Position numbers and translations under genes: made by a program. 64,000 nucleotides of DNA from Xanthomonas bromi. GTDB lineage: Bacteria; Pseudomonadota; Gammaproteobacteria; Xanthomonadales; Xanthomonadaceae. The stretch covers positions 124,001 to 188,000 of the forward strand of contig NZ_FLTX01000008.1 in the NCBI RefSeq assembly GCF_900092025.1, read 5' to 3'. The notes under the pieces were generated by a model. The model searched no databases and had not been told where the DNA came from. It saw nothing but the letters and a program-made list of their open reading frames with translations. The stretch's first letter is position 1; every line of letters begins with the position of its first letter. Shown here in pieces: positions 1 through 64,000 of this stretch.

Positions 1-466
1 CCGAGCCGAAGCCGGGACAGGTGTCGGTGACTGCCAGATCGTTGTCGATGGTCTTGGGCACGCCGATGCAGTGCAGCGGGTAGCCGTAGGCCTTTGCGAG
101 TTGCGAGACCTTCCACGCGGTGTCGGCCGAATCGTTGCCGCCGTTGTAGAGGAACCAGCGCACATCGTGCGCGCGCAGCACGTCGAGCAGACGCTCGTAC
201 TTGGCGCTGTCTTCTTCCAGCGACTTGAGCTTGTAGCGGCACGAGCCGAATGCGCCGCCGGGCGTCTGCGCCAATGCGGCAATGGCGGTGGCGGATTCTC
301 TTGAGGTGTCGATCAGCTCCTCGCGCAAGGCACCCAGGATGCCGTTGCGTGCGGCCAGCACCTTGATCTTGCGTGCGCGCGCTTCGGCGATGACGCCCGC
401 AGCGGTGGCGTTGATGACGGCGGTGACGCCGCCGGATTGGGCATACAACAGGTTGCCAGTGGACAT
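1..466 (-). CDS. pfp: Pyrophosphate-dependent 6-phosphofructokinase, 3' part outside window
   Basis: Phosphorylates fructose 6-phosphate, here probably with pyrophosphate, in glycolysis/gluconeogenesis in the cytoplasm. Only the first 155 codons are present; the gene runs off the left edge. The protein starts MSTGNLLYAQSGGVTAVINA, with the glycine-rich N-terminal nucleotide/PPi loop. Further on it has NGGNDSADT and then PKTIDNDL. In ATP-dependent enzymes the corresponding motifs are GGDGS and PGTIDND. The Asp after GG-N and the Lys in PKTIDND are the usual marks of PPi use (family knowledge). It is divergent from adk, with about 160 nt between the starts. ATG at 466 is the only good start. 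Confidence 0.9.
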   Translation of the reverse strand, partial: MSTGNLLYAQSGGVTAVINATAAGVIAEARARKIKVLAARNGILGALREELIDTSRESATAIAALAQTPGGAFGSCRYKLKSLEEDSAKYERLLDVLRAHDVRWFLYNGGNDSADTAWKVSQLAKAYGYPLHCIGVPKTIDNDLAVTDTCPGFGS

Positions 467-625
467 AGGGGGACGGGCTCCTCACATGGAAACATGGCGC
501 AGGGGACAGTGCCGGGACATTCCCCGGATGGGGTAAGCTGCACGACCATACGGTCAGCGTCGGCGAAGGCTTGAGTCTAACGCCGCCAACCGCAACGCGT
601 TTTTATTCGAAAGTGGAGTCCACTG

Positions 626-1189
626 ATGCGACTGGTTCTGTTGGGACCGCCCGGTTCGGGCAAGGGCACCCAGGCGACACGTCTTAAAGACACGTTTGAG
701 ATCCCGCATATTTCTACTGGTGACCTGTTGCGCGCCGAAGTGGCCGCCGGCTCGCCGCTGGGTCTGAAGGCCAAGGAAGTGATGGCACGGGGCGATCTGG
801 TGTCCGACGACATCCTGCTCGGCATGCTCGAGGCGCGCCTCGGTCAAGCCGATGTGGCGAAGGGGTTCATCCTGGATGGCTACCCCCGCAACGTGGCACA
901 GGCCAATGCGCTGGATGCGCTGCTCAGCAAGATCGGGCAGCCGCTCGATGCGGTGGTGCAGTTGGATGTGGCCAGCGAATTGCTGGTCGAGCGCATCGCC
1001 GGTCGCGCCAAGGCCGAAGGCCGCGAAGACGACAACCCGGAATCGGTGCGCAAGCGTCTGCAGGTCTATACCGATTCCACCGCTCCGGTGATTGGGTTCT
1101 ACGAGCAGCGTGGCAAGTTGGCGCGCGTGGATGGCGTTGGGTCGTTGGACGAAGTGCTGGAGCGCATCCGCAAGGCGCTCGGCCACTGA
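626..1189 (+). CDS. adk: Adenylate kinase
   Basis: Interconverts ATP + AMP and 2 ADP in the cytoplasm. The 187-residue protein opens MRLVLLGPPGSGKGTQ, so the P-loop GPPGSGKGT is at residues 7-15. It is followed by the AMP-binding STGDLLR motif and the DGYPRN motif. Its length matches the short bacterial form, without the zinc-type long LID. The start is preceded by GTGGAG as ribosome binding site, eight bases upstream. It is monocistronic by appearance: a 370-nt gap follows, and the upstream gene is divergent. Confidence 0.98.
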   Translation: MRLVLLGPPGSGKGTQATRLKDTFEIPHISTGDLLRAEVAAGSPLGLKAKEVMARGDLVSDDILLGMLEARLGQADVAKGFILDGYPRNVAQANALDALLSKIGQPLDAVVQLDVASELLVERIAGRAKAEGREDDNPESVRKRLQVYTDSTAPVIGFYEQRGKLARVDGVGSLDEVLERIRKALGH

Positions 1190-1286
1190 GCCGGCAGGGA
1201 CCGGGCGTAAGGCCCGGTCCGTCGCAGTCGCGGCTACGGGGCGCGTTGCTGTTTCAGCGTGGGCTCGCCCACAGGCGCGACCGCCC

Positions 1287-1321
1287 AAAAGAAAAACCCC
1301 CGACGTACAAAACGCCAGGGG
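1287..1321 (-). terminator. Intrinsic terminator, minus strand, in adk-mpl gap
   Basis: Read on the minus strand, CCCCTGGCG pairs over nine bases (two G-U) with CGTCGGGGG across a 7-base loop. A T-rich run, TTTTTCTTTT, follows directly. On the plus strand there is no T-run after the stem, so it does not terminate adk. No protein gene on the minus strand ends here. Confidence 0.75.
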
Positions 1322-1480
1322 CAGAATAACGCCAGTAATAGACTTGCTCAGAGCCCCAACAGCATGAGCTCCCTGGGGATGTGGCCTCTTGGGGAGTAGG
1401 ACCAAAGGGATACTGCGACTTGCGTTCAGTAGAGTGATGTATGTGATGAAGTTCGCATATCGGGAGATTCCCGACAGTAC
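1322..1480 (-). ncRNA. Candidate small RNA antisense to the adk-mpl intergenic strand
   Basis: Inferred from an orphan intrinsic terminator just downstream and from several self-complementary blocks. The body has single-stranded C-rich stretches (CCTACTCCCC, CATCCCC), as seen in some Xanthomonas sRNAs that target G-rich ribosome binding sites. Its 5' end is not fixed. I do not recognise the family. Confidence 0.35.
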
Positions 1481-1558
1481 GCTAGGAATTTTCTGACACG
1501 CCGCGCTGCGGCGGATTGGAATGTCCCGCAACTCCGGCGATCGGCGACAATGTGCAAC

Positions 1559-2917
1559 ATGAGCAAACTCCACATCCTCGGCATCGCCGGAACTTTCATG
1601 GGCGGTGTGGCCGCCCTGGCGTGTGAGCTGGGCTGGCAGGTGGAAGGCAGCGACCAGGCCATCTATCCGCCGATGTCCACACAGCTGGAAACGCTGGGCA
1701 TTGCGCTGAAGCAGGGCTACGCGCCGTCCAATATTTCGCCGGACGCGACCGACATGGTGATCGGCAATGCCTTGTCGCGCGGCAATCCGGCAGTGGAAGC
1801 GGTGCTGGATGCGGGCCGCCGCTATACCTCGGGCGCGCAATGGTTGGCCGAGCAGGTGCTGCCTGGCCGCGACACGCTGGCGGTCGCCGGCACCCACGGC
1901 AAGACCACCACCACCACCATCCTGAGCTACCTGCTGGAGGCCGCCGGTCGTGCGCCGGGGTTTTTGATCGGTGGCGTGGCCGAAAACTTCGGCGTGTCGG
2001 CGCGGCTGGGCCAGGGGCGCGAATTCGTGGTGGAAGCCGACGAGTACGACACCGCGTTCTTCGACAAGCGCAGCAAGTTCGTGCACTACCGGCCGCTGGT
2101 GGCGATCCTCAACAACCTGGAATACGACCACGCCGATATCTTCCCGGACGTGGCGGCGATCCAGCGCCAGTTCCATCATCTGGTGCGCACAGTGCCTGCG
2201 CGCGGGCGGCTGATCGTCAATGGTGAAGACGCGCGCCTGGCCGAGGTGCTGGCGATGGGCTGCTGGACGCCTGTGGAGCGCTTCGGGTTCGATGCGTCGC
2301 TGGACTGGAGCGCGCGCTTGATCGCGGCCGATGGCAGCGCCTTCGCGGTGCTGCACCGTGGCGTGGAAATCGGCCAGGTGCAGTGGCCGCTAGTTGGGCG
2401 GCACAACGTACTGAATGGATTGGCGGCGCTGGCGGCGGTACATGCCGTGGGCGTGGATCCGGCAACGGTGATGCCGGCGTTGGCGCGCTTCCAGAGCGTC
2501 AAACGGCGTCTGGAAGTCATCGGCAACGCGCGCGCGATTACCGTGTACGACGACTTCGCACACCATCCCACCGCGATCGCGACCACGTTGCAAGGCTTGC
2601 GTGCGAAGGTCGGTGCAGCGCGTGTGGTGGTCGCGATGGAACCGCGCAGCAATTCGATGCGGCTGGGCGCGCATGCGCAGGCATTGGCACCGTCGCTGCA
2701 CGATGCCGACGCAGTGGTGTTTCTGCATCGGCCGGAACTGGCCTGGGATGCGGTACCGATCATCGCGCAGGTGCGCGGGCAGGCGCACGTAGCGCAAGAC
2801 GTGGAAACCTTGTTGCGTACGCTGGGCGACATCGCGCAGCCGGGCGACCACGTGGTGTTCATGTCCAATGGCGGATTCGACGGCGCGCCGCGTCGCTTCC
2901 TGGAGCAGCTGTCGTGA
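1559..2917 (+). CDS. mpl: UDP-N-acetylmuramate:L-Ala-gamma-D-Glu-meso-DAP ligase (murein peptide recycling)
   Basis: Attaches the recycled tripeptide L-Ala-D-Glu-mDAP to UDP-MurNAc, so cell-wall turnover products re-enter peptidoglycan synthesis (cytoplasm). It has the Mur-ligase layout: N-terminal Rossmann loop GIAGTFMGG (about 8-16), ATP loop GTHGKTTTT at 111-119, a NNLEYDHAD segment, and the C-terminal DDFAHHPTA signature. About 452 residues, the normal length. I prefer ATG 1559 (MSKLHILGIAG, matching the family N-terminus) over ATG 1550, which adds three residues. No good Shine-Dalgarno is seen. The stop overlaps the next start by one base (TGATG). Confidence 0.95.
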   Translation: MSKLHILGIAGTFMGGVAALACELGWQVEGSDQAIYPPMSTQLETLGIALKQGYAPSNISPDATDMVIGNALSRGNPAVEAVLDAGRRYTSGAQWLAEQVLPGRDTLAVAGTHGKTTTTTILSYLLEAAGRAPGFLIGGVAENFGVSARLGQGREFVVEADEYDTAFFDKRSKFVHYRPLVAILNNLEYDHADIFPDVAAIQRQFHHLVRTVPARGRLIVNGEDARLAEVLAMGCWTPVERFGFDASLDWSARLIAADGSAFAVLHRGVEIGQVQWPLVGRHNVLNGLAALAAVHAVGVDPATVMPALARFQSVKRRLEVIGNARAITVYDDFAHHPTAIATTLQGLRAKVGAARVVVAMEPRSNSMRLGAHAQALAPSLHDADAVVFLHRPELAWDAVPIIAQVRGQAHVAQDVETLLRTLGDIAQPGDHVVFMSNGGFDGAPRRFLEQLS

Positions 2918-3513
2918 TGGCATCGATCCCCGACACTGCCGACACCAGCGCATTGCCGCTGTTTCCGCTGCACAGCGTGTTGTTGCCGGGCGCGGCGATG
3001 GGGCTGCGTGTGTTCGAGCGCCGCTATCTGGATCTGGTGCGCGAGTGCGGGCGCAACGGCACCAGCTTCGGCGTGTGTCTGATCCTGGAGGGCAACGAGG
3101 TTGGCGTACCGGCCACACCGGCCGCATTTGGTACCGAAGTGCGCATCGAGGATTTCGATGTGGGCGCTGATGGTGTGCTGGTGCTGCGCTTGCGCGGTAC
3201 GCGCCGCTTTCATGTGCAACGCTCGCGTATCCGCGACAACGGCCTGGTGGTTGGCGAGGTGAGCTGGTGCGAGCCCGACAGCGATGACGAATTGCGCCCC
3301 GAACATAGCCTGCTGTCCACGGTGCTGGAACGCATGCTGGAGCAGGTGGGCGGGGAGTTCGCCTCGGTGGGTCCGGGATTGCTGGATCAGGCCGCTTGGG
3401 TCGGTTGGCGGCTGGCCGAGTTGCTGCAGCTGGACGAACAGCAGCGCCTGTCGTTGTTGCAGCAGGACGATCCGCATCGGCGCCTGGATCAGTTGCTGGC
3501 CTGGATGCGCTGA
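2917..3513 (+). CDS. Lon N-terminal (LON substrate-binding) domain protein
   Basis: A stand-alone LON domain of 198 residues without the AAA+ and protease parts of Lon. It contains the LPLFPLHSVLLPGAAMGLRVFERRYLDL opening typical of this family (residues about 12-40; key pieces LFPL, LLPG and FERRY). Its role is probably substrate or protein binding; no catalytic residues are visible. The ATG overlaps the mpl stop, so translation is likely coupled. Similar small LON proteins are common in gammaproteobacteria, and their function is not settled. Confidence 0.88.
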   Translation: MASIPDTADTSALPLFPLHSVLLPGAAMGLRVFERRYLDLVRECGRNGTSFGVCLILEGNEVGVPATPAAFGTEVRIEDFDVGADGVLVLRLRGTRRFHVQRSRIRDNGLVVGEVSWCEPDSDDELRPEHSLLSTVLERMLEQVGGEFASVGPGLLDQAAWVGWRLAELLQLDEQQRLSLLQQDDPHRRLDQLLAWMR

Positions 3514-3807
3514 GAGCGACCCGCAGACGACTGCGCAGCTGCCAGGCGGGTGCGACAGGTGCTCGAACGTGCATCTGCCGCCCGCCGTACAGTCCGGTTA
3601 CTGCGCGCGGTTTACACCCACCTGAGCACTGCTCGCCACGTTTTTTTTAGCACTTCAAACAGGCGAGCCAATCGTTTCGATCGACCCCATCACCACGCTT
3701 GCACCGCGGCGACGGCAAAGTTTGCGTGCTTGAGTGCGCTACCGATGGCATCCATGCACTGGATGCGCGCCATGGCGACACTCGTTCCTTCACTAGGGAG
3801 TGTGCCT

Positions 3808-4692
3808 TTGATTGTCGATGCAAAGCCACGTGTGGCCGAAATGATCAGCCAGGTCTGGCGGACCCTGGCGGTGTTATTCGTATGGGACGTGTTGATCACC
3901 ATCAACTACTACGTGCTGCCGTTCCGTGCGCCCGCATTGCCGTTGACCATCTTCGGTTCGGCGCTGGCGTTGTTCCTCGGCTTCCGCGCCAATTCCACCT
4001 ATCAACGCTGGTGGGAGGGGCGCGTGTTGTGGGGCCAGATGATCAATGCATCGCGCAATCTCGTGCGTTTGAGCGTGAGCATTCTTTCCGCGCCGGACGC
4101 CGCAGCGCTGGGACGCACGATTGCGCTACGTCAGATCGCCTACGTCAATGTATTGCGCTGCCAGCTGCGTCGCTTACCAGTGGCAATGGCGTTGCAGCCG
4201 CGGCTGGACGCCGACGAAGTCGCAGCGGTGATCACCCGCACGAATGTGGCCAATGGCCTGCTCGACACGACAGGCCGCGCAGTCGAACAGGCGCGCCGCG
4301 ATGGCTGGATCGACAGCATCCAGCAGGCCAGCATCGAGCGCATCCTGGTGGACATCGCCAACGCGCAAGGCGGCATGGAGCGACTGAAGAACACGCCGCT
4401 GCCGTATCAGTACCGTTTCTATCCCAACCTGTTTACGCGCGTGTTCTGCCTGCTGCTGCCGATCGGTCTGGTGGAGACGCTGCAGTACGCCACGCCGGTT
4501 GGTTCGACCGTGGCCGGGTTGATGTTTCTGGCGGTGCTCAAGATCGGCGACGAGCTGGTCGACCCGTTCGCCAACACCATCCACGACCTGCCGCTGGAAG
4601 CCATGTGCCGCACGGTGGAGATCGATGCCTTGCAGGCCATCGGCGAACCTGCGCCGGAGCCGATGCAGCCGGTAGATGGCGTGTTGTGGTGA
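3808..4692 (+). CDS. Bestrophin-like (UPF0187/YneE) membrane protein
   Basis: Predicted anion channel of the inner membrane. Visible are hydrophobic segments at the N-terminus (TLAVLFVWDVLI; ALPLTIFGSALALFLGFR) and the bestrophin-typical stretch FRANSTYQRWWEGRVLWGQ. A late LPIGLVETLQY region and the acidic DPF motif (ELVDPFANTIHDLPLEAM) follow, as in prokaryotic bestrophins. The open frame extends far upstream, but family homology begins near the TTG at 3808. AGGGAG (3795-3800) sits seven bases before it; GTG 3802 and ATG 3748 are alternatives. About 294 residues. Confidence 0.85.
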   Translation: MIVDAKPRVAEMISQVWRTLAVLFVWDVLITINYYVLPFRAPALPLTIFGSALALFLGFRANSTYQRWWEGRVLWGQMINASRNLVRLSVSILSAPDAAALGRTIALRQIAYVNVLRCQLRRLPVAMALQPRLDADEVAAVITRTNVANGLLDTTGRAVEQARRDGWIDSIQQASIERILVDIANAQGGMERLKNTPLPYQYRFYPNLFTRVFCLLLPIGLVETLQYATPVGSTVAGLMFLAVLKIGDELVDPFANTIHDLPLEAMCRTVEIDALQAIGEPAPEPMQPVDGVLW

Positions 4693-4822
4693 AGCATCGT
4701 GTGTCAGGCCAATGCGGCCTTTGCATCGCCGGACTGCGCTGAGTCGCAATCTCCCGTTCGCTTTGAGAAACGATTGAACGGTGCGAGCAGGTGTAGAGCG
4801 GCCAACCTGCTTGTTTTCTGCA

Positions 4823-4932
4823 GGGCCCTTGCCCGCCCACCATCGCGGGACACGCTGCAAGTACGTCCTTGTAAGCCTTTACACGGGATCCATGCCGTGT
4901 CAGGTCCCGCGACGGTGGTCGGGTAAGGACCC
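4823..4932. repeat. Dispersed inverted-repeat element, copy 1
   Basis: Two 29-base arms (4823-4851 and 4904-4932) are inverted copies with about four mismatches; the inner ends are CGCGGGAC and GTCCCGCG. The loop holds a second smaller hairpin, ACACGG...CCGTGT (4881-4900). The segment CGCTGCAAGTAC next to the left arm recurs inverted at about 26653-26670. Confidence 0.7.
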
Positions 4933-5032
4933 GTCGAGTTGGCCGGTGCGCAGAGTTTTCAACAGAGCAGCTAACAGCCAGCGGCACGGTATTTCTCGCT
5001 CTTCAACAAACCACCGACAAACGTTCTGGTGC

Positions 5033-5130
5033 GGTGTCCTCGCCGCTTGCGGGACTGTTGGCGGCATGGATGCCGCCATCAAGCCCCCAGGGACGGGTTC
5101 ACGGCGTGTCCCGCAAGTGGCGAGGGCAAC
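5033..5130. repeat. Dispersed inverted-repeat element, copy 2
   Basis: The 23-base arms 5033-5055 (GGTGTCCTCGCC...GCGGGAC) and 5108-5130 are inverted, with few mismatches. Between them lies a perfect-looking internal palindrome, GGCGGCATGGATGCCGCC (5060-5077). The same core occurs at about 26620-26638. Confidence 0.7.
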
Positions 5131-5300
5131 GCGCGCTCGACCAGCGAAGCTTTCACCCGGAAAGTTCAGCTGCTTCTATCAGCTGCTTCTACATGACGCC
5201 AGCACGTGACTGCCATCGATACAGCGTTCAAGATGCGTTGCTGGCACCCCATATCGACACGACTGCGCGATCGCCGACCGATCGCCTGTTGCCCGATCGA

Positions 5301-7388
5301 TCAACGGCGTTGGTGTAGCGGACCCGATGCAGCGGAATCGGACGCAGTGGCTTGGGTCTGCGGTGCAACCTTGTCGTTGTCCTCACTGCGCACCGCACTA
5401 CCCGAGGTGCTGTCGATCAAGATCACCGGCACCTGCGAGCGGCGACGCTGCCCCACGCGATGCGGCAGCGGGCCGAGCGCGTCGCGCAATGCGCTCAATG
5501 CAGGGTCTACGCCGCGCAACGGATACCACAGGCCGATCAAGCTGAAATGGCGGCTGTAACGCAAGGTCTGGGTGCTGCCCACCCACAGCGGCTGCGCATC
5601 CGGTTGAAGGCGTGCGGCTGCCGGCCACAGGCGCAGCACATGCACGTGGCCGGGCGCAGCGTGGCGCACCATCAACAGCGCTTCGACCTGGGTGTCCAGC
5701 GTCGCCGGCAGGATCGGCACCTCGTCGGGACGGCCGCTGACGTCGAGCAGATGCAGCGCCTGTTCCCAGCCGGCCTGCGGTTGCGCCCGCCAGCCATGCG
5801 CTTCGAGCTGGCGCTGCAGTGGGGCAAGCGGACCGGCCAGCTGCACATCCAGCGGCCAGCGCTGGTCGTCGTCGAATTCGTTGCGGCGTGCCGGCAGCAA
5901 ACGCCATTGGCCTTCCCACCACGCGTTTGCCGGCAACTCCATCAGCAACGGCGGCGGCGGTTCGAACTTTGCCAGCTTGGCATCGAGGTTGCGCGGAGCA
6001 AAGAAGATCGCGCAGCTCACGAACACGCCGTAGAAGATCCACGACACCGGCTTGACCCAGAACGCGCGCGTGGCGCGGCGGCGATACGCAATGCCCAGCA
6101 CCAGCAGCCAGAAGATGCCGAACAACATGCCGCCGACCACGTCGCTAAGCCAATGCGCGCCCAGGTACAGGCGTGCGAAACCGATCAGCGAGACGATGGC
6201 GCCGCTGACCAGGTACGGCCACACGCGGCGGCGGCCGGGCAACTCGCGCGCGATCAGCAGCGCGAAAAAACCAAAACCAATCGTGGCCATGGTGACCGCG
6301 ACCGATGGAAACCCGAAGCCGCTGCTGGCTGCCGGCGGGCGCACCACCTGCACGGTGGCGCCGAGCAATTGGGTGAGCGCAAGGCCGAACGCCAGCGCGA
6401 TCACCCAATGGGCCACGGCCATCCAGCGGCGGCGCCAGGCCAGGTAGCCCATCGCTGCGGCAATGGCCGGCAACAACACTTGCCAATCGCCCAACGAGGC
6501 CAGCGCGACCATCGGGTAGTCGGCCAAGGGATTGCGCAGCGCCAGCATCAGGTCGTGTACGGCCAGGTCCACGCGCAGCGGCTCGCCGTGCGCCAGCACC
6601 ACCATCAGCAGCACGAACCAGCCCCAGCCCAGCAGCAGCAACATCAAGGCCATCATCGCCAGCGGCACCGATTCGCGGCGCCGCGGGTCGAACACGCTGA
6701 CCGACCAGTTGCCCAGCACCGGATGCCGGTGCGACCACTCCAGCAGCCGGGCCAGCAGGGCATCCAGATGGCCGGCGGACCAGCGATAGGAATACAGCAC
6801 CACGGCCCAGGCCAGGCCGATCACCGCGGCCATCAAGGCGACCACCACGAACAGGCGCCCGGCCACCGCAGCCACCGCGTCGTAGGCGGTGCCCAGCACC
6901 CAGCCCGGCACCAGGAACAGCAATGCCCAGGAAATGCAGGCCAGCCCGCTGGCGGTCAGATAACGCTTGAACGGCATGTGGGACATGCCGGCGATGGCCG
7001 GCACGAACGGCCGCACCGCGCCCACATAGCGGGCGATCAGGATGCTCTTGAAGGCATTGCGCCGGAACAGCAGCTCACCACGTTCGAGCAGTTGCGGATA
7101 GCGCCGGAACGGCCAATAGGTGTGCAGCTGGTGGCCCCAGCGATGGCCCACCCAGAAACTCAGCATGTCGCCGACGAAGGCGCCGAAGGTAGCGCACACC
7201 ATCGCATAGGGCCCGTTGATCTGGCCGAGCCCGATCAGCACGCCGATGGCGAACAGCAACGGCAGCGCGGGCACGATGGCGCCGAGCACGATCACCGCAT
7301 CGCAGAATGCGATGGCAAAGATCGCCACGCCAGCCAGGGTAGGGTGGTGTCCGATCCACTCCAGCGTGGCGTCGATCCATGAGTTCAT
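5301..7388 (-). CDS. DedA / PAP2-like / LssY-C fusion membrane protein
   Basis: A three-part inner-membrane protein of about 695 residues. Residues about 1-200 form a DedA (SNARE-associated) domain with the RYVGAVRPFVPAIAGMS signature. Residues about 235-440 form a PAP2 phosphatase-like domain with several membrane spans. The last 230 residues are a soluble LssY-C-like domain. DedA proteins support lipid transport and membrane homeostasis; PAP2 domains dephosphorylate lipids. The PAP2 motifs are degenerate: the first motif keeps RP but lacks the Lys, and PSGH is replaced by PSVA near residue 360. The GAHWLSD motif (about 411) remains. I use ATG 7388; GTG 7409 is possible. TATAAT (7400-7395) lies six bases before this ATG. 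Confidence 0.9.
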   Translation of the reverse strand: MNSWIDATLEWIGHHPTLAGVAIFAIAFCDAVIVLGAIVPALPLLFAIGVLIGLGQINGPYAMVCATFGAFVGDMLSFWVGHRWGHQLHTYWPFRRYPQLLERGELLFRRNAFKSILIARYVGAVRPFVPAIAGMSHMPFKRYLTASGLACISWALLFLVPGWVLGTAYDAVAAVAGRLFVVVALMAAVIGLAWAVVLYSYRWSAGHLDALLARLLEWSHRHPVLGNWSVSVFDPRRRESVPLAMMALMLLLLGWGWFVLLMVVLAHGEPLRVDLAVHDLMLALRNPLADYPMVALASLGDWQVLLPAIAAAMGYLAWRRRWMAVAHWVIALAFGLALTQLLGATVQVVRPPAASSGFGFPSVAVTMATIGFGFFALLIARELPGRRRVWPYLVSGAIVSLIGFARLYLGAHWLSDVVGGMLFGIFWLLVLGIAYRRRATRAFWVKPVSWIFYGVFVSCAIFFAPRNLDAKLAKFEPPPPLLMELPANAWWEGQWRLLPARRNEFDDDQRWPLDVQLAGPLAPLQRQLEAHGWRAQPQAGWEQALHLLDVSGRPDEVPILPATLDTQVEALLMVRHAAPGHVHVLRLWPAAARLQPDAQPLWVGSTQTLRYSRHFSLIGLWYPLRGVDPALSALRDALGPLPHRVGQRRRSQVPVILIDSTSGSAVRSEDNDKVAPQTQATASDSAASGPLHQRR

Positions 7389-7394
7389 TTCCGA

Positions 7395-7400
7395 ATTATA
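7395..7400 (-). promoter_or_regulatory. -10 box six bases before the DedA-PAP2 start
   Basis: A perfect TATAAT on the minus strand is followed by six bases and the ATG at 7388. If used, transcription would begin at or beside the start codon, giving a leaderless mRNA. No good -35 box is seen. Confidence 0.5.
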
Positions 7401-7536
7401 GGTGGGCACGGTGATGGCTGACTTGTGCCCTGCTCACATCGGGCGGTTTGCTTCACATCAGGTTGCAACCGGCCCGGCGTTGCCTGCTCTTGGCACAGCG
7501 GCGGCGTTGGCGATGTGGCGATGCGGACCGCCCGTC

Positions 7537-7542
7537 TACAAT
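7537..7542 (+). promoter_or_regulatory. -10 box five bases before the RIO-like kinase start
   Basis: TACAAT ends five bases upstream of ATG 7548, again suggesting a leaderless transcript. No clear Shine-Dalgarno sequence is present. The -35 region is unconvincing. Confidence 0.45.
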
Positions 7543-7547
7543 GGGCG

Positions 7548-8207
7548 ATGAGCGACGATCCCGCCGGCAACCTGCCGCTGAAGTCCGATACCTTCGGGCG
7601 CATTTTGTTGATCCGCGATGGCGAGCGCGTCTTCGTGCGCCGCGACCTGAGCGTGGCGCCGTGGCTGCTGCGGGGCGTGGCGTGGTGGCTGGCGCGGCGC
7701 GAAGCGCTGGCGCTGCGCCAGCTGGATGGCTTGCCGCGCACACCGCGTCTGCTGCACTGGGACGGACGCCATCTGGACCGCAGCTACCTGGCCGGCGATG
7801 CAATGTATCAGCGCCCGCCGCGCGGCGACCTGGCCTATTTCCGCAACGCGCGCAGGCTGTTGCAGCAGTTGCATCGGCGCGGTGTGGCGCACAACGATCT
7901 GGCCAAGGAAGCCAACTGGCTGGTACAGGACGACGGCAGCCCGGCGGTGATCGATTTCCAGCTGGCGGTGCGCGGCCACCCGCGCGCGCGCTGGATGCGT
8001 CTGCTTGCCCGCGAGGATCTGCGCCACCTGCTCAAGCACAAGCGCATGTACTGCCCGGCCGCACTCACTCCGGTAGAACGCCGCGTGCTCAAGCGCACCT
8101 CCTGGGTGCGCGAGCTGTGGTTCGCCACCGGCAAACCGGTCTACCGCTTCGTGACCCGTCGCGTGCTGCATTGGGAAGACAACGAAGGGCAGGGGCCGAA
8201 GCCGTGA
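7548..8207 (+). CDS. RIO-like / lipopolysaccharide-kinase-fold protein kinase
   Basis: A small kinase-fold protein of 219 residues. The catalytic loop HNDLAKEANWL is at about 115-125, with the HxD and following Asn needed for phosphotransfer and Mg binding. VIDFQLA at about 134-140 takes the place of DFG. This resembles the RIO1-like family and the Kdo-kinase fold; the substrate is unknown. It is followed by a GATTCCC hairpin repeat and an SDR gene in the same direction. The start ATG 7548 is set by the in-frame homology-like N-terminus MSDDPAGNLPLKSDTFG. Confidence 0.8.
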   Translation: MSDDPAGNLPLKSDTFGRILLIRDGERVFVRRDLSVAPWLLRGVAWWLARREALALRQLDGLPRTPRLLHWDGRHLDRSYLAGDAMYQRPPRGDLAYFRNARRLLQQLHRRGVAHNDLAKEANWLVQDDGSPAVIDFQLAVRGHPRARWMRLLAREDLRHLLKHKRMYCPAALTPVERRVLKRTSWVRELWFATGKPVYRFVTRRVLHWEDNEGQGPKP

Positions 8208-8211
8208 GGGC

Positions 8212-8336
8212 GGGGAATTGGGAGTGGGGAATCGGGAATGGGCAAGGCAGCATCGCGAGAACTTAGAGTCTGTCGCGCGATCAAGGCGCTAAGCTCTTCC
8301 CGATTCCCGATTCCCGATTCCCGATTCCCCAATCCC
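8212..8336. repeat. GATTCCC inverted-repeat hairpin, locus A
   Basis: The left arm (about 8212-8242) is a run of GGGAATC/GGGAGTG units. The right arm (8296-8336) is four tandem CCCGATT units ending directly at the ATG of the SDR gene. The arms are complementary, so the RNA would form a long imperfect stem around a 53-nt insert. That insert has its own TCGCG...CGCGA complementarity. Confidence 0.75.
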
Positions 8337-9152
8337 ATGACGTTAAATGGCAAAACCCTCTTCATCACCGGTGCCTCGCGCGGGATCGGGCTGGCGATTG
8401 CGGTGCGGGCGGCGCGCGATGGGGCGAATGTGGCGATTGCGGCCAAATCGGCGGTGGCCAACCCCAAACTGCCCGGCACCATCCATAGCGCGGCTGCGGC
8501 GGTGACTGCGGCCGGCGGGCAGGCGCTGGCGCTCAAGTGCGATATCCGCGAAGAAGATCAGGTGCGTGCGGCCGTGGCGGCGACGGTCGATGCGTTTGGC
8601 GGGATCGACATCCTGGTCAACAACGCCAGCGCGATCTGGCTGCGCGGCACGCTGCAGACGCCGATGAAGCGCTTCGATCTGATGCAGCAGGTCAACGCGC
8701 GTGGCAGCTTTCTGTGCGCGCAGGCGTGCCTGCCGCATCTGCTGCAGGCGGCCAATCCACATCTCCTCACCCTGGCCCCGCCACCAGCGTTGAACCCTGC
8801 ATGGTGGGGGGCGCACACCGGTTACACGCTCGCCAAAATGGGCATGAGCCTGGTCACCCTGGGGCTGGCAGCGGAATTCGGCCCGCAAGGCGTGGCGATC
8901 AATGCGTTGTGGCCGCGCACCGTGATCGCCACCGATGCGATCAACATGCTTCCCGGCGTGGACGCAGCGGCCTGCCGTCGGCCGGAGATCATGGCCGACG
9001 CCGCGCACGCAGTGCTGACGCGCACAGCAGCAGGGTTTCATGGGCAGTTCCTGATCGATGACGCGGTGCTCGCCCAGGCCGGCATCACCGACTTGAGCGG
9101 CTATGCGGTGGACCCGTCGCGTGCGTTGTTGCCGGACCTGTTTCTGGACTGA
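8337..9152 (+). CDS. Short-chain dehydrogenase/reductase, HSDL2-like
   Basis: NAD(P)-dependent oxidoreductase of 271 residues. The Rossmann motif TGASRGIG is near residues 9-16 and NNAS near 95. The active-site pair YTLAK places Tyr at about 163 and Lys at 167. The segment VAIAAKSAVANPKLPGTIHS is typical of the hydroxysteroid dehydrogenase-like 2 group. The substrate is not known. The ATG at 8337 is abutted by a GATTCCC repeat, so the leader consists entirely of repeat sequence. Confidence 0.9.
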   Translation: MTLNGKTLFITGASRGIGLAIAVRAARDGANVAIAAKSAVANPKLPGTIHSAAAAVTAAGGQALALKCDIREEDQVRAAVAATVDAFGGIDILVNNASAIWLRGTLQTPMKRFDLMQQVNARGSFLCAQACLPHLLQAANPHLLTLAPPPALNPAWWGAHTGYTLAKMGMSLVTLGLAAEFGPQGVAINALWPRTVIATDAINMLPGVDAAACRRPEIMADAAHAVLTRTAAGFHGQFLIDDAVLAQAGITDLSGYAVDPSRALLPDLFLD

Positions 9153-9555
9153 CGACGAACACGTAGCCGCTGGCTGCCAGCAGCGCAGTCCCTGCCGGCG
9201 AGGAAGTCACGCACCGCAGGTGCATGGCGGCCGGCATGAATGCCGCCTGCAGCCTTCGAGCATTGAGACACTGCACATTCTCGTCTCGGGTTCTCGTCTC
9301 GGGCACGCTGCGGCACGCACGAAAAGTTCACAGCCCGGTCTGCTACCGTGCGCGTCTGAAAACGCTTCCAACAAGGATGTTTCGCCATGACTCTCGACGT
9401 CTTGCGGGCAATGCGCCGCACGCTGGTCGCTGATGCCACGCGCCAGGATGACAACGACGACCGATACGCAAGGGCACACCGCTGTCCTCGTCCCTGATGG
9501 TCGCGCTTGCGGTGAATCCGCAGGCCATTCCCAGACACTCCCCATGGAAACCCAC
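9153..9555. other. Gap before DUF3829 lipoprotein; one weak small ORF
   Basis: About 400 bases with no clear gene. A tandem TTCTCGTCTCGGG pair lies near 9281-9306. A GGCGG...GCATGAATGC...CGCC hairpin lies near 9226-9248 and resembles the core of the dispersed inverted repeats. A 36-codon frame (9387-9497) is listed separately. Confidence 0.5.
9387..9497 (+). CDS. Possible 36-residue small ORF
   Basis: ATG 9387 is preceded by AAGGAT at a good distance and opens a 36-codon frame (MTLDVLRAMRRTLVADATRQ...) that is rich in Arg and Asp. It ends 58 bases before the DUF3829 lipoprotein start and is in a different frame from it. It may be a leader peptide, a remnant, or chance. No homology is recognised. 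Confidence 0.2.
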   Translation: MTLDVLRAMRRTLVADATRQDDNDDRYARAHRCPRP

Positions 9556-10497
9556 ATGACTCATCGCCTTCGTTATGCGCCGCTGACCGCGGCGATCGCC
9601 CTCGCCGCACTGCTTGCCGGCTGCCAGAAACACGCGCCCGCCGCCGCCGTGGAGGGCGCCGACAAGATCAATGCCTACATCGCGTGCTTCAACGGCGTCG
9701 AGCAGCCGATCCATGAGAGTTATCAGACCTACATCGCTTGGATGCAGGACCCGCAGGCCGGCCCCACCGGCAAAGAGCGCGGTATTCGTGCGCCGGGGAC
9801 GGTGCTGTCGCATCGGGTCGAGGCATGCGGTGCGCCGATGACTGCGGCGTTGGCACAGCAACCGGCCAATCCCGAGCTCGATCCGGTGGCCAAGACCTAT
9901 CAGGATCGTTTCACCGCGCTCAACGAGCGGATCGGCGAAGCGGTGCGCTACTACGACCGCGAGGATTATCTGCGCGACGACGGCAAGGGCATGAAGGCGC
10001 TGCACGCGCCGCTGATGCAGGCCTATCACGCGTTCTTCGAAGCCGGCGAAGCCATGAATACCGTGCTTGAACGCAATGAAGACATGCGTCGCCAGGCGCA
10101 GATCGATGCGATCGAAAAGGAGGAAGGCCGCAGCGCCTCCTGGTATCACTTGAAGATCATCGGCGAGGGCAAGCAGCTGGTGACGGTGCTCGACAACGAC
10201 ACGCCGGATCTTGCCGCAGCGCAATCCCAGCTCGCGCGCTACCAGGGCATTCTGGAAGAGGCGCAGAAGGCCAAGGTCGGCCAGGGCGATGCGATGTGGG
10301 GCCATATGGAACGCTCTGCCGACAAGCTGGCGCGTGAGTCGGGGCGACTGGTGGAGCGTATCCGCACCAAGACCCCGTTGAACAAGAGCGAGCAGATGCT
10401 GCTGGAAAGCGGTTCGATGCCGCCGGGGGGCACCCGCCAGGCCGTGTTGGCCAGCTACAACGATCTGATCGACATGAGCAACCGCATGTCGCAGTGA
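9556..10497 (+). CDS. DUF3829 (YiiG-like) lipoprotein
   Basis: Predicted lipoprotein of 313 residues. The signal peptide has a hydrophobic core AAIALAALLAGC, so the lipobox is LLAGC and the Cys would be lipidated. The mature part (NAYIACFNGVEQPIHESYQTYIAWM...) is helical and charged, as in the DUF3829 family, whose function is unknown. ATG 9556 gives the cleanest signal peptide; ATG 9544 adds METH and is possible. A hairpin repeat follows the stop. Confidence 0.82.
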   Translation: MTHRLRYAPLTAAIALAALLAGCQKHAPAAAVEGADKINAYIACFNGVEQPIHESYQTYIAWMQDPQAGPTGKERGIRAPGTVLSHRVEACGAPMTAALAQQPANPELDPVAKTYQDRFTALNERIGEAVRYYDREDYLRDDGKGMKALHAPLMQAYHAFFEAGEAMNTVLERNEDMRRQAQIDAIEKEEGRSASWYHLKIIGEGKQLVTVLDNDTPDLAAAQSQLARYQGILEEAQKAKVGQGDAMWGHMERSADKLARESGRLVERIRTKTPLNKSEQMLLESGSMPPGGTRQAVLASYNDLIDMSNRMSQ

Positions 10498-10818
10498 TGC
10501 TGTGCACGCATCTGTTGCCCTGTGGAAGCGCATCGAGCAGGTGATTGTGCAAGCTTCAAAGATGCTGCTATCTCGACCTTCGGCGCCGTGGGATGTTTCC
10601 CAGCAGAACTGGTTGAGGGCGTGGTGCCCTCACCGCTTGCAACACACGCGGCGAATCCGTCCCTGGACGCCGCGTGGCAGCATCCATGCCCGCACGCGGC
10701 ACGCAATCGGCAAGGACACCATACCTGCCAGTGTGTTCGTGCGCTGATGGGAGCCGCAAAGCCGGCTGTGGCCACGTATCGGTGGGTGCAGTCGTCGCTT
10801 TACGCCCGCGGCACCGGG
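10498..10818. other. 321-nt gap holding an inverted-repeat element
   Basis: No gene is seen. The convergent genes DUF3829 and the K+ channel are separated by a copy of the dispersed inverted repeat (10623-10720). Confidence 0.6.
10623..10720. repeat. Dispersed inverted-repeat element, copy 3
   Basis: The 23-base arms 10623-10645 (GGTGCCCTCACCGCTTGC...) and 10698-10720 (...CGGCAAGGACACC) are inverted with moderate mismatch. They match the arms of the copy at 5033-5130. The core carries GCATCCATGCCC, related to the GGCATGGATGCC core. Confidence 0.6.
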
Positions 10819-11691
10819 TCAGCCGGTGGAGATTTCCGGAAGCGGCTCGGCGCATTGCCGGCAATAGCGTGCGTCGGCTGCGTGGCCTTCCAGCCCGCAG
10901 CGCGCGCAGTTGCGCACATCGCGTTTGCCGGTGTGGCCGCCTTCGCGCAATGAGCTGGCGAGTTCGGCGGTATAGATGCCGGTGGGCACGGCGATGATGC
11001 TGTAGCCGATCAGGATCAAGGCCGAGGTGACGAAGCGGCCCAGCGTGGTCTGCGGCACCAGATCGCCGAAGCCCACCGTGGCCATGGTGACGATGGCCCA
11101 GTACATGCTGGTCGGGATGCTGGTGAAGCCGTGCTGCGGACCTTCGATGATGTACATCGTGGCGCCGGCGATCACGGTGATGGTGATGACGGTGAACAGG
11201 AACACCAACACCTTGCGACGGCTACGCCAGAGCGCGTCCAGCAGTTGCCCGCTTTCTTCGATGTAGCGGGTGAGTTTGAGAATGCGGAACAGCCGCAGGA
11301 TGCGCAGCACGCGCACCACCAGTAGCGTCTGCGTGCCGGGGACGAAGAAGGAGAGATAGCTGGGCAGGATCGACAGCAGATCGATCACGCCCCACACGCT
11401 GAGCGTGTAGTGCAGCGGGCGCCGCACCACCGCCAGACGCAGCGCGTATTCGATGGTGAAGATCACCGTGAACGCCCATTCCAGTGGCACCAGCCAGTGC
11501 GCCGCGTGCGAATGAATGCGCGGCACGCTGTCGATCATGATCACCACCACGCTCGCCAGGATCGCGACCACCAGCATCAGGTCGAAATTACGCGAGGGGC
11601 GAGTGTCGTGGCGGTAGATGATGTCGAACCACTGCCGGCGCCAGCCGTCGTTGCTGGCAGGAGTGAGTTGCGGATCGGAGAAGGGGCGCAT
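10819..11691 (-). CDS. Voltage-gated potassium channel with C-terminal zinc ribbon
   Basis: Six-transmembrane ion channel of 290 residues in the inner membrane. S4 is the Arg/Lys-spaced RVLRILRLFRILKLTRY (about 124-140). The selectivity filter TVGFGD lies at 204-209 between S5 and S6. The C-terminal tail carries CARC...CRQC (about 263-282), four cysteines spaced like a zinc ribbon. CACAAT on the minus strand (11703-11698) ends six bases before the ATG, so the message may be leaderless. It is divergent from the argD-type gene. Confidence 0.92.
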   Translation of the reverse strand: MRPFSDPQLTPASNDGWRRQWFDIIYRHDTRPSRNFDLMLVVAILASVVVIMIDSVPRIHSHAAHWLVPLEWAFTVIFTIEYALRLAVVRRPLHYTLSVWGVIDLLSILPSYLSFFVPGTQTLLVVRVLRILRLFRILKLTRYIEESGQLLDALWRSRRKVLVFLFTVITITVIAGATMYIIEGPQHGFTSIPTSMYWAIVTMATVGFGDLVPQTTLGRFVTSALILIGYSIIAVPTGIYTAELASSLREGGHTGKRDVRNCARCGLEGHAADARYCRQCAEPLPEISTG

Positions 11692-11763
11692 GCGCGCATT
11701 GTGCCGCAGGCCGGCGAATGCGCGAGAATGCCGGCTCTCCCTCCGTTTCTGCGACCCATCCTC

Positions 11764-12990
11764 ATGAGCACCGCTGCCGATTCGCCCCTGTCCCTCGCGC
11801 ATTACTACCTGCCGGTGTATCGCCCGCGCCAGGTGGTGCTGGAGCGCGGACAGGGCAGTCGCGTGTGGGACGACCAGGGGCGTGAGTATCTGGATCTGTC
11901 GTCGGGTATCGCGGTCAGCGGGCTCGGCCATAGCGATCCCGATCTGATGGCGGCACTGACCGAGCAGGCGGGCAAGCTGTGGCATACCAGCAACGTGTTT
12001 TTCAGCGCACCGCCGCTGAAACTGGCCGAAGAACTGGTGACCGCCTCGCGGTTTGCGCACAAGGTGTTCCTGTGCAATTCCGGCACCGAGGCCAACGAGG
12101 CGGCGATCAAACTGGTGCGCAAGTGGGCCAGCAGCCAGGGCCGGCCGGCCGACAAGCGCGTCATCGTCACCTTTCGCGGCAGTTTCCATGGCCGCACGCT
12201 GGCATCGGTGACCGCCACCGCGCAGCCCAAGTATCAGGACGGCTACGAACCGCTGCCCGGCGGATTTCGCTATGTGGATTTCAACGACGTTGCGGCGTTG
12301 GAAGCGGCGATGGCCAGCGGCGATGTAGCCGCGGTGATGGTGGAGCCGATCCAGGGCGAGGGTGGGGTGATGCCGGCCGCGCCCGGCTTCCTGGGCAAAG
12401 TACGCGCGCTGTGCGATCAGCACGATGCGCTGTTGGTGCTGGACGAAATTCAATGCGGCATGGGCCGCACCGGCACCTTGTTCGCGCATTGGCAGGAGCA
12501 GGTGACGCCGGACATCGTAACCCTGGCCAAGGCGCTGGGCGGCGGGTTCCCGATCGGCGCGATGCTGGCCGGGCCCAAGGTTGCGCAGACCATGCAGTTC
12601 GGCGCGCACGGCACCACCTTCGGCGGCAATCCATTGGCTGCGGCGGTGGCGCGCGTGGCGTTGCGCAAGCTGGCCTCGCCGCAGATTGCCGATAACGTGG
12701 TGCGGCAATCTGCGGCGCTGCGCGCCGGTCTGGAAGCGCTCGATGCCGACTTCGGCCTGTTTGCACAGATTCGTGGACGTGGCTTGATGCTGGGCGCGGT
12801 GCTGGCTCCTGCACACGCCGGGCAGGCGGGCGCGATCCTCGACCTGGCGGCCCACCATGGCTTGCTGCTGCTGCAGGCTGGCCCGGATGTGCTGCGCTTC
12901 GTGCCGGCGCTCAATCTGACCGATGCCGAGCTGGCCGATGGTCTGGCGCGTTTGCGGCTGGCGATTGCCGAGTACGTCGCGCAGCCGTGA
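11764..12990 (+). CDS. argD: Acetylornithine/succinyldiaminopimelate aminotransferase
   Basis: Class III PLP aminotransferase of 408 residues, for arginine (and lysine) biosynthesis in the cytoplasm. It has the NSGTEANEAAIKLVRKW cofactor motif, FRGSFHGRTLAS, and VEPIQGEGG. The Schiff-base lysine is in TLAKALGGGFPIGAM at about residue 256. Length and motifs fit ArgD; related class III enzymes (AruC, AstC) cannot be excluded by sequence alone. It stands alone, followed by a strong hairpin at 13010-13040. Confidence 0.9.
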   Translation: MSTAADSPLSLAHYYLPVYRPRQVVLERGQGSRVWDDQGREYLDLSSGIAVSGLGHSDPDLMAALTEQAGKLWHTSNVFFSAPPLKLAEELVTASRFAHKVFLCNSGTEANEAAIKLVRKWASSQGRPADKRVIVTFRGSFHGRTLASVTATAQPKYQDGYEPLPGGFRYVDFNDVAALEAAMASGDVAAVMVEPIQGEGGVMPAAPGFLGKVRALCDQHDALLVLDEIQCGMGRTGTLFAHWQEQVTPDIVTLAKALGGGFPIGAMLAGPKVAQTMQFGAHGTTFGGNPLAAAVARVALRKLASPQIADNVVRQSAALRAGLEALDADFGLFAQIRGRGLMLGAVLAPAHAGQAGAILDLAAHHGLLLLQAGPDVLRFVPALNLTDAELADGLARLRLAIAEYVAQP

Positions 12991-13009
12991 TCCCGGGCGG
13001 TGCCTGGCG

Positions 13010-13040
13010 CCCTCTGGCCGGCAGTGTGCCGGCCAGAGGG
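13010..13040 (+). terminator. Strong GC hairpin after argD
   Basis: A 14-base perfect stem, CCCTCTGGCCGGCA, with a 3-base loop starts 20 bases after the stop. No T-run follows, so this is a structural 3' end or a processing/stability hairpin rather than a classical intrinsic terminator. Confidence 0.55.
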
Positions 13041-13256
13041 GTGTTGGAGGATGCGCGGCGTGGGGCGTGGGGCGTGCGTCGATGCGGTGCGCGGGTTATT
13101 TGTTTTTCTCTGTGGGACGGCTGTCTTCCGCCGTACCCGCACCTCAGCGTTCGTCGCTCGCCCCGACCCGCGCTCGCAATGCGGCCGTTCCAGGACGCGC
13201 ATGGCTGCGGCGTGCGCGCCGTGCCTTCTCGCCCTGTGGGGAGAAGGGCTGCGTCT

Positions 13257-13874
13257 TCATGCCAGCGCGTAGCGTTTCAGCACCCGCCGCAATGCGCGGG
13301 CGTCGCGCACGGTGTCGGCGTGCAGGCCGGCCGCACGTGCGCCACGTACGTTGACGAACAGGTCGTCGACAAACAGCGTGCGCTCGGCGCGTTGCCCGAG
13401 TTGCGCCAGCGCGCGCGGATACACCTGCACATCGGGCTTGCGACCGCCGAGCGCGCCGCTACACAGCACGCGGTCCTGTAATAACGGGAACAAAGACGGC
13501 ACGATCCGCGCGATCGCTTCCATCATCAGCGGGCCGTTATTGGTGAGTACTGCCACTTCCGTAGTCGCCGAGACCGCCAGCACCTGTGTCACCACCGAAA
13601 GGTCGGCGCGGCAGGCGGCGACGCGTGCCGCGATCCAGGTGGCGCGATCGATCGGGTGCCCCAACCCTTCGCTCAACTGCGCCAGATACGCGTGTGTGTC
13701 GATCCCGCCGGCATCGTAGGTGCGCTCCAGACCCTGCGCGAACAACACCTCATGCACGCGCTGCGGTGAGCAGCCTGCTGCCGTTGCAAGGGCGGCCATG
13801 CGCCGTGGCCGCGCGTAGTGCGCGAGCACGCCATCGAAATCGAGCAACAGCAGCGACGGTGATGCGGGCGACAT
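13257..13874 (-). CDS. HAD-superfamily hydrolase
   Basis: Probable small-molecule phosphatase of 205 residues. All four HAD motifs are visible: LLDFDGVL with Asp12 and Asp14, VLTNNG, the Lys of GGRKPD, and FVDDLFVN. The layout with an alpha-helical cap after motif I is the phosphoglycolate phosphatase/epoxide-hydrolase-like subgroup. The substrate is unknown. The start ATG 13874 gives the standard short N-terminus. It is divergent from the TonB receptor remnant, with a 285-nt gap. Confidence 0.88.
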   Translation of the reverse strand: MSPASPSLLLLDFDGVLAHYARPRRMAALATAAGCSPQRVHEVLFAQGLERTYDAGGIDTHAYLAQLSEGLGHPIDRATWIAARVAACRADLSVVTQVLAVSATTEVAVLTNNGPLMMEAIARIVPSLFPLLQDRVLCSGALGGRKPDVQVYPRALAQLGQRAERTLFVDDLFVNVRGARAAGLHADTVRDARALRRVLKRYALA

Positions 13875-14159
13875 GGGCGTATTCGTGCGGTGGCTAGGCA
13901 GCGTTGTCGATTCGGTGCGGCATGGCAAGCGCGCGCGGCCTGCGATGCCAAAGACCGCGCAGGTAGGTGGATGGAATACCTATTCATAGTTTTGAATTCG
14001 GTAGCGACCTACCCGCCTGCGTCGACCCCACCCTCCGCACCGTCGTTGCGGAGGAACCGCGCTGGTTATCGTCAATGCACGCCGCATCTGCGGTCTCAGC
14101 CGGTCTCGGGGGAGCACCCGGTCACTCAGTGCGCCCACACGTTTCCAGGGGTTGAATGC

Positions 14160-16381
14160 ATGCGAAAGTGCTTGAACACCGATCAATTGGCAGTCTCGGT
14201 TGCCGCCATCCTTACCACCACCCGATCCCGCCACACGCTGGCGTCGATGACCTTGTTGCTGGCCGGCGCGCAGAGCTTGCCGGCCCTGGCGCAGGACGCA
14301 CAGACGCTGGATGCGGTCAGCGTGGTGGGCACCGGCTCCACGCGCACCACCGCGTCCATCTCGGTTGACGAGATCCAGGCGCAGGTGCCCGGGGTGGCGC
14401 CGCAGCAGTTGTTGGCCAGCCTGCCCGGCGTGAATGTGCAGACCACCGACCCGTTCGGGCTGTACGAGTTCGGCGATTCGATGACGATTCGCGGGTTTTC
14501 TGCCAATCAGATCGGCGTGACGCTGGACGGCATTCCGATCGAAACCTTCGACGCCCGCGAAGGCGGGCCGATCACGCGTTACGTGTCCAGCGAAAACCTG
14601 CTCGATGTGACGGTGTCCGCCGGCTCGGGCGATGTCACCCAGCCGTCCTATCACGCACCGGGCGGCGCGATCCTCTACACCAGCCTGCCACCGAAAGGCG
14701 GCGATCGCTGGAGCGGCAATCTTACCCAGACGATCGGCTCGGACGATCTGGTGCGCAGCTTCGTGCGCCTGGATACGCCGCAATGGTGGGACGGCGGCCC
14801 CAGTGCTTATGTCTCCGCCTCGCGCACACAAGGCGGTGTCTGGGACATGCAGCCGGCCACGCAGAAAAGCGATCACTTCGAGGCCAAGATCCGTCAGGAC
14901 TGGGAGGCGGGCAGCCTGACGCTGGGCTGGATCTACAACAAGCGCAAGGACTACGACGTGCAGTCGTACAACTCCGACTGCTCGGTGTCGTGGGATATCA
15001 AGGAACGCATCACCGGCAATCCGGAGGTGGACGCCGAGCATTACAGCGAGTGGCAGAACGGCCGGCGCGATTCCTTGCTCAGCCTGCACGGCAATGTCAT
15101 GTTCAACGATGCCATCGGTGCGACCTTCACCGGCTACTACGAAAACAAGCACGGCTACGGCGTCGGCGGCACGCCGCCCAGCACCGCCACCGGCCTGTAC
15201 AACGATGCGATTGCCGGCACCCCCGGGCGGACCGATATCGCCATCAACGACCCGCAGATCGTCGATGCCAATGGCAATGTCACCCGTGTCGGTGCGATGA
15301 CGCGGCGCGAAGAAAGCATGGGCGGCGATCGCTATGGCGTCACCGCGGCAATGTCGTGGGAAACTGAACACAACAAGCTCGAAGTCGGCGCGTGGTACGA
15401 AAACTACGACTTCGATCAGGTGCGTCCTCTGTACAAGCTGGACCCTGCCACCGGCGCGCTGCTCAAGAACGCCTTGCCGATCGTGATCTATTACGACAAC
15501 CATTTCTCCACCGAGGTGAAGCAGCTCTACATCAAGGACACGCTACGTCTGCTCGATGACCGGCTCACCATGGAGTTCGGTGCCAAGGGCCTGGATGTCA
15601 AACGCGACTACAACGGCATCGCAAATCTCGATGACTTCAATGTCGGCATGCGCCGCGATGTCACCATCAAGAACAGCGACTGGTTTCAGCCGCAGGTCGG
15701 TGCGAGCTTCCAGCTGGCCGAAGGCGTGCAGGTGTTCGCCAATTACGCGGAAAACTTCAGTTCCGCGCCGCGTCTGGCGCTGATCTCCTGCGCCTTCAAC
15801 CCGGATATCGCGCCGGAAGAATCCACCACCATCGATATCGGCATCCGCGCCGAATCCACGCAATGGAGCGGCTACATCGCCGCCTACAAGATCGATTACG
15901 AAAACCGCATCATCGCGCTGACCGACCCGGACCCGCTGGTGGTGGCGCCCACCGTCTACGCCAACGTCGGCGACGTGCAGACCTTTGGTGCGGAAATCTC
16001 CGGCATGTGGAAACCGGCGCCGGGCTGGCGGCTGGGCGCATCGCTGAGCTGGAACAGGTCCGAATTCCAGGACAACTACTTCGGCCCGGTCAGCGGCAAC
16101 CTGGTGCAGGTGAAAGGCAACGACGTGCCGGACTCGTCGAAGGTCATGCTCAGCGTCAACGGCGATTGGGAAGGCGAGCATTCTTTGCTAACCTCGACAC
16201 CAATTACACCGGCAAGCGCTACGGCGACACGCCCAATACCGACCAGGTGGATGCCACCTTCATCGTCAACGGCAGCGTCGGTTACCAGGGCGAGGACACT
16301 GGGTTTCTGCCGGTGGAAGGCTGCCCGATTCTGAGTAATCGACTCGGCCGGCAGTGCAGCCGGCCGCGTGACTGTCCATGA
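14160..16381 (+). pseudogene. TonB-dependent receptor, frameshifted and 3'-truncated
   Basis: An outer-membrane receptor of the TonB-dependent class. The signal peptide (MTLLLAGAQSLPALAQ), the plug domain (VPGVAPQQLLASLPGVNVQ...; MTIRGF) and a long beta-barrel are in one frame to about codon 674. At 16179-16187 the frame breaks. The good sequence continues in the +1 frame (FANLDTNYTGKRYGDTPNTD), as if one T had been lost from TCTTTTGCT. After LPVEG (about 16320) the expected last barrel strands and the terminal aromatic residue are missing; unrelated sequence runs to a stop at 16381. So there are two lesions. It probably fed substrate to the oxidase cluster downstream. Confidence 0.85.
16346..16365 (+). 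terminator. Hairpin after the TonB receptor remnant
   Basis: A perfect GGCCGGC / GCCGGCC stem with a 6-base loop (AGTGCA), with no T-run. It was probably in the original 3' region of the receptor gene, brought close by the deletion. Confidence 0.4.
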
Positions 16382-16398
16382 CATGCGGGGGAAGTGCG

Positions 16399-18009
16399 TT
16401 GCTGCAAGGCAATCACACGGGAGCGATGACGCGGCGGCAATTGCTGGCGCGCATCGGCATGACCGCCGGCGGCGCGATGATGTATCAGGCGATGAGCAGC
16501 CTGGGCATGGCGGCCGAATCGAAATTCAACGGCCCGCTGCAACTGGATGGCGACCCCAACGGGGCCTCGGTGTTGATCCTCGGCGCCGGACTTGCCGGGA
16601 TGAGCGCGGCCTTCGAGTTGCGCAAGGCCGGCTATCGCGTGCAGCTGCTCGAATATAACGACCGGCCCGGCGGACGGAACTGGACCCTGCGCGGCGGCGA
16701 CCGCTATACCGAGTTGGGCGGCGCCACGCAGCATTGCCAGTTCGACGATGGGCTGTATCTCAATCCGGGGCCGTGGCGTATTCCGCATCACCACAAGGCG
16801 GTGCTGAGTTACTGCAAGCAATTCGGCGTGGCGCTGGAAGCCTTCAATCAGGTCAATTACAACGCACTACTGCATAGCGAAGACGGGTTCGGCGGAAAGC
16901 CGCAGCGCTTCCGCGCCATCGATGCAGATTACAAGGGCCACGTGTCCGAGTTGCTGGCCAAGTGCACGCAGCAACACGGCTTGGACAAGACCGTCAGCCG
17001 CGAAGACCAGGAGCTGCTGCTGGAATCGCTGCGTACCTGGGGGGCGCTCGATCAAAAGTTCGGTTACGTCAAAGGTAAAGACAGTAGCGAGCGGCGCGGT
17101 TTTGCGCGCTATCCCGGTGGCGGCTTGTCGGGCAAGCCCGAGTTCTCCGATCCTTTCAGCGTGCAGGACGTGCTGCGTTCGCGGTTGTGGACCACGCTGG
17201 CGGCCGGCAACAACTACGAAATGCAGACCACCATGTTCCAGCCGGTGGGCGGCATGGACCAGATCGGCAAGGCGTTCGCGCGCCAGCTTGGCGATGCCAT
17301 CACCTACCACGCCAAGGTCACCAAGATCGATCAGGACGGCAGCGGCGTGCGCGTGTCCTGGCAGGACGCCACGCGCGGCGGCGAAGAACGCGTGGCCAGT
17401 GCCGACTGGTGCATCTGCACCATTCCGTTGTCGGTGCTCAGCCGCATTCCGGTCACCGCCAGTGATGCGATGACCACCGCGATCGGCAGTGTGCCGTATG
17501 CCGCGTCGGTGAAGGTGGGCCTGCAATTCAAGCGGCGCTTCTGGGAAGAGGATGAGGCGATCTACGGTGGCATCAGCTATACCAATCTGCCGATCACCTT
17601 GATCAGCTATCCCAGCACCGGGTACCACAGCGCCGGCAAGGGCGTGCTGCTCGGTGCGTATGTGTGGGGGCTGGATGCCTATCAATTCACTTCGATGTCC
17701 CCCGAGCAGCGCGTGCGCAAGGCGGTCGAAGACGGGACGCAGCTGCATCCGCAATATCCGCGCGAATTCGAAAACGGCATTGCGGTCGGTTGGCACCGCG
17801 TGCCGTTCACGCATGGCTGCTTCGGCATGTGGAGCGAGCAGGCCCGCGCCGAGCATTACGAGCCGCTGTGCCAGATCGACGGTCGCCTGGCGCTGGCGGG
17901 CGAGCATGTGTCCTATATCCCGGCCTGGCAGGAGGGCGCGATCCTGTCGGCGCACGATGTCGTCGGCCGCCTGCATCGCAAGGTCATTGCCGGGGGAGGT
18001 CGCGCATGA
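16399..18009 (+). CDS. Tat-exported flavin monoamine oxidase family protein
   Basis: FAD-dependent amine/amino-acid oxidase of about 536 residues. The N-terminus has a twin-arginine signal, TRRQLLARIGMTAGGAMMYQ, so the folded flavoprotein should be exported to the periplasm. The dinucleotide loop is VLILGAGLAGMSAAFEL (about 57-73), then LLEYNDRPGGRNWT, and the C-terminal FAD motif LALAGEHVSYIPAWQEGA. It would oxidise an amine to an imine and pass electrons to the cytochrome or azurin encoded next to it (inference). I chose TTG 16399 because GGGGGA lies six bases upstream; ATG 16378 and ATG 16426 are alternatives. The stop overlaps the next gene (ATGA). Confidence 0.85.
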   Translation: MLQGNHTGAMTRRQLLARIGMTAGGAMMYQAMSSLGMAAESKFNGPLQLDGDPNGASVLILGAGLAGMSAAFELRKAGYRVQLLEYNDRPGGRNWTLRGGDRYTELGGATQHCQFDDGLYLNPGPWRIPHHHKAVLSYCKQFGVALEAFNQVNYNALLHSEDGFGGKPQRFRAIDADYKGHVSELLAKCTQQHGLDKTVSREDQELLLESLRTWGALDQKFGYVKGKDSSERRGFARYPGGGLSGKPEFSDPFSVQDVLRSRLWTTLAAGNNYEMQTTMFQPVGGMDQIGKAFARQLGDAITYHAKVTKIDQDGSGVRVSWQDATRGGEERVASADWCICTIPLSVLSRIPVTASDAMTTAIGSVPYAASVKVGLQFKRRFWEEDEAIYGGISYTNLPITLISYPSTGYHSAGKGVLLGAYVWGLDAYQFTSMSPEQRVRKAVEDGTQLHPQYPREFENGIAVGWHRVPFTHGCFGMWSEQARAEHYEPLCQIDGRLALAGEHVSYIPAWQEGAILSAHDVVGRLHRKVIAGGGRA

Positions 18010-18431
18010 GTCGGTTGCCACGTGTGGTTGCTGCGGCCGTTGCGCTGGTCATCGGCGCTGCGCTGCTTCCGCCCGGTCTGCGCCTTGCGCAGGCGCAAAG
18101 TTCCGACGCCACCGCGCTGTATCCGCAAAAGGGGTTCGCCACCGCATCCGGCGAGCATGTCTACCGCGCGGTCTGTCAGGGCTGCCACATGCCGACCGGC
18201 AGCGGTGCGCAGGGTGCCGGCGAATATCCGGCGCTTGCCGGGAACCCCAAGCTGGCGGCCGCGCTCTACGTCACGATGATGGTGCTCGACGGTCACGCCG
18301 GCATGCCGGGATTTGGCGACATGCTCACAGACCGTCAGGTGGCCGAGGTGGTGAGCTATGTACGCACCCATTTCGGCAACGATCATGCCGAGCGGGTCAC
18401 CGCCGAAGACGTCAAGCTGCTGCGCCACTAA
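18006..18431 (+). CDS. Exported c-type cytochrome, class I
   Basis: Periplasmic monohaem cytochrome of 141 residues. The signal peptide ends about LRLAQAQ. The haem site CQGCH is at 57-61, with a distal Met in GMPGF. It overlaps the upstream oxidase by four bases, so the two are co-translated. It is a likely electron acceptor for that oxidase (inference from context). The gene appears intact. Confidence 0.92.
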   Translation: MSRLPRVVAAAVALVIGAALLPPGLRLAQAQSSDATALYPQKGFATASGEHVYRAVCQGCHMPTGSGAQGAGEYPALAGNPKLAAALYVTMMVLDGHAGMPGFGDMLTDRQVAEVVSYVRTHFGNDHAERVTAEDVKLLRH

Positions 18432-18452
18432 TTTTCTTTTCAAGGAGTTGCC

Positions 18453-18956
18453 ATGTTCCGTCCCGCCGTCAATGCCCTCGTCGCCACCGCCGTGTTGTCT
18501 GCAGGCCTCGGCGCTGCAGATGCTGCCGAGGTGATCCGTCACAAGATTCCCAACAGCGATTTCCCCATTTCCGCAGCGGTCGAAATCCCGGCCGGCAAGG
18601 CCACCGTGTACCTCAGCGGCAAAGTGCCGGCAGTGGTGGACAGCAGTGCGCCAAAGGATTCTGCGGCCGCGTACGGCGATACCAAGGCGCAGACGGTGAG
18701 CGTGTTGAAGCAGATCCAGGACCAGCTGAAATCGCTCGGCCTGGGCATGGGCGATGTGGTGAAAATGCAGGCGTTTCTGGTCGGCGACCCGGCGATGGGC
18801 GGCAAGATGGATTTCAACGGCTTCATGGAAGGCTACCGCCAGTTCTTCGGTACCAAGGAACAGCCCAATCTGCCGGCGCGCTCGGCCTTCCAGATCGCTG
18901 CGCTGGGCAATCCGCTGCATCGCGTGGAGATCGAAGTGGTTGCCGTGCGTCCTTGA
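18453..18956 (+). CDS. Secreted RidA/YjgF-family protein
   Basis: A RidA-fold enamine/imine deaminase family member, 167 residues. Unusually, it carries an N-terminal signal peptide (AVNALVATAVLSAGLGAADA) and is therefore periplasmic. The arginine equivalent to the catalytic Arg105 of E. coli RidA is kept in PARSAF. RidA proteins hydrolyse reactive imines, which fits an amine oxidase next door. AAGGAG lies at a good distance from ATG 18453. Normal RidA is cytosolic; a second, ordinary copy is at 47036. Confidence 0.9.
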   Translation: MFRPAVNALVATAVLSAGLGAADAAEVIRHKIPNSDFPISAAVEIPAGKATVYLSGKVPAVVDSSAPKDSAAAYGDTKAQTVSVLKQIQDQLKSLGLGMGDVVKMQAFLVGDPAMGGKMDFNGFMEGYRQFFGTKEQPNLPARSAFQIAALGNPLHRVEIEVVAVRP

Positions 18957-18986
18957 ATTCGAATCGTTGCCTTGCCGGAGAGTGTT

Positions 18987-19590
18987 ATGACGACCGCCGT
19001 ATCGCGTCGCAGATTCCTGCGTGATTCCGCCCTGTTCGCCGGTGCCGCCGGGACCGGTGCATTACCGCTGCTTGCCAGTGCCGCCGAACGCACCGCTGCC
19101 ATCGCGCCAACAACCGCCGGCGCGCTGTCGCCGGTGATGATCGGCTCCGACGAGTACCCGGATGGTCCTTCCGCAGCAGCGGTCAGGGCCATTGCGCAGC
19201 TCGCACCGCAAGGCGGGCGCTATCTGCGCGATGTCCAGATGGAACTGATGACCACCCTGTCAGCCGAGCTCAAGGTGCCGGTGAATCATCTGATGGCCTA
19301 TGCCGGCTCCACCGAGCCGCTGGACTACACGATGCTGGCCTTTACTTCGCCCAGCGCGGCGCTGGTCACTGCCGACCCAACCTGCGAATCAGGTTGGCGC
19401 GCTGCCACGCGCAATGGCGCCACGTTGGTCAAGGTGCCGTTGCGCAAGGATTTTTCGCACGATGTGCAGGCGATGTGCGCGGCCGACGCCAACGCCGGCG
19501 TGATCTACATCTGCAACCCCAACAATCCCACCGGCTCGGTCACCGCACGCAAGGATCTGGACTATGCCTTGGCGCATAATCGGCCTCTCG
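18987..19590 (+). pseudogene. Tat-signal PLP aminotransferase (HisC-like), truncated
   Basis: The first half of a class I/II aminotransferase with a twin-arginine signal peptide (VSRRRFLRDSALFAGAAGTGA). The cofactor-binding segments MAYAGSTEPLDYTMLAF and IYICNPNNPTGS are present. After ...KDLDYALAHN (about 19580) the similarity stops, and the frame runs into the azurin region in a wrong frame. The half carrying the PLP-binding lysine is gone, so it cannot be active. The length would normally be about 370-400 residues; about 200 remain. GGAG precedes ATG 18987. Confidence 0.82.
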
Positions 19591-19650
19591 CTCTGCCGCA
19601 GCGTGCACCGCGCGCGATGTGCCGCAATTTTCTAACGCAGGAGTGTTTCA

Positions 19651-20100
19651 GTGAAGCTGTTTTCCACGATTGCCGTCTGTGCGCTGGCGCTGACCGCGCC
19701 TTCGGCATGGGCACGGACGTGCGCGGTGACCATCACCGGCAACGATCAAATGAAGTTCGACCAAAGCGCGATCAAGCTCGCCCCCGATTGCACGCAGGTG
19801 GAACTCACGCTGAAGCATTCGGGCAAGATGGCTGCCACGGTGATGGGGCACAACTGGGTGTTGACCAAGTCCGCTGATTTCCAGGCGGTGGCCAACGCCG
19901 GGGTACGCTCGACCCTCGCCGACAGTTATCTGCCCAAGGCCGACCCGCGCGTGATTGCGCATACCAAGGTCATCGGCGGCGGCGACAGCACCACGGTGAG
20001 CTTTCCCACCGGCCAGTTGAGCAAAGGGACCGACTACACCTTCTTCTGCTCGTTCCCCGGCCACTGGGCGATGATGAAGGGCACGCTGACATTCGGGTGA
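19651..20100 (+). CDS. Azurin (blue copper protein)
   Basis: Periplasmic type 1 copper electron carrier, 149 residues with signal peptide (MKLFSTIAVCALALTAPSAWA). The copper ligands are all there: His67 in GHNW, then Cys133, His138 and Met142 in CSFPGHWAMMKG. The start is GTG 19651 with GCAGGAG seven bases upstream. It follows directly after the deleted aminotransferase. Azurin next to a periplasmic oxidase and a cytochrome suggests it carries electrons from amine oxidation to the respiratory chain (inference). Confidence 0.95.
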   Translation: MKLFSTIAVCALALTAPSAWARTCAVTITGNDQMKFDQSAIKLAPDCTQVELTLKHSGKMAATVMGHNWVLTKSADFQAVANAGVRSTLADSYLPKADPRVIAHTKVIGGGDSTTVSFPTGQLSKGTDYTFFCSFPGHWAMMKGTLTFG

Positions 20101-20183
20101 TCCGTGCTGGCGGCCATTGCTGTGAGGTCTGGCCGCCACACTTGCGGACCTGCGTTGAACGTGGGGATGCACGCAGATCCGGC

Positions 20184-21240
20184 TCAGTCAGGGAGCGCAG
20201 CCTGCTCTGCATGCGGGTCGTTTCCACGCAATAACCCGCGCTGCAATGCCTGCGCCAGTGCGCTTTCGCGGCTGCGTGCGTCAAGCTTGCGGTACAGGTT
20301 TTTCAGATGGAATTTGACCGTATTCTCCGATGGACGCAGGCAGCGTGCGATTTGCTTGTTGGAATAGCCGCGCGCCAGTTCCGCCAGCACCTCCGGTTCG
20401 CGCTCGCTGAAGATGTCGCCGGCCGGGTCGTCGTCGCCGCTGAGGCGTTCCAGCAAGGCCTGGATGGTCAATGCACGCGTGGTGCCGCCAATGGTATGCG
20501 GATCGTGTTGGCGTAGCGAACGCAGCATCGCTTTGGCGGGCAAGCCCAATTCCACGATGGTCTGCCAGCTTTGCGTGAGTGCGACATGCTCCAGCGCGCT
20601 GTATAGATGCGGCAGGGCGGCAACCAGTTCGCCGCGTTGCTGCAGTACCAGCGCAATGCGCGCACGGGTGCGTGCCAGATGACAGGCATTGTCGTTGGCC
20701 AGGCAGGCCTGTTCGATCTGCCCAAGAATGGTCAGCGCCGCGCTGCTGCGTCCGGCCAGGCGATGCCAGCGGGCAAGCGCGAATCCAATCGCCGCGCGAT
20801 CGTGCCAGCGATGCGGCGAGCGCAACGTATGCGCCAGGCCGGATTCGCCGCCGGTGCGTGCGGGTCCTGGTCGCGGTTATGCAGTACTACGGCGCACAGC
20901 GCGTTGTCTGCGCCTGCGTTCTGCAGTGCCAGCGCAAGATGGCCGAGAAAGCGCGCGGCATCGGCATCGTCTTCGTCCAGCGACAGCCAGGCCACCGCGC
21001 CCGGGTCACGCGCACTCAGTTGCGCATGCCACTGCGCGAGCAGCGGAAGCCGGGTGGGGCAAGCAAGAGCGTCAGCGGGCGTGCCTGCGCCTGATCCAGC
21101 GCAGCCAGCAGCGCGTCACGCACCACTGCACCGGCGCGCGGCAGCTGCGGCTCCAGCTTGCCGGCAAGCAGCCAATCGGGAATAACCGGGTCGCGCGACA
21201 GTGACGGGCGCGGGGTGAGCAACGCAACAGGCTTGAGCAT
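20184..21240 (-). pseudogene. LuxR-family (MalT-like) regulator, heavily deleted
   Basis: Remnant of a large LuxR-type regulator, normally about 900 residues. The N-terminus (21240 down) keeps VVRDALLAALDQAQARPLTL and the LLLAPPGF before the Walker A site. About ten bases covering GKT/S are then missing and the frame shifts. The next fragment (AVAWLSLDEDDADAARFLGH) is in another frame. Most of the middle is deleted. The C-terminus (to 20184) keeps the helix-turn-helix SEREPEVLAELARGYSNKQIARCL...TVKFHLKNLYRKL. It probably once controlled the oxidase cluster, with which it is convergent. Confidence 0.8.
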
Positions 21241-21822
21241 GAGGCGAGAGCGACCGTATCAAGCGTCGGCAGCATGCCGGCTCGACACGCTGCAGATCGT
21301 GGTGAAACAGCGGCAATGCAGCGCGATCACCCGACTCGGCGACGACGTACAGCAACTGCTTCGAGGGTCCCCACCCATGCCCGTCCATGAGTACCTTTCA
21401 GAAATGTATGACGGCCGCGCAACAAAAGCAAAGCGTGTTACGCCGAGTTACCGACTTTCGCGCGATGGATGCGCCAGCTTGCGCGCAGGGGCAAGAACGC
21501 GCCGGTCGTCTGGCCCCAGGGGCGGCCCCACCACGGAGTGACGCCCACAGGTGTTCCTGCGACCCGTGCGGCGGCGCGTCGGCTATGACCGCGAGCAGCC
21601 CGCACCGCACGCCGTACACACGCACGGCCAAGCCCGTCAGCGATTACCGCAGCGCGGCCAGCCGCAAGGGCCTAAAGCCACTCAGGAGCGCAAAGCCGCG
21701 CTCCCATAAGGCTCCGGCAATCACCGATTCCCCATTCCCCATTCCCCATTCCCCATTCCCAATTCCCAATTCCCGATTCCCAATTCCCGATTCCCGATTC
21801 CCGATTCCCGATTCCCAGCCGC
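21241..21822. other. 582-nt gap, one tandem repeat array, no gene
   Basis: Between the regulator remnant and hemL. Only short, unsupported reading frames are seen. The last 100 bases are a GATTCCC-type array. Confidence 0.6.
21725..21817. repeat. GATTCCC tandem array, locus B
   Basis: About a dozen tandem 7-8-base units of the type GATTCCC / CATTCCCC / AATTCCC, ending six bases before the hemL stop. Unlike the other loci it has no complementary arm nearby. Confidence 0.85.
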
Positions 21823-23112
21823 TCAGCGCGCCACTTCGGCAAACGCTTCGTGCGCCGCCGCCAGCGTGGCTTCGATCACCGCCGCGTCGTGCGCGCTGGA
21901 CATGAAGCCGGCCTCGTACGCCGAGGGGGCCAGATAGACGCCCCGCTGCAGCATCGCGTGGAAGAAGCGGTTGAAGCTGGTGATGTCGCACGCCGTGGCC
22001 TGTGCGTAGCTCTCCACGATCTCGTCGGTGAAGAACAGCCCGAACATGCCGCCGACCTGATTGGTGGTGACGGTCATGCCGGCCGCGCGCGCGGCATCTT
22101 CCAGGCCCTCGCACAGCATGATGGTGGCCTCGCTCAGGCGGGCGTGGAAGCCCGGTTCCTGCACCAGTTCCAGCATCGCCAGGCCGGCCGCCATGGCCAC
22201 CGGGTTGCCCGACAAGGTGCCGGCCTGGTAGATCGGCCCGGCCGGTGCGATCTGCTCCATCAGGTCGCGTCGGCCACCGTACGCGCCCACCGGCATGCCG
22301 CCACCGATGATCTTGCCGAAGGTGGTCAGATCCGGCGTCACCCCGTACAGCGCCTGCGCGCCACCCAGTGCGACGCGGAAGCCGGTCATCACTTCGTCGA
22401 ATATCAGCAGCGCGCCGTGTCGCGTGCATAGCGTGCGCAGATGCTGCAGATAGCCGGCCAGCGGCGGAATGCAGTTGGCGTTGCCCACGACCGGCTCGAT
22501 GATCACTGCCGCCACCTCCACACCGATCTCGTCGAACAACGCGGTGGCGCCTTCGAAGTCGTTGAAGCTGAGCGTGGCGGTCAGCTCGCTCAGCCCTGCG
22601 GGCACGCCGGGCGAGGTCGGCACGCCCAGGGTCAGCATGCCGCTGCCGGCCTTGACCAGGAACGAGTCGCCATGGCCGTGATAACACCCTTCGAACTTGA
22701 TGATGCGATTGCGCCCGGTGGCGCCGCGCGCCAGGCGCACCGCCGACAGCGTGGCTTCGGTGCCGGAGTTGACCATGCGCACCATCTCGCAGGAGGGCAC
22801 CAGCCGGGTGATGGTGTCGGCCATGGTGACTTCGGCTGCGCACGGCGCACCGAACGACAGCCCGTCGCGGATCGCCCGCTCCACCGCTTCCCGCACGGCC
22901 GGGTGGTTATGCCCGGCGATCATCGGCCCCCACGAGCCCACGTAGTCGATGTAGCGGTTGCCGTCGACGTCGAACAGGTACGGGCCATCGGCGCGCGCCA
23001 CGAAAAACGGCTCGCCACCGACCGATTTGAAGGCCCTCACCGGCGAGTTGACGCCCCCGGGTAGCAAGGTCTGCGCCTGGGCGAACAGGGCGTGGGAGCG
23101 GGAGTGGTTCAT
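21823..23112 (-). CDS. hemL: Glutamate-1-semialdehyde 2,1-aminomutase
   Basis: Makes 5-aminolevulinate from glutamate-1-semialdehyde in haem biosynthesis (cytoplasm, PLP enzyme). The 429-residue length is normal. Motifs include [41 protein letters not shown], and the Schiff-base lysine at 267 in [20 protein letters not shown] 23112 has AAGGAT upstream. The gene is on its own, with an Oar-type receptor divergent from it. Confidence 0.97.
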
Positions 23113-23416
23113 GCGCGCAGATCCTTGAGGAATACCGATTGGGGGCATCGACGCCCGGCAGTGGGCATCGCGTCCGCCATTGTAGGCCTGCAGCCCCGCG
23201 CGCCTACCCACCGGACGCCTGCCTACCCGTCGGAGTGGGCGGGTAGGGGAACTTGGCTGCCTATGATCGAACGCGACGGAATCGACAGTTCTGGAATGAG
23301 TTCATGGCGGGCGGTCATTGGCGTCCTGCCGCGGATGTTCAGAAAGTGCGATTCCGCTAGCCATTGGCGCCGTTCGTTTGTCGCCTTGCCGACAGTTCAA
23401 GACCTGGGGAGAAAGC
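23113..23416. other. Divergent hemL / TonB receptor gap
   Basis: 304 bases with no gene. It contains GCCTACCC repeats and a CCTACCC...GGGTAGG hairpin (23222-23247). That hairpin may be a regulatory site for either divergent gene, but I cannot assign a regulator. Confidence 0.4.
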
Positions 23417-26400
23417 ATGAACCGGAATATCCAGAAGCGTGCCTTGGCATTGGCGTTGGTGGTGGCCATGGGCAGCGTGCATGCACAGTCCACCACCGGC
23501 AGCATCGTCGGCAGCGTGGGGCAGGGCAGTGGCACGAGCGTGCTGGTGGAAAACAAGAGCGGCCTGCGTCGCGAAGTGCCGGTGGACGCGCGCGGCCGCT
23601 ACACCGCCGGCAATCTGCCGCTGGGCACCTACAAAGTGACGGTCAAGCGCGATGGCGTGGTGGTGGAAACACGCGAGAACGTCGCCATCACTGTCGGGGC
23701 CAATACCGAGGTCTCGTTCGCTGCCAACGCTGCGGGGAGTAGCGTGCAGACCCTGGACAGCGTGACCGTCACCGCCGCCAGCCTGACCAGTATCGACGTC
23801 AGCAGCGTGGATACGCGCACTGTCGTTACCGCCGAACAGCTGCAGCAACTGCCGCTGGGCCGCACCGCCGAAGCGATCGCGTTGCTGGCACCGGGCGTGG
23901 TGGTCAACAGCGGCGGCTTCGAAAACGGCCCGCTCGGCGGCTCGCTGCCCAGCTTCGGCGGCTCGGCCGCCAGCGAAAACGCCTACTACCTCAACGGCTT
24001 CAACACCACCACCATCAGCAACAACCTGGGCGGCTTGACGCTGCCCTACGGCGCCATCGACCAGCAGGAAATCTTTACCGGCGGCTACGGCGCGCAGTAC
24101 GGCCGCGCCAATGGCGGTGTGATCAACCAGATCGGCAAGCGCGGTACCAACGAATGGAAGTTCGGCGCCGCGGTGATCTGGGAGCCGAACGGCTTGCGCG
24201 CCAATCAGCGCGATATCTATTGGCGCCCGGACAGCCAGGCCAGCACCGTCAACAACGCCGCCTACCGTTATGCCCGCGCGGCCAACGGCCTGTACCAGCC
24301 GGCCAGCGAGGCAGAAGCCAACCAGACCACCTACAGCGCCTATGTCGGCGGGCCGATCATTCAGGACAAGCTGTTCTTCTTCCTGGCCGCCGAACAGGTC
24401 GATTCGGACGGCGTGCGCGTGGGCACCAATCGCGATACCGACAACGGCCGCACCGGTGGCCTCACCGACTACGACTACAAGCAGAAGCGCTGGTACGCCA
24501 AGGTGGACTGGAACATCACCGACAACCACCTGATCGAGGTGACCGGTGCCAGCGACGAGGCCGAAACCAATGGCTCGATCTATCGCTACGACTATCTTGC
24601 GCGTCAGCGTGGTGCCTATTTCACCGACGAATCCATCTGGAAAACCGGGCCGACGCTGTTTACCGGCAAGTACACCGGCTATCTGGGCGACAACCTCACC
24701 GTGACCGCGTTGTACGGCAAGATGAAAACGCCGGACGAACTGACGCCGTTCAACTACGACGCAGCCGGTGGCCCGGTGATCAATAGCGCCGCGCTGCAGA
24801 ATCCTGTCTATACCGGCGGTACACCGCGCATCGGCAACCAGCTGGTCACCTCGGTCAGCTTGCCCGACCGCGCATACAAAAAGGACAACCAGCGCCTGAA
24901 CCTGGAATGGCGCATTGGCCACCACACGCTCAACTTCGGTCTCGATCACCAGATGTCCGAAGGCATCGATGTCGGCTCGATCCTCTCGGGTCCCGGTTTC
25001 GCCTGGACCTACGGTCAAACCAATGATCCGTACGGGCTGGCTACCGGCGGGCTGGTGAGCCAGTCGGCCAACGAAGCCGGCAGTGTCGGTGCGCCGAGTC
25101 CGGGCCTGGTGGATCCGGTCAACGGGTCGAGCGGCTACTACGTGGTGCGTAACGTCAACACCAGCCTGTATTCGTACGAGGCCAAGCAACGTGCCTATTA
25201 CATCGAAGACAAGTGGCAGGTCACCGATAACCTGCTGCTGAGCCTGGGCCTGCGCAAGGACGAGTTCACCAACTACACCCCGTTCGGCGATCCCTATATC
25301 GAAATCGATAACGCCTGGGCGCCCAGGTTGGGCTTCAGCTGGGACGTCAATGGCGATTCCAGCTTGAAGGTGTTCGGTAACCTTGGCCGTTACTACCTCG
25401 GTCTGCCGCTGTCGGCGGTGAGCCTGTTCACCCCGGCGACCACCACCGATACCTACTTCACCTACAGCGGTATCAATGCCGATGGCACGCCAATTTTGGC
25501 GCAGCAGCTGGGCTCGGCGGTATCGGCCAACTCGCGCTTCGGTCGCATCGCCGATGTGCGCACGGCAGTGGTCAAGGACATCGAGGGCGAGAATCAGGAC
25601 GAGGTCATCCTCGGCTTTACCAAGCAACTCGACACTGGCTGGATATTGGGGGTGCGCGGCACGCATCGCCGCCTCAATGCCGGCATCGACGACCAGAACT
25701 ACGACGTCTCCAACACCGCGCTGATCGCCGCTGCCGCCGCGCAAGGCGTGACCATCGACTTCTCGCAAGTCGCCGGCGCGTCGCTGATCAATCCCGGCCA
25801 GACCAACACCTGGGGCGTGATCGGTACCGACGGCCAGTTTCACGAAGTGCCGGTGAGCCGCGAGGCGGCCGGTTTCCCGAAGTTCAAGCGCAATTACTCG
25901 GCGGTCGAATTCAATCTGGAACGCCCGTTCGACGGCCAGTGGTACGCCAAGGTCAACTACGTCTGGTCGCATAGCTACGGCACCACCGAAGGTCAGGTAC
26001 GCTCGGACCTGTGGCGCACCGGCGGCGCGCTGGGCAGCTATCAGGGCCAGGCGTCAGTCTCGACCACGCAGAGCTGGGACCACGCGGCGCTGATGGAACA
26101 CTTCAACGGCGATCAGTCCAACGACCACCGTCATCAGCTCAAGCTGTTCGGCTTCTACCAGTTCAACCCGCAGTGGGGCGCCTCGGCCAACTTCAGCCTG
26201 ATTTCCGGCGCGCCACATAACTGCCTGGGCAACTACTACGGCACTGAATACAGCGGCCGCGATCCGGCCGGCTACGGCGGCAGTGCGATCACCGGTGGGC
26301 CGTACCATTACTGCTACAACCCGGAAACCGGCACCGGCAGTGCATCGCCTCCGGACTCGCAGGGCCGGCTAGGCTGGATCGCCCAGCTCGACATGGGCGT

Positions 26401-26596
26401 GACCTACAAGCCGTCCTTCGCCGACGGCAAGCTGGCGTTGCGCTTGGACGTGTTCAACATCACCAACGAGCAGACCGCGACCAACATCTACCCGTTCTCG
26501 CAGCTACCCGACAACACCACCAATCCGCTGTGGGACCAGGTCGTCGCCTATCAGGGGCCGCGCTCGGGTCGGGTGACGTTGAGCTACGACTTCTGA
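23417..26596 (+). CDS. Oar-like TonB-dependent receptor with N-terminal carboxypeptidase-regulatory domain
   Basis: Outer-membrane receptor of 1059 residues, intact. The signal peptide (ALALALVVAMGSVHA) is followed by an Ig-like carboxypeptidase-regulatory/CNA-B repeat (about 25-100: TTGSIVGSVGQGSGTSVLVE...). A plug domain follows (VVTAEQLQQLPLGRTAEAIALLAPGVVV; GGYGAQYGRANGGVINQIGK), then a beta-barrel ending in VTLSYDF with the expected terminal aromatic residue. GGGGAGAAAGC precedes ATG 23417. Its substrate is unknown. Proteins of this Oar type are abundant in xanthomonads and often linked to plant-derived polymers or peptides. Confidence 0.92.
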   Translation: MNRNIQKRALALALVVAMGSVHAQSTTGSIVGSVGQGSGTSVLVENKSGLRREVPVDARGRYTAGNLPLGTYKVTVKRDGVVVETRENVAITVGANTEVSFAANAAGSSVQTLDSVTVTAASLTSIDVSSVDTRTVVTAEQLQQLPLGRTAEAIALLAPGVVVNSGGFENGPLGGSLPSFGGSAASENAYYLNGFNTTTISNNLGGLTLPYGAIDQQEIFTGGYGAQYGRANGGVINQIGKRGTNEWKFGAAVIWEPNGLRANQRDIYWRPDSQASTVNNAAYRYARAANGLYQPASEAEANQTTYSAYVGGPIIQDKLFFFLAAEQVDSDGVRVGTNRDTDNGRTGGLTDYDYKQKRWYAKVDWNITDNHLIEVTGASDEAETNGSIYRYDYLARQRGAYFTDESIWKTGPTLFTGKYTGYLGDNLTVTALYGKMKTPDELTPFNYDAAGGPVINSAALQNPVYTGGTPRIGNQLVTSVSLPDRAYKKDNQRLNLEWRIGHHTLNFGLDHQMSEGIDVGSILSGPGFAWTYGQTNDPYGLATGGLVSQSANEAGSVGAPSPGLVDPVNGSSGYYVVRNVNTSLYSYEAKQRAYYIEDKWQVTDNLLLSLGLRKDEFTNYTPFGDPYIEIDNAWAPRLGFSWDVNGDSSLKVFGNLGRYYLGLPLSAVSLFTPATTTDTYFTYSGINADGTPILAQQLGSAVSANSRFGRIADVRTAVVKDIEGENQDEVILGFTKQLDTGWILGVRGTHRRLNAGIDDQNYDVSNTALIAAAAAQGVTIDFSQVAGASLINPGQTNTWGVIGTDGQFHEVPVSREAAGFPKFKRNYSAVEFNLERPFDGQWYAKVNYVWSHSYGTTEGQVRSDLWRTGGALGSYQGQASVSTTQSWDHAALMEHFNGDQSNDHRHQLKLFGFYQFNPQWGASANFSLISGAPHNCLGNYYGTEYSGRDPAGYGGSAITGGPYHYCYNPETGTGSASPPDSQGRLGWIAQLDMGVTYKPSFADGKLALRLDVFNITNEQTATNIYPFSQLPDNTTNPLWDQVVAYQGPRSGRVTLSYDF

Positions 26597-26607
26597 TCGC
26601 GCCGATT

Positions 26608-26700
26608 GTGGGGACCGATGGCGGGCATGGATGCCGCCATCGAGCCTGTAAGCATGTACTTGCAGCGTGTCCCGCTGGCGTCGCGTGCAGTGCGCTCGAC
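26608..26700. repeat. Dispersed inverted-repeat element, partial copy 4
   Basis: Contains GGCGGGCATGGATGCCGCC (the same core as 5060-5077) and then GTACTTGCAGCGTGTCCC. The second segment is the reverse complement of the segment beside the copy at 4823. The outer arms are incomplete. Confidence 0.55.
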
Positions 26701-26803
26701 GCTTCCCGCTTTTCGAATCAGGCGATACCGAGAAATGAAAAACTCACTATCTTGAAACGCATGAGAGGCTTGGAAAAGTTTCACGGCCTGAAAGGCTGCC
26801 GCA

Positions 26804-27427
26804 CTACTCCACGAACCCCGCGCGATATGCCTGCACTGCAGCGACCGGATCCGGCGCTGCGTATACGCCACTGACCACGGCAATCAAGTCGGCACCCGCA
26901 GTCACCAGCTCAGGCACGTGCGCAGGCGCAATACCGCCGATCGCTACGCGCGGCAGGTGCAGTTCGGCCGCCTGCTGCAGCAGCGCAGGCGTGGCACGTC
27001 GGGCGGTCTGCTTGGTGGTGGTGGGGAAAAACGCACCGAAGGCCACATAACTGGCGCCCGCTGCGGCTGCAGCGCGCGCGCGTTCGATCTCGTCGTAGCA
27101 CGACACCCCGATGATGGCCTGCTCGCCCAGCAGGGCGCGTGCGGCCGCTACCTCGCCATCGTCTTCGCCCAGATGCACGCCCTGCGCGCCGACCTGCGCC
27201 GCCAGCTGCGCATCGTCGTTGATGATTAACGGTACACCGTGTGCTGCGCACACCTCGCGCAAGGCGCTGGCCTGTCGTAGCTGTAGCGCCGCGTCTGCCT
27301 GCTTGTTGCGGTATTGCAACCAGGTGATCGACGGCAGCAATGGCGCCGTGCGCAGAAGCAAGCGCTGCGTATTGGGCTCGTCGGGGGTGATCAGGTAGAC
27401 GCCGCGGATGTTGAGACGGTTGGGCAT
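26804..27427 (-). CDS. thiE: Thiamine phosphate synthase
   Basis: Joins the pyrimidine and thiazole halves of thiamine (cytoplasm). TIM-barrel protein of 207 residues. Motifs: [48 protein letters not shown], the phosphate-binding FFPTTTKQ, and [29 protein letters not shown] 27427 is preceded by GGAAG. It is divergent from rubredoxin, with 71 nt between starts. Confidence 0.97.
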
Positions 27428-27498
27428 GGCAGCGCTTCCGAAAGCGGTGGATGGAATGGGACAATGCGGTCCCACCGTTGCATGACTGCGATTATCCG

Positions 27499-27690
27499 AT
27501 GAGCGAGACATCCACGACCACCTACCGCACCTGGATGTGCGTCGTCTGCGGGTTTCTCTATCACGAGGCCGACGGCATCCCCGAAGAAGGCATCGCGCCC
27601 GGCACCGCCTGGCAAGACGTGCCCGATACCTGGACCTGCCCCGATTGTGGTGTGACCAAGGACGACTTCGAGATGGTGGAGATTGACTGA
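27499..27690 (+). CDS. Rubredoxin
   Basis: Small Fe(Cys)4 electron carrier, 63 residues. The four iron ligands are Cys14 and Cys17 (CVVCG) and Cys47 and Cys50 (CPDCG), with the usual spacing and the WTCPDC motif. The length is normal with a short N-terminal extension. It is divergent from thiE. Its partner oxidoreductase is not in the window. Confidence 0.96.
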
Positions 27691-27773
27691 GCGCTTGCCT
27701 GCCCGGATCGGGTATCGATCAGCGGCAGCAGAGCCGCGCTGCGGCGGCCAAGCGGATCGCGATGCGGGCGGGT

Positions 27774-28655
27774 TCAGTGCGCGCGTGAGCGCTGGCTGTT
27801 CAACTCGACCAGATGCTCGTGCAGATTGCCTGCGTCCTGCGCGCCTGGATTGAGCAGCAGGTAACGCGACAGATCGTGGCGTGCACCGGAGCGGTGGCCC
27901 AGGTGCAGGTAGGCCATGCCGCGATCGCGCAGCGCCTCGGGTTGGTCAGGCACCAGCTTGAGGATGCGGTCGGCGCTGCGTGCAGCGCGGTCCCAGTGCT
28001 CGGCATCGGCGTAGACGCCATGCAGATTGCGCAGGATGCGGATCAGGATCGCGCGGTGCGGGGCAGGGTCGAGAATCTGCGCCAAGGCGCGGTCGTCGGG
28101 AATTTCGCCCCCCAGATGCGGGCGGGCGCGTTCGCGCAGCTCGTCCACGCCCAGCGGGCGACCACCGTTGAACGGGTCCATCACCAGCACGCCGTCGTCC
28201 ACCGGCAGGCGGACCAGGAAATGGCCGGGAAACGAAACTCCCGCCAGCGGGATGCCCAGGCGTCGGGCCACTTCGATCTGCACCATCGCCAGCGAAATCG
28301 GGTTGCCCAGCCGGCGCTCGAACACCTGGTTGAGATAGCTGTTGCGCGGGTCGTAGTACTCGTCGTGATTGCCCGAATAGCCCAACTCATCGAACAGGTA
28401 GCGGTTGACCGCCGCCATTTTCAGCGGCCACAGGTCGATCGCATCCACCTCGCGGCGCAGATGCTCGACGTGGCTCTGCACCAGCGTGTCGTACAGCTCG
28501 GCGTCCAGCTGCGGATATTCGTCGCGCGCGATCAGCAGCGCGGTGGACATCAACGGCACCGCATCGTCGTCCAGGCTGGCGAGCGCGGTCCAATGGGGAA
28601 GTGGGAGCATGTCGACCATGCTGACAAGAGTGTCGGCAAGCGCCGCGAGGTTCAA
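27774..28655 (-). CDS. SirB1-family protein (transglutaminase-like plus TPR)
   Basis: Conserved protein of about 293 residues. It has the SirB1 core with NSYLNQVFERRLGNPISLAMVQIEVARRLGIPLAGVSFPGHFLVR (transglutaminase-like fold). Helical repeats follow at the C-terminus (AEHWDRAARSADRILKLVPDQPEALRDRGMAYLHLGHRSGA), resembling TPRs. Its function is uncertain; relatives include SirB1, often near prmC in other genomes. The catalytic Cys of true transglutaminases is not seen in the NPISLAMV motif. TTG 28655 has AGGA upstream; ATG 28619 is an alternative start. Confidence 0.85.
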   Translation of the reverse strand: MNLAALADTLVSMVDMLPLPHWTALASLDDDAVPLMSTALLIARDEYPQLDAELYDTLVQSHVEHLRREVDAIDLWPLKMAAVNRYLFDELGYSGNHDEYYDPRNSYLNQVFERRLGNPISLAMVQIEVARRLGIPLAGVSFPGHFLVRLPVDDGVLVMDPFNGGRPLGVDELRERARPHLGGEIPDDRALAQILDPAPHRAILIRILRNLHGVYADAEHWDRAARSADRILKLVPDQPEALRDRGMAYLHLGHRSGARHDLSRYLLLNPGAQDAGNLHEHLVELNSQRSRAH

Positions 28656-28695
28656 GTCCGGTGCTTCCTGACAGGAGACACCGCATCGCTGTGAA

Positions 28696-29142
28696 TCACT
28701 TCAGATTGGGAATATCCGGACTGAAAACAAGTTCGGTGCCATCCTGGAGGTTGAGCTTGGCCGCCTGACCGGCGTTGAGTTCCAGCACGTAGCGCGCCGG
28801 TGCTTTGCTGGGGTAGGGCGGGCAGGCATCGCCGGCCGAACACGGCGGCACATCGCGCTGCTGCGACACCAGCCGGCGCTGCTCATCGAAATACAGGATA
28901 TCCAGCGCGATCTTGGTGTTCTTCATCCAATACGCCATCGGCTCCTGGCGGTCGTGGATGAACAACATGCCGCGATCTTCGTCCATGGCATCGCGGAACA
29001 TCAGGCCCTTGGTGCGATCTGCATCGTTCTGAGCCAGCTCTACCTTGTAGCGCGTGCCCGCGAGTTCCACCCAGCTGCCGCTGCTGGCGCAGCCGCCGAG
29101 CAGGATCGAGAATGCAAGGGCGAAAAAACGGAGACGGCGCAT
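28696..29142 (-). CDS. DUF192 lipoprotein
   Basis: A 148-residue protein with a lipoprotein signal (FFALAFSILLGGC, lipobox LGGC). The DUF192 domain follows: VELAQNDADRTKGLMFRDAMDEDRGMLFIHDRQEPMAYWMKNTKIALDILYFD. The motifs GLMFR and MAYWMKNT are diagnostic. The function of DUF192 is not established. ATG 29142 is chosen because it gives a good signal peptide. Confidence 0.9.
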   Translation of the reverse strand: MRRLRFFALAFSILLGGCASSGSWVELAGTRYKVELAQNDADRTKGLMFRDAMDEDRGMLFIHDRQEPMAYWMKNTKIALDILYFDEQRRLVSQQRDVPPCSAGDACPPYPSKAPARYVLELNAGQAAKLNLQDGTELVFSPDIPNLK

Positions 29143-29305
29143 GCGGCAGACCAGCGGACGGGGATGCCGCACCATCTTTCAAGCGGCCGCGTGCGTCAAG
29201 CTGCTGCGGTGCGTTGTGCGGTCGCTGCAAGTTCTCTGTGTGCGGCCCGTCATCGCTTCGCAATGCGGGCCGCAACTGTGCGTGCGCGTGCCCGAATGCG
29301 CTCGT

Positions 29306-29953
29306 TCAGATCACCCGCGGCGGTTCGCCGCCGACGATCACCACATCGGCCGGGCGGCGCGCAAACAGGCCCACGCAGACCACGCCGGGAATCTGGTTCA
29401 AGCTGCGCTCCAGCGCCACCGGGTCGGTGATCTGCAGGTTGTGCACGTCCAGCACCACGTTGCCGTTGTCGGTGACCACGCCATCGCGCCACACCGGCTG
29501 GCCGCCAGTCGTGGCCAGGATCTGGCGAGCGACCAGGCTGCGCGCCATCGGAATCACTTCCACCGGCAGCGGGAACTTGCCCAGCACCGGCACCTGCTTG
29601 CTCGGGTCGACGATGCAGATGAAGCGCTCGCTGGCCTCGGCGATGATCTTCTCGCGTGTCAGCGCTGCGCCGCCGCCCTTGATCAGGCAGCGGTTCGGGT
29701 CGCACTCGTCGGCGCCATCCACGTACAGCGACAGCGTGCCGGTGTGGTTGAGGTCCAGCACCTCAATGCCGTGCTGGCGCAGCCGCGCGGTGCTCTGTTC
29801 GGAGCTGGACACTGCGCCCTTGATGCGATGGCCGATGCGGCCCAGCGCGTCGATGAAGTAGGCCACCGTCGAGCCGGTGCCGACCCCGACGATCATGCCG
29901 TCTTCCACGTAATCGATCGCCTTTTCGGCGGCCAGGCGTTTTGCTTCGGACAT
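29306..29953 (-). CDS. rpiA: Ribose-5-phosphate isomerase A
   Basis: Converts ribose 5-phosphate and ribulose 5-phosphate in the pentose phosphate pathway (cytoplasm). 215 residues, normal size. Motifs: [16 protein letters not shown] (phosphate loop), [32 protein letters not shown] with active-site residues, and VDPSKQV. ATG 29953 is directly preceded by a GATTCCC hairpin repeat that fills the space to the upstream EVE-domain gene. Confidence 0.97.
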
Positions 29954-29965
29954 GGGTAAGAGCTC

Positions 29966-30049
29966 GGGATTAGAGATTTGGGATTGGGGATTCGGCAGAG
30001 CGGTGCAACGCAGGCGGGCATTGAGCGAATCCCAATCCCCCACTCCCGG

Positions 30050-30050
<1 letters not shown>
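29966..30050. repeat. GATTCCC inverted-repeat hairpin, locus C
   Basis: The left arm 29966-29994 ends GGGATTGGGGATTCG. The right arm starts CGAATCCCAATCCCC (30026-30040). They are nearly perfect inverses around a 31-base spacer. The element fills the gap between the EVE-domain gene and rpiA. Confidence 0.8.
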
Positions 30051-30516
<466 letters not shown>

Positions 30517-30520
<4 letters not shown>

Positions 30521-31107
30521 TCGGAAACGGCGTCGTTTTTCAGGAAGGTGGCGTGTTCGGTGCAGATGGCGTCGACCGCCACATCCCACGCTTCGGTGGG
30601 CAGGGCGGGCACCTGCTGCGCAGCGAAGCCGACGCCGACCAGCCAGGGCGGCGGCGCCTGGCGATGCCGGAACGCGAAGCTGCGATCATACCAGCCGCCT
30701 CCCATGCCCAGCCGGCGGCACGCCGCATCGAAACCCGTCAACGGCGTCACCACCAGCGCCATCTCCTCTGGTGCCAGCGTGTCTGCGCGCGCCATGTCCG
30801 GCTCGGGAATGCCGTAACGATTGCTCACCAACGGCTGGCCCGGCCGCCACGGCGCAAAGCGCAGCACCCGTCCATCCAGCACCGGCAGGCAGTAGCGCAC
30901 CTCGGCCGGCAGGGTCAGCTGCCAGCGATGCAGCGCGATTTCGCCATCCATCGCCCAATACCCGGCCACCGCGCCGCTTTGCGGCGCAAAGGGCAGCGCC
31001 AGCAAGCGTTCCGACAAGGCATCGGCAGCGGCCAGACGCTGCGCGGCTGGCAGGCAGCGCCGCTGCGCGCGCAACTGTTGGCGCAACGCATCTCGGTCCT
31101 CGGTCAT
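30517..31107 (-). CDS. fau: 5-formyltetrahydrofolate cyclo-ligase
   Basis: ATP-dependent conversion of 5-formyl-THF to 5,10-methenyl-THF (cytoplasm, folate salvage). 196 residues. The N-terminal basic helix LRQQLRAQRRCL is followed by the family motif LGMGGGWYDRSFA, the glycine-rich ATP site. It lies downstream of 6S RNA and zapA on the same strand, the same arrangement as zapA-ssrS-ygfA in E. coli. ATG 31107 (MTEDRDAL) is preferred over the upstream ATG 31137. Confidence 0.93.
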
Positions 31108-31385
31108 CGGTGTCTCGCGGCGCAATCGGTGCTGCATTGTCGGTGGCGCGCGCGCGCATGCCTAGCGGCGCGTGCCATGCCGCTCGCAGAGGCGCTTGGC
31201 CTGGAGGCCGGCGCAAAGCGGGCGGTGCGCGCGCTGCCGGCTCCTGTCCTTGGCATCCGCTCGTGCATGCGCGATGCAGCTTGTGCATCGCTGCGCGCGG
31301 TAACGCTGTCGATACAGCCGCATCGCTCAAGGCACCAGACCAGCTGGGCTGCGTCGGCTATCACCCGTCAGACGTTCGGACACGC

Positions 31386-31416
31386 AAAAAGAAACGACGC
31401 CCGAAGGCGCCGTTTC
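31386..31416 (-). terminator. Intrinsic terminator after 6S RNA
   Basis: On the minus strand, GAAACGGCGCC-TTCG-GGCGTCGTTTC is an almost perfect 11-base stem with a UUCG tetraloop, followed by TTTTT. It ends the 6S RNA transcript and may attenuate the downstream fau-EVE pair. Confidence 0.9.
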
Positions 31417-31419
31417 AGA

Positions 31420-31607
31420 TTTGCATTCTCCGCCATGACGATGCGGGCGAAACGACCTTGAACCCGGGGTTCAAGTGGGGACGTTGTGAGGCCATCGGGC
31501 TTCCCGCTACAAGGCGGACTTGCACTCCCGGCTTCGTCGCGCCCCCGTGGTCGTAATTAAGGGACAAGGCGAATGTTTTGCACGCTGTCGTTTACAGCAG
31601 AGAACGC
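31420..31607 (-). ncRNA. ssrS: 6S RNA
   Basis: Regulates sigma-70 RNA polymerase by mimicking an open promoter. Evidence: its position between zapA and fau on the same strand, a size of about 188 nt, and closing-stem ends that pair (5' GTTCTCTGC..., 3' GCGGAGAATGC). The 3' half has the conserved block CACTTGAACCCCGGGTTCAAGGTCG, whose core matches the E. coli 6S segment CCTTGAACC..GGTTCAAGG. TATACT on the minus strand (31619-31614) is its -10 box. An intrinsic terminator follows. Ends are accurate to a few bases. Confidence 0.88.
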
Positions 31608-31701
31608 AGAGGAAGTATAGACGTCTGTGCCGCGATGGCTAGCCCATTCGTCGGCCGACGGGCTTGAGGATTCATATTTGCGATGGCAGTGCGAATTCCA
31701 C

Positions 31702-32001
31702 TCAACGCGGCGTGTCGGCAACGCTGTCGAGCCTGCGATTCAGGGTGTCCAGCGTGTTGGCCAATTCACGCTCGTAGAGCGCCTGCTGTTCGCGCAATTG
31801 CTGCAACTCATGCGCCAGATTGAGCGCAGCCAGCACCGCCACCCGATCCACCGCCGCCATGCGATTGCTGCCGCGGATCTCACGCATGCGCAGATCCAGC
31901 AGCCGCGAGGCCGCGGTGAGACTTTCGCGCTCGTCGGCAGTCACGCCCACCGTGTATTCACGATCCAGAATACGCACGCTGACCGGTTCGTTGTTGCTCA
32001 C
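31702..32001 (-). CDS. zapA: Cell division protein ZapA
   Basis: Small FtsZ-binding protein (99 residues) that bundles FtsZ filaments at midcell. Its N-terminal domain (VSVRILDREYTVGVTADERESLTAASRLLDLRMREIR) and C-terminal coiled coil (HELQQLREQQALYERELANTLDTLNRRL) are typical. It overlaps by four bases with the coiled-coil protein upstream, forming a translationally coupled pair. 6S RNA follows about 95 nt downstream. Confidence 0.95.
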   Translation of the reverse strand: MSNNEPVSVRILDREYTVGVTADERESLTAASRLLDLRMREIRGSNRMAAVDRVAVLAALNLAHELQQLREQQALYERELANTLDTLNRRLDSVADTPR

Positions 32002-32219
32002 GTGTGCTGCTCCAGTGACTTCAAGCGGGCGATCATCGCCTCCACGCGCGAGCGCGCCTGCTCGTTCTTGGTCAACAGTTGCGAGCGCTCGCCGATGAGC
32101 TGCTCCTGCTGATGTCGCAGGCTGCGGTTCTCGTCGGTCAATCGTTGAGTACGCTCGACCAACGCCTCCACGCGGGCGGCGAGTGCGCGGAGTTGAGCGA
32201 GGGCGGCAGCGTTGTCCAT
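31998..32219 (-). CDS. Small coiled-coil protein, TIGR02449 / ZapB-like
   Basis: A 73-residue protein that is almost entirely a coiled coil (ARVEALVERTQRLTDENRSLRHQQEQLIGERSQLLTKNEQARSRVEAMI). It is co-translated with zapA, which suggests a role in Z-ring organisation similar to ZapB (inference). A promoter with TTGACC and TATCGT (32255-32226) ends six bases before its ATG, so this operon probably starts with a leaderless gene. Confidence 0.9.
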   Translation of the reverse strand: MDNAAALAQLRALAARVEALVERTQRLTDENRSLRHQQEQLIGERSQLLTKNEQARSRVEAMIARLKSLEQHT

Positions 32220-32225
32220 GCGCTC

Positions 32226-32255
32226 ACGATAGGGGCGCGTGCGCGCGGTGGTCAA
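32226..32255 (-). promoter_or_regulatory. Sigma-70-type promoter of the zapB-like/zapA operon
   Basis: -35 TTGACC (32255-32250), 18-base spacer, -10 TATCGT (32231-32226). Six bases then precede ATG 32219. This is the best-supported leaderless promoter in the window because both hexamers are recognisable. Confidence 0.6.
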
Positions 32256-32456
32256 GCGGTCGCGCATGCCCAGACCGCAGGCGTCAGCCCAAGCCCCGCA
32301 AGGCCTCGCACAGGATCGAGACAGGCCGGCTTCACGCGCGTGGAACGCGGCAAGGAGCGCGCAGATCGCGGCTCATGCGGGCCGCCTTGATACACTGGGC
32401 AGTCATAGCGCTGGCCCCTGGGCCGGCGCCTCTCGCTCTTCAGCCCGGATGACCCG

Positions 32457-32999
32457 ATGGATCTGCCCGATGTAACCGCTGTGCAAAACGAAAGCCGTCA
32501 GCTTGCGCTGGCGTCCTCTGCGGCGGAGTTGCATGGTGGGCTGTGCGGGTGGCTCTCCGGCGGCGGCGCCGACAGCGCAGACTGGCTGGCACGCATCTTG
32601 GCAGACTCCGGCCAGGTTGCGCCCAAGCAGGGCGGAGCGCTGGACCAGCTGCGGCAGGCCACCGTGGCGCAACTGGAAGACCGCGATTTTGCCTTTGAAC
32701 TGCTGCTGGTCGAAGACGGCGCCCCATTGCCTGCGCGCACCGATGCGTTGTTCGACTGGTGCCGCGCGTTCCTGGGCGGATTTGGCCTGGCTGCGCAGCA
32801 GCGTCCGGCACTGAGCGAAGAAGGCGAGGAAGCGCTGCAGGATCTGGCGCGGCTGGCGCAGGCCTCCAGCGACGACTTCGACGCGGCCGACGAGGACGAC
32901 ACCGCATTGGCCGAGATCGGGGAATTCGTGCGCGTGGCGGTGCTGTTGCTGCATGGCGACTGCGTGATGGGGCCGCGCTTTCGCCAACGTCTGAACTGA
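32457..32999 (+). CDS. ygfB: UPF0149 (YgfB/YecA) family protein
   Basis: Conserved helical protein of 180 residues. It has the family segments [15 protein letters not shown] (N-terminal HGxLxG) and [14 protein letters not shown], and a late [14 protein letters not shown]. In E. coli and Pseudomonas ygfB sits upstream of pepP, as here. It acts in P. aeruginosa as a regulator of AmpG/AmpDh3-related gene expression (family knowledge); its role in Xanthomonas is not shown. It is followed 10 bases later by pepP, so they form an operon. Confidence 0.9.
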
Positions 33000-33009
33000 C
33001 CGGCCCGCC

Positions 33010-34341
33010 ATGAAAAAGCTCACCGGGATCGGCGCGGCCGAGTACGCACGCCGGCGCAGGCAACTGATGCAGATGGCTGGCGAGCAGGCGATCCTGATTC
33101 TGCCGGCCGCGCCCGAGCGCGTGCGCAGCCACGATACGCATTATCCGTATCGGCAGGATTCGGATTTCTGGTATCTGAGCGGGTTTCCGGAGCCGGAAGC
33201 GGTGCTGGTGCTGGTGCCCGGTCGCAAGCATGGCGAAGCGATCCTGTTTTGCCGCGAGCGCGATGCCGAGCGCGAAGCCTGGGATGGCCCACGCGAGGGC
33301 CAGGAAGGGGCGGTGGAACGCTATGGCATGGACGATGCGTACCCCATCGACGATGTCGACGAGATCCTGCCGGGCCTGCTGGAAGGGCGCAGCCGCGTCT
33401 ATTACCACTTCGGGCGCGATGTCGATTTCGATCTCAAGTTGATCGGCTGGCTCAAGCGTGTGCGCGAGCAGGTGCGCCACGGCGCACAGCCTCCGCATGA
33501 ATTTTTAGAGCTCGGGCATCTGCTGCACGAGCAGCGGCTGTTCAAGTCGCGCGACGAGATTGCGTTGATGCAGCAGGCCGCCGACATTAGTGTGCGTGCG
33601 CACCGCGCGGCGATGCGGCTGGCGCGGCCGGGCGTGCATGAGTACGAACTGCAGGCGGAAGTCGAGCGCGAATTCCGCGCTGCCGATGCATGGCCGGCAT
33701 ACGGCAGCATCGTTGGTACCGGCAGCAATGCCTGCGTGCTGCATTATCGCGCCAACAACGCGCGCAGCCGCGATGGCGAGCTGGTGCTGATCGATGCCGG
33801 TGCCGAATACCGCGGCTATGCGGCCGATATCACTCGCACCTTTCCGATCAACGGCCGCTTCACGCCGGCGCAGCGTGCGCTGCACGATCTGGTCGGTGCT
33901 GCGCAGGCGGCTGCACTCGCGCAGGCATGTCCCGGCGTGGCCTACGAAGCGGGGCATCTGGCGGCAGTGGAAACCTTGACCGAAGGGCTGCTGCGCCTGG
34001 GCCTGCTCAAAGGCAAGCTCGAACGCAACATCGCCGACGGGCACTACAAGCGCTTTTATCGGCACAAGACTGGCCATTGGCTCGGCCTGGATGTGCACGA
34101 TGTGGGCGACTACCGGCTTGTCGGCGACTCACGGCTGCTCGAGCCCGGCATGGTGTTCACCATCGAGCCGGGCCTGTACGTGTCTGCCGACGACACCTCG
34201 GTAGAGGCCAAATGGCGCGGCATCGGTATTCGCACCGAAGACAATGTGCTGATCACTGCCGATGGCCATCGGGTGCTCACCGATGCGCTTGCGCGCAGCG
34301 CGGACGACATCGAAGCGGAGATGGCTGGCGCGCGTGTCTAA
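33010..34341 (+). CDS. pepP: Xaa-Pro aminopeptidase II
   Basis: Removes N-terminal residues before proline (cytoplasm, dinuclear metal peptidase, M24B). 443 residues. The N-terminal domain has SHDTHYPYRQDSDFWYLSGFPEPEA. The pita-bread catalytic domain carries the metal ligands in LIDAGAEYRGYAADITRTFP (two Asp), in GHWLGLDVHDVGDY (His), and in MVFTIEPGLYV and IGIRTEDNVLIT (two Glu). ATG 33010 is 10 bases after the ygfB stop. Confidence 0.95.
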   Translation: MKKLTGIGAAEYARRRRQLMQMAGEQAILILPAAPERVRSHDTHYPYRQDSDFWYLSGFPEPEAVLVLVPGRKHGEAILFCRERDAEREAWDGPREGQEGAVERYGMDDAYPIDDVDEILPGLLEGRSRVYYHFGRDVDFDLKLIGWLKRVREQVRHGAQPPHEFLELGHLLHEQRLFKSRDEIALMQQAADISVRAHRAAMRLARPGVHEYELQAEVEREFRAADAWPAYGSIVGTGSNACVLHYRANNARSRDGELVLIDAGAEYRGYAADITRTFPINGRFTPAQRALHDLVGAAQAAALAQACPGVAYEAGHLAAVETLTEGLLRLGLLKGKLERNIADGHYKRFYRHKTGHWLGLDVHDVGDYRLVGDSRLLEPGMVFTIEPGLYVSADDTSVEAKWRGIGIRTEDNVLITADGHRVLTDALARSADDIEAEMAGARV

Positions 34342-34724
34342 TTGCCGAGGGATCGATCGTCAGAAGCGCCGGTCACCTTGCCGTCGGCACCTTCACAGAG
34401 ACGCCGGATGCTTGGCATGTCGCTGCATCAGCGCAAGCGGCTGGTGGGCCGGCGCAACCGCACAAGGCACTCAATGTGCGCAAGGCATCTGGAGCAGCCA
34501 ACAAAACTGTTGTGCAGCCGCCAGGCAGGCGTGGCCGGTGCTCGGTGCGGCATGTACTCCCTCGTGCTGCGGTTCTGGGTGTGCCGCCCGCACCCACCTG
34601 ACGACTGCTCGCTACGTGTTGCCAGCCGCCCTTGGTGCTACGCGCCAAGCGTGTGTCCAACGCAGCGCGTGCGCAGTCGAGGTGATCTTGCCAGGCGCGC
34701 CGCAAGCACGACGCGCCGCCGGTT
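34342..34724. other. 383-nt gap between pepP and the XVIPCD gene
   Basis: Convergent gene ends. Nothing recognisable: no hairpin with a T-run, no supported reading frame, no repeat of either family. Confidence 0.5.
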
Positions 34725-35123
34725 TCATTGCCCCAGCTGCGGCGTCTGCGTGCGCTCTGGCTGTTGCATCACCTCGCCAGGTGCGGCGCTCTGCTGCGCA
34801 CGCGCGAAGGACTGTTCTTCGGGCGTAGCCAGTGCCTGCTCGGTTTTCATGTGCGCGCGCAGATGTGCCGGGTTGGTAGGGTCGCCCTGCACCACGAACA
34901 CGTTTTCGCCGCCGTGCACGCCGGTCTTGTTCGCTTCGCTCATCAGCACGTGATCCACGCGCGATAGCCCGCTTTCTTTGGCCAATGGCAACAAGGCAGC
35001 GATCAGTCGCGCGCTGTTCTGATCGGGCGCGCGTCCGTGCGCGGCGTCGATCGCATGCACGCCGCATTCGATCTGCTGGTACATCGGGTGGTCGGGGTGC
35101 GAGGTCTGGCGTGGGTCGTTCAT
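34725..35123 (-). CDS. Stand-alone XVIPCD-type protein (type IV secretion recognition domain)
   Basis: A 132-residue protein that matches the Xanthomonas VirD4-interacting conserved domain: HPDHPMYQQIECGVHAIDAAHGR, then SARLIAALLPLAKESGLSRVDHVLMSE, GENVFVVQG and a Gln-rich tail. In known X-Tfe effectors this domain is C-terminal and addresses an antibacterial toxin to the T4SS coupling protein VirD4. Here no toxin domain is present: only about 12 residues precede it. It may be an orphan or decayed effector, or a decoy or carrier. It is upstream of nothing toxin-like and just downstream of pepQ on the same strand. Confidence 0.78.
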   Translation of the reverse strand: MNDPRQTSHPDHPMYQQIECGVHAIDAAHGRAPDQNSARLIAALLPLAKESGLSRVDHVLMSEANKTGVHGGENVFVVQGDPTNPAHLRAHMKTEQALATPEEQSFARAQQSAAPGEVMQQPERTQTPQLGQ

Positions 35124-35151
35124 GGCGATGCTCCGTGCTGTGATGTGCAGA

Positions 35152-36477
35152 TCAGGGTGCGGCAAAGACCGGGCGGGTCAGGTTTTCCGGTGCGTCATCG
35201 GTGCACACCACTTCGTCTTCGATGCGGATGCCACCGTAGGGCTTGAACTCGTCCACGCGCTGCCAGTCGACGCTGGCCGCGTGGCCGTTCTTTTTCAGTT
35301 CGTCCAGCAGCATGTCGATGAAGTAGACGCCGGGTTCGATGGTCACCACCATGCCCGGCTCCAGCCCGCGGGTCAGTCGCAGATACGGGTGGCCGGCCGG
35401 GCGTTCGATGCGGCCGCCGCGGTCGCTGGCGGCGAAGCCGGCCACATCGTGCACCTGCAGACCGATCAGATGACCAAGGCCATGCGGGAAGAATGCAGCG
35501 CTGACGCCGGTCGCCAGTGCCGCTTCCGGCGAGACGGTGAGAATGCCGAACTCCTTGAGGATGCCCATCAACGCCAGATGCGCATCGAGATGCAGCTGCG
35601 TGTAGTCCACGCCGGCGCGTACGTTCTGGCCTATGCGGACCTGCGCGGCATCCACTGCATCGATCAATGCCTGGAAGTCGCTGCCGGGATCGGCGGCGTA
35701 GGTGCGGGTGATATCGCTGGCGTAGCCGTACGCTGAAGCCCCAGCGTCGATCAGGAAGCTGCGCAGCGGCTGCGGCGGCTGTTGGCCCAGTTCGGTGTAG
35801 TGCAGCACCGCGCCGTGTTCGTTGAGCGCGATGATGTTGCCGTACGGCAACGCGTTGGCGTCCTGGCCCACCGCCGCGCAATACGCCATGTGGATGCCGA
35901 ATTCGCTCTGGCCGGCGCGGAACGCCGCTTCCGCAGCACGATGGCCACGTACGGCCATTTGTTGGGCGATGCGCAGCAATGCCAGTTCGTACGGCGTTTT
36001 GAACGCACGTTGGTAGTCCAGGTAGTCGAGCACCGGCTGCGGATTGTTCGGTATATACGCACCGAGCGTGCTGTGCGTCTCGCCAAGAATCGCGCAGCGC
36101 TCAGCGTGTTTGGGCAGCAGCGCCAGCGCCTCGTCCGGGGTGCGGATGATGTGGATATCGCAGTGTTCGACCCACCAGCCACTGGGCGCGTCGGGCACCA
36201 CATGCCAGTAGTCGAACGGCTGATAGAAGATCACCGTCGGGCGCTTGCCTGGCGTGTAGACCAGCCAACTGTTGGGGACCCGTGTCAGCGGCACCCAGGC
36301 CTTGAATTGCGGGTTGACCGCGTAGGGGTAATCGCGGTCGTCGAACAGGTGGTAATGCGTGCTGCCGCTGGGCACCACCAGATGCTCGAAGCCGCCGCGC
36401 TGCAGCGCTTCGTCGGCACGCGCGGCGAGCGTACGCAGGTGGTCGGAGTATAGGCTGCTCAAGGAGGGCTGGGGCAT
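35152..36477 (-). CDS. pepQ: Xaa-Pro dipeptidase
   Basis: Hydrolyses Xaa-Pro dipeptides (and some phosphotriesters) in the cytoplasm. 441 residues, M24B family. The metal ligands are in LIDAGASAYGYASDITRTYA (two Asp), FFPHGLGHLIGLQVHD (His), MVVTIEPGVYF and GGIRIEDEVV (two Glu). It is distinct from the pepP copy at 33010. ATG 36477 (MPQPSLSSLYSDHLRTL) is the natural PepQ start. It is probably transcribed with the XVIPCD gene after it, 28 bases apart. Confidence 0.95.
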   Translation of the reverse strand: MPQPSLSSLYSDHLRTLAARADEALQRGGFEHLVVPSGSTHYHLFDDRDYPYAVNPQFKAWVPLTRVPNSWLVYTPGKRPTVIFYQPFDYWHVVPDAPSGWWVEHCDIHIIRTPDEALALLPKHAERCAILGETHSTLGAYIPNNPQPVLDYLDYQRAFKTPYELALLRIAQQMAVRGHRAAEAAFRAGQSEFGIHMAYCAAVGQDANALPYGNIIALNEHGAVLHYTELGQQPPQPLRSFLIDAGASAYGYASDITRTYAADPGSDFQALIDAVDAAQVRIGQNVRAGVDYTQLHLDAHLALMGILKEFGILTVSPEAALATGVSAAFFPHGLGHLIGLQVHDVAGFAASDRGGRIERPAGHPYLRLTRGLEPGMVVTIEPGVYFIDMLLDELKKNGHAASVDWQRVDEFKPYGGIRIEDEVVCTDDAPENLTRPVFAAP

Positions 36478-36538
36478 ACGGGGCTCGATCGGCGATGCAA
36501 AGGCAGGACGCGAGTTTGCCGCAAACCCGGTGATGCGG

Positions 36539-36886
36539 TCAGCCCGCCATGTGTTCTTCGGCGATCCACGCGCGCAGGCGCTGCCGGTGCGGTTCGGACA
36601 TGGTCAGGAAGCGCACGCCGGCCCAGGACTGTCCGGGCGCGTGCGCGGCTTCGGACCACAGCAGATGTACGCCGACATCGATCTCGGTGGCGCGGCCGAC
36701 TCGCTCGGGCAGCGTGAAGCGCAACTGATACAAGGCGTCGTCCTGCAGCGGAGCCGACCCCAACAACAGCATGCCGGTTTCGGAGAGGTTGCCGACCCGG
36801 CCGATCTGCGCCTCGGTCAGCACGTCGATGACCGGTAACAGATCGGTCGGCTGGCGGCGCGGCGCGCGGCGGGTGTCCTGGATCAT
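36539..36886 (-). CDS. PilZ-domain protein
   Basis: Single-domain PilZ protein of 115 residues, candidate c-di-GMP receptor. The N-terminal RRAPRRQPTDLLPVIDV carries an RR-x(2-3)-R switch, followed by VGNLSETGMLLLGSAPL in place of the classical D/NxSxxG. Since the Arg cluster and NLSETG are both present, nucleotide binding is plausible. Its ATG overlaps the stop of the DUF1631 gene by four bases (co-translated). Confidence 0.88.
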   Translation of the reverse strand: MIQDTRRAPRRQPTDLLPVIDVLTEAQIGRVGNLSETGMLLLGSAPLQDDALYQLRFTLPERVGRATEIDVGVHLLWSEAAHAPGQSWAGVRFLTMSEPHRQRLRAWIAEEHMAG

Positions 36887-39300
36887 GGCTGGGTCTCGGT
36901 AACAGGCGATTGACCGGCCAAGCTGCGCAGCGTACGCACGGTGGCATGCCAGGCGCGATCGATCAGTCGCGATTTTTCTTCCACCAGTAGACGCGCCTGC
37001 CCACCGGCCATCAACCGCGCCAGGCTATCCAGCGAGTGCTCGCCAATCTTCTGTCCGCGCTGATTCACGAACAGCGCGTTGCCGGTCATCGGGCTATACC
37101 AGGACAAGCGTTGCCGGCGCAGATCGCCCTGCTGGTTGATCACGAATTCGAACCAGGTGCCGAACGGCAGGCTACGCACTTGCGTGTAGCACTGCTCTTC
37201 GGCCGGCGTGCGCTGGGTGGCTGCCGGTTTGCGCGGAGCACTGTCGCCCTGGTCGCCGAGGCGGGTACGTGCCTTGAGCCGGGCGGCCAGTTCGGTGCGC
37301 GACGTCACCTCGTCCTCGCCACCGGGCGTGGACAAGCGCCGCGCGATCGCTGCCGCTTCATCGTGGTGATAGCCCACTTGCAGCAGCGCGGTTTCCACAT
37401 CGGTGCCGAGTGCGATGTCGGTGGGCTGGCCCTTGCTGCGACAGGTGACCTCGGCAATGCGCGCGGTCAGCGCCTGGCGCTCGTCCCATTCGGGCGATTG
37501 CTCGCCCTGGCGCAGCAAGGTGAGCGTGAGCACGTCCGACCAGGCCTGGCGCAGCAGCGATTGCACGAAGCGCGGTGGCGCGCTTTGTTCGCACAGTTGC
37601 TCGATGCGCGCTTCGGCCTGTTGCTTGGCCGATTCCAGACGCTCCTTGCCGCGCGCGGCATCCATGTGTCGTCGCTCGGTCACTTCGGCCTTGCGCGCGA
37701 GTGTGCGCAGATGCGCCTGGATGTCGTTGTTGGCTGCGGCGAATACCGCTTCGTCGCCTTGATAGTCGTTGACGATGGTGTCGACCGCGCTGCCCAGCTT
37801 GTGCAGCAGTTGCGGGTCGCTATCGTTCTCGCCCAGCCACACCGCGCCCGACTCGGCCACGGTGTTGAGCAATTCGCGCACCGGGTGCTGGTCGCGCACG
37901 AAAAAATGCGCGTCGGCCAATGCGGCGCGGACCACCGGCACCTGCAATTTGGCCAGCAATGCCTGTGCCGGCGTCTGCTCGCGCACCTCGCGCTGCATCT
38001 GCGCGTAGAGCAGGCCGAGCAGGTCGAAGGTGTCGTTGTCCTGCGGCGATAGCGTGGCATCCGGGCCGTACTGGCTGCGCAGTTCCTCCAGTACCTGCCG
38101 CTGCACCGCATCGATGCCCGATGCTTGCGGTGTCGCCGCGGCCTGCGTGGCCAGCGCGCGTTGCAGGCTGGCCAGCGCATCGCCGAGCGCAGCCTTCGGC
38201 ACCGCAGCGGTGGCGCTTTTGTGCGATGTCTGGGTCGCTGCTGCAAGCAGCGTGGAGGAGGGCGCCATCCCGTTGTTGGCCGGCACTCCTGCGCTTGCGT
38301 GACCAGCTGCTTGCGACTGGCGTGCCGACGCCATCAAGCCGCCCAGCGCCTGCATTGCCTCGTCGAGCGCCGGCGACAGTGTCTGCGCGTGTGCAGCGAT
38401 CGCAAGCGCCGGTGGCGCAGCAGCGGGATCCAGCAAGACGCTTTGCCACGCCGTCGGCGCGGAGTGGCCTGCCCAGCCGGTCGCCGGCCGCGGCATCCGC
38501 GAGGCTGCAACCGTCATGTGGGTTGCGGCAGCGTCTTTCGCGCCGTGCGCCGATGCCGGCAGCGCATGCCGCGTCTGCACCTGCGTGGGTTTGACCAGGT
38601 ACGGGTGGTAGATCAGCCCCGGCAGGATGCCTTCCTGGTCAAGCGTGCTGTTGGCGCTTTCGAACAGATCGCCCAGACGGTCCATCACCTGGCGCTCGAA
38701 GACCTTGTACAGCGTCAGCTGCCCATCCAGGCTCAGTCCGAGCGATTCCCCGCACTGACCCACGATGCGGCATAACGCGTAGGGGCCAAGCGGCAATTCT
38801 TCCAGCTCGAATTCGGCCACCGTCCCGATCACCGCCAGGCGTTGCGCCAGCAAGAGCAGAGCATTGGCGCGCCGGGATGTCTCGCGGCGTGCGATTTCGC
38901 TCAGCACGATGTCGCGATCGATATCGGTGTTTTCGACCAGGGTCAGCATCTGCGGCTGCGCAGCGACGTCGCTCAATGGCGCCAGCACCGGGCGTTCGCG
39001 CAGGCCGGCCAGCGCCTTGGCCAGTTCATGCAGAAATGCCTGCGGAAACCGGTCGATGTGGTCACGTAGGCCGCGTGTCTGTGCGTAGATTTCCGTCTGG
39101 ATCTGGCTGTTGCGCGCGTGCTCGGCCTGATGCAGCAGCTCGCGTTCCAGCTCGACGACGGTCAGCCGCAGCGGTCCGCTCAGCGCCTGCGCGCAATGCG
39201 CGTGCAGCATGCCGAGCAGGTGCCTGCCGCGTGCGGACACCGGCGCATCGGCAATCGGGCCGCTGGGTGCGGGTTGCAGGGAAGGCACGGGCGTAGACAT
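36883..39300 (-). CDS. DUF1631 family protein
   Basis: Large cytoplasmic protein of 805 residues, the length normal for this uncharacterised family. It is mostly helical. Residues about 1-240 and about 400-800 are the conserved halves, with a low-complexity Ala-rich link between them. The C-terminus contains GTWFEFVINQQGDLRRQRLSWYSPMTGNALFVNQRGQKIGEHSLDSLARLM, a PilZ-like or related beta segment. It is co-translated with a PilZ protein, which hints at a role in c-di-GMP-linked signalling (inference). ATG 39300 (MSTPVPSLQPAP). Confidence 0.85.
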   Translation of the reverse strand: MSTPVPSLQPAPSGPIADAPVSARGRHLLGMLHAHCAQALSGPLRLTVVELERELLHQAEHARNSQIQTEIYAQTRGLRDHIDRFPQAFLHELAKALAGLRERPVLAPLSDVAAQPQMLTLVENTDIDRDIVLSEIARRETSRRANALLLLAQRLAVIGTVAEFELEELPLGPYALCRIVGQCGESLGLSLDGQLTLYKVFERQVMDRLGDLFESANSTLDQEGILPGLIYHPYLVKPTQVQTRHALPASAHGAKDAAATHMTVAASRMPRPATGWAGHSAPTAWQSVLLDPAAAPPALAIAAHAQTLSPALDEAMQALGGLMASARQSQAAGHASAGVPANNGMAPSSTLLAAATQTSHKSATAAVPKAALGDALASLQRALATQAAATPQASGIDAVQRQVLEELRSQYGPDATLSPQDNDTFDLLGLLYAQMQREVREQTPAQALLAKLQVPVVRAALADAHFFVRDQHPVRELLNTVAESGAVWLGENDSDPQLLHKLGSAVDTIVNDYQGDEAVFAAANNDIQAHLRTLARKAEVTERRHMDAARGKERLESAKQQAEARIEQLCEQSAPPRFVQSLLRQAWSDVLTLTLLRQGEQSPEWDERQALTARIAEVTCRSKGQPTDIALGTDVETALLQVGYHHDEAAAIARRLSTPGGEDEVTSRTELAARLKARTRLGDQGDSAPRKPAATQRTPAEEQCYTQVRSLPFGTWFEFVINQQGDLRRQRLSWYSPMTGNALFVNQRGQKIGEHSLDSLARLMAGGQARLLVEEKSRLIDRAWHATVRTLRSLAGQSPVTETQP

Positions 39301-39464
39301 CCGGGGGAGGCTGGCTCAGTTCGAAGCGTGAGCTATGTAGCATGTTTTCCGGCCGGCCGCGGGGCATTGGCGCGCCCAGCGCAGCCAGGTCGCGTGATGC
39401 CAAGCCGCGAACCTACGGGCGCGCCGCGCGCATGCGGCCGGTCGACCCGCGATGTGTGGCGCCT

Positions 39465-40622
39465 TCAGCGCAGGAACAACTCGACCACATCATTGGTAAA
39501 GCGACGTCCCAACTCGGTCGGCACCACGCGCTCGTCCTGCCGGGTCATCCAGCCCTGGGCCACTGCGCGCGCCAACGGCGCCTCGATGACGGAGGCCGCA
39601 AGACCGGTAGACGCTTCGAAATCGCTCAGCCGGAAGCCTTCGTGCAAACGCAGCAGGTTGAGCATGTATTCGAATGGCAGCCGTTCGCGCGGCACGATGT
39701 CGTCGCCGCCGATGGATGCGGCAGCGCCCGCGCTGGCCAGATAACTCTGCGGATGCTTGTGCTTCCAGCGCCGCAGTACGTGCTCTTCGGCACCGGAGCT
39801 GATCTTGCCGTGCGCACCCGCACCGATGCCCAGGTAATCGCCGAAACGCCAGTAGTTGAGGTTGTGCGCGCACTGCCGCCCCGGCTTGGCGTACGCGCTG
39901 ACTTCGTACTGGGCGTAGCCGGCATCGGCCAGCAGGCGTTGGCAGTGTTCCTGGATATCCCAGGCGGCATCGTCGTCGGGAATGCCCTTGGGCGGCCGCG
40001 CGAAGAACACCGTGTTTGGCTCCAGCGTGAGCTGGTAATGCGACAGGTGCGTGGGCTGCAGCGCGAAGGCGCGTTCCAGATCGTGCTCGGCCTGCATCAG
40101 CGTCTGCTCGGGCAACGCGTACATCAGGTCGATATTGAAATTATCGTAGCCGGCATCTTGTGCCAGTTTGATTGCGCGTTCGGCTTCGGCGCTGTCGTGG
40201 ATACGGCCCAACCGCTGCAGCGCCACGTCGTCGAAGCTCTGTACCCCGAAGCTCAGGCGGTTCACGCCCGCTGCGCGGTAGTGCTCGAAACGGCCGTGCT
40301 CGGCAGTACCCGGATTGGTTTCCAGGGTGATTTCAAGATTCGGCGCAAACCGCAGTCGTGCCGCGGCAGCTTGCAGGAAGCGGTCGATCGCCTCTGGTGG
40401 GAACAGGCTGGGCGTGCCGCCACCGAAGAACACCGAATGCACCACGCGGCCCCAGACCAGCGGTAGATCCGCATCCAGGTCGCGGATCAATGCATCCACA
40501 TACGCCTCGAACGGCAACACGCCCTTGGCCGCATGCGAGTTGAAATCGCAATACGGGCATTTGCGTACGCACCAGGGCAGGTGCACGTAGAGCGACAGTG
40601 GCGGCGGAATCAGCTGTGGCAT
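39465..40622 (-). CDS. hemW: Radical SAM haem chaperone HemW
   Basis: Radical SAM protein of 385 residues, formerly called HemN-like; it delivers haem to membrane proteins (family knowledge). The 4Fe-4S cluster cysteines are Cys18, Cys22 and Cys25 in PWCVRKCPYCDF. The GGGTPS loop and the HemN C-terminal domain (LRLHEGFRLSDFEAS) are present. It lacks the extra N-terminal region of true coproporphyrinogen dehydrogenase HemN. It is 15 bases from rdgB and probably co-transcribed. Confidence 0.93.
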   Translation of the reverse strand: MPQLIPPPLSLYVHLPWCVRKCPYCDFNSHAAKGVLPFEAYVDALIRDLDADLPLVWGRVVHSVFFGGGTPSLFPPEAIDRFLQAAAARLRFAPNLEITLETNPGTAEHGRFEHYRAAGVNRLSFGVQSFDDVALQRLGRIHDSAEAERAIKLAQDAGYDNFNIDLMYALPEQTLMQAEHDLERAFALQPTHLSHYQLTLEPNTVFFARPPKGIPDDDAAWDIQEHCQRLLADAGYAQYEVSAYAKPGRQCAHNLNYWRFGDYLGIGAGAHGKISSGAEEHVLRRWKHKHPQSYLASAGAAASIGGDDIVPRERLPFEYMLNLLRLHEGFRLSDFEASTGLAASVIEAPLARAVAQGWMTRQDERVVPTELGRRFTNDVVELFLR

Positions 40623-40637
40623 TGCGCTACGCGTGGG

Positions 40638-41237
40638 TCACAGCGACAAGGCATGCAGTTTGTGCTGCAGCGTGGCCAGGGCCACGGCACGGTGGCTGAG
40701 GCGGTTCTTCAATGCGCTGTCCATTTCCGCGGCGGTCAGTCCGTACACGGGATCCAGAAACACCGGGTTGTAGCCGAAGCCGCCATCGCCGCGCGGCGCG
40801 GTGGTGATCACGCCTTCCCAGCTGCCTTCGGCGATCAATGGTTGCGGATCTTCCGGATGCCGCAGCAGCACGATCACTGCATAAAACCGCGCGCTGCGGC
40901 GTTCGGCCGGAACCGCGCGCATCGCTTCGAGCAACTTGGCGTTGTTGGCCTGCGCATTGGTCGGGCTGCCGGCGTAGCGTGCGCTGTACAAACCGGGTGC
41001 GCCATCGAGCGCATCGACGATCAAGCCCGAGTCATCGGCCAGCGCGGGCAGGCCGGTGACGGCGCTGGCGTGACGCGCCTTGATCAACGCGTTCTCGACG
41101 AAGGTCAGGCCGGTTTCCGGCACGTCTTCCACGCCGAGTTCGCCCTGCGCAACGATGCGCAGCGGCAGCGCGGCCAGCATGGCGCGCAGTTCTTCCAGCT
41201 TGCCGGCGTTGCCGCTTGCCAGGACCAGTTGTTTCAT
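40638..41237 (-). CDS. rdgB: XTP/dITP diphosphatase
   Basis: House-cleaning nucleotide pyrophosphatase that removes dITP, XTP and related bases (cytoplasm). 199 residues. Motifs: LASGNAGKLEELRAML at the N-terminus, TFVENALIKARHA, LADDSGLIVDALDGAPGLYSARYAG, and FGYNPVFLDP. The ATG overlaps the VOC gene stop by four bases. Part of the rph-VOC-rdgB-hemW operon. Confidence 0.96.
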   Translation of the reverse strand: MKQLVLASGNAGKLEELRAMLAALPLRIVAQGELGVEDVPETGLTFVENALIKARHASAVTGLPALADDSGLIVDALDGAPGLYSARYAGSPTNAQANNAKLLEAMRAVPAERRSARFYAVIVLLRHPEDPQPLIAEGSWEGVITTAPRGDGGFGYNPVFLDPVYGLTAAEMDSALKNRLSHRAVALATLQHKLHALSL

Positions 41238-41626
41238 TGCTTGGGCTCCAGCAGATCCCACTTGGTGCCGTACAGATCGCGGAATGCCACGACCGTGCCG
41301 TACAGTTCTTCGCGCGGGGTTTCCAGAAATTCCACGCCAAACCCCTGCATCGCCGCGTGGTCGCGCCAGAAGTCGTCGGTGTAGAGGAAATGATCCACCC
41401 GTCCGCCGCTCTGGTCGCCGATGCGCGCCTGCTGCGCGGCGTCGGCCGGCTGCGCGAGCAGCAAGCCGGCGTCCTGCACGCTGCCGGGGCCGATCACCAC
41501 CCAGCGCTTGCCATCGCCGAGCGCGCGATCTTCCAGCACCTGGAAGCCCAACGCGCCGGTGTACCAGGCAATGGCCGCGTCGTAATCGGCGACCAGCAGC
41601 GTGGTCAGGGCAATGCGACGGCTCAT
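41234..41626 (-). CDS. VOC-family (glyoxalase-like) protein
   Basis: Small vicinal-oxygen-chelate fold protein of 130 residues, with two beta-alpha-beta-beta-beta modules. It has [25 protein letters not shown] and [11 protein letters not shown]...[16 protein letters not shown]. It is of unknown substrate. It sits between rph and rdgB, overlapping both by four bases, so the three genes are translationally coupled. The insertion between two RNA/nucleotide-quality-control genes is unusual relative to E. coli rph/rdgB neighbourhoods. Confidence 0.9.
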
Positions 41627-42348
41627 CCGGCCAGCGCAGCGCGTTGCAGTGCGAACAATTCGCCCATGCCCTTTTCGGCCAGGGCGAGCAGCGTGTTGAG
41701 TTCGTCGCGGCGGAACGCGTGGCCTTCGGCGGTGCCCTGCAGCTCGATGAAGCCGCCGCCATCGTTCATCACCACATTCATATCGGTATCGCAGTCGCTG
41801 TCTTCCGGGTAATCCAGATCCAGCACCGGCTCGCCGCGATAGATGCCGACCGACACCGCAGCCACCGCGCCGATCAAGGGATGCTTCTTGATGTCGCCGC
41901 GCTTGATCAGCAGGTTTACTGCATCGGCCAGCGCCACGTAGGCGCCGGTGATCGCGGCGGTGCGGGTGCCACCGTCGGCCTGCAGCACGTCGCAGTCCAG
42001 GGTGATGGTGCGCTCGCCCAGGGCGTTGCGGTCCACGCAGGCGCGCAATGCGCGGCCGATCAGGCGCTGGATTTCCAGCGTGCGCCCGCCCTGCTTGCCG
42101 CGTGCGGCTTCGCGGTCGGAGCGGGTGTGGGTGGAGCGCGGCAACATGCCGTATTCGGCAGTGACCCAGCCTTCGCCCTTGCCGCGCAGGAACCCCGGCA
42201 CGCGGTTTTCCACGCTGGCGGTGCACAGCACGCGGGTGTCGCCGAAGCTCACCAGTACCGAGCCTTCGGCATGGCGGGTGAAGGCGCGTTCGATGCGCAC
42301 CGGGCGCAGCTGATCGGCCGTGCGGCCGCTGGGACGGGAAAAGGTCAT
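41623..42348 (-). CDS. rph: Ribonuclease PH
   Basis: Phosphorolytic 3'-5' exoribonuclease that trims tRNA 3' ends. 241 residues. Motifs: [73 protein letters not shown], and [20 protein letters not shown]. The length is normal. First gene of the operon; yicC is divergent from it. Confidence 0.97.
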
Positions 42349-42461
42349 GCGATGAGTCCGGAAGTCGGGAGGTGGGTCTTGGCGCCAATGCACGGCGGGC
42401 AGCAGCCGGCCGGTGTGGGTAGCTAGGGTACCATTCGCGCTTTGACGGCATGGGATTGACG

Positions 42462-43322
42462 ATGATCCGAAGCATGACCGCGTTTGCTGGCGGCGAACGC
42501 ATCACACCCTGGGGCACGCTTGGTTGCGAGCTGCGCTCGGTCAACCACCGCTTTCTGGAAGTGGGTGTGCGTCTGCCCGAGGAATTGCGCGCGCTGGAAC
42601 CGCTGCTGCGCGAGCGCGTGGCAGCCAAGAACAGCCGCGGCAAGCTGGATCTGACGCTGCGCCTGCGCGCGCCGGACAACGCACAGACGCTGGCGGTCAA
42701 TGAATCGCTGCTGCAGGAACTGGGCGCGCTGGCTACGCGGCTGGATGGCGTGTTTCCCAAGTTGCAGGTGGGCTTCACCGAGTTGTTGCAGCTGCCCGGC
42801 GTGCTGCAGGTGCAGGATGTGGATGCGCCCGCGCTGCAGGCGCAGGCGCTGGCCTTGCTCGATGAGGTGGTCGACAGTTTCGTGGTTGCGCGCGAGCGCG
42901 AGGGCGGCAAGCTGGCCGAGGCGATCAGCGAGCGGGTGGATGCGATCGAACGCATCGCTGCCGAGGTACGCGTCTTGATTCCGGTGATTCGCGAAGGCCA
43001 ACGCGCCAAGCTGGCCGCGCGCCTGGCCGATCTGCCGCATCCGGTGGACCCGGGCCGCGCCGAGCAGGAGCTGGTGCTGTGGCTGCAGAAGCTCGACGTA
43101 GACGAGGAACTGGACCGTCTGTCCAGCCACATTTCCGAAATCCGCCGCGTGCTCAAGCAGCGCGAGCCGGTTGGTCGCCGGCTGGACTTTCTGCTGCAGG
43201 AGTTCAACCGCGAGGCCAATACGCTGGGCTCCAAGTCGGTGGATAGCCGCACGTCCAATGCCGCGGTGGTTCTGAAGGTGCTGATCGACCAGATCCGCGA
43301 GCAGGTGCAGAACATCGAATAG
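42462..43322 (+). CDS. yicC: YicC-family endoribonuclease-like protein
   Basis: A 286-residue protein with the YicC N-terminal domain ([43 protein letters not shown]) and the C-terminal DUF1732 domain ([38 protein letters not shown]). Recent work classes YicC proteins as RNases (family knowledge). ATG 42462 is favoured over 42450 because the family starts MIRSMTAF. It lies divergent from rph and upstream of gmk, a conserved neighbourhood. Confidence 0.93.
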
Positions 43323-43328
43323 CCGTGA

Positions 43329-43436
43329 ATAGGCAATCGGGAATGGGGAATCGTCAAAGCAGGTACGATTCCCCACGGCCTGCTTGCTCCGCGCGGTGCC
43401 CCATTCCCTATTCCCGACTCTCTACATTCCCTAAAA
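43329..43436. repeat. GATTCCC inverted-repeat hairpin, locus D
   Basis: GGCAATCGGGAATGGGGAATCG (about 43332-43353) faces CGATTCCCC (43366-43374) and CCCCATTCCCTATTCCCG (43398-43415), with a further CATTCCC tail to 43431. It fills the space between yicC and gmk. Confidence 0.7.
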
Positions 43437-44048
43437 ATGCGCGGCACCCTCTATATCGTTGCGGCCCCCTCGGGCGCCGGCAAGAGCAGCATCGTCAACG
43501 CCACGCTGGCGCGCGACCCGAAGATCGCCTTGTCGATCTCGTTCACCTCGCGTGCGCCGCGGCCGGGCGAGCGGCATGCCGAGCACTACCATTTCGTCTC
43601 CGCCGACGAGTTCCAGCGCATGATCGAGGCCGGCGATTTCTTCGAATATGCGCTGGTGCATGGCGACTGGAAGGGCACTGCGCGGCAGTCGGTGGAGCCG
43701 CAGCTGGCCGCCGGCCACGACGTGCTGCTGGAGATCGACTGGCAGGGCGCACGCCAGGTCCGCCAGAAAGTGCCTGACGCGGTCAGCGTGTTCATCCTGC
43801 CGCCCTCGCGCCAGGCGCTGGACGAGCGCATGCGCAAGCGCGGGCAGGACAGCGAGGACGTGATGGCGCAACGCCTGGCGGCCGCCCGCGAAGAAATGCT
43901 GCATTTCGAAGAGTTCGATTACGTGATCATCAACGAGACCTTCGAGACCGCTGTCTCGGAGATGTGCGCCATCTTCACCGCCAGCCGGCTGCGTCGGCAG
44001 GCGCAGCAGCAGCGACATGCCGGCCTGATCCAGGCATTGCTGGACTGA
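43437..44048 (+). CDS. gmk: Guanylate kinase
   Basis: Phosphorylates GMP to GDP (cytoplasm). 203 residues. P-loop APSGAGKSS at residues 10-18, then [19 protein letters not shown] (GMP-binding), [14 protein letters not shown] and [13 protein letters not shown]. The start ATG 43437 follows a repeat-derived leader, with no strong Shine-Dalgarno. It lies upstream of rpoZ-spoT in the conserved order. Confidence 0.97.
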
Positions 44049-44358
44049 GTCCGCAGTGGCTGCCTGTAGGCGGCGATGCCCGATAATGCTGCATTGGTCC
44101 GGTGCCATGCCCGGCAGGTCAGCCATAAAGCCTTGCGCTGCGGTAGAGCGCGTGGAACGGCGGCTGCCTGGCGGATGGCCGGACGTGAAGGTGCAGTCTG
44201 CGCACCCGGACGGCTGCGCGGGCGGGTCGGTGTGTCCCAAGTTGTTGATTTCAAAGTGGACTAAACGGCTGCGGGTTGCCCGGCCAGCGGTGCCGGCGTA
44301 TACTCCGCACCCTTTCCCTCATTCGATGCGCGACCGTTGCCGGTCGCCGGGAGCCCGC
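44049..44358. other. Gap gmk-rpoZ with the rpoZ promoter
   Basis: 310 bases without a gene. The last 80 bases hold a sigma-70-type promoter (44276-44304). The rest shows nothing recognisable. Confidence 0.6.
44276..44304 (+). promoter_or_regulatory. Sigma-70-type promoter of rpoZ
   Basis: -35 TTGCCC (44276-44281), 17-base spacer, -10 TATACT (44299-44304). The start codon of rpoZ lies 55 bases downstream, leaving a normal leader with CCGGGAG before the ATG. Confidence 0.7.
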
Positions 44359-44658
44359 ATGGCCCGCATTACCGTAGAAGATTGCCTGGAAGTCGTGAAC
44401 AACCGTTTTGAACTGGTCATGATGGCCTCCAAGCGCGCCCGTCAGCTCGCCAATGGCGTGCAGCCGCTGATCGAAAATGCCGATGCCAGCGACAAGCCCA
44501 CCGTGATGGCACTGCGCGAGATCGCCGCACGCCGGATCGACAACGCGCTGATCGACGAAGTCGAGAAGGCCGAACGCGAGCGTGCCGAGCGCGAAGCACT
44601 GGAATGGGCTGCCGCCGAAGTGGTCGCCGACGAAGACATGTCCAAGAACGACGATTGA
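44359..44658 (+). CDS. rpoZ: RNA polymerase omega subunit
   Basis: Chaperones beta-prime folding and binds ppGpp with it. 99 residues: [20 protein letters not shown], then [13 protein letters not shown], and [15 protein letters not shown]. These are diagnostic of omega. It is separated from spoT by an intrinsic terminator (44686-44710), so the two are transcribed apart even though the order gmk-rpoZ-spoT is conserved. The CCGGGAG motif precedes the ATG. Confidence 0.98.
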
Positions 44659-44685
44659 TTCCGCAGCGCGGCGATTGATCCGAAC

Positions 44686-44710
44686 AGCCCGCCTAGACGC
44701 GGGCTTTTTT
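44686..44710 (+). terminator. Intrinsic terminator after rpoZ
   Basis: AGCCCGC / GCGGGCT stem with a 6-base loop, followed by TTTTTT and CG. Clear rho-independent form. Confidence 0.9.
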
Positions 44711-44749
44711 CGTTTAGCGGGCCGCCAGTACGCTGGCGTGTGCAAACGT

Positions 44750-44778
44750 TTGCCGTGACTGCACGGCTGGCATAGTCT
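44750..44778 (+). promoter_or_regulatory. Promoter of spoT, start at or beside the ATG
   Basis: -35 TTGCCG (44750-44755), 17-base spacer, -10 TAGTCT (44773-44778). Six bases then precede ATG 44785. If correct, spoT is translated from a leaderless mRNA. Confidence 0.55.
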
Positions 44779-44784
44779 TCCGCT

Positions 44785-46956
44785 ATGAACCCAGGCCCTA
44801 CTGCCCAGGCGACCGTCGCGACGTCTCCGTCTTCCGACCAGGCCATCCCCGACTACGTCCTGCACCTCGAACGCGCGGCCAGCTACCTGCCCAAGGAACA
44901 GCTGCCGATCCTGCGGCGTGCCTGGGAAGTGGGGGCCATCGCGCATGCCGGCCAGACCCGCAAGTCGGGCGAGCCGTATATCACGCACCCGGTGGCGGTG
45001 GCCGGCGTGCTCGCCGAACTCGGCCTGGACATGGAATCGCTGATCGCGGCGATCCTGCACGACACCATCGAAGACACCCCGCTGACGCGCGAAGAACTGG
45101 CGTCCGAGTTCGGCGAAGCGGTGGCCGAGCTGGTCGATGGCGTCACCAAACTGGACAAGCTCAAGTTCCGCGACCGCCAGGAAGCAGCGGCAGAAAGTTT
45201 CCGCAAGATGCTGCTGGCGATGTCGCGCGATCTGCGCGTGATCATGATCAAGCTGGCCGACCGCCTGCACAACATGCGCACGCTCGGCGCGCAGAGCACC
45301 GAGGCGCGCGGCCGCATCGCCCGCGAGACGCTGGAGATCTACGCCCCCATCGCGCAGCGGTTGGGCATGAGCCTGATCAAGTCCGAACTGCAGAACCTGG
45401 GTTTCCGCGCGCTGTTTCCGTGGCGCCACGCCATCATCGAAAAACATATCCGCAGCCAGCCGGTGGTGCGGCGCGAATCGATGGCGCAGGTGGAAGTGCA
45501 GTTGTCGCAGCGGCTGGCCAAGGAAGGGCTGGAGCATCGGCTGGTCAGCCGCATCAAGACGCCCTGGAGCATCTATTCCAAGATGCACGAAGAGAGCAAA
45601 TCCTTCGACCAGGTGATGGATGTGTTCGGGTTCCGCCTGGTGGTGCGCACAGTGGCCGATTGCTACCACGCGCTCGGTGCGGTGCATGCCAGCTTCAAAC
45701 CGCTGGACGGGCGCTTCCGCGATTTCATCGCGATCCCGAAGGCCAATGGTTACCAGTCGCTGCACACCGTGTTATTCGGGCCCTATGGCTCGCCGATCGA
45801 AGTGCAGGTCCGCACCGAAGAGATGGACCTGATCGCCGAACGCGGCGTCGCGGCGCATTGGACCTACAAGGTTGGCTCGGCCTCGCCCAACAGCGCGCAG
45901 AGCCGCGCGCACGACTGGATCGTGGAACTGATCGATTCGCAGCGTGCCGCCGGGTCCTCGCTGGAATTCCTCGACAACGTCAAGGTCGATTTGTTCCCGG
46001 ACGAGGTCTATCTGTTCACGCCCAAGGGCAAGATCCTGGCGTTGCCGCGTAATTCCACCGCGCTGGATTTCGCCTACGCGGTGCACACCGATGTGGGCAA
46101 CCGCGCCGTGGCCTCGCGCGTTGACAAGAAGCTGGTGCCGTTGCGCACCAAACTGGTCAGCGGCCAGGCGGTGGAGATCATCACTGCGCGCTCGGCCACG
46201 CCAAAACCGCAGTGGTTGGAATTCGTGGTCAGCAGCAAGGCGCGCACGGCGATTCGCCACCAGCTCAAGCAACTCGAGCACGAAGATGCCGTGCAGCTGG
46301 GGCACCGCATGCTGGACCGCGCGCTGGAAGCGATGGACTCCTCGCTGGAGCGGCTGCCCAAAGGCCGCCTGGACGCCTTCCTTGCCGAGCACCGGTACCC
46401 GCGTCTGGAAGCGCTGCTGGCCGATGTGGCACTCGGCAACTGGATGCCCAATCAGGCCGCACAGGCGCTGATGGCCTACGCGGAATTGCGTGGCGGCGGC
46501 CTTTCCAAGCATTCGCACGAAAAGATCCTGATCGACGGCAGCGAGCGTGGCGTCATCAGCTTTGCCAACTGCTGCCAGCCGATTCCCGGCGACGAGATCA
46601 TGGGGTATCACACGGCCGGCAAGGGCATCGTGGTGCACCGTCTGGACTGCCCGAATCTGGCCGAGCTGCGCAAATCGCCCGAACGTTGGGTGCCGATCGA
46701 TTGGGATTCCAACGTCAGTGGCGATTACGACACTGCGCTGATCGTCGAGGTGGAAAACCGCACCGGCGTGCTCGCGCAGCTGGCCGCAGCCATTGCGCAG
46801 AGCCAGTCCAACATCGAGCGCGTGGACTATCTGGACCGCGACTTCAATGCAGCCGTGCTGCGTTTCAACATCCAGGTGCGCGACCGCCGCCATCTGGCCG
46901 AGGTGATGCGCCGGTTGCGGCGTCTGCACGTGGTGCAGAGCGTCGGTCGCCAGTAG
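44785..46956 (+). CDS. spoT: Bifunctional (p)ppGpp synthetase/hydrolase
   Basis: Controls the stringent response. 723 residues. The N-terminal HD hydrolase domain is intact: GEPYITHPVAVAGVL, then ILHDTIEDTPLT with the HD pair. The synthetase domain contains KSFDQVMDVFGFRLVV, DFIAIPKANGYQSLHT and EVQVRTEEMDLIAERGVAAHW. TGS follows (VDLFPDEVYLFTPKGKILALP), then a helical region, and a C-terminal ACT domain (ALIVEVENRTGVLAQLAAAIAQSQSN). Both activities look possible. No Shine-Dalgarno is seen; the message may be leaderless. Confidence 0.96.
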   Translation: MNPGPTAQATVATSPSSDQAIPDYVLHLERAASYLPKEQLPILRRAWEVGAIAHAGQTRKSGEPYITHPVAVAGVLAELGLDMESLIAAILHDTIEDTPLTREELASEFGEAVAELVDGVTKLDKLKFRDRQEAAAESFRKMLLAMSRDLRVIMIKLADRLHNMRTLGAQSTEARGRIARETLEIYAPIAQRLGMSLIKSELQNLGFRALFPWRHAIIEKHIRSQPVVRRESMAQVEVQLSQRLAKEGLEHRLVSRIKTPWSIYSKMHEESKSFDQVMDVFGFRLVVRTVADCYHALGAVHASFKPLDGRFRDFIAIPKANGYQSLHTVLFGPYGSPIEVQVRTEEMDLIAERGVAAHWTYKVGSASPNSAQSRAHDWIVELIDSQRAAGSSLEFLDNVKVDLFPDEVYLFTPKGKILALPRNSTALDFAYAVHTDVGNRAVASRVDKKLVPLRTKLVSGQAVEIITARSATPKPQWLEFVVSSKARTAIRHQLKQLEHEDAVQLGHRMLDRALEAMDSSLERLPKGRLDAFLAEHRYPRLEALLADVALGNWMPNQAAQALMAYAELRGGGLSKHSHEKILIDGSERGVISFANCCQPIPGDEIMGYHTAGKGIVVHRLDCPNLAELRKSPERWVPIDWDSNVSGDYDTALIVEVENRTGVLAQLAAAIAQSQSNIERVDYLDRDFNAAVLRFNIQVRDRRHLAEVMRRLRRLHVVQSVGRQ

Positions 46957-47035
46957 CGCCTGGCGCGTTCGCACAATAGTCGAGCAAACCCGCACAAAGG
47001 CCTAAACTGCTGCGACCCTTTGCAGTGGAGTTTCC

Positions 47036-47416
47036 ATGTCCCAGATCATCCATACCGACCAGGCGCCCGCCGCCATCGGCCCGTATTCGCAAGCCGTGCG
47101 TGCCGGCAACACCGTGTATTTCTCGGGGCAGATCCCGCTGGACCCGGCCACCGGCGAGATCGTGCCGGGCGACATCGGTGCGCAGGCACGGCGTGCATTC
47201 GACAACCTCAAGGCGGTGGCCGAAGCGGCTGGCGGCTCGCTCGACAAGATCGTGCGTCTGGGCCTGTATCTCACCGACCTGGGCCAGTTCGCCGCCGTCA
47301 ACGCGGTGATGCAGGAGTATTTTCAGGCCCCGTTCCCCGCGCGTTCCACCATCGAAGTGTCCGGCCTGCCCAAGGACGCTGGCTTCGAAGTCGATGCGGT
47401 GATGGTGCTCGAGTGA
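47036..47416 (+). CDS. ridA: RidA, reactive enamine/imine deaminase
   Basis: Cytosolic deaminase that clears 2-aminoacrylate and similar imines. 126 residues. The family signature is complete: APAAIGPYSQAVRAGNTVYFSGQIPLDP, and ARRAFDNLKAVAEAAG. The catalytic Arg is in FPARSTIEV. It lacks a signal peptide, unlike the second RidA at 18453. GTGGAG precedes the ATG. It sits between spoT and recG, as in many gammaproteobacteria. Confidence 0.95.
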   Translation: MSQIIHTDQAPAAIGPYSQAVRAGNTVYFSGQIPLDPATGEIVPGDIGAQARRAFDNLKAVAEAAGGSLDKIVRLGLYLTDLGQFAAVNAVMQEYFQAPFPARSTIEVSGLPKDAGFEVDAVMVLE

Positions 47417-47436
47417 TCCAGCGCGACTGATCTGCC

Positions 47437-49590
47437 GTGCCGCGCGCGCGCGCCGTTACGCCGAGTCTGGCCGTCGCCGGCCAGGCTCCGCTGTCCAGCC
47501 TGCCTGGCGTTGGCCCAAGAGTGGCCGACAAATTCGCCGCGCGCGGCATCCTGAGCGTGCAGGACCTGTGGTTGCATCTGCCACTGCGTTACGAAGACCG
47601 CACCCGCTTGACCACCATCGCGCAGCTGCAGAGCGGCGTGCCGGCGCAGATCGAAGGGCGCGTGGAGGCGGTGGAGCGTGGCTTCCGCTTCCGGCCGGTG
47701 TTGCGTGTGGCAGTGTCGGACGCGTCGCACGGCACGCTGGTGCTGCGCTTCTTTCATTTTCGTGCGGCGCAGGTGGCGCAGTTCGCCGTCGGCACGCGCG
47801 TGCGGGTGTTCGGCACGCCCAAGCCCGGCCAGCATGGCTGGGAGATCGTGCACCCCAGTTACCGGGTGCTCGCGCCGGGCGAAGAGGCCGGGTTGGGCGA
47901 CAGTCTGGATCCGGTCTATCCGGTGCTCGAAGGCGTTGGCCCGGCCACGCTGCGCAAATTGATCGGGCAGGCGCTGGAGCGTCTGCCGCCCGACGCTGCG
48001 CTGGAACTGCTGCCGCCACACTGGCTGCAGGACGAGCGCTTGCCATCGCTGCGCGCGGCCTTGCTGACCATGCATCGCCCGCCGGTCGGCACCGACCCGC
48101 AGCAATTGCTCGCCGGTGGGCATCCGGCCCAGCAGCGGCTGGCGATCGAAGAACTCCTGGCGCATCAACTCAGCCTGCGCCGCCAACGCATCGCGCTGCA
48201 GCGTTTCCACGCGCCCAGCCTGCCTGGCAATGGCACGTTGGTGCAGCAGATGCGCAGCGCCCTGCCGTTCCAGCTCACCGGTGCGCAGCAACGCGTGTTT
48301 GAACAGATTGCGCACGATCTTGCACAGCCCTCGCCGATGCTGCGACTGGTGCAGGGCGATGTCGGCAGCGGCAAGACTGTGGTCGCTGCGCTGGCGGCGA
48401 TGTTGGCGGTGGAGCAGGGCAAACAGGTCGCACTCGCTGCGCCCACCGAGTTGCTGGCCGAGCAGCACCTCAACAATCTGCGCAGCTGGCTGGAGCCGTT
48501 GGGGGTTCGCATCGTCTGGCTCGCCGGCAAGGTCACCGGCAAGGCACGCGCTGCCGTGATGGCCGAGGTCGCCTCCGGCCAGGCGCAGGTGGTGGTCGGC
48601 ACGCATGCGCTGATGCAGGAGGCGGTGGTCTTCCACGATCTGGCCTTGGCCATCATCGATGAGCAGCACCGCTTCGGCGTGCATCAGCGGCTTGCGCTAC
48701 GCGACAAGGGCGCGGCGGCGGGCAGCGTGCCGCATCAACTGGTGATGACCGCCACGCCCATCCCGCGCACGTTGGCGATGTCGACCTACGCGGATCTGGA
48801 TGTGTCGGCCATCGACGAACTGCCGCCCGGTCGCACGCCGGTGCAGACGATCGTGTTGAGCGCGGAGCGCCGCCCTGAGTTGGTCGAACGCATCCGCGCC
48901 GCCTGCGCGGAGGGACGTCAGGCGTATTGGGTGTGCACGCTGATCGAAGAAAGCGAAGAGCCCGAGAAAGGCGCGCAAGGGCAGCAAAGCGGGCCGCCAC
49001 GTATCGAAGCGCAGGCCGCGCAAGTCACTTTCGAAGCCTTGTCGGCGCAACTGCCGGGCGTGCGTGTGGCGCTGGTGCACGGCCGCATGAAGCCGGCCGA
49101 AAAACAGAAGGCCATGCTGGACTTCAAGCAAGGTCGCAGCGATCTGCTGGTTGCCACCACCGTGATCGAAGTCGGCGTGGATGTGCCCAATGCCTCGCTG
49201 ATGATCATCGAAAATGCCGAGCGGCTGGGCCTGGCCCAGTTGCATCAGTTGCGCGGTCGGGTCGGACGCGGCGCAGCCGCATCCAGTTGCGTGCTGCTTT
49301 ACCAGGGGCCGCTGTCGATGATGGCGCGTCAGCGCCTGGAAACCATGCGTCAGACCAACGATGGTTTCGTGATCGCGGAAAAGGATCTGGAATTGCGCGG
49401 GCCTGGCGAATTGCTGGGCACACGGCAAACCGGTCTGGCCAGTTTCCGCATCGCCGACCTGGCCCGCGACGCCGGCCTGCTGCCGCGCGTGCAGGTGCTG
49501 GCCGAGCGACTGCTGGACGAAGCGCCGGAGATCGCCGACCGTGTCGTCGCACGCTGGATCGGTGGCGCGGTGCGGTATGCGGCGGCTTGA
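47437..49590 (+). CDS. recG: ATP-dependent DNA helicase RecG
   Basis: Branch-migrating helicase for stalled forks and Holliday junctions. 717 residues. The wedge (OB-fold) domain is at about 20-180, Walker A GDVGSGKT at 308-315, the DEQH box at 408-411, the motif FGVHQR directly after, then TATPIPRTLAM. The C-terminal domain includes GRVGRG and the TRG motif region (DLELRGPGELLGTRQTG). The start is GTG 47437 (MPRARAVTPS); no Shine-Dalgarno is clear. ATGs further in would remove conserved residues. Confidence 0.95.
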   Translation: MPRARAVTPSLAVAGQAPLSSLPGVGPRVADKFAARGILSVQDLWLHLPLRYEDRTRLTTIAQLQSGVPAQIEGRVEAVERGFRFRPVLRVAVSDASHGTLVLRFFHFRAAQVAQFAVGTRVRVFGTPKPGQHGWEIVHPSYRVLAPGEEAGLGDSLDPVYPVLEGVGPATLRKLIGQALERLPPDAALELLPPHWLQDERLPSLRAALLTMHRPPVGTDPQQLLAGGHPAQQRLAIEELLAHQLSLRRQRIALQRFHAPSLPGNGTLVQQMRSALPFQLTGAQQRVFEQIAHDLAQPSPMLRLVQGDVGSGKTVVAALAAMLAVEQGKQVALAAPTELLAEQHLNNLRSWLEPLGVRIVWLAGKVTGKARAAVMAEVASGQAQVVVGTHALMQEAVVFHDLALAIIDEQHRFGVHQRLALRDKGAAAGSVPHQLVMTATPIPRTLAMSTYADLDVSAIDELPPGRTPVQTIVLSAERRPELVERIRAACAEGRQAYWVCTLIEESEEPEKGAQGQQSGPPRIEAQAAQVTFEALSAQLPGVRVALVHGRMKPAEKQKAMLDFKQGRSDLLVATTVIEVGVDVPNASLMIIENAERLGLAQLHQLRGRVGRGAAASSCVLLYQGPLSMMARQRLETMRQTNDGFVIAEKDLELRGPGELLGTRQTGLASFRIADLARDAGLLPRVQVLAERLLDEAPEIADRVVARWIGGAVRYAAA

Positions 49591-49593
49591 GCG

Positions 49594-49728
49594 GCGGGGA
49601 ATCGGGAGTCGGGATTGGGGATTCGCCAAAGCGGGGTTGCTGCAACCTGGACGTCTCCGGGATTCGCGCGGCTCGCCGATCCTTGCGAAGATGCGGCAAC
49701 GAATCCCGAATGCCCAAGCTCCAATCCC
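49594..49728. repeat. GATTCCC inverted-repeat hairpin, locus E
   Basis: The left arm 49595-49625 is GGGGAATCGGGAGTCGGGATTGGGG plus ATTCG. The right arm 49700-49728 is CGAATCCCGAATGCCC...CCAATCCC, ending at the ATG of the nucleoside hydrolase. The two arms are complementary in part. It fills the gap recG to the next gene. Confidence 0.7.
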
Positions 49729-50667
49729 ATGACAAAAAAAATTCCGCTGCTGATCGATACCGACCCGGGCGTGGACGACGCGCTGGCGCTGCTGATGGCC
49801 TTCAACGACAGCCGCCATGAGGTGGTCGGCCTGACCATCGCCGCCGGTAACGTAGGCCTGGAACACACCGTGCACAACGCCTTGAAGGTCTGCGAGATCG
49901 CCGGCCGCGCCGATGTACCGGTCTACGCCGGCTGCCCGCAGCCGTTGCTACACCCCTCGGTGGACGCGGCGCACGTGCACGGGATCGACGGCTTCGGCGA
50001 TGTGGGGCTGGCACCGGCCAAGCGCACTGCCGAAGCCGAACATGCTGCGCTCGCCATCCTGCGTCTGTCGCACGAACATGCCGGCAAGCTACTGCTGGTC
50101 GCGCTCGGCCCGCTGACCAATCTTGCCCTGGCACTGACCCTGGACCCGACCCTGCCGCAGCGCGTGGCGCGGCTGGTGGTGATGGGCGGGGCGTTGACCG
50201 GCCACGGCAACATCACCGCTGCGGCCGAATTCAACATCGGCTTCGACCCGGAGGCCGCGCACATCGTGTTCCGTGGTTTTCCGCACTTCGACGTGTCCGA
50301 CTGGGAAGCCACCATTGCGCACGGACTACTGCACCGGGACGTGGGGCAATGGTTGGCGGCCGATTCCGCCTGCGCCCGCTTCTACGAGGAGATCTCACGC
50401 AAGACCCGCTTGTGGTCCGAAGACAGTCGCGGCGAGTACTGGTATGCGGCCGACGCGCTGGCGATGGCGTTCGCCCTGCACCCCGACGGCGCCCAGCGGT
50501 TGGAGCAGCGCCCGGTGCACGTCGAACTGGCCGGCACCCACACCCGCGGCATGACCCTGGTGGACTGGAACCGGCAGGGCGGCGCGCCCGACAACGCCAA
50601 TCTGCTGCTGGAGTACGACCGCCAGCGGTTCTACGGGCTGGTCGGGGCAGCCCTGGCAGCCGGCTAG
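49729..50667 (+). CDS. Nucleoside hydrolase
   Basis: Hydrolyses N-glycosidic bonds of ribonucleosides (Ca-dependent, cytoplasm). 312 residues, inosine-uridine hydrolase fold. The signature [12 protein letters not shown] is near residues 10-21 (Asp ligands); [21 protein letters not shown] and [14 protein letters not shown] follow, with [17 protein letters not shown] later. Substrate preference (purine, pyrimidine or both) cannot be told. The leader is repeat DNA (locus E). Confidence 0.93.
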
Positions 50668-50674
50668 GGCGACC

Positions 50675-50704
50675 TTGCGCCGGGCGAACGGAGGCCGCTA
50701 TAAT
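50675..50704 (+). promoter_or_regulatory. Promoter of rpmE2
   Basis: TTGCGC (50675-50680), 18-base spacer, then a perfect TATAAT (50699-50704). Start ATG 50739 lies 34 bases further on. Confidence 0.7.
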
Positions 50705-50738
50705 GACAGGCTTATCCAGGCAGCCCGGCGCCAAGCCC

Positions 50739-50981
50739 ATGAAAGATAACGTGCATCCCAGCTACAAAGAGGTCGTCTTTCAAGACGTGACGTCCGATTT
50801 CAAGATCCTGACCCGTTCCACCATGAGTTCGAAAGAAACGGTGAAATGGGAAGACGGCCAGGAATATCCGCTGATCAAGGTGGAAATCTCTTCCGAATCG
50901 CACTCGTTCTATACCGGCAAGCAGAAGAAGATCGACACCGGCGGCCGTATCGACAAGTTCCAGAAGCGCTACGCGCGCTGA
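50739..50981 (+). CDS. rpmE2: 50S ribosomal protein L31 type B
   Basis: 80-residue large-subunit protein. The start [16 protein letters not shown] and the end [22 protein letters not shown] are diagnostic. The type-A zinc cysteines are absent, so this is the zinc-independent (type B) paralogue. In many bacteria type B is induced under zinc starvation by Zur, but no Zur box was recognised here. A clear TATAAT promoter precedes it, so it may be the ordinary form in this organism. Confidence 0.97.
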
Positions 50982-51117
50982 ACTTGCAGGACGGGTTGTC
51001 CGGCACCGGCCGCGCATTGCGCGGCCGTTGTCTTTTGGGGCGTCAGCTGCGTTGCGCACGTCCCTGCGCTGTGCATCTACGACTTCTGTCCAAGCGACGG
51101 CCAAAATGCTGCTGTGC

Positions 51118-51123
51118 GATAAT
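51118..51123 (+). promoter_or_regulatory. -10-like box upstream of gltA
   Basis: GATAAT, with no convincing -35. It lies about 85 bases before the GTG start of gltA. Confidence 0.4.
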
Positions 51124-51208
51124 GACGTGATCCGAGGCGAGGCCTTGGACTTCCATCATGTGCCTGCCCATGTGGGATCAGGCGCCTTCCACTGAAGGAG
51201 CGTACACA

Positions 51209-52498
51209 GTGTCCGATCTTGATCAGGTCACGCTCAACGCCGGCGACAAGTCGGTTGTTCTGCCGGTTCTCAAGCCCACGTTGGGCAACGATTGCGTCGA
51301 TATTTCCAAGCTGACCAAAGAAACCGGTCTGTTCACCTACGACTCGGGCTTCACCGCCACCGCCAGTTGCAAGTCGGCCATCACCTACATCGATGGCGAC
51401 AACGGCGTGCTGTTGTACCGCGGCTATCCGATCGAGCAGCTGGCCGAGAAGTCCAGCTTCCTGGAAGTGTCGTACCTGCTGATGAACGGCGAACTGCCGA
51501 CGGCGGACGCATTCAAGAAGTTCGACCACGAAGTCACGCATCACACCATGATGCACGAGTCGCTGAAGAACTTCCTCGGCGGTTTCCGCCACGATGCGCA
51601 CCCGATGGCCATGCTGGCCGGCTCGGTCGCCTCGCTGTCGGCGTTCTACCACGACACCCTGGACCTCAACGATCCGGAGCAGCGCCGTCAGGCTGCCATC
51701 CGTCTGATCGCCAAGGTGCCGACCCTGGCAGCTGCCGCGTACCGCTATTCGATCGGCTGGCCGATCCGCTACCCGCGCAACAACCTGAACTACGTCGATC
51801 GCTTCCTGCACATGATGTTCGAAGTGCCGAGCGAGCCGCTGGAGATCAACCCGGTTGTGGCCAAGGCGCTGGATCTGTTGTTCATCCTGCACGCCGATCA
51901 CGAACAGAACGCCTCGACCTCGACCGTGCGTCTGGTCGGTTCGACCGGTGCCAACCCGTATGCGTCGGTTGCCGCCGGCATCACCGCACTGTGGGGCCCG
52001 GCACACGGCGGCGCCAACGAAGCGGTGCTGAAGATGCTCGAAGAAATCGGCACTGCCGATAACGTCGAGTCGGCCGTGGCCAAGGCCAAGGACAAGAACT
52101 CCTCGTTCCGCCTGATGGGCTTCGGTCACCGCGTCTACAAGAACTTCGACCCCCGCGCCAAGATCATCCGCGAGATGACCCACAAGGTGCTGGGCGAGCT
52201 GGGCGTCAACGACCCGCTGCTGGAAGTGGCGCTGAAGCTGGAAGAGGCTGCGCTGAAGGACGACTACTTCGTGCAGCGCAAGCTGTACCCGAACGTCGAC
52301 TTCTACTCGGGCCTGATCTACAAGGCGCTGAATATCCCGGTGGAAATGTTCACCGTGATGTTCGCCATCGCCCGCACCGCCGGTTGGGTATCGCATTGGC
52401 TGGAACAGCAGGTCGACCCGGAAATGAAGATCGGCCGTCCGCGCCAGATCTACACCGGTTACGACAAGCGCGATTACAAAGACGCCGGACAGCGCTAA
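51209..52498 (+). CDS. gltA: Type II citrate synthase
   Basis: Condenses acetyl-CoA and oxaloacetate in the TCA cycle. 429 residues, hexameric NADH-sensitive type. The catalytic residues are in [14 protein letters not shown] (His), [19 protein letters not shown] (His) and [10 protein letters not shown] (Asp). The start is GTG 51209: AAGGAG is eight bases upstream, and it gives the usual length. The in-frame ATG at 51158 would add 17 residues without a family match. A strong terminator follows. Confidence 0.97.
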
Positions 52499-52523
52499 GC
52501 GCCACCTGGCAGATGCTTGAACG

Positions 52524-52552
52524 AACGCCCCGCACTGCGGGGCGTTTGCATT
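52524..52552 (+). terminator. Intrinsic terminator after gltA
   Basis: A perfect 10-base stem AACGCCCCGC / GCGGGGCGTT with a 3-base loop. The T-rich tail TTTGCATTT is weak but adequate. Confidence 0.85.
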
Positions 52553-52748
52553 TGGTGTGGCTGCAGGTGTGATCGATCTTCCAGTTGAGCGTGATGCAGC
52601 TATCAGCTATCGAGGATCGGTGGCGGATGGCTTGGTCCCGTCGTGTCTACGCTCATATCAACGGGCGCTGCCGCAGCGACATCGGCGCGCCGAAGCGCAT
52701 GTGTCCAGGTCTCCGCGCTCGCAGGCTCGGCGGCGCAATGAGCGCGAC

Positions 52749-53399
52749 TCAGCGCAGTAGCTGTGGCAGGTCCGGGCTGGCGTCGTCGCTCAACAACTGT
52801 CGTACCTGGGCCGCCGATGCACGCGGCATCGGCTTCTCGTCCAGCTGCGATAGCGGTGCCTGCCGCAACGCGTCGTAGGGCAGCACGGTGAGGTCGAAGG
52901 TGAGGTCTTCGGCGCTGAACAGCCACACCGGAAATTCGCCATTGCGTTCGCGATCCAGATGCAATCGTCGCGTCCGCGATTCGGCCGGAATGCGGTGCTC
53001 TTCCAGAAACCGCTGCACCGCATCCACATCGTCGCTGTGCAACTGCAAGTGCACTGGCGAATTTGCATCGGCGGTGCCTTCCAGTACCGGGCCGGTCAGT
53101 CGCGGCTTGAAGGCACTGAGAAACTCCAGCGCCCGCAGTGCGGCTTCGCGCCGTTGGCGCAGGCGCGCGCCGTGTGCAGGTCCGGCAAACAGGCGCTGGT
53201 ATTCGCGCAACGCATCCTCGATCTCGCGATTGCGTGGCAATGAGGCGTCGTCGTGAATGCCGAGCCGGCTGGCGGCCTTGAGCTTGGCTTGATGGAAATC
53301 GCGGATGCCGCCTTCGGCCATCAAGCGTGCGGCCTCGTGCGCCAGGCGATGGCGACGTTCCCGGGTTCGTGTATCGGCGTGCGCGCGTGCGTGATGCAT
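52749..53399 (-). CDS. Conserved hypothetical protein, nucleotidyltransferase-like
   Basis: A 216-residue protein. The N-terminal part is basic and helical (RRHRLAHEAARLMAEGGIRDFHQAKLKAASRLGI). The C-terminal half (GPVLEGTADANSPVHLQLHSDDVDAVQRFLEEHRIP...FPVWLFSAEDLTFDLTVLPYDALRQAPLSQLDEKPMPRASAAQVRQLL) resembles proteins annotated as UDP-MurNAc-related or MNT-type nucleotidyltransferases. I cannot verify the GSxxxD motif; only GTADANSP is present in its place. Function unknown. It faces the gltA terminator. Confidence 0.7.
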   Translation of the reverse strand: MHHARAHADTRTRERRHRLAHEAARLMAEGGIRDFHQAKLKAASRLGIHDDASLPRNREIEDALREYQRLFAGPAHGARLRQRREAALRALEFLSAFKPRLTGPVLEGTADANSPVHLQLHSDDVDAVQRFLEEHRIPAESRTRRLHLDRERNGEFPVWLFSAEDLTFDLTVLPYDALRQAPLSQLDEKPMPRASAAQVRQLLSDDASPDLPQLLR

Positions 53400-53744
53400 G
53401 ACCGGGCTCCCCTGATGAACCTGATCTGGACTCTACATCAGCTGCATGAAGACATGGCGAATGCGTCATGCCATTGCAAACAAGCGATCACGTAGCGGTA
53501 ATCGATTGCCGTGTTTCGTGCAGGCGGCGCACACAGACCGCCGCTGCATCAGCGGCACTGGCGTGGCGTCATGCAGTGGACAGGGAGCTGTTGCCGGAAT
53601 CGGCAGAAATGAAGACCAACTATCCGGTTCGGTCCGCTATCCACCACCCTGACACCAGTCAGCGCCGTTCCAATCGGTCGCTACGCGTGGTGGGGAACCG
53701 GACAGCCGCGCCGTCACGATTCCCGATTCCCGGATCCCCCGCCA
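53400..53744. other. 345-nt gap before mrcA end, with a GATTCCC element
   Basis: No gene is supported. Near the end is a short hairpin of the GATTCCC type (53692-53740). Confidence 0.5.
53692..53740. repeat. GATTCCC-type hairpin, locus F
   Basis: GGGGAACCGG (53692-53701) faces CCCGATTCCCGGATCCCC (about 53722-53739). A short version of the family, located directly before the stop of mrcA. Confidence 0.55.
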
Positions 53745-56171
53745 TCAGAAAATATCAAACGCCTTTTCGTCCTGCTGTTGCTGCTGGCCGTAGTCGTAAT
53801 CCTGCAGGCGATCCAGATCTTCGTTCTTTACCCATTCGACCGCGCCATTGATGGTGGCCTGGGTCATGCCTTCCGGCGGGTCATTGGCAGCGATCGGCTT
53901 GTCCTTGAGCGCTACGCGCATGTAGTCGATCCAGATCGGCAGGGCGGCCTTGCCGCCGTACTCGCGATAACCGAGCGAGCGGAAGTCGTCGCGACCCACC
54001 CACACGGTGGTGGTATAGGGGCCGCCGAAACCGGAGAACCAGGCATCGCGGTGATCGTTGGTCGAGCCGGTCTTGCCGCCCACATCCTCGCGGCCGAGGA
54101 CCTTGGCCGCAGTACCGGTACCGCGCTGGACCACGTCTCGCATCATCGAGACCAACTGGTAGGCAGTGCGCCCGTCGATGACGCGTGGGGCGATCTTGGT
54201 TTCCGCGGCCGCCGCAGGTGCGGTCTGCGCCGGTGCCGGGGTGGCTATGGCTGGGGTCGCGGGAGGCGTCTCCGGTGCCTGCGCGCCGAAGTTGAAGCCA
54301 TCCACGACCTGGCTCACGGGCGCCGCATTGCCGCCTTGCAGCGCGCAGGTGCGGCAGGCCACCGCCGGCACTTCCTTGAACACGGTATTGCCGTCACGGT
54401 CCTTGACCTCATCCACGATCCAGGTGTCAACGCGCGAGCCGCCATTGGCGAACACCGCGTACCCACGTGCCATCGACAATGGCGTCAGCGACGCGGTGCC
54501 CAGCGACATCGACAGGTTGGGCGGCAACTCGGCTTCCTGGAAGCCGAACTGGCTGATGTATTTGCGTGCGAAATCGACGCCGATCGCGTCCAGCAGACGC
54601 ACCGAGACCAGGTTGCGTGACTGCACCAGTGCCTCGCGCAGGCGCATCGGCCCGCGGAAGCCGCCACCATCGTTCTGCGGCGACCACGTCTTGCCGCGCC
54701 GGTCGCGGAACACCACTGGCGCATCCAACACGATCGAGGCCGGGTTGAATCCCTTTTCGAAGGCGGCGGCATACACGAACGGCTTGAAGCTGGAGCCGGG
54801 CTGGCGCCGTGCCTGGGTGGCGCGGTTGAACTTGTTGCCGGCAAAGCTGAAGCCGCCGACCAGCGCGCGCAACGCGCCGCTGTTGGCATCCAGCGAGACC
54901 AGGGCCGCCTGGCCGCGCGGCAGCTGATCGATGATCCACTCGCCTTCCTTTTCGCCGCTGCGGATACGGGTCAGGTCGCCGCGGGTCAACAGCTTGGCCG
55001 GTGTCTTGCCGGTCCAGCTGCTGGCGCTGGCCGGCAGGGTCAGTTCGGTCTTGTCGTTTTGCACGACCGTGACTCCGCCATCGGGATTGGTGCGCGCCAC
55101 GATCACCGCACGCAGGCCACCCTGGACGAACGCACCCGCCAGGTGCTTGGCCAGTGCAGGCGCATCCGCATCGGCGGCCACGTCGAAGTGCTGCTCTACG
55201 CCATGCCAGCCATGGCGATGATCGTAAACGCGCAAGCCGTCGGCGATCGCCGCATCCGCACCGGTCTGCAAGGTCGAATCGATGGTCGTGGTGACGTGGT
55301 AGCCCTTGTTGAGCACGTCGCCGCCGTACTTGGCGATCATCTCCTGGCGCACCAGCTCGGCCACGTACGGGGCGTACACCTCCACCGGCGGCTCGTGCGG
55401 CTTGGCATGCATCGGTACCGCCTTGGCGGCATCGGATTCTGCCTGGGTCACGAAGCCCAGGTCGGCCATGCGCTGCAGCACGTAATAGTCGCGACGTTCG
55501 CGCGCGCGCTCGGGGTTGCTGATCGGGTTGCCGCTGGACGGGAATTTGGGGATGCCGGCCAGCGACGCCATCTCGTCCAGGCTCAATTCGCTCATCTTCT
55601 TGCCGTAGTAGTACTCGGCAGCGGCGCCGACGCCGTAGGCGCGGTTGCCGAAGAAACTCTTGTTGAGATACAGCTCGAAGATCTCGTCCTTGCTCAGCTC
55701 ACTTTCGATCTTGCGTGCCAGCAGGATCTCCGCCAGCTTGCGGGTGTAGCTGTATTCGGAGCTGAGGAAGAACTGTCGCGCCACCTGCTGGGTGATGGTC
55801 GAGCCACCCGGCACGCGCTTGGCGTCGGTGGTGGTCAGTAACCACACCGCGCGGGCGATGCCCTTGTAGTCCACGCCCCCGTGCTCGTAGAAGCGCGCGT
55901 CCTCGGTGGCCAGGAAGGCCTGCTTCAAGCGCAGCGGCACATCCTTCATCTGGATGGGGTAGCGCCGGGTCTCTCCATAGACGGCCATCAGGCGCCCGTC
56001 GCTGGAGTAGACGTACATCGGCTCCTGCAGCTCGACTTGCTTGAGCGACTGCACGTCCGGCAACTTCGAGGAAATGGCGTAATACAGGCCGCCGGCAGCA
56101 ATAGCGCCGAGCAGTGCGAGCACAACGAGCGTGGCCAGGATCCAGCCCAGCCAACGGCGAATACGGGGCAT
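53745..56171 (-). CDS. mrcA: Penicillin-binding protein 1A
   Basis: Bifunctional peptidoglycan synthase of the inner membrane, 808 residues. An N-terminal membrane anchor at about 8-30 ([22 protein letters not shown]). GT51 transglycosylase: [23 protein letters not shown] and [12 protein letters not shown]. Transpeptidase: PGSSFKPF (serine about 459-460), QSRN and GGKTGSTND (about 697-705). An Ala/Pro-rich insert near 600-640 is unusual. It is divergent from pilM, as in other gammaproteobacteria. Confidence 0.97.
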
Positions 56172-56323
56172 GTAAGAGAGATTCCGATTGCAGATTTCTT
56201 GGTCGCAGAGTATAGATGACGCCGAGTTTGGCTGGGGCCGAACTCTGGGGATCGCAGACGACGGCACTGGGGTCACGGTCGCGGGGGCATTGCCTGGCGC
56301 GTGAAGGGCTTGTCAACTGTTAA

Positions 56324-57444
<1,121 letters not shown>

Positions 57445-57445
<1 letters not shown>

Positions 57446-58230
57446 TGGCAAGAATCAATCTATTGCCCTGGCGCGCCGAGCGCCGGAAGGCGCGCGAGCG
57501 TGAGTTCTATTCGATGCTGGGCTTCGCCGCGCTGGGCGGCGTGCTGTTGTCGGCATTGATCTGGTTCTACTACGACGCGCAGATCAGCGGCCAGACCGAG
57601 CGTAATGCGTTTCTGACCACCGAGATCGACAAGGTCAAGGCGCAGAACGAAGAGATCAAGGAACTCGACAAGAAGAAGGACCGCCTGCTTGCGCGCAAGA
57701 AGGTCATCGAGGAACTGCAGGCCAACCGCTCGCAGATGGTGCATCTGTTCGATTCGCTGGTGCGCACCATTCCCGATGGCGTGGCGCTGACCAACATCAA
57801 GCAGGACGGCGACATCCTGACCCTGGAGGGTCGCTCGCAGTCCAATGCGCGCGTCAGTGCGTACATGCGCAACCTGGAAGGCTCGGGCTGGATGACCAAT
57901 CCGGACCTGTCGATCATCGAGGCCAAGAGCCAGGACAAGGCGGCCGGCCAGCCCGCGGCCTCATCGATGGATACCAAGGCATTGCCTTATGTGTTCACGT
58001 TGAAGGTCAAGCTGGCCAACCCGAACGAGGCCGACAAGAACGGCGCCGCGCCCGCGGTGGTTGATCCGGCCGCGCCGGGCACCGCTGCACCGGGTGCCAC
58101 GCCGGCTGGGACGACGCCTGCTGCTCCGGCAGCGGCGCCTGGGCCTGCAACGCCGCCGAGCGCACCTGCGACAGCACCGCAGGCCGCGCCGGCGGCCGCC
58201 AATCGGCCGCAGGAGGGGGCGGCGTCATGA
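57445..58230 (+). CDS. pilN: Type IV pilus assembly protein PilN
   Basis: Inner-membrane protein of 261 residues, linking PilM to PilO. It begins MARINLLPWRAERRKAREREF, the PilM-binding motif INLLPWR. A single transmembrane helix is at about 25-43, followed by a coiled coil and a periplasmic ferredoxin-like domain. The C-terminus is an unusual Ala/Pro-rich tail (about 200-261), probably flexible in the periplasm. It overlaps pilM and pilO. Confidence 0.96.
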
Positions 58231-58892
58231 GTAAGAAATCATTCAAGCTCAGCGATCTGGACTTCAACAACATCGGCGGTTGGCCACAGCAGGCACGCAT
58301 CGTGTTCTGCGTGGTGGTCGGCCTGTTCATCATGGTGCTGGCCTGGTTCCTGTTGATCAGCAGCAAGCGCGATGAACTCGAAGGCCTAGAAGGTACCGAA
58401 ACCCAGCTGCGCACCGAGTTCGAGACCCAGCAGGGGCGCGCGGTGAATCTGGAGCCGCTCAAGCAGCAGCTCGCGCAGATGGAACAGGTGCTGCAGCAGA
58501 TGCTGCGCCAGCTGCCCAGCAAGACCGAGATGCCCGACCTGATCATCGACATCTCGCAGACCGCGTTGTCCAGCGGGCTCTCTAACGAGCTGTTCCAGCC
58601 GGGCCCGGAATCGCCGAGAGAGTTCTACGCCGAAAAGCCGATCGCCTTGCGCATGGTGGGCAGCTACCACCAGTTCGGTGCCTTCGTCAGTGGCGTGGCC
58701 TCGCTGCCGCGCGTGGTGATCCTGACCATGCACGACATCAATCTCAAGCCCAAGGATCCCAAGGCAGGCATCGGCCCACGCGGCGCACTGGAGCTGTCCG
58801 GCACGGTCAAGACCTATCGTTATCTGGACGATGAGGAAATGGCCGAGCAGGAAAAGGCGGCGGCCAACGCTGCGAAGAAGGGCGGCCAATGA
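58227..58892 (+). CDS. pilO: Type IV pilus assembly protein PilO
   Basis: Inner-membrane partner of PilN, 221 residues. A transmembrane helix is at about 28-48 (IVFCVVVGLFIMVLAWFLLI), then a coiled coil (LEGLEGTETQLRTEFETQQGRAV), and a periplasmic ferredoxin-like domain (FYAEKPIALRMVGSYHQFGAFVSGVASLPRVVIL). The ATG overlaps the pilN stop by four bases; the stop overlaps the start of pilP. Confidence 0.96.
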   Translation: MSKKSFKLSDLDFNNIGGWPQQARIVFCVVVGLFIMVLAWFLLISSKRDELEGLEGTETQLRTEFETQQGRAVNLEPLKQQLAQMEQVLQQMLRQLPSKTEMPDLIIDISQTALSSGLSNELFQPGPESPREFYAEKPIALRMVGSYHQFGAFVSGVASLPRVVILTMHDINLKPKDPKAGIGPRGALELSGTVKTYRYLDDEEMAEQEKAAANAAKKGGQ

Positions 58893-59422
58893 CCATGAAA
58901 TTGCTCAAGATCCTGTCCTGCGTGGCGTTAATTGCAGTATTGCCGGCGTGCACGCGCGGTGTGACCAGCACGCCGGGCGATGCGCCGAATCTGGAAGCCT
59001 GGGTGGCCGAAGTGCGTGCGCGTCCTGCGCCGCCGCTGGAGCCATTGCCGGTGATGCAGCAATTCGAGACATTCGAATATGCAGCCCAGGCGATGCGCGA
59101 CCCGTTCAGCGATGCCTGGGTTAGTGCGGAAGGTGGTAACGGCACACGTCCGGATCCGAACCGGCGCAAGGAACCGTTGGAAGCCTTTCCGCTGGACGCC
59201 CTCGACATGGTGGGGACCATTGGCGGCGGCTCGGGCCTGATCGCCCTGGTGATGGCGCCTGACAAGGTGACCTACCGGGTGCGGCCGGGTGTTTATCTGG
59301 GACAGAGCGATGGCCGGGTGACCGGGGTCTACGAAGACCGCATCGAGCTGATTGAACTTGTGCCGGACGGTGCGGGTGGATGGCTTGAACGGCCGGCCTC
59401 ACTCGCATTGGATGATCAATAA
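58889..59422 (+). CDS. pilP: Type IV pilus assembly lipoprotein PilP
   Basis: Periplasmic lipoprotein of 177 residues linking the PilNO platform to the secretin PilQ. Lipobox region VALIAVLPAC. The C-terminal domain has LDMVGTIGGGSGLIALVMAPDKVTYRVRPGVYLGQSDGRVT, typical of PilP. It overlaps pilO by four bases. Confidence 0.96.
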   Translation: MTMKLLKILSCVALIAVLPACTRGVTSTPGDAPNLEAWVAEVRARPAPPLEPLPVMQQFETFEYAAQAMRDPFSDAWVSAEGGNGTRPDPNRRKEPLEAFPLDALDMVGTIGGGSGLIALVMAPDKVTYRVRPGVYLGQSDGRVTGVYEDRIELIELVPDGAGGWLERPASLALDDQ

Positions 59423-59441
59423 AGTGATAGGGGATAGCACG

Positions 59442-61403
59442 ATGACGTTTTCCAATGCCCGGCGGCTGCGTCCGGTACGACGCCACGCGATCTTCCAGGC
59501 CTGCGCGTTGGGGTTCGCGCTGGTACTGGCGAGCGGCAGCGCGTTCGCAGCGGCGGAGCTGACTCAGCCCGCGCAGGATCCGGCCAAGGTCGCTCCGACG
59601 AGCCTGGCGGTCTCCAAAATCGACTTCAAGCGCGGCGAAGACGGCGCTGGCCGGTTGATCCTGCAGTTCGACGGCCAGGGTGCAAGCCCGGACCTGCGGA
59701 CGCAGGGCGACAAGGTGCTGGTGGACATCAGCAACGCCAAGTTGCCGCCGGAGCTGCAGCGCCCGCTTAACGTCACCGACTTCGCCACGCCGGTGCAGCG
59801 CGTGGAAGTGAAGCCGTCCGGCTCCGGTTCGCAGCTGGTGCTGTCGACCAAGGGCGCCTTCGACTCGCTGGCCTACCAGACCGGCAACGAATACGTGGTC
59901 GAGATCACCCCGCGCAAGGGCCAGCCGGCCGTGGGCGGTGTGAGCCCGGCGGCGGTGACCCAGGCGGCCGCGCAGATCGCGGCGCGTGGCTACAGTGGCC
60001 GCCCGGTGACGTTCAACTTCCAGGACGTGCCGGTGCGCACCGTGCTGCAGCTGATCGCCGAGGAATCCAACCTCAACATCGTCGCCTCCGACACCGTGCA
60101 GGGCAACGTCACGCTGCGCCTGATGAACGTGCCGTGGGACCAGGCGCTGGACATCGTGCTGCGGGCCAAGGGACTGGACAAGCGCCGTGATGGCGGCGTG
60201 GTGTGGGTGGCCCCGCAGCCGGAATTGGCCAAGTTCGAGCAGGACAAGGAAGACGCCCGCATCGCGATCGAGAACCGTGAGGACTTGATCACCGACTATG
60301 TGCAGATCAATTACCACAATGCGGCGGTGATCTTCAAAGCGCTGACGGAAGCCAAGGGAATTGGTGGTGGCGGTGGCGGTGGGCAGGGCGGACAGGGGGG
60401 GGCGGGGCAGCAGGACAATGGTTTCCTTTCGCCACGCGGTCGGATTGTTGCCGACGAACGCACCAATACATTGATGATCAGCGATATTCCGAAGAAGGTC
60501 GCGCAAATGCGCGAGCTGATTTCGCATATTGACCGCCCGGTGGATCAGGTATTGATCGAGAGCCGGATTGTCATTGCGACCGATACGTTTGCGCGTGATT
60601 TGGGTGCGCGGTTTGGTATTTCCGGAGCGACGGGGCGAGGTATCCTGAGTGGCTCGCTGGAAAGTAATACCAATTACAAGAATACGCTGGCGCAGCGCAA
60701 CAACGAAATCAACAGCACTCGCACTGCCACTACGCCTGGAACGAGTAATACTTTGCCGGCGTTTCTTTTTCCGTCTGGATTGAACATAAATCTAGGTGCG
60801 GGTGGCGGATTTACCAATAGCACGCCTGGCGGTCTAGCCTATACTTTGCTGGGCTCGAACTTTAATCTGGATATTGAGCTATCGGCAATGCAGGAAGAGG
60901 GGCGTGGTGAAGTCGTGTCGAACCCCCGTATAGTTACCGCGAATCAGCGAGAGGGCGTAATCAAACAGGGCCGAGAAATTGGCTATGTGACCATAAGCGG
61001 CGCTGGTGCAGGTGGAGGATCTCAGGCCAACGTACAGTTTAAGGAAGTGCTGCTTGAACTCAAAGTTACGCCAACAATTACCAATGACAACCGGGTATTT
61101 CTTAACATGAACGTCAAGAAGGACGAGGTTGCACGGCTAATTAATTTGCCGTTGTATGGCACCGTCCCTGAAATCAATCGTCGTGAGATCAATACCGCTG
61201 TCCTAGTAGGAGATGGTGAGACCGTGGTGATCGGCGGCGTCTACGAATTCACTGATCGCGAGAGCGTCTCAAAGGTGCCTTTCCTGGGCGACATACCGTT
61301 TCTGGGCAATTTGTTTAAAAAGCGCGGACGCAGCAAGGAGAAGGCTGAACTCTTGGTGTTCGTGACGCCAAAGGTTTTGCGGGTGGCTAGCGCCACGCCC
61401 TGA
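59442..61403 (+). CDS. pilQ: Type IV pilus secretin PilQ
   Basis: Outer-membrane channel of the type IV pilus, 653 residues. Signal peptide AIFQACALGFALVLASGSAFA, one AMIN domain (about 50-130), an N0 domain (VTFNFQDVPVRTVLQLIAEESNLNIVAS), an N1 domain, and the C-terminal secretin domain. The secretin part has VSNPRIVTANQREGVIKQG, VGDGETVVIGGVYEF and VPFLGDIPFLGNLFKK. A Gly-rich linker lies at residues about 307-322. From there to the end the gene is much lower in G+C, with different codon choices, than its first half. The ATG 59442 gives the standard N-terminus. Confidence 0.97.
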   Translation: MTFSNARRLRPVRRHAIFQACALGFALVLASGSAFAAAELTQPAQDPAKVAPTSLAVSKIDFKRGEDGAGRLILQFDGQGASPDLRTQGDKVLVDISNAKLPPELQRPLNVTDFATPVQRVEVKPSGSGSQLVLSTKGAFDSLAYQTGNEYVVEITPRKGQPAVGGVSPAAVTQAAAQIAARGYSGRPVTFNFQDVPVRTVLQLIAEESNLNIVASDTVQGNVTLRLMNVPWDQALDIVLRAKGLDKRRDGGVVWVAPQPELAKFEQDKEDARIAIENREDLITDYVQINYHNAAVIFKALTEAKGIGGGGGGGQGGQGGAGQQDNGFLSPRGRIVADERTNTLMISDIPKKVAQMRELISHIDRPVDQVLIESRIVIATDTFARDLGARFGISGATGRGILSGSLESNTNYKNTLAQRNNEINSTRTATTPGTSNTLPAFLFPSGLNINLGAGGGFTNSTPGGLAYTLLGSNFNLDIELSAMQEEGRGEVVSNPRIVTANQREGVIKQGREIGYVTISGAGAGGGSQANVQFKEVLLELKVTPTITNDNRVFLNMNVKKDEVARLINLPLYGTVPEINRREINTAVLVGDGETVVIGGVYEFTDRESVSKVPFLGDIPFLGNLFKKRGRSKEKAELLVFVTPKVLRVASATP

Positions 61404-61418
61404 GGCTCCTATGCATGG

Positions 61419-61448
61419 CACAAGAACCGCGGACAGCGGTTTCTTGTG
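61419..61448 (+). terminator. Hairpin after pilQ
   Basis: CACAAGAACCGC / GCGGTTTCTTGTG stem with one bulge and a 5-base loop. No T-run follows. A likely 3' end of the pil operon. Confidence 0.5.
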
Positions 61449-61554
61449 TCGGACTGCTTAACTGCTAAGCTCGCAGGTAAGCACTCTGGCTTTAGTAATA
61501 AAGTAAATTTTTGCAGCGAGTGGTTTTAACTGAATCCATAGATAGGAGTGAACT

Positions 61555-62187
61555 ATGGAAAATAAATCGAATTTTATTATTTATTTTATCCTCGCTGTTA
61601 TTATTCTTTTTTCTGATACCGTAGTTGCCTCTACTGCCATTACCGCAACAGCCCGCAACGGGCAAGTTATTCAGGGTACTGCATCTACTACAACGTTGTC
61701 GTTGATTACCTGTATCCAGGCAATTGGTGGAGGAGAAGGTGGTACGCGTTGCAATATACAGGCGCCTGGATGGAATGGCGTCGTATCGGAAGGAGAGTCG
61801 ATAGGTACTACCGGACCAGGTAATGTTGTTCTCGGCTGCGATGGGACCTATGCGGCTGCCGGTGGGAGTCTGACATGTATAGCGAGAATCGATGACACCA
61901 CGTGCTCGCCGGAACAGACGATTCTCGCCTCATCCAGAGATGGCAGCTCCTTCCGTGGATTGGCGCCAATAAAGTCTGCAGCAATTGTTGAGTGCACTCA
62001 GGCTTCAGGCAGTGTAACTGGAGCGACATGTGGGATTCAGGGGCCGGGATATACCGGGCAGTTGACTCCAGGTCAGTCGATTCCAACCAGCGGCGCTGGA
62101 ACTGTGGCCCTTGCTCGCGGCGGACAGTATTCAGCAAATGGCGGTGGATTGTCTTGCTCTGCGCTGGTGAGCCAGGCTTGTCCCTGA
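61555..62187 (+). CDS. Secreted Cys-containing two-repeat protein, unknown family
   Basis: A 210-residue protein not recognised as any family. A signal peptide is clear (FIIYFILAVIILFSDTVVAS). The mature part is two similar modules of about 88 residues. Each contains a pattern like CNIQAPGWNGVVSEGESI..GG.LTC / CGIQGPGYTGQLTPGQSI..GGGLSC. Cysteines are shared between the modules, so disulphides and export are likely. AGGAG lies eight bases before the ATG. The sequence is strongly A+T-rich at the 5' end, unlike its surroundings, so it was probably acquired. It lies directly after pilQ, so it could be a pilus-associated or surface protein, or an accessory gene carried with a recombined pilQ (inference). 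Confidence 0.75.
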   Translation: MENKSNFIIYFILAVIILFSDTVVASTAITATARNGQVIQGTASTTTLSLITCIQAIGGGEGGTRCNIQAPGWNGVVSEGESIGTTGPGNVVLGCDGTYAAAGGSLTCIARIDDTTCSPEQTILASSRDGSSFRGLAPIKSAAIVECTQASGSVTGATCGIQGPGYTGQLTPGQSIPTSGAGTVALARGGQYSANGGGLSCSALVSQACP

Positions 62188-62390
62188 TAAACGCGCTTTA
62201 GTGATATGGGTTGGAGACAGCAAAAAAGGAGCTTGCGTACTCTCTCCAGAATGATTGCCATCCCGGGTGTGTGAGAGTGCCCGCCGGATGCTGGTCGTTA
62301 AACAGCCATCACTACGAAAGTGTGTCACTCGCTGAACATCCAGATGCCCCGCAGTGAACCAATCGCATTCGAATCGGTCACACTGGACCT
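62188..62390. other. Gap before moxR
   Basis: About 200 bases. CACACT ends six bases before the MoxR ATG (62379-62384), with TGAACC 18 bases further up. This could be another leaderless promoter. Otherwise nothing was seen. Confidence 0.4.
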
Positions 62391-63410
62391 ATGAACGCAC
62401 CGCCGCTGCTACCCCCTGAAGCCGTTGCCGCGCCCGCCGAGGACCGGCTGCATCGTCAATTCACCTTGCTGCGCGAGTCGCTGGCGCAGCGCATCGTTGG
62501 TCAGTCAGCGCTGGTCGAACGGCTGCTGATTGCCTTGCTCGCCGATGGCCATTTGCTGGTCGAGGGTGCGCCTGGCTTGGCCAAGACCACCGCCATCCGT
62601 GCACTGGCTTCGCGGCTGGAGGCGGATTTTGCGCGGGTGCAATTCACTCCTGACCTCCTGCCGGCCGATCTGACCGGTACCGAGATCTGGCGGCCGCAGG
62701 ACAGCCGGTTCGAGTTCATGCCCGGGCCGATCTTCCATCCCATTCTCCTGGCCGACGAGATCAACCGTGCGCCGGCCAAAGTGCAGTCGGCCTTGCTAGA
62801 GGCGATGGGCGAACGGCAGGTCACGGTGGGCCGACACACCTATGCGCTGCCGCAGCTGTTCCTGGTGATGGCAACGCAAAACCCGATCGAGCAGGAGGGC
62901 ACGTTCCCGTTGCCCGAAGCGCAGTTGGATCGCTTCCTGATGCATGTGCGCATCGGCTATCCGCAGGCCGACGCCGAGGCGGAAATCCTGCGCCTGGCAC
63001 GTGAGGCGGCCCGCGATACGCTGGAAAAACACGAGACCGTTCCCGACAAGATTCCGCTGGAAGACGTGTTCGCGGCGCGGCGCGTGGTGCTGGACGTGCA
63101 TCTGGCCCCGCAGCTGGAGCGCTATTTGATCGAAATCGTGCTCGCCTCGCGCGATGCCAAGCGGTATGACCCGGCCTTGGCGCGGCGGATCGCCTGGGGC
63201 GCCAGCCCGCGTGGCTCAATTTCATTAGAGCGCTGCGCACGTGCACGCGCGTGGCTTGCCGGGCGCGACTACGTGACGCCGGACGATATCCGCGCCATTG
63301 CCCCGGACGTGCTGCGGCACCGCGTGCTGCCCAGCTACGAGGCCACAGCCGAAGGTTGGGATGGTGAACGCCTGGTTGCCGCATTGCTCGAAAAGATTCC
63401 GCTGCCCTGA
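62391..63410 (+). CDS. MoxR-family AAA+ ATPase
   Basis: AAA+ chaperone of 339 residues that supports maturation of partner proteins (cytoplasm). Walker A is degenerate but conserved for this family: LLVEGAPGLAKTTAIRAL (about 55-72). Walker B: HPILLADEINRAPAKVQSALLEAMGERQVT. Sensor: LVMATQNPIEQEGTFPLPEAQLDRF. It is followed 20 bases later by a DUF58 gene, the usual MoxR-DUF58 pair. Confidence 0.95.
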   Translation: MNAPPLLPPEAVAAPAEDRLHRQFTLLRESLAQRIVGQSALVERLLIALLADGHLLVEGAPGLAKTTAIRALASRLEADFARVQFTPDLLPADLTGTEIWRPQDSRFEFMPGPIFHPILLADEINRAPAKVQSALLEAMGERQVTVGRHTYALPQLFLVMATQNPIEQEGTFPLPEAQLDRFLMHVRIGYPQADAEAEILRLAREAARDTLEKHETVPDKIPLEDVFAARRVVLDVHLAPQLERYLIEIVLASRDAKRYDPALARRIAWGASPRGSISLERCARARAWLAGRDYVTPDDIRAIAPDVLRHRVLPSYEATAEGWDGERLVAALLEKIPLP

Positions 63411-63430
63411 TCGGGTAGCGTCGCTGAGGT

Positions 63431-64000
63431 ATGCCGTCCTCTCGCCAGACGCCGATGTCTTCGATGCCGTTCTCGTCCCCTGCACTCCCCCCGTCGCCTG
63501 TCGCTGGCGATGGTCTGCGCCCAACGCTCGCGGAACTGATTGCGCTGCGCGGCACCGCAGTCCCTCGCGGTCAACCGGGACGCGGCCGGCATGGTTTGGC
63601 GGGGCCGGTGCCTGCCGCCACGCGCGGGCGCGGCATGGAATACGCCGAGTCGCGTGAGTACGTGGCTGGCGACGATGCGCGGCATATCGATTGGCGCGTG
63701 ACAGCGCGTACCGGACGGGCACATACCAAGTTGTTTCAGGCCGAACGCGAGCGCTTGAGTCTGATCGTGGCCGATACCTCGCCTGCGCTCTTCTTCGGCA
63801 CGCGCGTGCGCTACAAGTCGGTACAGGCAGCCCGCGCCGGGGCGGTCGCCGCGTGGCTGGCACAGCGACAGGGCGACCGCATCGCGGCCTTGCGCGGCAC
63901 CGCCAGCGAAGCGCCGATTGCGCCGCGGTCTGGGCCGCGTGGCGTGTTGCCGGTGTTGGATGCCTTGGCGCGTTGGTATGCGCAGCCGCCGTCCGGCGAT
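63431..64000 (+). CDS. DUF58 domain protein (partial, runs off the window)
   Basis: The first 190 codons are present. The DUF58 signature is clear: GMEYAESREYVAGDDARHIDWRVTARTGRAHTKLF, then the VWA-like LSLIVADTSPALFFGT. DUF58 proteins are VWA-domain partners of MoxR ATPases. ATG 63431 is 20 bases after the moxR stop; the in-frame ATG 63455 is an alternative. The 3' end is missing. Confidence 0.92.
   Translation, partial: MPSSRQTPMSSMPFSSPALPPSPVAGDGLRPTLAELIALRGTAVPRGQPGRGRHGLAGPVPAATRGRGMEYAESREYVAGDDARHIDWRVTARTGRAHTKLFQAERERLSLIVADTSPALFFGTRVRYKSVQAARAGAVAAWLAQRQGDRIAALRGTASEAPIAPRSGPRGVLPVLDALARWYAQPPSGD

What the first reader, a model, noticed from the sequence alone, without database searches (positions are those of the whole stretch)
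14160..21240. A decaying periplasmic amine-oxidation cluster with exported RidA and exported PLP aminotransferase
Seen: a TonB receptor, a Tat-signal flavin amine oxidase, a signal-peptide cytochrome c, a signal-peptide RidA, a Tat-signal HisC-like aminotransferase, and azurin, all in one direction, with a LuxR/MalT regulator facing them. Family knowledge: amine oxidases make imines, RidA hydrolyses imines, and cytochrome and azurin carry electrons. Inference: a complete periplasmic pathway that imports an amine across the outer membrane, oxidises it, detoxifies the imine and feeds electrons to respiration. Periplasmic RidA and a Tat-exported aminotransferase are unusual. Three of the seven genes are broken here.
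Basis: partly seen in the sequence, partly recalled or inferred. Interest (0 to 1): 0.85.

Follow-up and report, generated by a model that had tools for sequence, protein, structure and literature searches.

The report
Decaying periplasmic amino-acid deamination cluster
A plant-associated bacterium carries a half-broken copy of a gene cluster that, in many of its relatives, appears to strip the amino group from amino acids outside the inner membrane and pass the electrons to respiration; the core trio is known elsewhere, but the added exported transaminase is a little-studied extension.

Summary
In detail: TonB receptor, Tat-signal flavoenzyme, cytochrome c, exported Rid protein, Tat-signal PLP transaminase and azurin run in one direction, a LuxR/MalT-type regulator faces them, and three genes (receptor, transaminase, regulator) are broken. 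All seven genes are open, in this order, in 24 of 34 same-genus genomes examined and in one Stenotrophomonas. The interpretation needs correction. The flavoenzyme is an L-amino acid oxidase relative (best fold 2JAE), not a general amine oxidase; its Tat signal plus adjacent cytochrome c fit the cytochrome-c-using dehydrogenases described in 2025. The 'RidA' is an exported Rid3. The core trio lao-cccA-ridA is published (Gluconacetobacter; Xanthomonas named there), and a periplasmic oxidase with a Rid partner is known in Chlamydomonas. New here: in 84 of 88 other loci with a Rid gene nearby the Rid carries a signal, and the four exceptions sit beside an oxidase with a worn Tat region; one clade has a diheme cytochrome instead; and the Xanthomonas/Stenotrophomonas/Pseudoxanthomonas version adds a PtaA-like exported transaminase. 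Azurin is not an obligatory partner. Best mechanism: periplasmic respiratory deamination of L-amino acids. Transaminase-fed 'transdeamination' is the boldest reading not excluded.

The parts
14160..16334 (+). TonB-dependent outer-membrane receptor, broken at the 3' end (frameshift plus loss of about 120-140 bp)
   Evidence: 764-aa open copies in relatives; TIGR01783 only below cut-off
16426..18009 (+). [quoted passage not shown]
18006..18431 (+). c-type cytochrome with signal-like N-terminus (CQGCH), overlaps the oxidase gene by 4 bp, open
18453..18956 (+). Rid3-type imine/enamine deaminase with signal-like N-terminus, open
18987..19577 (+). remnant of a Tat-signal PtaA-like PLP transaminase; the second half, with the PLP lysine, is lost
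19651..20100 (+). azurin (GTG start), open; possibly a separate unit
20184..21240 (-). remnants of a MalT-like LuxR-type regulator (GerE domain kept; about 1.7 kb lost inside)

Best explanation
The cluster is a Xanthomonadaceae version of the lao-cccA-ridA operon. The Tat-exported flavoenzyme oxidises free L-amino acids in the periplasm to 2-imino acids and hands electrons to the cytochrome c encoded next to it, hence to the respiratory chain, rather than mainly to oxygen. The exported Rid3 protein hydrolyses the imine to a 2-oxo acid and ammonium before it reacts with other molecules. The TonB receptor probably brings in the amino-acid-bearing substrate (free, peptide or chelate), and the MalT-like regulator probably controls the operon. 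In intact relatives a Tat-exported PtaA-like transaminase works in the same compartment on the 2-oxo acids or amino acids of this pathway. In this genome the uptake, transaminase and control genes are broken while the oxidase-cytochrome-Rid core is still open. Shown: gene content, order, conservation, signals, motifs, predicted fold. Inferred: reaction, electron acceptor, substrate class. Guessed: parts played by receptor, regulator and transaminase.
For: Oxidase: closest solved sequence is Rhodococcus opacus L-amino acid oxidase (E 1e-94); the predicted model (mean pLDDT 90.4) has TM 0.95 (target-normalised) to 2JAE, and the first 43 rows of the Foldseek list are L-amino, L-glutamate or L-lysine oxidases before the first monoamine oxidase. 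R118 of GPWRIP and Y412 of GAY are invariant in 20 of 20 diverse homologues; they align with R. opacus residues whose carboxylate-binding role I recall. Acceptor: a homologous cytochrome c lies 1.3-2.6 kb after the oxidase start in 98 of 124 unique non-Xanthomonas loci; in 3 more (L079, L082, L084) a gene with two CXXCH motifs lies between oxidase and Rid, a Pfam cytochrome c in the one scanned, L084. PMC12224317 (abstract, passages): Tat signal plus adjacent CytC predicts cytochrome-c-using dehydrogenases. Imine step: catalytic Arg in 117 of 117 Rid proteins or pieces, Rid3's Ile in 115; Rid3 proteins hydrolyse imines made by an L-amino acid oxidase (PMC5619798, passages). Compartment: 84 of 88 Rid genes in range carry a signal by a hydropathy test; the 4 without (L085, L086, L195, L196) sit beside an oxidase whose Tat region is broken by charges, with no cytochrome found, one clade (SH-aLRT 100). 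Substrate: M20 peptidases in 20 of 109 loci, 17 adjacent; the two I read, L104 and L106, begin with signal-like stretches. Precedent: Gluconacetobacter lao insertions remove IAA formation from tryptophan (PMC5053998, abstract, passages; the insertions also lowered cccA and ridA transcripts).
Against: No activity, localisation or expression was measured. The named loci were found with a profile made mostly from cytochrome-bearing homologues, and the best 80 of at least 588 were kept, so 98 of 124 is not an unbiased frequency. 23 of 124 have neither kind of cytochrome gene (two of them, L077 and L080, have a lone CXXCH in another same-strand frame, not examined) and may use oxygen. 12 of the 20 M20-bearing loci are Bradyrhizobium. 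The compartment rule has one independent exception only, and my automatic Tat test passed the four exceptions; the broken region was judged by eye. The residue at R. opacus Trp426 (recalled numbering) is Phe here, so side-chain preference cannot be carried over. The receptor's ligand is unknown; its weak solved relatives are mostly siderophore receptors, also a PQQ one.
Confidence: 0.75

Rival explanations
1. The flavoenzyme is a true periplasmic oxidase (oxygen acceptor, making hydrogen peroxide) and the cytochrome serves another purpose, such as peroxide removal.
For: The nearest solved enzyme is an oxidase. Homologues with Tat motif and Rid but no cytochrome found exist, e.g. L076, L083, L087; PMC12224317 (passages) reports that most Tat-bearing enzymes tested without a nearby CytC are fast with oxygen.
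Against: Here and in 98 of 124 other loci a homologous cytochrome follows, and a two-heme-motif gene stands in its place in one clade.
Confidence: 0.15
2. The pathway is for making a product, not for catabolism: aromatic 2-oxo acids such as indole-3-pyruvate (towards the auxin IAA), as in Gluconacetobacter and Chlamydomonas.
For: lao mutants of Gluconacetobacter lose IAA (PMC5053998, abstract and passages); Chlamydomonas LAO1 is needed for IAA from tryptophan (PMC10805672, passages).
Against: None of the seven conserved genes looks like a decarboxylase; M20 peptidases beside some homologues suggest broad amino-acid use. The first step is the same, so this rival overlaps with the best explanation.
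Confidence: 0.2
3. Receptor and transaminase form their own module: the receptor imports a siderophore or peptide and the PtaA-like transaminase edits its amino group in the periplasm, as PtaA does with pyoverdine; the lao core is only a neighbour.
For: Receptor resembles siderophore receptors (TIGR01783, 121 bits, below cut-off). Receptor and transaminase are both broken or missing, with the core open, in this window, in G018 and in G007 (in G007 the receptor side is a contig end, and no receptor match beyond 58 bp was found elsewhere). 15 of 15 other PtaA-like genes examined have none of the cluster genes within about 1.5 kb. G029 matches the transaminase but not the oxidase.
Against: Transaminase follows Rid by 27-30 bp in 24 of 24 intact loci and follows it in Pseudoxanthomonas too (L149). 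A related receptor sits by oxidase and cytochrome in Hydrocarboniphaga with no transaminase hit (L147, L159). Joint loss is not strict: G027 has a damaged transaminase with an open receptor, G011 a split receptor with a transaminase that passes the coverage test.
Confidence: 0.25

Closest known systems
lao-cccA-ridA cluster of Gluconacetobacter diazotrophicus (PMC5053998, abstract and passages)
   Same: [quoted passage not shown] the paper names Xanthomonas species and Caulobacter crescentus as sharing the organisation
   Different: In the passages I saw, no transaminase, azurin, receptor or MalT-like regulator; I did not fetch the Gluconacetobacter sequences for a direct comparison
Cytochrome-c-using flavoprotein amine dehydrogenases, NicA2/CycN and others (PMC12224317, abstract and passages)
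   Same: Tat-exported flavoenzyme with an adjacent Sec-exported cytochrome c gene
   Different: Found there with NicA2 as query; this one belongs to the L-amino acid oxidase branch and has a Rid partner; the paper's main text has no hit for 'Rid' or 'L-amino acid'
Rid3 subfamily, PSPTO_3006 and PFL_1385 (PMC5619798, PMC4433059, passages)
   Same: Best solved relatives of the Rid here; same Arg, Glu and Ile pattern; Rid3 genes are reported to cluster with FAD amine oxidases
   Different: Signal-bearing here; the two papers' main texts have no hit for 'periplasm'
Periplasmic transaminase PtaA, and PvdN, of Pseudomonas (PMC6206403, passages)
   Same: Tat-exported PLP enzymes of the periplasm; the PtaA model is the second-best NCBIfam match
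   Different: Below the PtaA cut-off (395 against 500 bits) and encoded beside an amino acid oxidase
Chlamydomonas LAO1 with LAO2/RidA (PMC10805672, passages)
   Same: Periplasmic L-amino acid oxidase with a Rid partner, giving ammonium and 2-oxo acids
   Different: Eukaryote; makes hydrogen peroxide; no cytochrome partner mentioned in the passages I saw

Membership tests
L-amino acid oxidase branch of the flavin amine oxidases | PF01593 domain and closest fold among L-amino acid oxidases | tested here: met
L-amino acid oxidase branch of the flavin amine oxidases | Carboxylate-binding Arg (R. opacus Arg84; role and number recalled) conserved | tested here: met
   R118 invariant in 20 of 20; alignment
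L-amino acid oxidase branch of the flavin amine oxidases | Oxidises L-amino acids | not testable with these tools
   needs an enzyme assay
Cytochrome-c-using FAO dehydrogenase (PMC12224317) | Tat signal on the flavoenzyme | tested here: met
   MTRRQLL motif with uncharged stretch; no signal-peptide program was run
Cytochrome-c-using FAO dehydrogenase (PMC12224317) | Adjacent cytochrome c gene with signal peptide | tested here: met
   signal judged by eye
Cytochrome-c-using FAO dehydrogenase (PMC12224317) | Slow with oxygen, fast with its own cytochrome | not testable with these tools
   needs kinetics
lao-cccA-ridA cluster | The three genes adjacent, one direction | tested here: met
lao-cccA-ridA cluster | Direct sequence kinship with GDI2454-GDI2456 | not tested
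   those sequences were not fetched
lao-cccA-ridA cluster | Needed for IAA from tryptophan | not testable with these tools
   phenotype
Rid3 subfamily | Catalytic Arg and Glu kept, Tyr replaced by Ile | tested here: met
   window has all three; 117, 115 and 115 of 117 fetched Rid proteins or pieces; criteria from PMC4433059 passages
PtaA (NCBIfam NF051461) | Score over curated cut-off of 500 bits | tested here: not met
   395 bits for the intact relative L023; 145 bits for the window frame
PRK09105 transaminase subfamily (NF006580) | Score over curated cut-off of 444 bits | tested here: met
   met by the intact relative L023, 586 bits; the truncated window frame is below it, 246 bits
Azurin (TIGR02695) | Score over cut-off | tested here: met
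   191 against 105 bits; in relatives GHN and CSFPGHWxM motifs in 30 of 30 fetched loci with the gene (ligand roles recalled)
TonB-dependent siderophore receptor (TIGR01783) | Score over cut-off of 223.5 bits | tested here: not met
   121 bits for the intact relative, 87 for the window frame
MalT (NF003420) | Score over cut-off of 537 bits | tested here: not met
   302 bits for the intact relative

The most novel reading that the evidence does not exclude
In Xanthomonas, Stenotrophomonas and Pseudoxanthomonas the exported transaminase turns the lao core into a periplasmic transdeamination cycle: it moves amino groups from many amino acids onto the 2-oxo acid made by the oxidase-Rid pair, so that one respiratory dehydrogenase can deaminate many amino acids outside the inner membrane, the periplasmic counterpart of transaminase plus glutamate dehydrogenase. 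This would give PtaA-like enzymes a job outside siderophore tailoring. Against it: G018 keeps the core without a transaminase, G029 matches the transaminase without the core, and elsewhere PtaA-like genes were not found beside the oxidase.
Probability: 0.22. Interest if true: 0.7.

Novelty: new variant of a known kind. Interest (0 to 1): 0.5.

Why it matters
It ties three separate literatures together (IAA-forming lao clusters, cytochrome-using flavin amine dehydrogenases, Rid imine deaminases) and adds an exported transaminase. A pyoverdine review notes that PtaA also occurs in species that cannot make pyoverdine and suggests other periplasmic pathways for it (PMC6206403, passage); this cluster offers a concrete, testable setting. 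If right, imine removal and transamination are periplasmic metabolism, with energy gained from amino acids without first taking them into the cytoplasm.

Tried and rejected
Rejected: that the cluster is a chance neighbourhood (24 of 34 same-genus genomes pass); that the oxidase is an amine enzyme of the monoamine, putrescine or nicotine kind; that azurin is the needed acceptor (outside Xanthomonas only L051 has it among the fetched loci; G012 and G029 match azurin but not the oxidase; it starts 90-365 bp behind the transaminase in 24 intact loci, against 27-30 bp between Rid and transaminase). The receptor frame gave no solved relative by phmmer; a profile of intact relatives gave 18 partial hits, mostly siderophore receptors and also a PQQ transporter. 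No sigma-70-like promoter, and one terminator-like site against 1.8 expected in shuffles, in L023 5500-8000. PtaA-like genes elsewhere, 15 loci (L179-L193), show none of the other cluster genes within about 1.5 kb, which counts against a general transaminase-oxidase link. My Tat test called the four cytosolic-Rid loci 'Tat-positive' because a 10-residue uncharged stretch passed; their region is interrupted by charges by eye. The same test failed L066, L128 and L129 (L066 has KR for RR; L128 and L129 were not looked into), and L055. A first clustering put 24 loci in one M20 group by chaining; direct matching at E 1e-10 gives 20 of 109, which I use. The Rid motif check used a wrong pattern and found nothing; one search replaces it. 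One search aligned the wrong pair and was not used. Rows dropped before counts: duplicates (same oxidase core sequence) and loci under 250 bits; all but nine fetched Xanthomonas loci in the tree. In one search all fetched Xanthomonas loci with the gene, damaged ones and L051 included, entered the rates; codons with gaps or stops, pairs with dS of 0.05 or less, and pairs under 200 bases were left out.
Full report
What is there. The window lies in a draft genome of 4.84 Mb in 133 contigs. Its genus is Xanthomonas: the same-genus genome G028 has contig C8 of 1,867,660 bases, the size of the named record of Xanthomonas sp. Leaf148 (L166), and the positions agree. Between genes that I take for argD and a HAD hydrolase on one side and hemL on the other (argD and hemL are recalled names; HAD is) lie, on the plus strand, a TonB-dependent receptor (14160-16334), a flavoenzyme (16426-18009), a cytochrome c (18006-18431), a Rid protein (18453-18956), a transaminase remnant (18987 to about 19577) and azurin (19651-20100); a LuxR-type regulator in pieces faces them (20184-21240). 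Oxidase and cytochrome genes overlap by 4 bp.

Decay. Against four relatives the receptor lacks about 120-140 bp at its 3' end behind a frameshift, the transaminase about 750 bp with its PLP lysine, and the regulator about 1.7 kb. Median dN/dS of window pairs is 0.06 (oxidase), 0.15 (cytochrome), 0.12 (Rid) and 0.12 (azurin), against 0.06, 0.13, 0.07 and 0.11 among relatives: still constrained, slightly higher in three of four, so I infer that the breakage is recent. Of 34 same-genus genomes, 29 have the oxidase at 89-96% identity. By a coverage test all seven genes are open in 24. G006 is split over contigs (the receptor part on another contig) and was not counted. Damaged: G027 (transaminase), G011 (receptor, oxidase, Rid, regulator), G007 (transaminase; receptor missing, and regulator not on the 8-kb contig), G018 (receptor and transaminase absent). 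G012 matches only Rid with the cytochrome's end, and azurin; G029 the transaminase, azurin and the receptor's first 90 bases; G022, G023 and G032 show only weak matches, 68-399 query bases long (the regulator was not in that query). Loss is thus repeated in the genus and piecemeal.

What the oxidase is. The closest solved sequence is Rhodococcus opacus L-amino acid oxidase. The predicted model (pLDDT 90.4) matches 2JAE with TM 0.95 by the target's length, 0.87 by the query's, 1.8 A; the first 43 rows listed are L-amino-acid-type oxidases. R118 (GPWRIP) and Y412 (GAY) are invariant in a diverse set of 20; that they correspond to the R. opacus carboxylate ligands Arg84 and Tyr371 is from the alignment plus recalled numbering. 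The position of its Trp426 is Phe here. The own genome has one match to this protein at E 1e-3 or better.

The wider family. In 398 genomes spread over the phylum, 27 (own included) have a homologue at E 1e-60 or better; in 369 of the class, 6 (own included). One scan of named genomes gave at least 588 relatives, of which 80 were kept. After removing duplicates, 153 loci over 250 bits remained, 124 of them not Xanthomonas. Of the 124, 98 have a homologous cytochrome 1.3-2.6 kb after the oxidase start, 3 (L079, L082, L084) a gene with two CXXCH motifs there (a Pfam cytochrome c in L084; the other two are its BLAST kin), and 23 neither (L077 and L080 have a lone CXXCH in another frame, not examined). 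A Rid is in range in 88, on the same strand 1.4-2.9 kb after the oxidase start in 81; 84 carry a signal by a hydropathy test. They form one clade (SH-aLRT 100); cytochrome presence needs 3 changes on a quick tree of 134 rows, which warns of several long branches. So exported oxidase and exported Rid go together, with a single independent exception in this sample. The 98 of 124 leans towards cytochrome-bearing copies because the search profile was built from them.

The Rid. It is Rid3 by the criteria of PMC4433059 (passages read): Arg in 117 of 117 fetched Rid proteins or pieces, Glu in 115, Ile in 115, and its best solved relatives are the Rid3 proteins PSPTO_3006 and PFL_1385, which hydrolyse imines from L-amino acid oxidase (PMC5619798, passages). 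The own genome has four PF01042 genes; one is in the cluster.

Neighbours that speak to the substrate. TonB receptors match in 28 of 109 loci with gene lists, over 21 genus names or codes; 22 are adjacent by my rule (same strand, starting 1.5-3.6 kb after the oxidase start, or ending up to about 1.7 kb upstream on either strand). Receptor-rich genomes will give some by chance, and no chance rate was computed. In Hydrocarboniphaga (L147, L159) the receptor is 40-42% identical to that of L023. M20 peptidases match in 20 of 109, 17 adjacent, 12 of the 20 in Bradyrhizobium. A peptidase and an uptake receptor fit amino acids better than free amines; this is inference.

The transaminase. One intact relative (L023) scores 586 bits against a cut-off of 444 for PRK09105 and 395 against 500 for PtaA; 29 of 31 loci examined have the FSKLYG motif. 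In 398 genomes of the phylum, 14 (own included) have a relative at E 1e-60; the 15 loci other than the window's own, one of them a paralogue in the own genome, show none of the other cluster genes within about 1.5 kb. I infer a late addition in one family.

Mechanism and rivals. The best reading is periplasmic respiratory deamination of L-amino acids. Shown are gene order, conservation, signals, motifs and predicted fold; reaction and acceptor are inferred from families; uptake, control and the transaminase's part are guesses. PMC12224317 (abstract and passages) supports the cytochrome step by analogy; PMC5053998 (abstract and passages) gives genetic evidence for such a trio, with loss of IAA formation, and already lists Xanthomonas. 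PMC10805672 (passages) has a periplasmic oxidase with a Rid partner in an alga. PMC9368920 (passages) mentions a predicted Fur box before a gene set that includes lao in Gluconacetobacter. PMC9714295 (passages) shows a Rid that acts on the imine from D-alanine and matters in competition, though not in monoculture. The transaminase could instead belong to a receptor module that edits an imported compound, as PtaA does (PMC6206403, passages).

In print or not. The searches in the held open-access library listed no paper that, from its title and abstract, joins this oxidase cluster with a periplasmic transaminase or azurin; I opened eight papers in part, and subscription papers are mostly not held.

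Noticed in passing
window 21724-21816: Thirteen-copy tandem array of a 7-bp unit (CCGATTC) between the regulator remnant and hemL.
   Followed up: no
window 20846-20862: The ends of the regulator's internal loss overlap by 14-17 bp in alignments with three of four relatives, as expected if a short direct repeat took part.
   Followed up: partly
G000:C86:38026-39129 (L192): A second PtaA-like transaminase, 47% identical to that of L023 and open, lies elsewhere in the same genome with none of the cluster genes within about 1.5 kb.
   Followed up: partly
L052/L160: Stenotrophomonas sp. MMGLT7 has a second oxidase-cytochrome pair with a divergent signal-bearing Rid gene upstream.
   Followed up: no
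L066: One genome (G214) has two oppositely oriented oxidase-cytochrome units about 1.4 kb apart between the oxidase ends, one with a Rid.
   Followed up: no
L085, L086, L195, L196: Pseudomonadaceae oxidases whose Tat signal looks worn out, with a Rid that lacks a signal peptide: perhaps a move of the pathway into the cytoplasm.
   Followed up: partly
L079, L082, L084: A gene with two CXXCH motifs stands where other loci have the monoheme cytochrome.
   Followed up: partly
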